Assembly: GCA_025354565.1 (NCBI GenBank)
Contig: JANXMQ010000176.1
Location: 1 to 36,483, forward strand
Direction: 5' to 3'
Source: Akkermansiaceae bacterium
Lineage (GTDB): Bacteria > Verrucomicrobiota > Verrucomicrobiia > Verrucomicrobiales > Akkermansiaceae
DNA length: 36,483 bases
In this document: positions 1 through 36,483 of the stretch, in pieces
Layout: every line of letters starts with the position of its first letter
Position numbering within the stretch: the first letter of the stretch is position 1
Notes under the pieces: generated by a model
Told to the model about the DNA's origin: nothing
The model's database searches: none
The model's input: only the letters and a program-made list of their open reading frames with translations
Program-made: the position numbers and the translations under genes

Positions 1-73
1 AAGTTGCCCACAACAGTCCACTTCTCCGACGAGTTACAGACCCATTCTCGAAGCGGTCTGTCGTGGACAACTT
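1..73. repeat. Small inverted-repeat structure at window edge
   Basis: Bases 1-11 pair with 63-73 (10 of 11 positions). An inner perfect 7-bp stem pairs 36-42 with 55-61. The whole could fold as a cruciform or a structured transcript. It lies just downstream of the minus-strand gene that ends at 102. It may be a short repeat element or part of a longer one cut by the window edge. No known family was recognised. Confidence 0.35.
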
Positions 74-101
74 TCAAGAGGCTCACGCCGCTTCGCGGCG
101 G

Positions 102-854
102 TTAGCCCCCGGTTTTACCCACGGATTTAGCGGAGGAGGCGAACTTTCTATCATTTTCCCGTGGCGGCGGTGGAGGCAGCGCCCGCCGGGAAATCGCCAC
201 ATTGACATGATCCACGACCTCCGCGTTCATTTCTGCTAGGTGGGCCTCGAAGACGGCTAACATCGCGGCATCCTCCGTGGATAAGGTGGGGTTCTGCGCC
301 ACGGGTGGCACCGCAGTAGAGACGTTGGCGCCGAGGTAGAAATAGTAATCACCAAATTTCTGATCATAAAATGGTATCCACTGCCACTGTGGGACGATGG
401 AGCCAGTGATTTCATAACGCACCGGGGAGCTATCCACCAAGGATCGCCAACTTAGCAAAGCGTGGCCCGTCGTCGTTTGTTCCATGCGGATGCTGACCGC
501 CTTACACGGTGGGGGAAGGGCTGGAAGCGGTCCGTTTGCGACCGCCGGGGGTGGCGTCTTCACTGGGAAAAGCGCGATTCCTACTTCATTGCCCAAGCCG
601 TAGAAAGTCTTCTCAGTCGTCCATGTTATCAGGTCGGTGCTGGTTTGCAGGCCGTACAACATTCCCGGCAGCGTGGGGAATCGAACGGCACTCCAGACAT
701 TGCCATCGCCCGCGTCGTAGTCTTCTTGGGTGAAAAGCAGCGATTGATCGGGTGCGGGTAACGCCTCCATGTCCGGCGCTTGGGCCTGCGAGAAATTTGC
801 CAGAACGGCGAAAGTGAACAACAAGAGGTGAAGGAAGCGGCGCGGGAAATTCAT
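102..854 (-). CDS. Secreted protein of unknown function
   Basis: About 250 aa when started at the ATG at 854, which opens a clear signal peptide: basic MNFPRRF, a hydrophobic stretch, then a likely cleavage after SQA. Near residues 45-60 it has the 'YGLQTSTDLITWT' pattern, common in secreted verrucomicrobial proteins. The middle is proline-rich and a PPPPPP run sits near the C-terminus. The frame stays open upstream to 1106, but that extension would bury the signal peptide, so I prefer 854. No catalytic motif is visible. It was probably exported to the periplasm or surface; the function is unknown. It has its own position downstream of the terminator at 1151-1183, so it is not cotranscribed with the gene at 1205-1897. 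Confidence 0.6.
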   Translation of the reverse strand: MNFPRRFLHLLLFTFAVLANFSQAQAPDMEALPAPDQSLLFTQEDYDAGDGNVWSAVRFPTLPGMLYGLQTSTDLITWTTEKTFYGLGNEVGIALFPVKTPPPAVANGPLPALPPPCKAVSIRMEQTTTGHALLSWRSLVDSSPVRYEITGSIVPQWQWIPFYDQKFGDYYFYLGANVSTAVPPVAQNPTLSTEDAAMLAVFEAHLAEMNAEVVDHVNVAISRRALPPPPPRENDRKFASSAKSVGKTGG

Positions 855-1150
855 AGGATGGTTTTCGGTTGAATTATTGCCGCTTCCTGGTGGACGGGGA
901 GTTAGAAGAGCCGCAACAAGACGACTGCGATGGCCTTTGGCAACCCCCGAAGAAGCAGCTTGGACATACACCATCGCCTCCCCGACCTTTGGGGTCGGTT
1001 TGGCGGCATCGTTGCGGTCGATGCCGACCGCTTGTTGTGAAGCTTCTAAACTTCCGTTCGCCGAAGCGGACCCTTGCAGAAAGCCGAAAACCTGCGTGGA
1101 TGCCAAGGACCAAATTTGATTAATTGAAAATGTCTTGCTGGCCGTACACG
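855..1150. other. Intergenic region with two hairpins and an open minus-strand frame
   Basis: The minus-strand frame of the downstream gene remains open here, from an ATG at 1106, for about 84 codons with a low-complexity composition. It contains two perfect short stems with related cores: 982-987 with 993-998, and 1014-1020 with 1025-1031 (both GGTCG/CGACC). The region could be a leader, a remnant of a gene, or a dispersed repeat that happens to be open. I see no promoter I would defend. Confidence 0.3.
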
Positions 1151-1183
1151 AAAAAGCCGCTGGCAGGATGACCCGCCAGCGGC
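1151..1183 (-). terminator. Rho-independent terminator
   Basis: A perfect 9-bp GC-rich stem (1156-1164 with 1175-1183) is followed, on the minus strand, by five T residues (1151-1155). It sits 21 bases after the stop of the gene at 1205-1897 and is the clearest intrinsic terminator in the window. Confidence 0.9.
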
Positions 1184-1204
1184 TCGGTTAGATTGGGTTA
1201 GTTT

Positions 1205-1897
1205 TCAGCCGCCGACATTGATCTCCACTTCTTGACTCCAGTGGCCGACTTGGTGGTCGCCAACGCGGTAGATGGCCTTGTAGGTCCACTTCGTGGGGGT
1301 GGCGGGGAGCGGGGTGGTGTCCGTGTAGCCGGGGGTGGTGTCGTAGGTGAGCAGGACGTAGCCGTTGCCATGGTTCACTTGGATCTCGATCATGCTCAAT
1401 ACGCTGCCGTGACTTTGCCAACCCCAGTCGATGTGGATATGGCCACCGGTGAGGATGGCAGTGATGACGGGGGTGATGGTGTTGAGGTCAGGGCCGGTTT
1501 TTTCACTGCCTTCCGTGCCGAGGGCTTGGCCCATGGGTGCGTTGTAGGCGGGGCTGGCTTTGACGAGTTGGACGAGGGCGCGGAAACGGCCTTCTACGCC
1601 GGGAGGCACGGGTGGGACGGCGGGGGGTATCACTGGGGCTTCGGGCATGCCGGTATCCGCTGTTGCGCCGCCACTGCGGAGGAGTTTCTTCCATGCACTC
1701 CACTGACGCTCCGCGCGGTAGAACACGGATTCGATGGCTAGCACGTTGGCGTAATAGTTCGCGTCTGCGGCTTGGGCGGCGAGCTGGTCGGACGTGAGGC
1801 CGAGGATGTTTGCGTAAGCGGGGATCGCGTTTTTAAACGTCAGCATTTGGGCTGAAAATGCCGGGTTTCCTTGTTCGAGATAATCTTGTTTGGACAT
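1205..1897 (-). CDS. Conserved hypothetical, helical N-terminus plus beta-sandwich-like C-terminus
   Basis: 230 aa with no signal peptide. Residues 1-75 are predicted helical (SKQDYLEQGNPAFSAQM, a Tyr/Ala-rich stretch and an ERQWSAWKKLL segment). A proline linker follows near 85-105 (VIPPAVPPVPPGVEG). The last about 80 residues are rich in beta-forming residues, with 'HIHIDWGWQSHGSVLSMIEIQV' followed by 'TKWTYKAIYRVGD', as in a fibronectin-III-like module. The architecture resembles a family of hypothetical proteins I associate with Verrucomicrobia and Bacteroidetes that often ends in such a module; this is recall, not a search. The function is unknown. The start is the ATG at 1897, preceded by an A-rich leader without a Shine-Dalgarno. 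A strong terminator follows. Confidence 0.75.
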   Translation of the reverse strand: MSKQDYLEQGNPAFSAQMLTFKNAIPAYANILGLTSDQLAAQAADANYYANVLAIESVFYRAERQWSAWKKLLRSGGATADTGMPEAPVIPPAVPPVPPGVEGRFRALVQLVKASPAYNAPMGQALGTEGSEKTGPDLNTITPVITAILTGGHIHIDWGWQSHGSVLSMIEIQVNHGNGYVLLTYDTTPGYTDTTPLPATPTKWTYKAIYRVGDHQVGHWSQEVEINVGG

Positions 1898-1908
1898 GGT
1901 CTTATTTC

Positions 1909-1920
1909 TATTTGTTGTTG
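1909..1920 (-). promoter_or_regulatory. A-rich leader element CAACAACAAATA
   Basis: The minus-strand 5' leader of the 1205-1897 gene contains CAACAACAAATA 11 bases before the ATG. The identical 12-mer occurs at 3916-3927 before the lipoprotein gene. Neither leader has a Shine-Dalgarno sequence, so this may be an unstructured, S1-type initiation leader or part of a shared promoter/leader cassette. Confidence 0.4.
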
Positions 1921-1973
1921 GTTGTCATTGTTTTGTGTTTCGAGCAGAGAGGTCTGCGGGAAAAGGGACGGGC

Positions 1974-2225
1974 TGTGGTTGCGGGGGGAAATCGGCGTGG
2001 TTGTGGGGGTGAAACCGTGCGGTCGATGGAGTAAACCATGAGGTTGTGGGGGCAACCCGCGCGGTTGCGGGGGCTAACCATGCGGTTGATGACGCTAACC
2101 GTGAAGTTGCACGCGCTAACCGTGTGGTTGCAGGAGCAAACCTTGTGGTTGCGGGGGGGAACCGTGAGGTTGCAGGCGCTAACCGTGAGGTTGATGGCGC
2201 AAAGGGTGTGGTTTCTGCGGCGAAT
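1974..2225. repeat. Tandem repeat, about 12 units of 21 bp
   Basis: Units start at 1974, 1995, 2016, 2037, 2058, 2079, 2100, 2121, 2142, 2163, 2184 and 2205. The loose consensus is CRTGNGGTTGNNGGNGCTAAC, with the first and last units most diverged. Because 21 is a multiple of three, long frames stay open on both strands and encode heptad repeats: Ala/Asn/Val-rich on plus (about 2046-2234) and Ala/Pro/Thr-rich on minus. I cannot tell whether either is translated. It lies between two divergent genes, upstream of the one at 1205-1897. Confidence 0.85.
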
Positions 2226-2522
2226 AAAGCGTGAGCGGGCGCGGATGCACTTAGCCCGAGTGAGTCAGGCGGACAGGGGAATGACCTTTGGTGACACAAA
2301 TCCTCCAAGTTAGAGGGTGTTAGTGTCGTCCGGTCAAGTAACCAAATCGGCGTTATTGCGACACTTTTTGCCGGAGAGTGACTGGAGCAGGGCATGCGGA
2401 ATGCACAAGAAAGGCAAAACGGGACGATGGCCGAATGAGTTAGAGGTTGCTTTCAAGCCTTCAACAATGTCACATTCTATCGGGAATAAACCAATTTCCT
2501 CGGCTTCTAAGAAGCCTATCCT
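2226..2522. other. Intergenic region upstream of the dehydrogenase
   Basis: About 300 bp of mixed composition. The short frames on both strands show no protein-like features. An AAGAAG purine run ends about 9 bases before the ATG at 2523 and could serve as a weak ribosome binding site. I see no terminator or clear promoter. Confidence 0.4.
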
Positions 2523-3413
2523 ATGAGCACAAAAGTATTGATCCTTGGCGCGGGCTTCGGCGGTTTGGCGGCTGCGCTGGAATTTGATAAGGCGATGAAA
2601 TCCCGACCGGATCTCGAGGTCACCTTGATCGACCGGGAGAACCATTTCCTGTTTACCCCGATGCTGCATGAGGTTGCGGCGGGCGAGTTGGAACCAACTT
2701 CGATCGTGATCCCGATCCGCAAGGCATTGAAGCGGGTGAAATTCTATTCCTGCGACGCGACGCGGATCGACCTCGAAAAGCGGCAGGCCGTGGTCTGCCA
2801 CGGGTATCATTACCACGGCCATGATCTAAGGTATGATCATCTTCTCGTCGGGATGGGTTCGATCATCACGTCGTTCTTTGGTCTGCCGGGGGTGGAAAGC
2901 CAGGCCCTGACGATGAAGTCACTGGCAGATGCTGTCCGCCTGCGGAACCGCATGATCTCGAACTTGGAGGAGGCTGAAAGCGAGTGCTCGACGGTGGATA
3001 AACAACCACTTCTAACATTCGTCGTCGCCGGGGGAGGTTTCGCGGGAGTGGAAACGATGGCGGGCATGCGGGATTTCATTCATGCGGCCTTGCCTCACTT
3101 TCCGAGTTTATCGTGGAGGCAGATCCGGCTGGTGTTAGTGCATCCCGGGAAAACGATCCTCACCGAGTTGGGTGTGGAACTCGGCACGTATGCGCAGGAA
3201 AAGCTCGCCGCGCGCGGTGTGGAGATTCGATCCGAGTCGCGGGTCGCTGCGTTTGAAGGGGCCGACGTTTGCCTCACGGATGGCACGTGTATTGTTTGTC
3301 TGGGAAATTGTAGGGAAGTTGTATTGGTATTGTTTTTCCAATTTATGTTTTCGATTCCCGATCAAAGGCTATCGACCGGACGCTATGGATTTTCCTTTTT
3401 TGAAGCCCGGTAA
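2523..3413 (+). pseudogene. NDH-2-type NAD(P)H dehydrogenase, 3'-truncated
   Basis: The N-terminal ~250 residues are a good match for type II NADH:quinone oxidoreductases, peripheral-membrane flavoenzymes that reduce quinones. There is an FAD-binding GxGFGGL (residues 9-15), 'DRENHFLFTPMLHEVAAG', and a second Rossmann motif 'VVAGGGFAGVE' near 167-177 for NAD(P)H. The similarity stops at the 'LTDGT' stretch (about base 3285), where family members normally continue with a Thr/Trp-containing FAD-site segment, a second half and a C-terminal membrane-anchoring helix. Here about 40 unrelated, AT-rich residues lead to a stop. Family proteins are about 400-450 aa; this frame is 296. It is most likely a gene fragment created by a deletion or insertion junction near 3285. 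Confidence 0.75.
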
Positions 3414-3909
3414 CCATATTGTTTTTCTCCTCCTTCTGCAGCCACAGCCCATTGGCATTCGCTGGCCGGGTAGTCATAAACCAAGTACAGGGGGTTCCTA
3501 GATAACCTCAGCTCATGTAAGATGGGCTCTAGCGTACTCATCGGGTAATGAATTTGATAGGGCTTGGTCTTTGTTTGGTCTTGGGGGTCGGGGTTGTCGG
3601 GAAGATTTTCGGAATCGTGGAAATAAAGCTCCGCCACGGGACCACTTTCCTTGGACCAGACCGAGATGAGGGCCCGAAAATTTCCCAGATAGCCAACCTT
3701 GCCACCCCAGATGCTGCGGAACTGATAGCAGCGGATCGGGAACTGGACAGCTATCGATTTTCTGGCGCCTAGGATGTCCATATTCAGAGTCTCTGGCAAC
3801 CGCTCGCCCGTTGGATTGCCTGTGGCTAGGGCTTTGTAAGTCGAACTCGGACGCAGCCCACCAGCAGAATAACACCCGTAATGGGCGCGAAAATGGAATT
3901 TAGTTTCAT
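3383..3909 (-). pseudogene. Frameshifted lipoprotein of unknown function
   Basis: An ATG at 3909 opens a lipoprotein signal peptide with lipobox LVGC at about residues 16-19, but that frame hits TAG after 27 codons. The continuation is one frame over and runs on to 3383. Re-reading one base just after the lipobox cysteine (around 3850-3853) joins them into a protein of roughly 170 aa. The second frame on its own has only a TTG start at 3799 and no signal peptide. The mature part is rich in aromatic residues (YQFRSIWGGKVGYLGNF, LYLVYDYPASECQW) with no recognised domain. Either the gene is broken by a 1-base deletion, or the sequence has an error there. Its leader shares CAACAACAAATA with the gene at 1897. 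Confidence 0.6.
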
Positions 3910-4018
3910 GGTTTTTATTTGTTGTTGTGGAGAATGCTTACCTCAAGGGCAGCCGAGTTCGTCCTCTAGGTAGTCCGTTGGATCGGGGATGATTGACGAA
4001 TGACGATTTTTGATCCTT

Positions 4019-4172
4019 AAAAGGAAGATAGGAACCACGGATTACACAGAGGACACGGATAAGAAGCGAGTTACGAAAGATGCGACTCTCACTCTCCGGG
4101 TGATTACTTCAAATTCTTTAACTCATACATTATTTGTGTTTATCTGCGTTATCTGTGGTTCAATTTTCTTTT
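4019..4172. repeat. Dispersed inverted repeat (palindromic element), copy 1
   Basis: The left arm, about 4019-4062, and the right arm, about 4130-4172, are imperfect inverted complements built around AACCACGGATTACACAGAG and its mirror TATCTGTGGTT. A divergent middle of about 65 bp separates them. A related element lies at 29584-29679. Elements with this core (ACCACAGAT...ATCTGTGGT) are widespread in verrucomicrobial and planctomycete intergenic regions, by my recollection. No protein is encoded. It lies directly downstream of priA and could fold into a long hairpin at the end of that transcript. Confidence 0.75.
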
Positions 4173-4208
4173 CCAGGTTGATTGTTGATTTGGGAAGCCA
4201 TGGAGGCT

Positions 4209-6428
4209 TTAGGAAAAATTCAGCGCATCCATATCGAAGACGACGGTGACATCCTCGGGCAGGGGGGTTTTTGCGAGAATGGCTTGGACGTGGCGGGTGA
4301 GCGGGCGGGCGTGGAGCGAGCGCAGGGTGATTTGGAACCGGAACTGGCCGTGGGAGCGGATGAGCGGGGAGGGCAGAACCTCGCCGAGGGTGATGCCGGG
4401 AGGAAGGTTTTCCGCGAGGCGGAGGTGGAGGGTTTGCAGGGTGAACTCGGCGCGGCGCTCGTGGGTGGAGCGGGAGGTTAGAACGGCGCAGTGGGCGTAG
4501 GGCGGAAACGAGAACTCGCGGCGGAATTCCATTTCCTGCTCCGAGTAGCCGTCGAAGTTGTGTTTGCGGGCGAACTGGATGGACGGGGAATGCGGGGTGA
4601 AGGTCTGAATGATGACCTCGCCCTCGACCTCGCCGCGGCCGGCGCGGCCGGCGACTTGGGTGATGAGCTGGAAGGTGCGCTCACCGGCGCGGAAATCCGG
4701 GACGTGGAGGCTGAGGTCGGCGTTGAGGATGCCGACGAGGGTGACATTGGGGAAATGCAGACCCTTGGCGATCATCTGGGTGCCGATGAGGATGTCGATC
4801 TTGTGGGCCTTGAAGGCTGATAGAGTATCGCGTAGGGCGTTTTTCCGGCGCATGGCATCGGCATCGATGCGGGCGAATTTGGCATTTGGGAAAACCTTGG
4901 TCATGATTTCCTCGACCTTCTGGGTGCCGTAGCCTTGCAGGAGGATGCCGGGATCGCGGCACTCGGGGCATTTTCGCGGCACGATCGAGGTGTAGCCGCA
5001 GACGTGGCAAACGAGGCGCTCGTCGGTGCGATGATAGGTGAGGGCGACGGCGCAGTGCGGGCATTGGCAGACGTGGCCGCAGGCGGTGCATTGGAGCGAG
5101 CGGGCGAAGCCGCGGCGGTTGAGGAAAAGGATCGACTGCTCGCCTTTTTCGAGCCGTTGTTCGAGGGCGGTGCGGAGCTTGTCGGAGAGGATGGCGGGGC
5201 CGCCCTTTTGTTTGGTTTGCTCGACGCGCATGTCCACCACGCGGACGAGAGGCATGGATTGGCCGTCGGCCCGCTCGTTGAGGCGGAGTAGATCGTATTT
5301 GCCGGTTAGAGTGTTATTCCATGATTCTAACGAGGGCGTGGCGGAGCCTAACACAATGGCGCAGGGCTCGAAGGCGGCGCGCAAAACCGCGACATCGCGG
5401 CCATGATAGCGGGGGACGTTTTCCTGCTTGTAGGTATTCTCGTGTTCCTCATCGACTAGGATCAGGCCGAGGTCCGGCAGCGGGGCGAAAACGGCGGAGC
5501 GGGCACCGATGACGATGCGGGCGATGCCTTTGCGGATGCGGTGCCACTCGTCGAAACGCTCGCCTTGGGAGAGATTGGAATGCAGCACGGCCACCTGGTC
5601 CTGCATCGCGGCGAAGCGGGACTTGAAGCGGCGGACGGTCTGGGGTGTTAGGGAAATTTCCGGGACTAGGACGAGCACGGTTTTGCCGAGATCGAGGGCG
5701 CGTTGGGCGGCTTGGAGATAGACCTCGGTTTTCCCGGAACCGGTGACACCTAACAGCAGGATGGGTTTGGTGGTGGTGGGATGCGCGACGGCGGCCAGCA
5801 CGACATCGAGGGCGGCGGCTTGGTCGGGATTGAGCGGGAGCGGGAGGGATTCGAGAATTTCCTCCACGTTGTCGGCATCCGGATCGCGACGGATTTCCTC
5901 GGCTTCGAGGCGGAGTTGGCCGGATTTTTCCAGAGCCTTGAGCGCGGCGGCATTGCCCTCGCCAAGGTCGGCGACCGGCAGGCGGAGATCGGGGGCATGG
6001 GCGAGCAGGGCGAGGATGGCGAACTGGCGGGGGGCTCGTTTTTCCAATTTCGCCAAAGCCTCGGGATCGGGCGTGGCAGCGAGGATGGCGACACGGCGGG
6101 TCTTCGCAGAATTTTCCTCGGAGCGCACGCCCTCGGGCAGGACCGAACGGATGACCGACTCGATACTGGAGCCGTAATAGCGGGCGATCCAGTCGGCGGT
6201 TTTCAGCAAGACCGGAGTGATGAGCGGCTCGGGATCGATGAGCGATTCCAGCTCGCGGAGGGCGAAGTCTGCTTGCTCGGGTTCGCCGATGGAGAGGACG
6301 GTGCCGGTGGCCGATTTTCGCCGCAGCGGGATGCGGACGCGGCAACCGGGGCGCACGTCGAGGCCGGGAGGGATGGCATAGTCGAAGACGAGTTCCGAGG
6401 GGCCGTCGATGAGGACGCGGGCGTTCAC
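4209..6428 (-). CDS. priA: Primosomal protein N' (replication restart helicase PriA)
   Basis: PriA is a 3'-5' DNA helicase that recognises stalled forks and reloads the replisome. This protein is 739 aa from the GTG at 6428, a normal length. Walker A is GVTGSGKT (residues 227-234) and Walker B/DEEH is 'VDEEHENTYK'. The zinc-binding insertion has four CxxC-type pairs, beginning 'CTACGHVCQCPHC' and continuing with CHVC and CPEC. Helicase motifs V-VI appear as 'GTQMIAKGLHFP' and 'QVAGRAGR'. An ATG at 6464 would add 12 residues and overlap the upstream gene; the GTG lies 10 bases after that gene's stop and starts at the conserved 'VNARVLIDG' segment. It is the last gene of the minus-strand run from 11161. 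Confidence 0.95.
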   Translation of the reverse strand: MNARVLIDGPSELVFDYAIPPGLDVRPGCRVRIPLRRKSATGTVLSIGEPEQADFALRELESLIDPEPLITPVLLKTADWIARYYGSSIESVIRSVLPEGVRSEENSAKTRRVAILAATPDPEALAKLEKRAPRQFAILALLAHAPDLRLPVADLGEGNAAALKALEKSGQLRLEAEEIRRDPDADNVEEILESLPLPLNPDQAAALDVVLAAVAHPTTTKPILLLGVTGSGKTEVYLQAAQRALDLGKTVLVLVPEISLTPQTVRRFKSRFAAMQDQVAVLHSNLSQGERFDEWHRIRKGIARIVIGARSAVFAPLPDLGLILVDEEHENTYKQENVPRYHGRDVAVLRAAFEPCAIVLGSATPSLESWNNTLTGKYDLLRLNERADGQSMPLVRVVDMRVEQTKQKGGPAILSDKLRTALEQRLEKGEQSILFLNRRGFARSLQCTACGHVCQCPHCAVALTYHRTDERLVCHVCGYTSIVPRKCPECRDPGILLQGYGTQKVEEIMTKVFPNAKFARIDADAMRRKNALRDTLSAFKAHKIDILIGTQMIAKGLHFPNVTLVGILNADLSLHVPDFRAGERTFQLITQVAGRAGRGEVEGEVIIQTFTPHSPSIQFARKHNFDGYSEQEMEFRREFSFPPYAHCAVLTSRSTHERRAEFTLQTLHLRLAENLPPGITLGEVLPSPLIRSHGQFRFQITLRSLHARPLTRHVQAILAKTPLPEDVTVVFDMDALNFS

Positions 6429-6438
6429 GGATGATTGG

Positions 6439-8430
6439 CTAGGGGATGATCCGCACGCGGTCACCGGCTTCGGTCATCGTGAAGAGCTTGGCGGCATTAC
6501 CTTCGGGTACCCGGATGCAGCCGTGGGAGGCGGGATAGCCGGGGACGACGCCTTGGTGAAGGCCGAAGTCCGCGCAACTGAGGCGCTGGAAATAGGGCAT
6601 GCTGGCGTGATAGAGTGTGGAGGTCCAAGTGCGGTTCTTGTCAGTGATGACGAACTCGCCGGTGGGTGTGGAAAATCCGGGGCGACCGGTGGAGACCTTG
6701 GTCGTGAAAATTTCCACGCCATGTTCGTCGAACAACCGCGCGCGTTGCTCGGAGAGGCGGATCTCGATGTGGCGTTCCTCGCGCAGCGGGTCGCGACCGA
6801 GGAAGAGCCGCATCATTTGCACGTCACTGCGGCGGGAGGCGAAATTGATCGGCCACATGGCGTAGGCGTGGGTCCAGACGTTTTTCTTCGCTCCATATTT
6901 CAGGAGCAGGCGGGCGGTCTGGACGACCCCGGAATCGGCGGCTAACATGAGTGGGGTGATGTTGCGGTCGTTTTTAAAAAGATAGCGCATGAAGCCGGGG
7001 CGGACGGACTTGAGGAAGCTGCTAGAAACGGGCAGGCTGAACGGCGTGTTAGGATCGGCCCCGGCATTGAGGAGGTTCTTCACGGTGAGGTGGCAGCCAG
7101 TGGCGATCGCGAGGTGGAGCGGGGCTTGGCCTTCCGGCAGGCGGAGGTTCACATCCGCGCCATTTTTCAAGAGGAGGGACGCCACGCGATCCCGTTTGTT
7201 GCGGATGGCGGCTCCCAGCGGGGTGTCGCGGGTGGGAAAATGGGTGGCATTCACGGATTGTCCGCAGGCAATGAGTAGGCTCACCATGTCGGAGTCGCCG
7301 CGGGCGCTTGTCTGATAGAGGGCGCTGCCAGTGGGGCAGCCGTAGTCGGTTAGAAGCTTCACCAATGAGCCATCACCCGCGAGTGCGGCAGCCTCGACGG
7401 GTATGAGGCCGCCCGGTCCACGGGTGCTGGCCGGTGCGCCATGATCCAACAGCATTTTAACAGCGGCGCGATCACGCTGGGCCAGGGCTTTCCACAGCCA
7501 GGTATCCCAATTTCCCCCCGTGGGCTTGGCACCGTGATCGAGAAAAACCTGGAGCATGGGCAAGTTGCGCGCTTTGAAAATTCGCTCTAACGGCGACTCG
7601 GAGCTGTTGGTTAAATGGCGGGCGTTTGGGTCGGCACCGATTTTCAAAAGCAGGGCAACCCGGGTGGTATCGCGCTCCGTGACCGCCTGATCCAACAACG
7701 TGAGGCCATCCGCGCCCGGCGCGTTTGGATCGGCCCCGGCGGCGGCGAGCTTGGGCACCACGTCCAGCCAGCCCCGGTGGAAGGCGAGTTGAATGGTGGT
7801 TTCCCCGGCGGCATTGGTGGCACCCGGGTCCGCGCCGAGTTCGATCAGCGAATCCACCAGATCCCGGCGGCCGGACTCCATGGCGACGTGGAGCAGCGGA
7901 TTTCCGGCGCGGTCCTTGAGGTGCGGGTCCGCGCCAGCCTTCATCATGGAGCGGACGAAGGTGAGGCGGCCGTTGCGGATCGCCCAGGGCAGGATTCTCT
8001 CGCCATCCGGCATCAGTCCATCGGTGCGCGCGCCGATGGCTAACAGACGGTCGATGATCGCCGTTTCCCCACGGGCAACAGCGACGCCTAACATACTAAC
8101 ATGGTCCGGGGTAGTGATGTCCACGTTCGCCTTGGCGTCGAGCAGTTTATAAACCGAAGGGAGGTCGCTGTTTTCGATCGCGATCCGCAGCGGGGTGCGG
8201 CCCTGATCGTCACGCTGCTCGGTGTAAACTCCGACATCCAGCAGCCAGCCCGCGCGTTTTGCATCTTGATCCGCGACCGCTTGCAACAAGGCGCTGCCGG
8301 AGGGCTCGATGCCGGCCTTGGCGAGCTCCCGGAGACCGCGTTTTTGCGGAGAGTCGCAGGAAACCATCAACCCGGCGGCAGCGAGCAGCGGCCAGAAATT
8401 GAGAAGTCGCAACTGCGCGGGATGGGTCAC
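6439..8430 (-). CDS. Ankyrin-repeat lipoprotein with C-terminal L,D-transpeptidase (YkuD) domain
   Basis: 663 aa from a GTG at 8430. A hydrophobic signal with 'GLMVSC' near residues 20-25 suggests a lipoprotein. About twelve ankyrin repeats fill residues 60-540 (GADPNA/TPLxLA patterns). The last about 110 residues are a YkuD domain: 'RHIEIRLSEQRARLF', 'STGRPGFSTPTGEF' and 'GLHQGVVPGYPASHGCIRV' with catalytic Cys638 in the HX(n)SHGCIR signature. YkuD enzymes make 3-3 peptidoglycan crosslinks or attach proteins to peptidoglycan; ankyrin repeats bind proteins. It is probably a periplasmic, membrane-anchored cell-wall enzyme steered by a protein partner (inference). The fusion of this many ankyrin repeats to YkuD is unusual. 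The gene follows the GH10-like gene by 66 bases. Confidence 0.88.
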   Translation of the reverse strand: MTHPAQLRLLNFWPLLAAAGLMVSCDSPQKRGLRELAKAGIEPSGSALLQAVADQDAKRAGWLLDVGVYTEQRDDQGRTPLRIAIENSDLPSVYKLLDAKANVDITTPDHVSMLGVAVARGETAIIDRLLAIGARTDGLMPDGERILPWAIRNGRLTFVRSMMKAGADPHLKDRAGNPLLHVAMESGRRDLVDSLIELGADPGATNAAGETTIQLAFHRGWLDVVPKLAAAGADPNAPGADGLTLLDQAVTERDTTRVALLLKIGADPNARHLTNSSESPLERIFKARNLPMLQVFLDHGAKPTGGNWDTWLWKALAQRDRAAVKMLLDHGAPASTRGPGGLIPVEAAALAGDGSLVKLLTDYGCPTGSALYQTSARGDSDMVSLLIACGQSVNATHFPTRDTPLGAAIRNKRDRVASLLLKNGADVNLRLPEGQAPLHLAIATGCHLTVKNLLNAGADPNTPFSLPVSSSFLKSVRPGFMRYLFKNDRNITPLMLAADSGVVQTARLLLKYGAKKNVWTHAYAMWPINFASRRSDVQMMRLFLGRDPLREERHIEIRLSEQRARLFDEHGVEIFTTKVSTGRPGFSTPTGEFVITDKNRTWTSTLYHASMPYFQRLSCADFGLHQGVVPGYPASHGCIRVPEGNAAKLFTMTEAGDRVRIIP

Positions 8431-8496
8431 AATGGGCCGAGCTTAGGACGCGATTTTTCAAAAGCAAGTTCCTGATTGTGGCATCTCAGCGACGCT

Positions 8497-10254
8497 TCAG
8501 GGCTGGACGATCTTGGCCGGGGATGCTGTCGTTCCAGGGTGAAATGGCGTGGATTTGGCAGCGCCTGTTGCGAGCCGGTAGGTGCCTTTGAAGCCGCGCC
8601 AGTGGAGTATGCCATGCGCGTCGGTCGTGAGGGTTTCACGGGTGTGCCAGCGTTTTCCGACCCAATCTTCCCAGACTTGGCCGGTGGGTTTGATGGTCCA
8701 GTCTTTTTGCCACAAGGCCGCCTCGGGCAGCCAATGACGGCCTTCCCAGAAACCCCATAGCAGAAATCCGTCGTAGGCCGGATGGCTGAAACTCACCATC
8801 AGGCTGTCGCGCAGGTAGTCGGCGGCGAGTTGCTCGTCGCCGTTCGTGACGATGTCGAACTCGGTGATGACTTGCTTGGGTACCACGGTGGCGAAGCGAT
8901 CGGTGATGCGTAACTGGTCTTCCGGCGAAGGCAGGAAGCTGCTGTGGAAATGAGCCTGATTGCCGAGTCCGTCCACCCGGATGCCGTCGCGTTTGAATTT
9001 TTCCAACAGCTCATATGTCTTGTCCTGCTGGGGACCGGGGCGGAAAAGCTGATCCTCGTTGATGCAGAGCGGAAGCTTCGTTAGACGGCGGGCTTCGCGA
9101 AAAACGTCCATCCCGAGCGTATCGAGCGGCGGGCCTTTTTGCCCGAGCAGCTCCGCGCCCTGCCACGCGATTGGATGATTGATCACATCCCACTCGATCA
9201 CGCGGTCGCCGATGGTGGTGATGCGCTTCCTAACGCTTTCCAACAGATCCGTTTTCAATTTTTCCGGATTGCTCAGCCGGGCTCGCGTCCAACCATCGAC
9301 GGCTTCCTGGATCAGATAATGGCCGCGAATCGCGATGCCGTTCGCCTTTAGCCAGATCAGGCTTTTTTCCAGCTCATCCCGACCCTTCGCATCGAGGGGA
9401 AACGAGTCGGGTTTGAGATCGTTTTCAAAAACCACCTTGCTGAAGGTCCGCTGGGCGATGGCGCGGTAGCGGTCGCCATCCGGGGTTTCTTGGGTCAGCA
9501 TGCCACGCGTGATGCAGGAACCGAAGCCGAACTCGTGGCGGTCCAGCTCGACGGTGACGGTGCTGTTCGCTAACGGATGACCGCCGGCATCGACGAGTTG
9601 CACGGCGTAGTCCGCCTTGCGGATTTGATCGATGCGGGCGAGCGCGGCATTCCGCCATGGGGCGTTAGCTTCGCGACCGGGATAGGTGATTTTTTGGTGT
9701 GGGAGTTTTTCAAGTGGAAAATCCGGGCCGTAATCCAGCACGCGGACCTCGGCGATTTCCACCGCCTGCACCCGCTCGCCGAGGAAGAGGGTCAATTCGC
9801 CCTGACCTTCCGGCACGTCGAGGCTGGCGATGAAAGGTTGGTTCACCTGCTCCCACTCGCGGCCGATTTTCGCCGGGGCGGTCATGCCGACGGCGGCATA
9901 CGACGGCTGGGGGAGCTGCACCTTCGCAATGACCTCACCGCTGCCATCGCCCACGCTGCGGGCCCTGTAACAAACTAACAGCCGGTCGCCTTTTTTCACC
10001 GTTCCTGCCGTGAGCGGCGTCGTCAACTGCGCGCTCCATGGTTTCCCCGGAGTGGCGGTAACCACCGTGATCCGCATGGCTGCGGAAAATGGCTGACCGG
10101 TCACTTCCACCTTGCCGGCGCTGCCGCCATTGCCGCCAGCCGCGGTGATTTTGCCTTGCGTGGTCACCAGCTCGACGCCGCCGGGTGGCAGCGTTTCGGC
10201 GGCGGGACAGGGAATGACCGTTAGAAAGATAACGGAGAAGGCGAGGGTGCGCAT
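8497..10254 (-). CDS. Secreted GH10-like (xylanase-type) protein with N-terminal carbohydrate-binding-like domain
   Basis: 585 aa from the ATG at 10254, chosen because it opens a signal peptide (RTLAFSVIFLTVIPCPAAE); the frame is open further upstream without protein-like features. Residues 25-210 resemble a CBM4/9-type beta-sandwich. Residues 230-560 match the GH10 barrel: 'EFGFGSC', 'RGHYLI', 'EWDVINH', 'ITEFDI' and 'LLWGFWEGRHW'. GH10 enzymes cleave beta-1,4-xylan with two glutamates. The nucleophile is present (Glu465, TEFD), but the acid/base position, normally the Glu of WDVxNE, is His360. The protein may be a divergent hydrolase, a non-hydrolytic binder, or use another acid. It begins 13 bases after the SDR gene stop, so it is likely cotranscribed. 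Confidence 0.85.
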   Translation of the reverse strand: MRTLAFSVIFLTVIPCPAAETLPPGGVELVTTQGKITAAGGNGGSAGKVEVTGQPFSAAMRITVVTATPGKPWSAQLTTPLTAGTVKKGDRLLVCYRARSVGDGSGEVIAKVQLPQPSYAAVGMTAPAKIGREWEQVNQPFIASLDVPEGQGELTLFLGERVQAVEIAEVRVLDYGPDFPLEKLPHQKITYPGREANAPWRNAALARIDQIRKADYAVQLVDAGGHPLANSTVTVELDRHEFGFGSCITRGMLTQETPDGDRYRAIAQRTFSKVVFENDLKPDSFPLDAKGRDELEKSLIWLKANGIAIRGHYLIQEAVDGWTRARLSNPEKLKTDLLESVRKRITTIGDRVIEWDVINHPIAWQGAELLGQKGPPLDTLGMDVFREARRLTKLPLCINEDQLFRPGPQQDKTYELLEKFKRDGIRVDGLGNQAHFHSSFLPSPEDQLRITDRFATVVPKQVITEFDIVTNGDEQLAADYLRDSLMVSFSHPAYDGFLLWGFWEGRHWLPEAALWQKDWTIKPTGQVWEDWVGKRWHTRETLTTDAHGILHWRGFKGTYRLATGAAKSTPFHPGTTASPAKIVQP

Positions 10255-10267
10255 GGGTGTTAGAAAT

Positions 10268-11161
10268 TCAGATGAGATCGGCCAAGGCGCTTTCCAAAGT
10301 AGGATAGCTGAACTCGAAGCCATCCGCTTCAAGCGCGGTAGGCAGGGCACGCTGACCGGCGAGCAGGGCGCTGGAGAACTCGCCAAGCGCGAGCTTCAGG
10401 GCGAATGGCGGCACCGGGAAAACCGCCGGGCGGTGCAGCGCGGCGGCGAGCTTGCGGGTCAGCTCGCGGTTGCGCTCCGGGTGCGGCGCGGTGCCATTGA
10501 CCGGGCCTGCTAGATTTTCCGAGAGCACGGCGTGGACGATGGCGGCGCGTAAATCAGTTAGATGAATCCACGGCATCCATTGCTCGCCAGAGCCGAGTCT
10601 GCCGCCGAGGCCGAGCTTGAAGACGCTGCGGAGTTTTTTAAACGCGCGGGCGTTTTTCCCGAGGACGATGCCGATCCGCAGGCAGACCACGCGGACCCCG
10701 AGCGACTCGGCATCCCACGCAGCCTCTTCCCAGTCGCGGCAAAGGTTGGCCAGGTAGCCACGACCTTTGCGGGAGGTGTCCGTTAGAATTTCATCGCCGC
10801 GGTCGCCGTAAATCCCGACGGCGGACGCATTCACCAACACCTTCGGACGCTTCCCATCTGGGAGCTCCGCGATGGCCTCAACAACCCGGGCGGTCATGCC
10901 CACGCGGCTGTCATGAAAGTGGCGGCGGGCGCTTTTGGTCCATCGCTGGTCGATGGGTTCGCCGGCCAGATTGATGATGGCGTGGTGCTTGGAAAAATCC
11001 AATTTCTCGGGTGTTTGCCATTGGTCGATGCCGGAAATCGGCCCCATTCCCGCCCGGCTGATCCCGGTGGTCGCGATGCCTTTTTCCGCCAACAACGCGG
11101 GCAGGCCACACCCGATGGACCCGGTCACTCCGACGATGGCGGCTCGCTTGGCAATCTGCAT
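10268..11161 (-). CDS. TIGR01777-family SDR epimerase/oxidoreductase
   Basis: 297 aa, normal length. The N-terminal NAD(P)-binding motif is GVTGSIGCGL. 'INLAGEPIDQRWT', 'NASAVGIYGDRG', 'RIGIVLGKNARAF', 'MPWIHLTDLRAAI' and 'GPVNGTAPHP' are the hallmarks of the TIGR01777 (YfcH/SDR39U1) family, atypical short-chain dehydrogenases whose substrate is not established. In place of the usual YxxxK, the Tyr in VGIYGDRG is followed by acidic residues, typical of the family. It is the first gene of a minus-strand run and diverges from lptD across a 103-bp gap containing an inverted repeat. Confidence 0.9.
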   Translation of the reverse strand: MQIAKRAAIVGVTGSIGCGLPALLAEKGIATTGISRAGMGPISGIDQWQTPEKLDFSKHHAIINLAGEPIDQRWTKSARRHFHDSRVGMTARVVEAIAELPDGKRPKVLVNASAVGIYGDRGDEILTDTSRKGRGYLANLCRDWEEAAWDAESLGVRVVCLRIGIVLGKNARAFKKLRSVFKLGLGGRLGSGEQWMPWIHLTDLRAAIVHAVLSENLAGPVNGTAPHPERNRELTRKLAAALHRPAVFPVPPFALKLALGEFSSALLAGQRALPTALEADGFEFSYPTLESALADLI

Positions 11162-11186
11162 GGCCGATGATGGCTACGAATCGCGT

Positions 11187-11206
11187 GGCGTAAAACATTT
11201 TACACC
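11187..11206. promoter_or_regulatory. Inverted repeat in the divergent promoter region
   Basis: GGCGTAAAA and TTTTACACC are separated by two bases, matching as inverted complements at 8 of 9 positions. The site is 26 bases upstream of the SDR gene start and about 60 bases upstream of lptD. A symmetric, 20-bp site between two divergent genes is a reasonable operator candidate. The regulator is unknown. Confidence 0.45.
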
Positions 11207-11264
11207 CGACAAGTGCTGGCTTTCTCCCTTTACTTCATGCGCCGGGAGTTTTCTTATCACGGCG

Positions 11265-13748
11265 ATGTTGAAACTTGGTGCATGGATCCTCTCCCCGCTG
11301 CTTTGCCTACCGCTTGCTGCCCAGGAAAATCAGGTCCTGCCCGAAGCGGCGGCCGCCTCGCCAGCGGTCGATACGATCAAACCGGTGCCGCCCCCTGAGA
11401 TCCCCTTCGGCACCCCAGATGCCGAAGCCATCGCAATGCCAAAGGATCTGAACATCAGCAACTACGGCGGCGGCACCATCGAGGGCATCAAGGACGTGGG
11501 CCTGCGCTACTCCGGACCGGGCGTAAAAATCACCGGGGACAACGGCCTCGAAGCCTTCGCTGACAGCGTGGTCGTGGATCTGAAGGCGGCGACAGCGACC
11601 CTGATCGGCCACGTCAGCGTCTATCAGGGTAATATATTGCAGCGCGGCGACCGGGCGGTTTATTTCTATCAGCGAAAATTTCTCGACGCCAGCGGCTTGC
11701 GGGCCTCGCTTGATCCGATTTTGCTAGAAGCCGGGAAATTCACCGTCGAGGACCGGGGCGGAAAAAAAGTCTATGTCGGTGAAAATGCTGGCATCACCAC
11801 CGATGACGAAGCGGACCCGAACTACTGGATCCGCGCCCGCAAAACCACCATTTATCCCGGCGAGAAAATCGTTTTCAACGACATGAAACTCTACGCCGGC
11901 GACCTCCCGGTGTTCTGGCTGCCCTATCTCAGCCAGCCCTTGGATGCAGACCTTGGCTATCATTTCATCCCCGGCTCGCGTTCTAACTGGGGCGTTTACC
12001 TGCTCAACACCTATGGCATCATGCTGGGCGGCAAAACCAATCCCGCGACCGGGGAAAATGAGGACGCTTGGCTGCTTTCCCGCTGGCACCTGGATCTGCG
12101 CTCCCTGCGCGGCGTCGGCACTGGCGTCGATCTCGTCGATACCCGGATCAAAAACAAAGACGAGATCAGCGGGCTGAGCTTGTACTATTTGTATGACCTC
12201 GCTCCGGATACCGAGAGTTCTGGAGTCCCGCGGGGTGCGGTGTCCGAGGACCGCTACCGCCTCGAATTAAAGCACCGGCTTGAAATGAAGTTGCCGGATT
12301 GGCCAAGTAAAGTGGGCGACGCGGATTGGCGGATCGACACGAATTTAACCCTTCTGAGCGACCCGCACTACCTAGAGGATTTCCAGCCCAGGCTCTATCA
12401 GACAGATCCCGCGCCGGACAACACACTCGGCCTCTATCGGCGGGATGACAACTCCCTGCTATCGCTTTATGGGCGGTTTCGGATCAATGATTTCTATCGC
12501 TCGGACACCCGCTCGCCGGAGATTGCACTCGATCAGGCGCGAGCTCCGTTGTTCGGGCTGCCCTTGCTTCACGAGGGCAACACGTCATTCGGCATCATCG
12601 GGGAAACCGCCGGGGAACCCACGAAAAACTACATCATTGATCCCTTGTTAAAGCTCCCTCCAGGCGATCCTGCGGCCCCGGCGCTGCTCAACCAGCTCAC
12701 CGGCTATGATCGGTTGCTGGCAGAGAAAATCCTCGCCCTGCCACCCGGCGATCCGCAGCGCGCCGCGATTCGTTCGCAACTGCTGGATTCCAATTACGCC
12801 CGTTTTAATACCTATCAGGACTTCTCGCTCCCGCTCACCTTCGGCGGCTTTTTTAATCTCACGCCGGATGCCGGCATCGGCTATTCGCGGTATTGGGCGG
12901 TTGACGGCCCCATCGACACTGCGGACCGCACCTATCTCCACGCCGGGGCGGTAGCTTCGGTGAAGTTTTCAAAAAATCTCAGCGACTACCGGAATTCCCA
13001 GTGGGGGATCGACGGCTTCCGGCACATCCTCCAGCCGTATGTGAATTGGTCGGTGATTTCATCCAACGACTTTTCCGCCGCTGATCCGATGGTGGATCGG
13101 CTCACGCCGACGACCCGTCCGCAGCCCTTGGACCCCCTGCGTTTCACCGCCGTTGACCAATTGCAGAGCTGGAACATCTTGCGCATGGGCGTCCGCAACG
13201 AGTTGCTGACCAAGCGTGATGCGCAGAGTTACGAGTGGCTTTATCTGGATACCTACATCGACGCATTCATCACCGATCCTGAGGGGATGCGGAATTTCTC
13301 CAACCTCTACAACGACGTCCGCTGGCAGCCGCTGCCTTGGCTCGGTCTGGATTTTGAAACTCAATTCCCCATCGCCAGCGGTGGCTCGGGCTTCAATGAA
13401 TTCACCAGCCGCCTGCGCTTCATGCCCACCCAGAACTTCGAGTTCTCCCTCGGCTATCGGGTCTTGAACGGTCACCCCGTGCTCATCGACTCCAACCGCG
13501 TCGATCTCCAAGCCTATTACCGCTTGAACGAGAACTGGGGCGTCGGGACCCACCATATTTTCGAGTTTGCCGACGGCACCCTTGAATACGAGCAATACAG
13601 CGTCCACCGCGATTTGGGAAATTGGGTGGCTGGCCTTGGCTTCAGCCACAGCGACAACCGCGTGCAACAGCAATACGGAGTCATTTTCAGTCTTACTCTT
13701 AAAGATTTACCATCCGCTTCCTTGCCTTTCGAGATTGATGCGAAATAG
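11265..13748 (+). CDS. lptD: LPS-assembly protein LptD (OstA-like)
   Basis: LptD is the outer-membrane beta-barrel that inserts lipopolysaccharide into the outer leaflet. The start at 11265 gives 827 aa and opens a signal peptide ending in LAA-QEN; the frame is open further upstream, but without similarity. Residues about 75-200 look like the OstA/LptA-like periplasmic beta-jellyroll ('VKITGDNGLEAFADSVVVDL', 'GNILQRGDRAVYF'). 'NDMKLYAGDLPVFWLPYLSQP' marks the domain boundary typical of LptD, and the rest has the alternating aromatic pattern of barrel strands. It is longer than many homologues. It implies that this organism has an LPS-containing outer membrane. A nitroreductase gene follows after 10 bases. 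Confidence 0.88.
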   Translation: MLKLGAWILSPLLCLPLAAQENQVLPEAAAASPAVDTIKPVPPPEIPFGTPDAEAIAMPKDLNISNYGGGTIEGIKDVGLRYSGPGVKITGDNGLEAFADSVVVDLKAATATLIGHVSVYQGNILQRGDRAVYFYQRKFLDASGLRASLDPILLEAGKFTVEDRGGKKVYVGENAGITTDDEADPNYWIRARKTTIYPGEKIVFNDMKLYAGDLPVFWLPYLSQPLDADLGYHFIPGSRSNWGVYLLNTYGIMLGGKTNPATGENEDAWLLSRWHLDLRSLRGVGTGVDLVDTRIKNKDEISGLSLYYLYDLAPDTESSGVPRGAVSEDRYRLELKHRLEMKLPDWPSKVGDADWRIDTNLTLLSDPHYLEDFQPRLYQTDPAPDNTLGLYRRDDNSLLSLYGRFRINDFYRSDTRSPEIALDQARAPLFGLPLLHEGNTSFGIIGETAGEPTKNYIIDPLLKLPPGDPAAPALLNQLTGYDRLLAEKILALPPGDPQRAAIRSQLLDSNYARFNTYQDFSLPLTFGGFFNLTPDAGIGYSRYWAVDGPIDTADRTYLHAGAVASVKFSKNLSDYRNSQWGIDGFRHILQPYVNWSVISSNDFSAADPMVDRLTPTTRPQPLDPLRFTAVDQLQSWNILRMGVRNELLTKRDAQSYEWLYLDTYIDAFITDPEGMRNFSNLYNDVRWQPLPWLGLDFETQFPIASGGSGFNEFTSRLRFMPTQNFEFSLGYRVLNGHPVLIDSNRVDLQAYYRLNENWGVGTHHIFEFADGTLEYEQYSVHRDLGNWVAGLGFSHSDNRVQQQYGVIFSLTLKDLPSASLPFEIDAK

Positions 13749-13758
13749 TGGCCGCGCC

Positions 13759-14403
13759 ATGACACTTGCCCCGGATCAACTCGTCGCCGCCCTGCGCTGG
13801 CGCTACGCCACCAAACGCTTCGACTCCACCCGCAAAATCCCCGCCGCGACTTGGGATGCGCTTGAGGAAGCACTGATCCTCACCCCTTCCTCCTTCGGCC
13901 TCCAACCGTGGAAATTCCTAGTCATCGGCGATCCCGGCGTCCGCGCCAATCTCGCCACCGAGTCGTGGCAGCAACCGCAAGTCACCGAGGCATCGCATTT
14001 CCTCGTCCTAACCGCCCGCACCGATCTGGACGCATCCGACATCGATAGTTGGATGCGGTGCCTAACTGAAGTTCAAGGCAGTAGCCCTGATGCCGTTGCA
14101 CCGCTCAAGGGCATGATCGAAGGTTTCGCCCAGTCCATGAGCCACGAGGCGCGGGCGGCATGGAATATCCGCCAAGCCTACATCGCTCTCGGTCAGTTGA
14201 TGGCCGCCGCTGCGGTGTTAGAAATCGACGCCTGTCCGATGGAGGGCATCAGCACCGCTGGCTACGACCAGCTCCTCGGGCTGGCAGGCAGCGGCTATGC
14301 GACCGTGGTTGCCTGCGCCCTAGGCTACCGTGCGGCGGATGACAAATACGCCAGCCTGCCCAAGGCCCGCTTTGACCGCTCGCGCGTGATCCGCCACGTT
14401 TGA
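13759..14403 (+). CDS. Nitroreductase-family NAD(P)H:FMN oxidoreductase
   Basis: 214 aa when started at the ATG at 13759, 10 bases after the lptD stop. Motifs of the NfsB-like family are 'RYATKRFD' (phosphate-binding Arg for FMN) near residues 14-21, 'PSSFGLQPW' (FMN ring contacts) near 45-53, and 'GLAGSGYATVVACALGYR' near the C-terminus. These homodimeric flavoenzymes reduce nitroaromatics, quinones or other electrophiles; the physiological substrate here is unknown. It is probably cotranscribed with lptD, with no obvious functional link. Confidence 0.9.
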   Translation: MTLAPDQLVAALRWRYATKRFDSTRKIPAATWDALEEALILTPSSFGLQPWKFLVIGDPGVRANLATESWQQPQVTEASHFLVLTARTDLDASDIDSWMRCLTEVQGSSPDAVAPLKGMIEGFAQSMSHEARAAWNIRQAYIALGQLMAAAAVLEIDACPMEGISTAGYDQLLGLAGSGYATVVACALGYRAADDKYASLPKARFDRSRVIRHV

Positions 14404-14452
14404 TCGCGGATTTTTCCTGCGAAACAAGGTGGAATAATTTCAAGCAGTCGCC

Positions 14453-14794
14453 TTACGGCACACGGAAAATTTTCTGGTTAGAGGGGTCGCGCGCGAGTTG
14501 GCCTGATTTGAAGCCGGCCACGTCGATGACGTTATACGGCTCGTAGGGACTGAGCACCTGATCTGGATTCGCGGTGCGCTGGGCGGTCGGGTAGCCGCCA
14601 GTCGCGGTAGGCGGCGGGGGCTCGGGTTGGGGGTTAGGGGCCGGTGGATCAACGCTAGTGGTGCCGGTATTCGGGTCAACCGGTCCGTAGGGAGGCGGAT
14701 TCCGTGGATGATGATTCGGCGGGGAATCCGGATCGACGCAGGAAACCAACCCGGCGAGGCTGGCGACAACAAGAGGAAGGCTGAGTTTTAACAT
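14453..14794 (-). CDS. Small proline-rich lipoprotein
   Basis: 113 aa with a lipoprotein signal (LKLSLPLVVASLAGLVSC, lipobox GLVSC). The middle is a Pro/Asn/Gly-rich spacer and the conserved-looking C-terminal end reads 'YNVIDVAGFKSGQLARDP' and '..KIFRVP'. I recognise this tail from short lipoproteins of Verrucomicrobia whose function is unknown. It is likely anchored in a membrane with the tail exposed. It lies 35 bases after the squalene/phytoene synthase-like gene, so it is probably in the same transcript. Confidence 0.75.
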   Translation of the reverse strand: MLKLSLPLVVASLAGLVSCVDPDSPPNHHPRNPPPYGPVDPNTGTTSVDPPAPNPQPEPPPPTATGGYPTAQRTANPDQVLSPYEPYNVIDVAGFKSGQLARDPSNQKIFRVP

Positions 14795-14829
14795 GGCTTC
14801 GGAACTAGGGTTGATGGATGTATATCGGC

Positions 14830-15660
14830 TCAGGACGAGCGGGCGAGTAGATGCTTGGAAAGTATCGCCAGCTTGTGAAACTTGGAAAGACGGTAACGCT
14901 TTTTAAAAACTTGGAAACCATCATCGCGCATTTTTTCCAGCAGGGTGCGATAAATATCCGCCATGATCCGCGCCGGGGCCAGCGCGGCGCGATCTTTGGT
15001 AGGCAAGACTGCGGCGGCTTCCTCGAAAAACCCCTCCGCCCGCGCGGCCTCATAAGCCATCAGCGCAAGGAAGCGCTCGTCCCGCACCCGGTTGCCGAGA
15101 TCCTCCGGGGTGTAGTGAAAACGCGCCAGATCCTCCAACGGCAGATAGATCCGCCCGCCGTTTTCGAGGTCCTCCGCGATGTCGCGCAGGATGTTGGTCA
15201 ACTGCAGGGCGTGGCCAAGCGCCACCGCGTAGCGCTCTGAGCCAGTCTCCAAGCAGCCGAAAATCCGGATGGAAACCAAGCCCACCGCGCAAGCGACCTG
15301 CCAACTGTAGTTTGATAGATCCGCCCAGGTCGCGAAGCGCTGGGGCTGCAAATCCATCCGGCAGCCGTGGATGATCGCGACTAACAGCTCGTTCGGAATC
15401 TGCCGCCGATCACGCAGAGAAATCACCTCGCGCTGAAATTCATCCGCCGCCACGAAGCCCGTGGTGAGTCCCTTTTCCCAGAAATCTAGCAATCGGCCCC
15501 GCTCATCAGTCGCGAGTCCCGGATCGTCCGCGAGATCGTCCATGGTCCGGCAGAAGGCGTAAAAGATCACCATGTCATCCCGCCGCTCGCGGGGCAGGAT
15601 TTTCAGGGCGAATGCCAGATTCGACCTCGCCTTGCGGGTGATTTGCGAGGCGACGGACAC
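14830..15660 (-). CDS. Squalene/phytoene synthase family enzyme
   Basis: 276 aa, a head-to-head prenyltransferase. The first Asp-rich motif is DDLADD (residues 41-46) and the second is 'NILRDIAEDLENGGRIYLP', both binding Mg-diphosphate. The family condenses two farnesyl or geranylgeranyl diphosphates into presqualene diphosphate/squalene or phytoene. The length and motif spacing fit HpnD/HpnC-type enzymes of hopanoid synthesis as well as CrtB; no other pathway gene is nearby, so the product is undecided. The start is a GTG at 15660, 4 bases after the lepB stop, which implies translational coupling. Confidence 0.88.
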   Translation of the reverse strand: MSVASQITRKARSNLAFALKILPRERRDDMVIFYAFCRTMDDLADDPGLATDERGRLLDFWEKGLTTGFVAADEFQREVISLRDRRQIPNELLVAIIHGCRMDLQPQRFATWADLSNYSWQVACAVGLVSIRIFGCLETGSERYAVALGHALQLTNILRDIAEDLENGGRIYLPLEDLARFHYTPEDLGNRVRDERFLALMAYEAARAEGFFEEAAAVLPTKDRAALAPARIMADIYRTLLEKMRDDGFQVFKKRYRLSKFHKLAILSKHLLARSS

Positions 15661-15664
15661 GGGA

Positions 15665-16882
15665 TCAATGAATGAATCCCCAGTGGCCGGTGGTGATCGG
15701 CCAGAGTGAGAAGAGCGCGGGCCCGACGAGGTTGAATTCCTTCACCGGACCCCAGTAGCGAGAGTCCAACGAGTTTCCGGTATTGTCGCCGAGGGCTGCG
15801 TATTCCCGCATTCCGGGGCGGGCGGTGGCGGCGAGGGCGAGCGTCGCGCCTTCCTTGGCGAGATACTGTGGCAGTCTTTTCCCCTTATGGAGCGGTTCGG
15901 CGGTGCTCGCGAGGCCGTAGCCGTTCGGGTTGATGGAATAGACGCCCTCGCCATGGATCACCCGCTGAATGCCGAACTCCTGCGCGATTTTCCCATCGAC
16001 TAGCAAGTTGGGCGATTGGATGGAAAGCGTGTCACCGGGGACGCCGCAGAGCCGCTTGATGTAGTGTGAGCCAGCCCCCTGCTCGCCGCTGCGCTTCTGG
16101 ATACCTTCGATGTCGATGGTGTTAAAAACAAACACCTCGCCGCGCTTCGGTTTGCGGAAATTGTAGGAAAACTTATCGACCAGCACGAGGTCACCGGAGT
16201 CGATCGTGCCTTCACAGAGGACCATGCCCTTGGGGATGAGCGCGCCATTTCTAACTGCATAATTGGTAGCCGCGCCGAGGCCGATTTCGGAGCAGGGATT
16301 GGTAGGGGCCGGCAGGCGGATTGGTTCGGCATCTGAAAAGCGGATTTCCGCACGGCTGAAAAAGTGCCAGTATTGAATGTCCTTGATGTCGAGGCCACCT
16401 GCCTGGGTGATGGCGATGTGGCGATCGCGGTCATTTTCGACATACACATAGCTTCTGCCGCGCAACACCTGCTCCACCAGCCGTTGGGCAAAATTCGGCC
16501 ACTGGTCGCGCTTCAGCGGCTTGCCGATGATTCCGTTGAGCGTCGGCTGCATCGACCCCGTGGGGATGCGGAACGGCTGCAAATAATAGGCTCGCAGGCC
16601 GAGGGCGATGACGATGGCGACGAACATGACCTCGACATTTTCCTCGAACCAGCCAAGCGGCGGCTCCTTGGGCAGCGCGTTCTCGCAGACCAAGCGAATC
16701 TGCTTGGAGGCCTCATCCACCTTGGCGCGATCCTTGGAGCTGATCGCGGATAACAGATCCGTCCGGCGGGATTCGATCTCGGCAACGCGCTCCGGCTTGA
16801 GCAGGTCGCGTTTGTAATTGACGAATTTCCGCGCCCCCTTGACGAGGTGCTGAGCTTCCTTTTTCCACTTCGGCGTGAACAT
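15665..16882 (-). CDS. lepB: Signal peptidase I
   Basis: 405 aa from the ATG at 16882; the frame is open up to 16966, but this start precedes the first conserved residues. LepB is the membrane serine protease that removes Sec signal peptides. After a charged cytoplasmic N-terminus (about 80 residues) comes a membrane segment near 85-105 (VEVMFVAIVIALGLRAYYL). Catalytic Ser110 is in 'RIPTGSMQPTL', and the general base Lys276 in 'HYIKRLCGVPGD'. The box 'GDNTGNSLDSRYWGPV' near the end completes the signature. An insertion of about 130 residues between Ser and Lys makes it longer than the E. coli enzyme (324 aa), as in other verrucomicrobial LepB. Confidence 0.93.
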   Translation of the reverse strand: MFTPKWKKEAQHLVKGARKFVNYKRDLLKPERVAEIESRRTDLLSAISSKDRAKVDEASKQIRLVCENALPKEPPLGWFEENVEVMFVAIVIALGLRAYYLQPFRIPTGSMQPTLNGIIGKPLKRDQWPNFAQRLVEQVLRGRSYVYVENDRDRHIAITQAGGLDIKDIQYWHFFSRAEIRFSDAEPIRLPAPTNPCSEIGLGAATNYAVRNGALIPKGMVLCEGTIDSGDLVLVDKFSYNFRKPKRGEVFVFNTIDIEGIQKRSGEQGAGSHYIKRLCGVPGDTLSIQSPNLLVDGKIAQEFGIQRVIHGEGVYSINPNGYGLASTAEPLHKGKRLPQYLAKEGATLALAATARPGMREYAALGDNTGNSLDSRYWGPVKEFNLVGPALFSLWPITTGHWGFIH

Positions 16883-17234
16883 GGGCGGAGTCTCAGGGGG
16901 GATCGCGCCGACTGCAAGCGCGGAGAGTCTGGTCAAATCAGGTTCGCCCGCTCTTTTGGCGAGCATCAGGATTTACGGATTATGGCGTGAAGTGTTGGAG
17001 AGCGTAAGCGCCGTCGCCGGAAATGGGCTGGAGCGGCCATGGGAATCCCCTTCTTGGGTGGCACAACGCCTCCCCTCTATCAAGCGGGTTACACCTTGCA
17101 CCGCTACACAAAACCCCACAAATCCTGATGCGTGGCGGTAGCTTCCGGTAGGCTGGATGCGTGGTGATTCCTGGATTCGCTTTTTCAAAACCACCCGCTA
17201 GCTTCGCGCCGAGACTTTCGCTTCTTCACGATCC
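16883..17234. other. Divergent intergenic region lepB / HAD phosphatase
   Basis: About 350 bp that must carry promoters in both directions. Short frames are present but none looks like a protein. I find no terminator, strong inverted repeat or structured RNA in it. The lepB frame is open to 16966 without similarity. Confidence 0.35.
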
Positions 17235-18059
17235 ATGCACACCCTTCCCGCCCCGCCCGTGCCTTCCGCGATCTTGTCGTTTGATTTCGATGGAACCTTG
17301 CATTTCTCCGGTGAAAGCCCGCCGGTGCCAGCCGATTTTTTCGAGATCGTCCGCAAGTTGCGCGAGGAACAGGGCGTGGTCTGGGGCATTAACACGGGGC
17401 GCTCGATGCCGCAGATGGTAGAGGGATTCATCGAGAGCCAGTTTCCCTTTCTGCCAGATTGGGTGGTGGCCCGCGAGCGTGAGATTTACTTCCCTAACAA
17501 TTTTGGGCGCTGGTTGCCGCACTCGGAGTGGAATCGGCGCTGTGAAAAGGAAATTCACGCACTCTTCAAGCACTCCCGAAAGCTGCTTAAAAAAATCCGC
17601 CAGGAGATCGAGCAATCCACCGGGGCGCAATGGCTGGAAATGGCTGGCGAGCCGGCCGGGATCATTTCCCAATCGGAAGAGGAGATGGAATGGATCGTCG
17701 GGCGTCTCGAAACAATCATTGCCGCCGAGCCACATCTGGCCTGGCAGCGGAATTCGATCTACCTGCGCTTCGGCCACCGGGATTTTCAAAAAGGCAGCAG
17801 CCTGAGCCAGATCGCCAAGCACTACGGCCTAACCGCCGCGCGCTGCTTTGCCATTGGCGATAGCCACAACGACCTGGAAATGCTCGATCCCGCGAACGCC
17901 GCAATGACGGCCTGCCCCGCGAACGCCATCGCCGAGGTCCGGGAAAAAATCGCCGCAACCGGTGGCTTGATCGCCCGTGCAGCCCATGGCTACGGCTCCA
18001 TCGAGGCGCTCTACCACTACTTCGGCGGGGGTCAAATTGAGGGAAATTCACCCAGCTAA
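17235..18059 (+). CDS. HAD-superfamily hydrolase (Cof/sucrose-phosphatase type)
   Basis: 274 aa. HAD motif I is DFDGTL (residues 17-22, nucleophile Asp17 and acid Asp19), motif II is near 'GINTGRS', the Lys of motif III is probably in 'DFQKGSSL', and motif IV is GDSHNDLEML with Asp209. The cap-like region between motifs II and III is of the C2 type. Such enzymes dephosphorylate sugar phosphates or similar small metabolites; the substrate cannot be read from the sequence. It is cytosolic, with no signal. Its start is the ATG at 17235. Confidence 0.88.
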   Translation: MHTLPAPPVPSAILSFDFDGTLHFSGESPPVPADFFEIVRKLREEQGVVWGINTGRSMPQMVEGFIESQFPFLPDWVVAREREIYFPNNFGRWLPHSEWNRRCEKEIHALFKHSRKLLKKIRQEIEQSTGAQWLEMAGEPAGIISQSEEEMEWIVGRLETIIAAEPHLAWQRNSIYLRFGHRDFQKGSSLSQIAKHYGLTAARCFAIGDSHNDLEMLDPANAAMTACPANAIAEVREKIAATGGLIARAAHGYGSIEALYHYFGGGQIEGNSPS

Positions 18060-18085
18060 AATTAATTATTTACAAAGCCGAAATA

Positions 18086-18193
18086 ATGTCTCAAGTTCCC
18101 ATCAGCCTCGCGCGTGCGGCAGGCAAATCGGGTTCCGGGGGGAAACCAGTTTGCCATCAATGCCGCCACCCCAGCGAGAGGGGATATGTATAA
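18086..18193 (+). CDS. Possible 35-aa protein with a CxxC motif
   Basis: An ATG at 18086 opens a 36-codon frame ending in TAA at 18191-18193, exactly at the foot of the terminator at 18192-18224. The peptide is basic and Gly/Ser-rich in its middle, with a CHQC pair near residues 23-26 that could be half of a zinc site. The sequence before it is AT-rich (TTATTTACAAAG...AATAATG) and could be promoter or leader. The same DNA can form nested helices (GCGGCA/TGCCGC, GGCAAA/TTTGCC, GGTT/AACC), so a structured RNA is an alternative reading. I do not recognise the peptide. Confidence 0.4.
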   Translation: MSQVPISLARAAGKSGSGGKPVCHQCRHPSERGYV

Positions 18194-18230
18194 GGCGCGG
18201 AATTCAGCAATGAATCCGCGCCTTTTCCTT
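18192..18230 (+). terminator. Intrinsic terminator after the HAD gene and small ORF
   Basis: A perfect 10-bp stem (18192-18201 with 18215-18224, AAGGCGCGGA) with a 13-base loop is followed by TTCCTTTTTC on the plus strand. Convergent ureD ends at 18244, so it could also stop that transcript, although the minus-strand T-tract is poor. Confidence 0.75.
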
Positions 18231-18243
18231 TTTCCCGCGATGT

Positions 18244-19152
18244 CTAGCAGAAAATTCGCCCCAAGCCGGGTGGCTTCATGCCCGCAGCGACGTAAAGCAG
18301 CGGGCGCAGGGTTTCGATCAGTTTTCTAGCAGCAAGACTGTCCCGGCAAAGCGCGCGGATCACGGAAACCCCACCTGTCAGCGGGCCGTGGCCAAGATAG
18401 ACCGCGTCACCGCTGAGTGCGTCCAGTTCCGCGGCCGGCCAGTTTTCCGCCAGCTTCCCGGCGACATATACCGAAAGATAATGGGCGGCGGGGAATTTCG
18501 CCCGTAGCGCTTCAAGGCTGTCACCGCCCGGTCGCAGGTCATGGCGTTCGCGGGCGATGAGGGCATCGCCGAGAAACAAATCCAGCTCCCAGCGCAATTG
18601 CTGATAGGCGAAAATTTCGCCCATCGCCACCCGGCCCGGTGCGATCCAATCGAAAAACAACAGGCTGCCCGTCGGGTGAAGATTGATTTTTGTTCGTTGC
18701 ACATGCCGCGCCCCGGCATGCGGGATGAACGGTTCAGGAATCCACTCAAGTGACGCCTTTTCCCCGATGTCGAAATGTTGTGAATTCACCGCCGCTGCTC
18801 CCGAACGGGTGCGATAAACCCGTGACGCTGACGGCGTGCTGAGAACGAGCTTCGCACCGGGTGCGACGTGGATGGTGGCATCCAATATATCGCCGTCGAA
18901 GAATCCGGCGGTGGGATTGACAATGCTTTGCACCAGATGTCCATGGTCGAGATGCGATTTGCTAAGATGGACAGGTGCGCGAAAGCTCTGCTCTGAGATA
19001 TAGGGAACGCCATCCGCCCGGCACTCGCAGCGGAGATGCAAGTGGCCGGAGAGCGAGGTGCCGGAAACCGGGAGCGCGGAATTCATTCCGTGCGGGTCGG
19101 TGGCTACGGGCGGAATCAATTCCGCGCTCGAGTTAAATGAACAAATACTCAT
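18244..19152 (-). CDS. ureD: Urease accessory protein UreD (UreH)
   Basis: 302 aa. UreD is the scaffold that binds apo-urease and recruits UreF and UreG for nickel insertion. Features: '[18 protein letters not shown]', '[19 protein letters not shown]', '[24 protein letters not shown]' and '[13 protein letters not shown]'. These match the family in order and spacing. The start is an ATG at 19152 that overlaps the end of ureG by 20 bases. A later ATG at 19086 begins a more conserved stretch and is possible. It is the last gene of the operon. Confidence 0.9.
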
Positions 19153-19777
19153 GCTTTAACCATGATAGCAGATCATCTTTCCCCTTCTCCGACTTAAGAT
19201 CCGCGAACAGGAAGGGTCTGCTGCCACGCTGCATTTCCGCATCGCGGGCCATCACCTCAAGGTCGGCTCCGACATAGGGGGCTAGTTCGGTTTTATTAAT
19301 TAGCAGAAGATCGCTGGTGCGAATCGCGGGACCACCTTTGCGCGGGATTTTATCACCTTCCGCCACGTCGATGACATAGATATAGGCATCGACCAACTCT
19401 GGGGAAAAAGTGGCTGATAGATTATCCCCGCCGCTTTCTATCAGGATGAGTTTCAGCTCCGGGTGACGGTTTTCCAAGTCGATCACCGCCGCCATGTTCA
19501 TGCTGGTGTCATCACGGATCGCCGTGTGCGGGCATCCTCCGGTTTCCACTCCAATGACCCGATCCGCCGGCAGGACGCCCGCGCGAAGGAGAAACTCGGC
19601 ATCCTCACGGGTGTAGATATCGTTAGTGATCACAGCTAACGATATTTCATCCTTGAGCCACTGGCTGAGGCGGAGCACACACATCGTTTTCCCCGAACCA
19701 ACGGGACCACCGACGCCGAGGCGGAAGGGGCGTTGTTTCGAATCAGGAGATGAAGAGTCGGTGGTTGGCGCGGGCAT
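19133..19777 (-). CDS. ureG: Urease accessory GTPase UreG
   Basis: 214 aa, normal length. UreG is the nickel-binding GTPase that drives metal delivery to urease. P-loop GPVGSGKT (residues 24-31), '[15 protein letters not shown]', the metal-binding Cys-Pro-His in '[15 protein letters not shown]', and '[18 protein letters not shown]' are present, as is '[17 protein letters not shown]' (NKTE, G4-like). It overlaps ureF by 35 bases and is followed by overlapping ureD. No ureE, ureA, ureB or ureC is present in the window. Confidence 0.97.
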
Positions 19778-20406
19778 GGCGGAGTGAGGCGATTTCTAGA
19801 AGAGGATTGAACCAGCCGTCGGCTTCATGGGAAAGCGCGGCGTCGATTTTTTCACCCAGCCTAACCAGTGTGCGGCGGGAAATTTGCTGGCAGGACGTCT
19901 GGCCGATCCGCATGAGTTTCATGGATGCAGCGGTCAGACCGGCGATGGATTGGAATGCAAAAGCTCGCGCGGCCTGCGCCAGCGGCAAGCTCGAAAGTTC
20001 CAGCGCGGTGACGACGAGATGATGGCTGCGCGGGGAAATTTTCCGTTGATGGAGGATCAGGGGTGAAGGATCGAGCAGGGCTAACAAATCCAGCCGTTGC
20101 GAGCCGATCCGACGCGAGGCATCGCGGAGTTCAGAAGGAATTCGCCATGCATCCAGTTCGGTGTCCAACGCGAAGAGTTCGTCACTGTCCTGGGCAACGG
20201 CGGCGGCATGGGCGCGGGCGAAGAATGGCAGCTCAAAAGTCAGAAGCGCGGGCAGGATTTGTTTTTCGAGGAAATTTTCGAGATCCGTCGCCGTGGTGAT
20301 GACCCCCGCCTCGACGAGTTCCTCCAGCCCGAACGAGTGGGCATAGGCACCCGAGGGGTAGGCGGTATCGTTGGCTTGGAGCAGCCAAAGCATGGGATCG
20401 GCGGGC

Positions 20407-20417
<11 letters not shown>
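19743..20417 (-). CDS. ureF: Urease accessory protein UreF
   Basis: 224 aa from the ATG at 20417, which lies inside the last 11 bases of the FHA-MoxR gene. UreF bridges UreD and UreG and acts as a GTPase-controlling factor. The conserved opening '[23 protein letters not shown]' is clear, followed by the all-helical body and the '[20 protein letters not shown]' tail. The frame is open farther upstream into the neighbouring gene, without similarity. The coupling to moxR is unexpected and suggests the urease maturation genes are cotranscribed with an envelope/MoxR operon. Confidence 0.93.
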
Positions 20418-21831
<1,414 letters not shown>

Positions 21832-21838
21832 GATGATG

Positions 21839-22531
21839 TTAGTGTTTCGTTAGATCGATGCTGCCAAGGTCGCGCGGGGTGTCTGCGATGCGTAAGTTGC
21901 CCAGCGCGGGAAGCTGGCGGTGGGTGAGAAATGGCAGCCCGGCCCCACGCGGTGCCTCTTCCCGATAGAGGTGGCGGGTGTGAACCATTTGCCACTCATC
22001 GTCCGCTTCGTGCAGCTCGATGATTTCCAAGCGGCGCAGACAGGCATCGAGTTTTTCACCCGAGCCGCGCAGGATTTGGCCATCGCGGATGCGCTCGACG
22101 AACACCAAGGCAACCTCGCCGTCGATGCCGGTCCGGTGCATGACGCGCCGGTTGAAAAACGAATCCGCCTTCGCCACGCCAGCCTCCAGATGTTTGGCTC
22201 GGTCATCTGGCAACTTCGCATTTTCTCCCAAGGAGAGACCCTCGATCACTTGGCCATCGCGAGTGACCAAGACCAGATCGAAGCGGCCTACCGGCAAGTT
22301 AGGAAAGCGGAATCCCAGTCCAGCCGCATCCAGCACCGCCAAATAGACACGGCTGCGGTCGCGCTCGACGGCGATGGCGTGGGTCAGCACGGCCCCGGTT
22401 ATTTTACCCAAAATCAGGCCCGTATCTGAGTCAGCCGGCTTGGTGTAGATACGTCCTGGGCCGTCCGCTCGGGAGAGAGGGGAGACGGCCGCCAATAGCG
22501 CGACTAACAGAATTAAGGTTTTGCCGCCCAT
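21839..22531 (-). CDS. Secreted protein of unknown function in the MoxR operon
   Basis: About 230 aa from an ATG at 22531, chosen because it opens a signal peptide (GGKTLILLVALLAAVSPLSRADG). It overlaps the upstream TPR gene by 19 bases. The mature protein has beta-rich stretches: 'VYLAVLDAAGLGFRFPNLPVGRFDLVLVTRDG' resembles a carboxypeptidase-regulatory-like or transthyretin-like fold, with the P-x-G-x-F/Y-D/E type turn. No catalytic motif. It was probably exported to the periplasm, working with the neighbouring envelope proteins (inference from position). Confidence 0.65.
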   Translation of the reverse strand: MGGKTLILLVALLAAVSPLSRADGPGRIYTKPADSDTGLILGKITGAVLTHAIAVERDRSRVYLAVLDAAGLGFRFPNLPVGRFDLVLVTRDGQVIEGLSLGENAKLPDDRAKHLEAGVAKADSFFNRRVMHRTGIDGEVALVFVERIRDGQILRGSGEKLDACLRRLEIIELHEADDEWQMVHTRHLYREEAPRGAGLPFLTHRQLPALGNLRIADTPRDLGSIDLTKH

Positions 22532-24519
22532 AATTTCGCCGCATCGGCGCGTTCGTGTTTCGGATAGTCTTTCACCAGTGAATTCCAAATTTTCCGGGCC
22601 TCGTCCTTGCGCTTGAGTTCATAGAGCGCGCGTGCCTGCCAGAACAGCACCTCGATTTCCTCCGGCGATCCGGGGCGGATTCTGAGGCTGGTTTCCAAGT
22701 CCTGCAAGGCGCGCGCCCAATCCTCCGCTAAGAACATTACCCTTGCCCGCCAGAGCAATTGGTCGCCCTCCATCCGCGCCATCGGACGCTGGCGTTCCCA
22801 CTCGTCGAGTTTCTCGCGAGCCTCATCGAGATGTCTGCCATTCACCAGATCCTCCAAGGCCAACGAGTGCGAGCGGTCGATCACCGGGGCTTTCCGATCC
22901 GTTGCCTCATGGTCGGGAACCGCATCCGCGAAACACTTGGCCGCAGCCTCGATGTGACCGTTGAGAAGCTGATAGTCACCCAAGCGGATTTGGGCCATGC
23001 GGGTGAGATTCCGGTCGCCGCCCTTGCTCAATTTCTCAACCAAGCCGACGATCATTGGATCATTGAGCGAAAAAACCCGGAGATCGAGTTCCAGCAAGTC
23101 CGCGTCTCTGCCCAGTGCCGCGCGGGCCGGAGCTGGGAGTCCTAACAACCTTTCTAAGGCCACCTTCGGCTCATGTTTCGCGGCTTCCCGGATTGCCAGC
23201 GTCATTGCCTGCGACCACAAGCCCGACGCAGGTTTTGCGACTGTTAGCCAGGCCTCTGCCCAGCGCGCGGCCTTGGCTGGCGGGAGGAAATCCTTGGCGA
23301 GGACGAAACCGGCTTTCCGCAAAGGTTCGGCCATGATGGCGGGATTTTCGGCATCTAGCAATTCTGTGAAATGCTCCAATTGCCGGTCGTTGTTCACCGA
23401 GTCCTCATCCATTTTCTGCGGGATCATGAGTGTCCGTTGGCCTTGGATAAGTCGCCCGCCATTGCGCCAACGCAGAATCACCCGCGCGGGTTCAAGGCTC
23501 ATCCACAAGCGCCGGATTTCCAAGCCGCTGTCCACTTTGCCATCCGGCCACACCCACTCCGCCTGCCAGCCATCGCCGGGTTTGGCGACGCTGCATTTCA
23601 CCCGCACATACCACTCGCCGCCGTAGCCGAGGTAGCTTTCTGCCTCCAGCGTGCCTAACGGAACCGGCGCACCGTCGCTGGACTCGATGTCCCCGACCTT
23701 GACCTGCCCTGGATGCACCCAGGCATCCGGCGGCACGGTGCCGAATTTTCCATCACGCTCCCAGCCAAACGCCATCGCCGCCGGGGCCTCGATGACGGCG
23801 TGATCATACTCGACTGGCGTAAGACCCTTCGGCACCGACACCTTGGCCATCGGCGCTTTTTCCGGATTGAGCGGTGGCGCCTGCTTGCCCTGCCATTTTA
23901 GCGCGGCGCGGCCGTCCACAGTGATATAGGACACCGCATCTGATAGAGTGTAAAATTTAATCTCTCCGCTTCCGCCGGTCTTCAAGAGGCCGGTGTAACG
24001 ACTGAGGAAATGATCAGCATCGCCCAAGGGATTCCCGCCATGGAAAATCCAAGGGACAAAGACCACACCATCAACCGCCGGAGATTTGCTCCATGCCGCC
24101 TGCCAGCCGCCGAACGTGAAAATGTCTGCACCAGCTGGCAGTCGTCGGATTTCTAACATTAGGCTCCGTTTCGCCGCAAACGAGCGGAGGCGCACGGCCG
24201 AGTTGCCGCCGAAATAAAGCGTCGCCCCCTCGCCCGGCAGGGCTTCCGCCAGGACTAACAGCGTGCGTCCGGTTCCCCGCCAGATGGCGTCCAGTGCGAT
24301 TTCCTTGCCGTCCGTTCCTAACAAAACTACATCGCGCATGTCGGGCCGCCCGCCGCCGAAGTCCGGCATCCGGATTTCCCATCCTGCTTCGGCGGCATCC
24401 GCTGCGGTCGCCGGGTGGAGCGCGACCCGATACGGCGCACCCGCGATGGCCCAACCGGGTGGCGAGGCGGTGGCTTGGGCCAGCGCGGCTAACAGAAGTA
24501 AGCCAGGCACCCGGATCAT
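22513..24519 (-). CDS. Secreted TPR-containing protein
   Basis: 668 aa. Signal peptide MIRVPGLLLLAALAQATAS. The N-terminal ~110 residues ('YRVALHPATA', 'LLVLAEALPGEGATLYFGG') resemble DUF2341-like carbohydrate-binding/concanavalin folds. The centre is beta-rich, and residues about 510-668 hold tetratricopeptide-like helical pairs ('AQIRLGDYQLLNGHIEAAAKCFADA', 'LLWRARVMFLAEDWARALQDLETSLRIRPG', 'ARALYELKRKDEARKIW'). TPRs mediate protein contacts. Its ATG overlaps the stop of the gene at 24516 (ATGA), so translation is coupled. The function is unknown, but the setting suggests an envelope complex served by the MoxR ATPase. Confidence 0.75.
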   Translation of the reverse strand: MIRVPGLLLLAALAQATASPPGWAIAGAPYRVALHPATAADAAEAGWEIRMPDFGGGRPDMRDVVLLGTDGKEIALDAIWRGTGRTLLVLAEALPGEGATLYFGGNSAVRLRSFAAKRSLMLEIRRLPAGADIFTFGGWQAAWSKSPAVDGVVFVPWIFHGGNPLGDADHFLSRYTGLLKTGGSGEIKFYTLSDAVSYITVDGRAALKWQGKQAPPLNPEKAPMAKVSVPKGLTPVEYDHAVIEAPAAMAFGWERDGKFGTVPPDAWVHPGQVKVGDIESSDGAPVPLGTLEAESYLGYGGEWYVRVKCSVAKPGDGWQAEWVWPDGKVDSGLEIRRLWMSLEPARVILRWRNGGRLIQGQRTLMIPQKMDEDSVNNDRQLEHFTELLDAENPAIMAEPLRKAGFVLAKDFLPPAKAARWAEAWLTVAKPASGLWSQAMTLAIREAAKHEPKVALERLLGLPAPARAALGRDADLLELDLRVFSLNDPMIVGLVEKLSKGGDRNLTRMAQIRLGDYQLLNGHIEAAAKCFADAVPDHEATDRKAPVIDRSHSLALEDLVNGRHLDEAREKLDEWERQRPMARMEGDQLLWRARVMFLAEDWARALQDLETSLRIRPGSPEEIEVLFWQARALYELKRKDEARKIWNSLVKDYPKHERADAAKLWAAKP

Positions 24520-27500
24520 GGCGTGTCGAGGGCGCGGAAATAATCATCCACGGGTTGTTGGAATCCCGCGGGCACTGCGGCATCGGCTCCGCCGGGCAGG
24601 CGTTTTTCCCCGACGAAGCGCCCGCCCGCGCCGCCATCCAACACCGTGACATTGGTCGTCGAGCCGCCCTCTCCAAGCTTGCGCAGCCCGGCGACGATCC
24701 GGCGGTGCAGGGCTTCATAATCCGCCAGTCGCCCGTTTTTCAGGGCCTCACGGGATTCATCCATAAGCCTCGCCACTTCCGGCAGCGGTCCGGTACGCAG
24801 ATAGAACAGGCGGGCGGTCGCGTAGCTTTTCGCCGCTTGTTGCGAAAGCAGCGCCTGCTCCGCGGCGAGCGCGTTGTTGAGCATCTGGTCGGGAGATTTG
24901 ACCGTCCTCAGTGGCGCGTCGCCATCCATGCCGGTGCGCTGGCTCGCGCCGCCCGCTTTGCCGCCGCCGGTCGCCTTGGCATCCGCGGGTGGGCCGTCGT
25001 CCTGGATCTGGCCTTTTTGCTGTGGATCATTGGTCCGCCGTGCATCGATCGAACTGCCTTCCAAATGATCCGCGCGTTGGTTCACCATTTCACCGCTCGA
25101 TTCGCCTTCGCGGCCACCGCTGGAACGCCCGGTTTGCTCGTTTTTGTTAGGTGGCGTGTTGCCGGATTTTCCCTGCGCGTTGAAGCCGGGCATCGGCCCG
25201 TCGGCGACTTCCCAGCCATTCGCGGGGTTGACGGCGAATGCGTTGTTAGAGGCGGCGTCCTGAACCTGATCTTCCAGCCCTTCCTGTTTTTTGAGCAGGT
25301 CGCCCACGAGATCCGTGAACGAATCCGGCAAGGGCAAATTGGGAATTACCGGCATCTCGGTGAGGTCGAAATTTTCCATCAGCCACTTGGTTGTCTCGTT
25401 CTTGTCGGGCAACCACATTTCCATATCCGCTGCGGTCTTGGCGGCTTTTTCCAAGGCTGCCAGCAGGCCCTCCTCCTTCTGCACGGCGATCTCGGACGGC
25501 TTCAACTGCCCGGCGGCGGCCTGTTCGGCATCCTGTTGGATCACGTCCTCGAAAATTTTAGTCAACTCCTCGCGCAGCTCATCCATCGGCCTGAGATCCG
25601 GGAGCGCATGGGCGTCTGTTAGCATCTGCTCGATTAGTTTCGCGATCTCCGCTTTTTTTGCTAACAGCTCTTTCGCCACCGCCGCGTCCTCGGGACTGAA
25701 CTCGTTCTTGGCGGCGAGGGCTTTGCTCTTCTCGACCACTGCGCGCTGTTGTTCGGTGAGGGCATCGAGTTTTTCGCGGATGTCCGCAGCGGCTTCCTTC
25801 ACCGAGTCCGCCTTGTCGCCCGCACCGCTGCGCTGGGTGGTGTTCAACATTTCCAAGACCCGCGCCAGATCCACCAACACCTGCTTGCTGGTCGTGGTAG
25901 CGAGGGGAAATGTCTCATTCTCTGACTGCTCTGCGGCACGGGTCATTTGTTCGTAAATTTTCACCTCACCCATCAAGTCCGCCGCTTTGGTTAGGACAGC
26001 TCGGAATGTAGCATCTCCGAGCGATGCGCTCTTCGCACCATCGGCCAGCGCTTGTCGGACCACCCGCGACTCGTCGGCCAAGGCATCCTGATCATTCGCC
26101 AAGGCCGCGCCCTCGCCTTTCGTGGCTTTCAACATTCGCTCGTGCAGGGCTTTTTGCCGGTTGAACAAGGCTTCCACTCTGCCGATCAGATCGCGGACCG
26201 CCGCGCCTGCCGACTCGTCACGGAGATCGGCGGGCAGGCTTTTCAAGCGGGCGAGGATCGCCATTTCTAACGCCTCTCCTTTCGCCAGCGCCGCCTGCCG
26301 TTCCTTGTCTTTGGTGGAAATCCCATCGCGCAGGGCTAACACCGCCTGCGGCATTTCCTTGGCCACCAAACCGCCGAGCACATCGCGCCACGCTGCTGAC
26401 CCGGCGGGGGTACTAGCGATCAGTTGCACCGCCGTTTCCTGCACACGTGACTGGCGTTCCACCAAGGTCGCGACATCGCCCGGGCCATTTTTCAAAATCA
26501 CTCGTGTCGCTTCGAGGTTCGTTTGTTGGAGTCGCAACAGATCGTCCAGACTTCCTAACATCTCGCCCTGCCGGGTATCCGTCGCCCGCTTCAATTCGTC
26601 CGCCGTGACGATCCGCACCACCAGCATCCGGGACAAGCTACGGCCCGGCCCAGTCACGTCATTGGCATCCGTCGCGGAAACACAAAACCATGCCTCGCTC
26701 TCCTCCTTGCCGAGCCAGCGTGAAAGCGGGATGTCGATGACCTGCTTGAACGATGGCAGGCCGGGCTTCCAAGTCTGGATCGCCCGCCCGTCCGGCTTGT
26801 CCGGCGTTCCCCGCCAAACCGTGACATCTGCCAGACCATAATCATCGCTTGCCTCGAAAGTTAGATGCAGCGTGGCGTCCCGGGTGAGCAGCACTTCCTC
26901 CTCGCCGGTCGGCTGGATCAAGCGCACGCGCGGCGCCTCGTCAGCCTTGACGTTGAATACCACGCGGGCTTGGTCTGTTAGGTCGGAAACATCGGTCCAG
27001 CGGGCATTCCACGCGCGGTTGGACATCAACTGACCGCTGAGTTTCCACGACTCGGGTTTATCTAACTGGCTAACCTTCGCCTCGTCATGTTCGACGGCAA
27101 GCTCCTTGACGCCACGGTCAAAAGTCCAGTCCAGCGTCACCTTCGAGCCCGCAGGAATCGCTGGCCACGCGGTGCCTTCCGCGACGCTAACGGATTTTAA
27201 TTTCGTATAAACCGGCGGTACCACCGTGAGCTGGCGGGCCAGCACTTTGGCTGGAGCGCGCACGTCGATTTTTCGCTCGAAGGATCGCGCGTCTTCAGCC
27301 TCGAACCAATAACGCCCGGCTTCGGTCCATTTGAAATTCGCCGTCCACGTCATCGCAGCGCCATCGCGTTTGGCGGCTTGGCGGTCGATCCGGCCTGCGC
27401 CACTCGCCACCACCAGCCAGACCTCGGCGGGCGCCTCACCAGCCAGCGTCACAGTCATCGCAAGTTCCGTGCCACGTGCGACCACGCGATCGCCCGGTGC

Positions 27501-28106
27501 CACGGCCACCACGCGGGTGCGGGTGAGCGGTGCGATTTCGCTGGCGGGCATTAGCACCCGGGCAAGGCGTTGGCGGAATTCCGCGGGCTTGAGCAGGAAA
27601 CACAGGCCGCCTAACAAAATCAACACCCCCGCCGCACCAGCCCAACGCCGCAGCAATTTCCAGTCATAAATCCGCTGCCACGGGATGCCGCGCCAGAGAC
27701 CGGCGAGTTCACCTAACAGCACTCCGCGCCACGGCGAATTTCCCTCCAGTGAGCGATCGAGCTGCACCGCGTTCACCAGCGCGTTGTCGTCGCGCCCGGT
27801 TGCCATTTCCAAGCGCCGGGCCAGCGCCGCGTCATCCAGATGCCACAGCCATGACTTGCAGGCATGGGCCAGCGCGATGGCTAACAGCAAGATAATCCCG
27901 ACGAAGCCAAGCCAGCGGCCCAGCGCGCCGAAATGCAGCCGAGCATCCGCCACCAGCCAGATTGCCATCAGCCCGCCCGCTGCCACCAGTCCGATCGCCA
28001 GCGATGTCAAGCCGCGCCCAAGCTTCAAGGCTCGCCCCGCGCGCTGCAAAATCTCGCGCGGTGACTGGCCTCCGGCCTCGTCGATGACTGATGTTTGATT
28101 CTCCAC
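24516..28106 (-). CDS. Large membrane protein with coiled-coil C-terminal half (DUF4175-like)
   Basis: 1196 aa from a GTG at 28106. Three membrane segments lie near residues 33-55, 65-85 and 150-172 ('GLVAAGGLMAIWLVA', 'LGFVGIILLLAIALAH', 'AGVLILLGGLCFLL'). Residues about 180-520 are a periplasmic beta-rich region with Ig-like character. Residues about 520-960 are helical, Ala/Glu/Lys/Leu-rich and probably coiled-coil. The C-terminal portion is Gly/Asn/Gln-rich and low complexity before a final helix. The layout matches DUF4175-type proteins of MoxR operons. Start: GTG, 9 bases after the upstream stop, with no ATG nearby. The likely role is a scaffold in an envelope complex (inference). Confidence 0.75.
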   Translation of the reverse strand: MENQTSVIDEAGGQSPREILQRAGRALKLGRGLTSLAIGLVAAGGLMAIWLVADARLHFGALGRWLGFVGIILLLAIALAHACKSWLWHLDDAALARRLEMATGRDDNALVNAVQLDRSLEGNSPWRGVLLGELAGLWRGIPWQRIYDWKLLRRWAGAAGVLILLGGLCFLLKPAEFRQRLARVLMPASEIAPLTRTRVVAVAPGDRVVARGTELAMTVTLAGEAPAEVWLVVASGAGRIDRQAAKRDGAAMTWTANFKWTEAGRYWFEAEDARSFERKIDVRAPAKVLARQLTVVPPVYTKLKSVSVAEGTAWPAIPAGSKVTLDWTFDRGVKELAVEHDEAKVSQLDKPESWKLSGQLMSNRAWNARWTDVSDLTDQARVVFNVKADEAPRVRLIQPTGEEEVLLTRDATLHLTFEASDDYGLADVTVWRGTPDKPDGRAIQTWKPGLPSFKQVIDIPLSRWLGKEESEAWFCVSATDANDVTGPGRSLSRMLVVRIVTADELKRATDTRQGEMLGSLDDLLRLQQTNLEATRVILKNGPGDVATLVERQSRVQETAVQLIASTPAGSAAWRDVLGGLVAKEMPQAVLALRDGISTKDKERQAALAKGEALEMAILARLKSLPADLRDESAGAAVRDLIGRVEALFNRQKALHERMLKATKGEGAALANDQDALADESRVVRQALADGAKSASLGDATFRAVLTKAADLMGEVKIYEQMTRAAEQSENETFPLATTTSKQVLVDLARVLEMLNTTQRSGAGDKADSVKEAAADIREKLDALTEQQRAVVEKSKALAAKNEFSPEDAAVAKELLAKKAEIAKLIEQMLTDAHALPDLRPMDELREELTKIFEDVIQQDAEQAAAGQLKPSEIAVQKEEGLLAALEKAAKTAADMEMWLPDKNETTKWLMENFDLTEMPVIPNLPLPDSFTDLVGDLLKKQEGLEDQVQDAASNNAFAVNPANGWEVADGPMPGFNAQGKSGNTPPNKNEQTGRSSGGREGESSGEMVNQRADHLEGSSIDARRTNDPQQKGQIQDDGPPADAKATGGGKAGGASQRTGMDGDAPLRTVKSPDQMLNNALAAEQALLSQQAAKSYATARLFYLRTGPLPEVARLMDESREALKNGRLADYEALHRRIVAGLRKLGEGGSTTNVTVLDGGAGGRFVGEKRLPGGADAAVPAGFQQPVDDYFRALDTP

Positions 28107-28115
28107 CGATGGAAC

Positions 28116-28805
28116 TTACGGCTTCGGTTGCGGCTTTTGATCGTCAGCTTTCGATTCCACGCGAAATAGTCGGAAGTTGGAAAAATACGATTTCCCTGCG
28201 TTCGGGGTCCCGGCGAAATTGACCACCTTCACGGAGATGAATTCCGGCTGCTGGTCCTTGCCCGCGACCAGCACGGTTTTCGGCACCGTAAATTCCCGCC
28301 CTGCCGTGCTCCATTGTTTCGAATTTCCCGGCGGCGATGGCACCTGCGCGCGATAGCACATGATCAACGCGGGCCTTCCATCCTTTGGTGCGCGGCGGAA
28401 AATGGTGCGTTTCTGTTCCGGATGCGGGTCGGTGGTCCAGCACTCCGCGTGGATCTTCGCGCCGAAATCCCAGGTCATGCAGTCCACCGCCACGCGGTAA
28501 GTCGCCCCCGGCACGACGGGCACCGGCACGCTCTCGAGTTTACCGCCCTGGTTCCCCGCGATGCCAGCGGGTAAATCCAACATCACCGCCTTGCGCCCGC
28601 CGGTTTCGCCTGGTGGGGCCATTTTCACGTAGGGCGCGTTGCCGATGTAGAACTCCTCGTCCGGGAAATTCGTGAGCCAGCCTTGCAGCGGGGACTTGCC
28701 CTCGAAGCTTCCGTTCGGCAGCAGGTTTTGTTCCCCTGCGGCGGGCGCGATGGTGGTGAGAACCAGGGAAACCAGCGCGGTGATCAGACTTTGGAGGTGT
28801 TTCAT
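28116..28805 (-). CDS. Secreted carbohydrate-binding-like protein
   Basis: About 229 aa from the ATG at 28805, chosen because it opens a signal peptide (KHLQSLITALVSLVLTTIAPAAGE). The mature part starts 'NLLPNGSFEGKSPLQGW', the usual first strand of CBM4/9-type jellyrolls. 'VVPGATYRVAVDCMTWDF' and 'SNFRLFRVES' fit the later strands of that fold. No catalytic residues. It is the first gene of the operon: it ends 9 bases before the next gene's GTG. The frame is open upstream to 28964 without protein-like features. Confidence 0.75.
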   Translation of the reverse strand: MKHLQSLITALVSLVLTTIAPAAGEQNLLPNGSFEGKSPLQGWLTNFPDEEFYIGNAPYVKMAPPGETGGRKAVMLDLPAGIAGNQGGKLESVPVPVVPGATYRVAVDCMTWDFGAKIHAECWTTDPHPEQKRTIFRRAPKDGRPALIMCYRAQVPSPPGNSKQWSTAGREFTVPKTVLVAGKDQQPEFISVKVVNFAGTPNAGKSYFSNFRLFRVESKADDQKPQPKP

Positions 28806-29003
28806 GCCAAGTTTTTTGGGGTTTCGGAAAATCGTGAGTGACCGTGAATAAACTGCGAAGAATTTCCCACGGCGTCGATGCTTGTTTGCGGAAATTGCAT
28901 CATTGTCGCGATTTTCAGACCCTGAAAGCGGGGCGTTTTCGCGCATGTCGGCACAGATCCTCAAGCTTAGGCCGCTGTCCTTGAGATACTACTTTTCTCG
29001 CGG
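28806..29003. promoter_or_regulatory. Upstream region of the MoxR/urease-accessory operon
   Basis: The promoter of the long minus-strand operon (28805 to 18244) should be here, since no gene on the same strand precedes it. I cannot name a convincing -35/-10 pair by eye. The region marks the change from tightly packed core operons to the gene-poor island that follows. Confidence 0.3.
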
Positions 29004-29290
29004 CTATTTCGCAGGTAACGCATGTTGATCGGTGAGGTAGTTGGCGAGCAGAGTGACAAGTTCATCCTTGGATGGGTCAAAACACTCGAACGCATGGGGC
29101 CAGCGAAAATCAACATGCTTGGAATGGCTGTCGGCAATGTCGGCTTGGACCCACGCGGACAAGGGGCCTCCCCCTTTCACAAACAGAAGTGGAAGACAAC
29201 GGTTCTGCTGAATCATGTGATAGAGCGGGATCGCTTCGTTATGTAGCCAAGGCCCCTAAAACGTTTGTATCCAAGACTACCACTGAACCG
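29004..29290 (-). pseudogene. Gene fragments: PIN-like N-terminus and an unidentified C-terminal piece
   Basis: On the minus strand, 29290 to 29239 reads 'GGSVVVLDTNVLGALAT', a good match to the first strand and first Asp of PIN nucleases, then a stop. One frame over, from about 29245 to 29004, comes an open stretch of 80 residues (LYHMIQQNRCLPLLF..., WPHAFECFDPSKDELVTLLANYL) that I cannot assign. Either the two are one frameshifted gene, or they are neighbouring fragments. The PIN start overlaps the plus-strand HigA start, so both cannot be intact genes. Confidence 0.45.
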
Positions 29291-29292
29291 CC

Positions 29293-29498
29293 ATGAAAGC
29301 CGCTCCACTCCTTCACAACCCCCATCCCGGCGAGACGCTCAAGGAAGCGCTCGCTGACTTGGGAATCACCCAGTATCGGCTCGCCCAAGACACCGGCCAG
29401 CCCCACAGCCGGATCACCTCCATCACATGCACGACCTCGCCGCCGCTCGCGAGGAACAGGCCGAGGCACTCGCCCTCATCCGGCCTTTGGTTGCGTGA
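29293..29498 (+). pseudogene. higA: HigA-type antitoxin with internal deletion
   Basis: The ATG at 29293 begins 'PHPGETLKEALADLGITQYRLA' followed by 'DTGQPHSRITSI', the usual HigA N-terminus and first half of its Xre-type helix-turn-helix. The next expected block (recognition helix, 'GRRxITADTALRL...FGTSPEFWLNLQ') is missing. Instead, from about 29427 in another frame, a 23-residue segment (DLAAAREEQAEALALIRPL) matches the usual C-terminal tail of HigA, ending at TGA 29496-29498. I infer a deletion of roughly 35-40 codons near 29424. No higB is visible. HigA proteins neutralise the HigB mRNA interferase and repress the operon; this one should do neither. Confidence 0.7.
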
Positions 29499-29805
29499 TA
29501 TGAGGCCGACAATCATCTGATCGAGCTCGCCTTGCCGGGGCGGCCAATACTGTCATTTTCGCCATGAAGGGTAAGAAAAATGCAACCGCAGATAAACAGG
29601 ATGAACGCAGATAAACAGACGGATAATTCAGTCTTTATCTGTGTTCTTAATCTGCGTCCATCTGAGTTCATCTGCGGTTAAAAATTCTTAAATTGATAGT
29701 ATTGCCCGTGCGGCGGAAACCATCGTCACCCACAACCTGAAAGACCTGGCGCACGGCGAATTCGTTTTCCAGGCCTCACCATTCAATCTCCCACCCAATT
29801 CCTAG
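29499..29805 (+). pseudogene. PIN-domain toxin remnant, interrupted by a repeat element
   Basis: Two pieces of one PIN-type nuclease (toxin of a VapC/COG1569-like pair). Before the element: 'YEADNHLIELAL' (29499-29534), which fits the helix with conserved acidic residues. After it: 'ARAAETIVTHNLKDL' plus a tail ending in TAG at 29803-29805, matching the classic late strand and Asp of PIN domains. The N-terminal half is missing, and the 160-bp element 29545-29704 separates the two. It lies 10 bases before the RHH antitoxin gene, its probable former partner. Confidence 0.65.
29545..29704. mobile_element. Short non-coding element with terminal inverted repeats (MITE-like), repeat copy 2
   Basis: The ends 29545-29555 (CAATACTGTCA) and 29694-29704 (TGATAGTATTG) are inverted complements at 10 of 11 positions. 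Inside, 29584-29679 is a palindromic repeat (AACCGCAGATAAACAGGATG ... ATCTGCGGTT) related to the element at 4019-4172. Flanks TTGCCGGGGCGGC and TTGCCCGTGCGGC resemble each other, as an imperfect target duplication might. It is too short to encode a transposase and would need one supplied in trans. Confidence 0.6.
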
Positions 29806-29815
29806 CCACACTGCC

Positions 29816-30070
29816 ATGAGCACCCTGACCATCCGCCTTCCCGATGACAAACACGCCCGGCTGCGCCAGTTGGCGAAGCATCGCGACATCAGCGTCAACA
29901 AGCTGGTGGAGGAACTCGCCACCATCAGCATCGCCGAGTTCGACGCGGAATCCCGCTTCCGCGCCCTTGCTGCACGAGGCTCGGTGAAAAAAGGAATCGC
30001 CATCCTCGACAAACTCGACGCGGCCTATGCCAACCCTGCCAAACCCGCCGGAGAAAATCCCTCATTCTGA
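29816..30070 (+). CDS. Ribbon-helix-helix antitoxin
   Basis: 84 aa. The opening 'STLTIRLPDDKHARLRQLAKHRDISVNKLVEELATISIAEFDAE' is a typical RHH (Arc/MetJ-type) DNA-binding fold. Residues 45-84, 'FRALAARGSVKKGIAILDKLDAAY', form the toxin-binding tail of the PIN-associated family. Such proteins bind and inhibit a PIN nuclease and repress their own operon. The upstream PIN gene is broken, so this antitoxin is orphaned. The frame itself looks intact. Confidence 0.8.
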   Translation: MSTLTIRLPDDKHARLRQLAKHRDISVNKLVEELATISIAEFDAESRFRALAARGSVKKGIAILDKLDAAYANPAKPAGENPSF

Positions 30071-30082
30071 CCCGCATGAACC

Positions 30083-30238
30083 GGCGGCGGCTTCCGCCAC
30101 GGCCAGCACCTCGCCTTCGATACCGAGCGCAACAACCCGCTGCCGAACCTCTACGTCTCCATGCTCCAGCACCTCGGCATCGAAACCGACCGCTTCGCCT
30201 CCTCCACCGGCACCATGCGCAGGCTGGAAATGGCGTGA
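30083..30238 (+). pseudogene. DUF1552 C-terminal fragment, copy A
   Basis: 52 codons reading '[27 protein letters not shown]', then '[15 protein letters not shown]' and a stop. This is the usual C-terminus of DUF1552 proteins, large secreted proteins common in planctomycetes and Verrucomicrobia. Nothing upstream continues the domain; the RHH gene lies directly before it. About 90% identical at the DNA level to copy B at 31770-31946, in the same orientation. Confidence 0.8.
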
Positions 30239-30307
30239 GACGCGTGACACTCCCTTTTTAAAACCTCAATGCTTGTTAGTCGGGACCCTTTCGATTAGTA
30301 TCCCTGT

Positions 30308-31531
30308 TCATTCCTGCACGGGAAGATCGGTGAAAAGTTGAGGAAACCAAGCGTCCAGCACTTTATGTGAAAAGGCAATGCGCAGCGGGCCTTTTTCGCT
30401 GGATGAGCCTACCAGTTCTTCGTCGAGCGCACGGCGGATGATGACGCGGGCGGCAGTGCCCTTCAGCCCGAGGATGTTAGGGACGACTCCGCGTGCAACT
30501 TCGCCTTCCAGGCAGAGGGCCTTGAGCAGGCGTTGCAGGTGTTCGCGGGTTTTGGGTTCGAGATCGACGCGGGTGAAGCGGAGGTAGCTTTCGATGCGGT
30601 CCAGTAGATTGAACGGAGAGATGAGATCCGTCATGAAGCGGATCTGGTCGAGGCAGCGATCGAGGAAAAAGCGACAAAATCGGAAGAGTCCGGCATCGCT
30701 TAAGTTGCCGCGACCATCGAAATCACTGGCGCGTTGTTGGTCGGCGGCCTGCAGGTGCTGGTAGTAAGCGGTCTGTGCGCGGGCGAAGCCACGGGACAAT
30801 GTCCAGAGCCCACCGGCGTCCAAGCCGCTGCGGATCATCGCCGCTTGGGATTGCAGCCTTGCAACCCGTCCGTTGCCATCACCAAATGGGTGAATCCATG
30901 TGAGCCGATGGTGGGCGGCGGCCGCGGCGACGATCCGCCCGGTGGCGGGAATGCTTGGGTCTGAGTAGTAATCGGCAAATCGGCGCATGAAATCGCCAAG
31001 CGCCTCATGATCCGGAGGGGTGTGTCGGCCAACATCCACATTGTGGTCGCGCATTTCCCCAGGCACCAGAGGATGGCGCTTCCCGGAGATTGAGGTGGTG
31101 AACCATTCGTCCGCCGGCAGTGCCGCATAGAATTCATGGTGCAACCATTGGATGAATTCCGGCTGAAAGACGCCAAGGTCCGGCTCATCCAACAGGCGCT
31201 GCCGCATCGCCGCTTCGGTACGGATATGGGCCACGCTCAGACGTTGGTTGCGGCGATCTTCCTCCAGAACCGAGAAATCGTCCCGCAGCGCCCGCTCAAT
31301 GTCGCGAGGCAGGGTTTTGTGCCCCTCGATCAGGTTCGAGTAGTAGCTGTTCATCTCCCGGACCAGTGTGGCCACTCCACTCCGGACAGACTTGGATGGC
31401 AGCGCAGCCGACAATTCGCCGGATTTCCGGAAAATTTCCACACTGAGGTCCGCGAGTTCAGAGCCGCCGCTTGCAGGAAGCAAAGGCTCCATCGATGTGA
31501 TTCGGCGGAAGGTGAATGATGATTGAGGCAT
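30308..31531 (-). CDS. Fic-domain protein (putative AMPylase) with N-terminal inhibitory helix and C-terminal winged helix
   Basis: 407 aa. The Fic signature HPFGDGNGR is at residues 214-222, with catalytic His214. Fic enzymes transfer AMP (or other phosphate-containing groups) from a nucleotide onto a hydroxyl of a target protein. The auto-inhibition motif (S/T)xxxE(G/N) occurs as 'SNLIEG' at 65-70 (Glu69 is the blocking residue), so this is a self-restrained class II Fic, not a FicT with a separate antitoxin. The last about 90 residues ('EVARGVVPNILGLKGTAARVIIRRALDEELV') look like a winged helix-turn-helix, suggesting DNA binding. A palindromic site lies just upstream. Start: ATG 31531. It is single and monocistronic, and sits between two copies of a DUF1552 gene tail. 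GC is like the core genome. Confidence 0.9.
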   Translation of the reverse strand: MPQSSFTFRRITSMEPLLPASGGSELADLSVEIFRKSGELSAALPSKSVRSGVATLVREMNSYYSNLIEGHKTLPRDIERALRDDFSVLEEDRRNQRLSVAHIRTEAAMRQRLLDEPDLGVFQPEFIQWLHHEFYAALPADEWFTTSISGKRHPLVPGEMRDHNVDVGRHTPPDHEALGDFMRRFADYYSDPSIPATGRIVAAAAAHHRLTWIHPFGDGNGRVARLQSQAAMIRSGLDAGGLWTLSRGFARAQTAYYQHLQAADQQRASDFDGRGNLSDAGLFRFCRFFLDRCLDQIRFMTDLISPFNLLDRIESYLRFTRVDLEPKTREHLQRLLKALCLEGEVARGVVPNILGLKGTAARVIIRRALDEELVGSSSEKGPLRIAFSHKVLDAWFPQLFTDLPVQE

Positions 31532-31536
31532 AACCG

Positions 31537-31566
31537 ATGATCTCTTCGATGAACATCGTAGATCAT
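31537..31566. promoter_or_regulatory. Inverted repeat upstream of fic (operator candidate)
   Basis: ATGATCT (31537-31543) pairs with AGATCAT (31560-31566), and CGATG (31547-31551) with CATCG (31554-31558), separated by two bases. The site lies 6 bases upstream of the Fic ATG. With the winged-helix domain of the Fic protein, autoregulation is plausible (inference). Confidence 0.5.
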
Positions 31567-31769
31567 AAATCTCTGAAATTCAACAATTTAATTTAAATAG
31601 ATGGTCTTCTTGATTAAGAAACCGTCGATCCTTGCGTCGATAAAATGGGGGGGCCAGCGTGATTTCAGGCGTCGAAAATGGAATTCTGATTTTTACTAAA
31701 GGCTCATCATCACCCAGGCATTCACCCGCGAGCCAAACCGCTCACAGGCTTTTTCCAGGAAATCCACCC

Positions 31770-31946
31770 AACCTGCCCATCATCTTCGCCGGTGGCGGCT
31801 TCCGGCACGGCCAGCACCTCACCTCCGACACCGAGCGCAACTACCCGCTGCCGAACCTCTACGTCTCCATGCTCCAGCAGCTAGGCATCGAAACCGACCG
31901 CTTCGCCTCCTCCACCGGCACCATGCGCGGGTTGGAAGTGGCGTGA
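31770..31946 (+). pseudogene. DUF1552 C-terminal fragment, copy B
   Basis: Reads '[17 protein letters not shown]' and '[20 protein letters not shown]', ending '[14 protein letters not shown]' then TGA at 31944-31946. It is slightly longer at its 5' end than copy A. The frame is open back to 31659, but that part is not DUF1552-like. The two fragments are direct repeats flanking fic. Confidence 0.8.
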
Positions 31947-32139
31947 GCCGCCTGCCACGACGAGACGATTCACAGTGTGATCTTCCCCATTTATTGGAGC
32001 CAAGTCGTTTGTTGAAATGCTTAGCCTGCCCCCTTTTAGATTGTGCGGCGAACGACCGGACACTGGTGAATCTCTTTAATTTTTGGCCTTCTCACCACCC
32101 AATTTTCTCTTAGGATGACGCACCGCAACAGGAAGCAAA

Positions 32140-33189
32140 ATGGCTGAAGGCGACATCATAAGGGGATTACTTAAAAGCCACGTTCAGAAGGACGAAGATG
32201 GATTTAGAAGGGCTGCGTCAGCGCTTATTGCCAACGAAAGAAAACTAAATCATCGTCTGTTGGCTGACGATCTGGAGCGCCTCCTCAATGGGCGCATCAA
32301 CGGAAACCATCTTACAAAGGAATTGTTTGAATGGCAGATTCCAAAAGACAAAGAGCATGGTCTACCTCTTGTTTCACTTGCGGAATCCCAAGTTACTTGG
32401 GAATCTCTCGTCTACCCTCCTAAGATAACTGCAGCCTTGCAGCAGTGCGTTGCCGAAAACAATAAAAGAGAGCTTCTTATGAATGCAGGGGTATTGCCTA
32501 AGCAAAAAATCCTGCTTCATGGTCCGCCAGGTTGTGGAAAGACGATCTCTGCGGGCGCAATCGCATCAGATTTGGGACTCCCCTTAGCAACTGTCAGATT
32601 GGATTCGGTGATGTCTTCGTTTTTAGGCCAGACAGCGTCCAACCTTAGACGCGTTTTCGATTTCATCGAGTCGTCTAAATTCGTAGTGCTTTTTGACGAA
32701 TGCGATACCTTTGCAAAGGAGCGCTCTTCAGGAAACGAGCACGGGGAATTACTCAGGGTAGTATCCTCGTTGCTCCAGATGATGGATGGATTCAAGGGTG
32801 AGAGCGTTATAATTTTTGCCACCAACCACCAGCAACTGCTTGATTCCGCTCTTTGGAGGAGATTTGACTTAATTTTAGAGCTGGGTAAACCCACGAGCCA
32901 AGATCGGGTTTTGTTGCTCCGAAAATTTCTATGCTCCCTTCGGGTCCAGACTAAAATAACAGACAAATATGCTAGAGCAATGGAAGGAGCAACTGGAGCA
33001 GACCTAAAGTGGTTTTCCCAAGAAATCATCCGTCACTGTGTAATTGAAGGGAAATCGGAAGCCACTCCAAAAGAGTTCGAAATAGCCAAAGAATCTCTGA
33101 TCTTGCGGACCAAGTCTCTCTCAGGTAGAGAGGACAGCAGACGATCGGCAAAAAAGCGTGTGTCGGGGACCAACCCCCAATCCGGGTAA
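32140..33189 (+). CDS. ietA: IetA: AAA+ ATPase of the IetAS anti-phage system
   Basis: 349 aa. Walker A GPPGCGKT (residues 128-135), Walker B 'FVVLFDECDT' with Asp186-Glu187, 'IFATNHQQLLDSALWRRFDLILEL' (sensor 1 and arginine-finger region), and a helical C-terminal AAA lid. The N-terminal ~95 residues are helical and specific to the family. IetA ATPases occur with a subtilisin-like protease, IetS. The pair was first described on the Agrobacterium Ti plasmid (incompatibility/plasmid exclusion) and later shown to confer phage resistance in a survey of defence genes. The start is supported by AGGAAG seven bases before the ATG. ietS follows after 6 bases. AT-rich third codon positions differ from the core genes. 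Confidence 0.88.
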   Translation: MAEGDIIRGLLKSHVQKDEDGFRRAASALIANERKLNHRLLADDLERLLNGRINGNHLTKELFEWQIPKDKEHGLPLVSLAESQVTWESLVYPPKITAALQQCVAENNKRELLMNAGVLPKQKILLHGPPGCGKTISAGAIASDLGLPLATVRLDSVMSSFLGQTASNLRRVFDFIESSKFVVLFDECDTFAKERSSGNEHGELLRVVSSLLQMMDGFKGESVIIFATNHQQLLDSALWRRFDLILELGKPTSQDRVLLLRKFLCSLRVQTKITDKYARAMEGATGADLKWFSQEIIRHCVIEGKSEATPKEFEIAKESLILRTKSLSGREDSRRSAKKRVSGTNPQSG

Positions 33190-33195
33190 AATAAT

Positions 33196-35592
33196 ATGGA
33201 CCGCGATCGCCAGCATTTACCCCTCCCCATAGCCTCTTCTCCCTTAACCCGTCGGAAAAGACCGGCTCCGACAAGGCCGCGTGGTGATCGAGCTTCTCAC
33301 GGAGCGCAAATATTAGAAGAGGCTGCAGTGGTCAGTATCGCGCTACTAAAACGTGCAGCGCCTCCACTAGCGGGACTGAACCCGGCAAACATTTTCAAAT
33401 TACAGTTAGTCGAGGGACGCCAATTAGACGATGATCAGATTCGTTTGATGGGTTTAAGTGTTTTGTCGAAGACACCTGGTGGAGCAATAATTGTTGGCAG
33501 TCCCGATTCGGAATTAACAGCCCTTCACGCACGACTCTCAAGTTACGCTGCGCCAAATGGACCAAAGTACGGGGAGTTTGATTCGGTTGAGTCTATCTCG
33601 GTCATCGAGGCAAATGACAGGATTGGCCAGCGCCTCAGGCAAAATCCCGTAAAAATGGGAGAGATCGCGGCATTGGATGTTGAGCTATGGCGATGGGACG
33701 AAAAATCAAAATGTACAACACAATTGTCTGAACTGCAGATGGCATTGCAGGCTGCCGGGATGTCAATGCCCGATTACTGGTTGGGAGAAGGAATCTGCAT
33801 TGCAAGGATTAAAGTGGATGCAGAAACCCTTCAGGCGATTTCTGAATGGCCAGCGATTAAAGAAATCGACAGACGTCCCGAACCTGAATTTTCTGTCTCA
33901 GAGTATTTAAATCTGACAGCCAACGATCTAACGATTTCTCCGCTACCGGAAAATCCGGTGGGTATTTTAGTCTTCGACAGTGGTGTAACCTCAGGGCATC
34001 CGCTTTTACAATCAGTCATCGGTGACGCACAAGTTTTCTCTGAAGCTTTTATCGCCAAACATATTTCGGGCACGCAAGATGATTCTGGCCATGGCACCTG
34101 CGTAGCTGGTCTGGCTGTATATGGAAATTGCCTTGAGGCCATCCGAAGCGGGGTATGGAAACCTCATGCCCAACTGTTTTCAGCGAGAGTCTTGGACAAT
34201 AACAGCGAGTACGATGATGATTCGCTCATAGAGACTCAGTTCGAGAAAGCCCTTCTGTATTTTCTGGAAAATTACCCCTTAATAAGGATTGTAAACTTGT
34301 CTTTGGGGTCTTGCTACGACAAGCTAGGAGATTCTCGTCATCAGCTTCGCTTCGCTGCCGTCCTGGATGAAATCGCTTGGAGATACCGAGACAGAGAAGT
34401 GGTTTTTGTGGCGGCAGCCGGCAATATACCGGATCCCAGCAACAGCGAAATCGAAGAGGTAGCTGAGAACTATCCCCATTATTTGATGGATCAGGCATGC
34501 CGTCTTACCGATCCCGCAAGTTCAGCTTTGGCCTTAACGATCGGTGGCATTTCATGTGGTATAATTGCGAATTACCGAACGGATGGGATCGTCTCTATTC
34601 TTGTCAGCGGGGGGAAAGGTAATCCTTCTCCATTCACACGCATAGGGCCGGGATTCAATAATGCAATTAAACCGGAACTTGTAGAGGAAGCTGGAGACTA
34701 TGTCATAGAAGCTGGGGGGATTTATCGAAGACACGGTGTCCTTTCGTTAAATCGGGATATCGCCTCCAGTTTACTTACACACCGCCATGGTTCGAGCTTT
34801 GCTGCTCCACTAGTTGCAAATATGGCGGCTAGAATTTCTCAAGCTTACCCACAACACTCCAGTAATTTAGTTCGCGCTCTCTTGGTGCATTCCGCTAGAA
34901 TTCCATCTCAAAGGCCGGACTACTTTCCTGCTGATAACCACGCACCGGAGAATCTAAAGACCTATGGCTATGGTCGGCCAATTTTGGATACGGCCCTGGC
35001 AGCAGCGGGAAATGACGCGTGGCTCCTAAATGAAGGTACTATCAGCTTGGATAGTTTTCTAGTTTTTGAACTTCCTGGCATTCCCGCAGAGTTCGTTTCT
35101 AAAAAAGGAAAAAGGCGCTTGGCTGTCACTGTGGCCTTTGATCCCCCCACACGTGCAAGTAGAGCAGACAGCTATTTGGGTGTAACGATGGAATATTCGC
35201 TCTGGAAAAATATAAGCCTGGTCACACTGCAAAATGCATTCAGAAACTGGAACCGAGACGAAAAGGAAGCCTTAGAAGATGGAGTTCCACCCGGATTGAC
35301 GGGACTCGCCGGGAAAATTGATCTTGTGCCGAAAAGTGGGGTACGCAACACGAGCACTGTTCAGCATTCATGGGTTGACCTTCAAAGGGCTGGAAATCTA
35401 GTGCCTGAAAGTCCACTTTACCTCGTGTTAGTATGCCAAAGAAAATGGGCACCCGCCGAAATTGAGAACCAACGATATTCGGTAGTTATGTCCATTTCGC
35501 ACGAAGACACTAGTGTTGATCTCCATGCGGCGCTGCGACTTCAGCCAAAAATTCAAGCGATTCTTACAGCTCGCGGTAGAGCGCAATCATAA
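33196..35592 (+). CDS. ietS: IetS: subtilisin-like (S8) serine protease of the IetAS system
   Basis: 798 aa. The S8 catalytic triad is complete: Asp261 in 'ILVFDSGV', His299 in 'DDSGHGTCVAGL', Ser534 in 'HGSSFAAPLVA', and oxyanion Asn410 in 'VAAAGN'. A ~250-residue N-terminal domain of unknown function and a ~250-residue beta-rich C-terminal domain flank the protease. No signal peptide, so it acts in the cytoplasm, unlike most subtilases. In IetAS the ATPase is thought to regulate or feed the protease; the trigger and substrates are not known to me. The alternative ATG nearest the start is not supported; 33196 is right after the ietA stop (6-base spacer), implying coupling. Confidence 0.9.
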   Translation: MDRDRQHLPLPIASSPLTRRKRPAPTRPRGDRASHGAQILEEAAVVSIALLKRAAPPLAGLNPANIFKLQLVEGRQLDDDQIRLMGLSVLSKTPGGAIIVGSPDSELTALHARLSSYAAPNGPKYGEFDSVESISVIEANDRIGQRLRQNPVKMGEIAALDVELWRWDEKSKCTTQLSELQMALQAAGMSMPDYWLGEGICIARIKVDAETLQAISEWPAIKEIDRRPEPEFSVSEYLNLTANDLTISPLPENPVGILVFDSGVTSGHPLLQSVIGDAQVFSEAFIAKHISGTQDDSGHGTCVAGLAVYGNCLEAIRSGVWKPHAQLFSARVLDNNSEYDDDSLIETQFEKALLYFLENYPLIRIVNLSLGSCYDKLGDSRHQLRFAAVLDEIAWRYRDREVVFVAAAGNIPDPSNSEIEEVAENYPHYLMDQACRLTDPASSALALTIGGISCGIIANYRTDGIVSILVSGGKGNPSPFTRIGPGFNNAIKPELVEEAGDYVIEAGGIYRRHGVLSLNRDIASSLLTHRHGSSFAAPLVANMAARISQAYPQHSSNLVRALLVHSARIPSQRPDYFPADNHAPENLKTYGYGRPILDTALAAAGNDAWLLNEGTISLDSFLVFELPGIPAEFVSKKGKRRLAVTVAFDPPTRASRADSYLGVTMEYSLWKNISLVTLQNAFRNWNRDEKEALEDGVPPGLTGLAGKIDLVPKSGVRNTSTVQHSWVDLQRAGNLVPESPLYLVLVCQRKWAPAEIENQRYSVVMSISHEDTSVDLHAALRLQPKIQAILTARGRAQS

Positions 35593-35847
35593 AAGTGCGT
35601 TGCTGAAAAGAAGGGAAAATGGGGTAATTGCTCTCGGGAATGTGGGTCAGTGTGCAAAAAATCAACAAAATCGGGTTCATTACGGTTTCGAGTCGACAAC
35701 TTTGCCGTCTTTCCAAGAGAGGAGGGGGACGAGCATGGGAGGTGAGGTTAGAAGTTATTGGGGAAGAGTTATTGGGGAAGAGGGATGGATTGACGATTGA
35801 GGATTGTTGATTTTGGATTTTTGATTTGAAGAAGAATTGAGGTGTTT
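35593..35847. other. Intergenic region with short repeats and a gene fragment
   Basis: Follows ietS. Between 35680 and 35736 the minus strand reads 'LVPLLSWKDGKVVDSKP' and a stop, matching the last 16 residues of the small gene at 36114-36281. It is a leftover 3' copy. 35753-35780 contains a tandem 'AGTTATTGGGGAAG'. 35785-35835 is a GATT-rich, low-complexity stretch also seen near 3990 and 4180. No clear terminator. Confidence 0.45.
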
Positions 35848-36117
35848 TCATGCGGCGGCGAAGTCGAGGTCGCGGGTGGCACGGACGGCGGGATTGGGGA
35901 GGGTTTCGCCTTTGGCGAGACGGTGAGCGATTTCGTCGCGGACGATGGCGCAGAGATCGGCGTAGGTGGCTTCTTCCTGTTCGCCGTGGCAGCAGCCACC
36001 GTAGTAGAGATCCGGGCAATAGCCGATGTAGCACTGATCCTCATCGGACCAACGGACGAAGCGGTGATAACGGTCCGGCTTCGCGTGGCTATGCCGGGAC
36101 AAGTCTTCTGGTTTCAT
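35848..36117 (-). CDS. HicB-like antitoxin
   Basis: 89 aa from the ATG at 36117, which overlaps the stop of the preceding small gene (ATGA). 'YHRFVRWSDEDQCYIGYCPDLYYGGCCHGEQEEATYADLCAIVRDEIAHRLAKGE' is the HicB N-terminal partial-RNase-H fold, with the 'D..YIG.CPDL' signature and the following helix. HicB proteins neutralise HicA mRNA interferases; no HicA is visible here, but a zeta-like kinase lies upstream. No DNA-binding domain is visible at the C-terminus. Confidence 0.7.
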   Translation of the reverse strand: MKPEDLSRHSHAKPDRYHRFVRWSDEDQCYIGYCPDLYYGGCCHGEQEEATYADLCAIVRDEIAHRLAKGETLPNPAVRATRDLDFAAA

Positions 36118-36281
36118 GGTTTGGTGGCGACGACTTTGCCGTCTTTCCACGAGAGCAGGGGGAGGTTCCAGCGTTTGTGTTCGGCGCGGAGTTACTTGGC
36201 CATGGCTTTGGCGGCGGCTTGGCCGCAGGCGATGAATGCGGGCTGCTCATTGGTGAGACGAATGGTTTTGTATGGTTTCAT
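36114..36281 (-). pseudogene. Small gene with in-frame stop, between zeta-like kinase and HicB-like gene
   Basis: An ATG at 36281 begins a 55-codon frame ('KPYKTIRLTNEQPAFIACGQ') interrupted by TAA at 36192-36194, then continues in the same frame ('LRAEHKRWNLPLLSWKDGKV') to a TGA that overlaps the HicB-like ATG. Because coding-like sequence continues on both sides, one nonsense mutation is likelier than two genes. A diverged copy of its 3' end lies at 35680-35736. The start is 16 bases after the kinase stop. I do not know the family's function. Confidence 0.6.
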
Positions 36282-36297
36282 TGGCGTAGGAAATCTT

Positions 36298-36483
36298 TCA
36301 TTTGTTGAAGAGTGATTTTGCGGAGTCGAAAAGCAAGTACGCAGGTTGGATGCTGTTATTTCGGAAGGTCCAGTCGTCTGAGAGTGGGGCGTAGATTTCC
36401 AGAAAGTGGGCCAGACTGCGCGAGAATCTGCGTTTCACGTCGGATTCTGGAACGGAATGCCCGCCCAAAGGTAAATGGAGACT
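36298..36483 (-). CDS. Zeta-toxin-like kinase, C-terminal part (runs off window)
   Basis: 61 residues to the end of the window: 'HSVPESDVKRRFSRSLAHFLEIYAPLSDDWTFRNNS'. This is the usual C-terminal pattern of zeta-toxin-like AAA-type kinases (COG4185), 'VPExxVRRRFxRSLxNFxxLYxPLxDxW'. The P-loop would be beyond the window. Zeta toxins phosphorylate UDP-GlcNAc or other substrates; COG4185 members are less well characterised. It is the first gene of a three-gene set: kinase, small protein, HicB-like antitoxin. Confidence 0.65.
   Translation of the reverse strand, partial: SLHLPLGGHSVPESDVKRRFSRSLAHFLEIYAPLSDDWTFRNNSIQPAYLLFDSAKSLFNK

Follow-up and report, generated by a model that had tools for sequence, protein, structure and literature searches.

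Results

An intact IetAS operon in an Akkermansiaceae contig

We analysed a stretch of 36,483 nucleotides (the window) from an Akkermansiaceae bacterium and found that it carries an intact, horizontally acquired anti-phage operon, which we identify as IetAS with a probability of about 95%. As judged from its sequence, the pair formed by the AAA+ ATPase IetA and the S8 protease IetS is a complete, divergent and probably functional member of the IetAS family. IetAS is already a reported defence family; new are the intact divergent member in Akkermansiaceae and, going beyond the preliminary description of this DNA, a 3.57-kb ietA-ietS block that recurs at 95.9% identity in another genus. As to how IetAS systems work in general, the window copy gives no answer but contributes exact residues for mutation, namely S534 of IetS and K134, E187 and the pore-loop residue F161 of IetA.

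An AAA+ ATPase gene and an S8 protease gene separated by 6 bases had been proposed in the preliminary description, and the ORF positions as well as the matches to PF00004 (IetA residues 124-248, E 1.5e-29) and PF00082 agree with this (Table 1). Both genes lie on the same strand with the ATPase first, in keeping with the operon that had been claimed, and the gap measures 7 bases in the near-identical locus L001 (see below) as compared to 6 in the window. The active sites are complete, as had been stated, with D261/H299/S534 and N410 of IetS as well as K134 and D186/E187 of IetA being invariant in all 28 homologues aligned, and the Walker A lysine and the catalytic serine are exactly those given before. 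G128 and N229 of IetA are also invariant in the alignment of 28 IetA sequences. Loops of the type aromatic-hydrophobic-glycine typify polypeptide-pulling AAA+ motors, and IetA contains such a motif, F161-L162-G163, which we take to be pore loop 1 by transfer from AAA+ unfoldases; the only exception at its aromatic position is a leucine in one phage homologue. R240-R241 presumably provides the arginine finger pair.

A hydropathy scan of IetS, with a highest 19-residue mean of 1.55, revealed neither a signal peptide-like start nor a clear membrane segment, so that IetA and IetS should meet in the cytosol. The regions flanking the protease domain had been described as having no function that could be named. 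Indeed, the Pfam scan identified no named domain in IetS outside the S8 domain, but both regions lie inside the IetS family model and are thus normal parts of the family.

Table 1. Features of the ietA-ietS locus and its surroundings (window positions)
Feature	Positions	Strand	Remarks
HicB/ribbon-helix-helix antitoxin-like ORF	29816..30070	+	PF05534 E 4.8e-5, narrowly passing the cut-off
Fic gene	30308..31531	-	PF02661 E 3e-14; best PADLOC match SoFic, 102 bits
Block common to window and L001	32068..35638	+	95.9% DNA identity; flanks unrelated
ietA, AAA+ ATPase	32140..33189	+	349 aa, ATG; N-terminal helices 3-53, AAA core about 94-325
IetA Walker A GPPGCGKT, residues 128-135 with K134	32521..32544	+	K134 in 28/28 homologues
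IetA pore loop 1 F161-L162-G163	32620..32628	+	aromatic at 161 in 27/28; G163 in 28/28
IetA Walker B end D186-E187	32695..32700	+	28/28 homologues
IetA R240-R241, likely arginine finger pair	32857..32862	+	28/28 homologues
ietA-ietS gap	33190..33195	+	6 bases from stop to start; ORF positions
ietS, S8 protease	33196..35592	+	798 aa, ATG
IetS N-terminal region, residues 1-256	33196..33963	+	without Pfam name; inside IetS model
IetS peptidase S8 domain, residues 257-593	33964..34974	+	PF00082 E 3.5e-34
IetS catalytic D261	33976..33978	+	28/28 homologues
IetS catalytic H299	34090..34092	+	28/28 homologues
IetS oxyanion-hole N410	34423..34425	+	28/28 homologues
IetS catalytic S534	34795..34797	+	28/28 homologues
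IetS C-terminal region, residues 594-798	34975..35589	+	inside PDLC02198; perhaps mostly beta (low-confidence model)

Assignment to the IetAS family

The name IetAS had come with a profile search, set beforehand as its check and possible refutation, and both profiles matched. PADLOC model PDLC02196 (IetA) aligned with residues 6-325 of the window ATPase (294 bits, E 4.2e-88) and PDLC02198 (IetS) with residues 19-795 of the window subtilase (333 bits, E 9.2e-100), i.e. the models cover most of both proteins, with bit scores well above those of the controls. Four control AAA proteins from the same genome (the ORFs of L015-L018; L019 is the same open frame as L015) scored 26-131 bits on PDLC02196 and matched in the AAA core only, and two generic subtilases from genomes of the same genus (two of the three weak hits L010-L012, see below) reached 33-44 bits on PDLC02198 and preferred the "subtilase" model. 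As control AAA proteins attain E-values down to 2e-38 on the IetA model, E-values alone cannot separate IetA from the controls; the bit scores do. At E 1e-5 the PADLOC models for IetA and IetS match all 28 members of the respective alignments.

The window pair shares gene order, sizes, profile coverage and catalytic residues with IetAS (PADLOC IetA/IetS; NCBIfam IteA/IteS), but differs in that it stays below the curated cut-offs of the NCBIfam equivalogs, with 241 of 510 bits for IteA and 134 of 900 bits for IteS. We therefore file it in the wider IetAS family, which means that we assign its function by transfer from distantly related pairs and that closeness does not guarantee activity.

Other AAA or S8 systems fit less well. 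CBASS TRIP13/Cap6 was ruled out as the TRIP13 profile scores 55 bits on IetA as compared to 294 bits for the IetA profile, and TRIP13 models likewise match all 28 aligned IetA sequences, more weakly than the IetA models do. For an FtsH-type AAA protease, TIGR01241 matches with positions 197-403 of its 598 only, giving 92 bits at a cut-off of 600, and the fusion of the FtsH zinc protease domain to the AAA domain was not encountered in IetA. Type VII secretion mycosins have the S8 domain in common with IetS (TIGR03921, 65 bits), but IetS is far under the cut-off of 279 bits, lacks a signal-like start and has an AAA partner gene.

IetA and IetS are conserved as a pair

IetS matches were collected in two surveys. 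Among relatives, 11 of 59 genomes contained a match at E 1e-3, three of which (L010-L012, E 2e-5 to 9e-4) were weak and were dropped, as we took them to be generic subtilases; their short loci contained no IetA match. In the class survey IetS was matched at E 1e-10 in 23 of 384 genomes, the window's own genome included. From both surveys 26 further loci were fetched through IetS alone, and with the window and its twin L001 counted the ATPase gene lies directly upstream of ietS in 26 of 28 loci, so that the gene order of the proposed operon is largely kept. The two unpaired loci contain short IetS ORFs of 579 aa (L047) and 332 aa (L071), both without IetA; they count as misses here and were left out of the alignments of 28 IetS (A1) and 28 IetA (A2) sequences, which comprise the 26 locus pairs together with a phage pair (L072) and a plasmid pair (L073).

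IetA/IetS pairs also occur on one plasmid and in phages. After the 97% identical twin, the most similar full-length sequences that the searched sets contain come from L053 (44-45% identity) and a plasmid (about 32%), and viral_contigs yielded no close relatives of the window IetS, of two small alignments or of the plasmid protein. In the tree the four IetS proteins from the window's genus fall into four separate, well-supported clades, a pattern of repeated transfer.

A compact block shared between two genera

The window is one whole contig of a 5.1-Mb assembly of 257 contigs and ends 891 bp past ietS. Its first 28 kb look chromosomal, with genes for e.g. PriA, UreD, a UreG/CobW-type protein and a squalene/phytoene synthase, and give way to an accessory region in which a Fic gene and an antitoxin-like ORF precede ietA-ietS. 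Of the Fic, toxin-antitoxin and zeta-like genes that had been named as neighbours, the Fic gene and the HicB-like antitoxin ORF could be confirmed, but no zeta-like match was present among the window ORFs scanned with Pfam (6, with ietA and ietS counted, 10, with one being a repeat, and 9). Promoter-like sites occur at chance level (4 found, 3.9 expected), none of them upstream of ietA.

The search of the named genome collection turned up one relative, L001, from a metagenome-assembled genome labelled Akkermansia muciniphila; the contig was placed in a different genus of Akkermansiaceae, the family of the window. Window and L001 align in one stretch of 3,573 columns, which consists of ietA and ietS with 72 bases before and 46 bases after them, and no second match to the window exists within the 18.4 kb of L001. 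IetA and IetS are 96-97% identical between the two, and an FtsK-like protein (our reading) of L001 has two main matching segments in the window genome, with identities of 57% and 78%. The G+C content of the module is 0.48 as compared to 0.56 in the flanks, and a lower G+C content than in the flanks is seen in 19 of the 26 A1 loci that remain when L072 and L073 are set aside. All of this suggests that a compact block was transferred recently from one genus to another within the family. As the transferred block holds little beyond ietA and ietS, the pair may be self-sufficient, and dN/dS values of 0.16 (ietA) and 0.12 (ietS) between window and L001 indicate that both proteins are under purifying selection.

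We also looked for traces of the insertion itself. Between positions 28000 and 36483 there was no inverted repeat pair with a minimum length of 20, and none of the three families of direct repeats (same region and minimum length) brackets the module with one copy to its left and one to its right. Among the matches listed, no contig joined both flanks as expected for an empty site, neither when 73 genomes of the same genus were searched with the window end nor when the locus of the twin was used to search 10 genomes from the genus of the twin.

Structural relatives of IetA and IetS

The AlphaFold2 model of IetA has a mean pLDDT of 77.8. By sequence, p97 ranks first, helped by its two AAA domains, and it is also the first Foldseek match of the model, whereas VIA-align ranks PAN, Rpt and FtsH first with Z about 22-23 in a near tie with p97 and Vps4 at 21-22. 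The likeness is limited to the AAA core since generic AAA proteins match IetA models, too, with up to 131 bits. From sequence and model, the AAA core of IetA is of the protein-remodelling kind, and it shares both the core and the pore loop with p97, PAN/proteasome and FtsH. IetA differs from them in having one AAA domain and a separate subtilase as partner instead of a metalloprotease or the proteasome. PAN and FtsH are motors that cooperate with a protease; p97, to our knowledge, is not built together with one. Inspection of IetA by eye revealed no proteasome-type docking tail. As to the idea of an MIT domain, residues 3-53 form three predicted helices, and the structural matches mostly cover residues 60-329.

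For IetS, the AlphaFold2 model calculated from six sequences (window, L001 and four relatives from viral_contigs) has a mean pLDDT of 37.4, too low for a fold search. Sequence searches of the PDB gave nothing below E 1 for residues 1-245, with one match at E 1.2, and no match up to E 10 for residues 599-798.

Possible modes of action

The best explanation as a whole, an acquired IetAS operon that works as a motor plus a protease, we consider likely. For its mechanistic part, in which infection would trigger a cytosolic subtilase driven by a motor, the chances are slightly below even. IetA would assemble into an ATP-driven ring similar to p97, PAN and FtsH and would use its aromatic pore loop to pull or remodel a protein, and IetS would be a cytosolic subtilase that is quiet in healthy cells. 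Upon infection the pair might engage a phage replication protein or a disturbed replication complex, and IetA would then either deliver the substrate to IetS or switch IetS on, with proteolysis ending the infection by destruction of the phage target or by killing of the cell. Ring assembly, IetA-IetS contact, trigger, substrate and outcome are thus elements that we infer. More tentatively, IetA and IetS could represent a new make-up of an ATP-dependent immune protease in which a threading motor resembling p97, PAN and FtsH feeds or fires a cytosolic subtilisin. This reading fits the conserved aromatic pore loop, the invariant triad and the strict pairing, and we know of no other AAA-driven subtilase.

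Searches of open-access papers listed none on the mechanism of IetAS. PMC10732053 states that several systems, ietAS among them, are activated by phage replication proteins. According to PMC11878078, IetAS is statistically linked to phage resistance in P. aeruginosa, its mechanism is termed unknown and it is grouped with toxin-antitoxin systems; a further paper calls the mechanism still to be described.

The toxin-antitoxin grouping is in line with a different role of IetA, which would be a switch rather than an unfoldase, sensing infection and remodelling or releasing a zymogen-like N-terminal part of IetS, whereupon free IetS would cut host proteins and the cell would die as in a toxin-antitoxin system. 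About 250 residues precede the protease domain of the window IetS, the other 27 aligned proteins also have a long region there, and the poor IetS model suggests two alternating beta-alpha units at the N-terminus that are reminiscent of subtilisin propeptides. This predicted order of strands and helices prompted us to compare the N-terminus with the propeptide family Inhibitor_I9 by hhalign, but the probability was 0.1, in a weak test as the target consisted of two sequences only, and a profile of residues 155-242 did not retrieve any propeptide chain from the PDB set. We regard the switch as rather unlikely.

Less probable still is that the target of IetS is a separate effector, pore-forming or toxic, which becomes active upon cleavage, with IetA being the sensor, comparable to fungal HET-Q2, a subtilisin-like protease which, according to PMC12881547, acts in this way on gasdermin. 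A subtilisin-like protease in an immune setting is common to both systems, but window and L001 have no third gene in common, the shared block being limited to two genes and about 120 bases. There is no gasdermin gene beside IetS in this block, with the window contig ending 891 bp downstream.

The motor-driven subtilase remains our preferred reading. That the pair is instead a host protease for protein quality control or regulation is very improbable: its active sites are conserved, and FtsH and PAN-proteasome are AAA-protease pairs with such functions, but it is patchily present (23 of 384 genomes), has unrelated versions within one genus, occurs as one plasmid pair and as phage pairs, and lies in DNA with less G+C than its flanks in 19 of 26 loci.

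Phage-borne ietAS-type pairs

In Escherichia phage vB_EcoS-683R6 (L072), which looks lambdoid, an ietAS-type pair is placed between the replication and antitermination Q genes and is labelled 'FtsH' and 'S8 family peptidase' in the phage annotation. Relatives of its IetS were found in 18 loci of viral_contigs, the viral sequence set searched (L074-L091), 16 of them at 99-100% identity. AAA and S8 genes are also paired in other phages, lying close to a holin gene in a Paenibacillus larvae phage and within a stretch containing helicase and exonuclease genes in an Acutalibacteraceae phage.

Two phage-borne IetA proteins carry a helix-turn-helix at the C-terminus, which in L096 matches PF13412 with an E-value of 1.6e-5, above the Pfam cut-off, and in L095 matches PF12840 with an E-value of 2.4e-5, below it. 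These helix-turn-helices possibly serve self-regulation. The window IetA gave no Pfam match to such a C-terminal helix-turn-helix.

Repeats and further reading frames

The transferred block in L001, a locus from another genus of the same family, has short dispersed repeats of that genus immediately to its left and about 240 bases to its right, which are possibly marks of the landing site. In the window, a direct repeat of 170 nt (92% identity) flanks the Fic gene on both sides, and positions 31768-31946 match stretches at 75-76% on two further contigs of the same genome. The stretch at 35846-36075, present again in at least 10 of the 73 same-genus genomes searched and in two copies in two of these, codes for a small ORF that appears HicB-like by eye, without a Pfam match.

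Coordinates of phage-borne genes, repeats and a further window ORF
Feature	Locus	Position	Strand
AAA + S8 pair, phage-borne	L094	609-4021	
AAA + S8 pair, phage-borne	L092	1742-5181	
IetA with C-terminal helix-turn-helix	L095	990-2147	
IetA with C-terminal helix-turn-helix	L096	1677-2786	
Dispersed repeat, left	L001	~6834-6865	
Dispersed repeat, right	L001	~10683-10732	
Direct repeat	window	30081-30250 / 31789-31958	
ORF, many ankyrin repeats and YkuD L,D-transpeptidase domain in one frame	window	6439-8430	-
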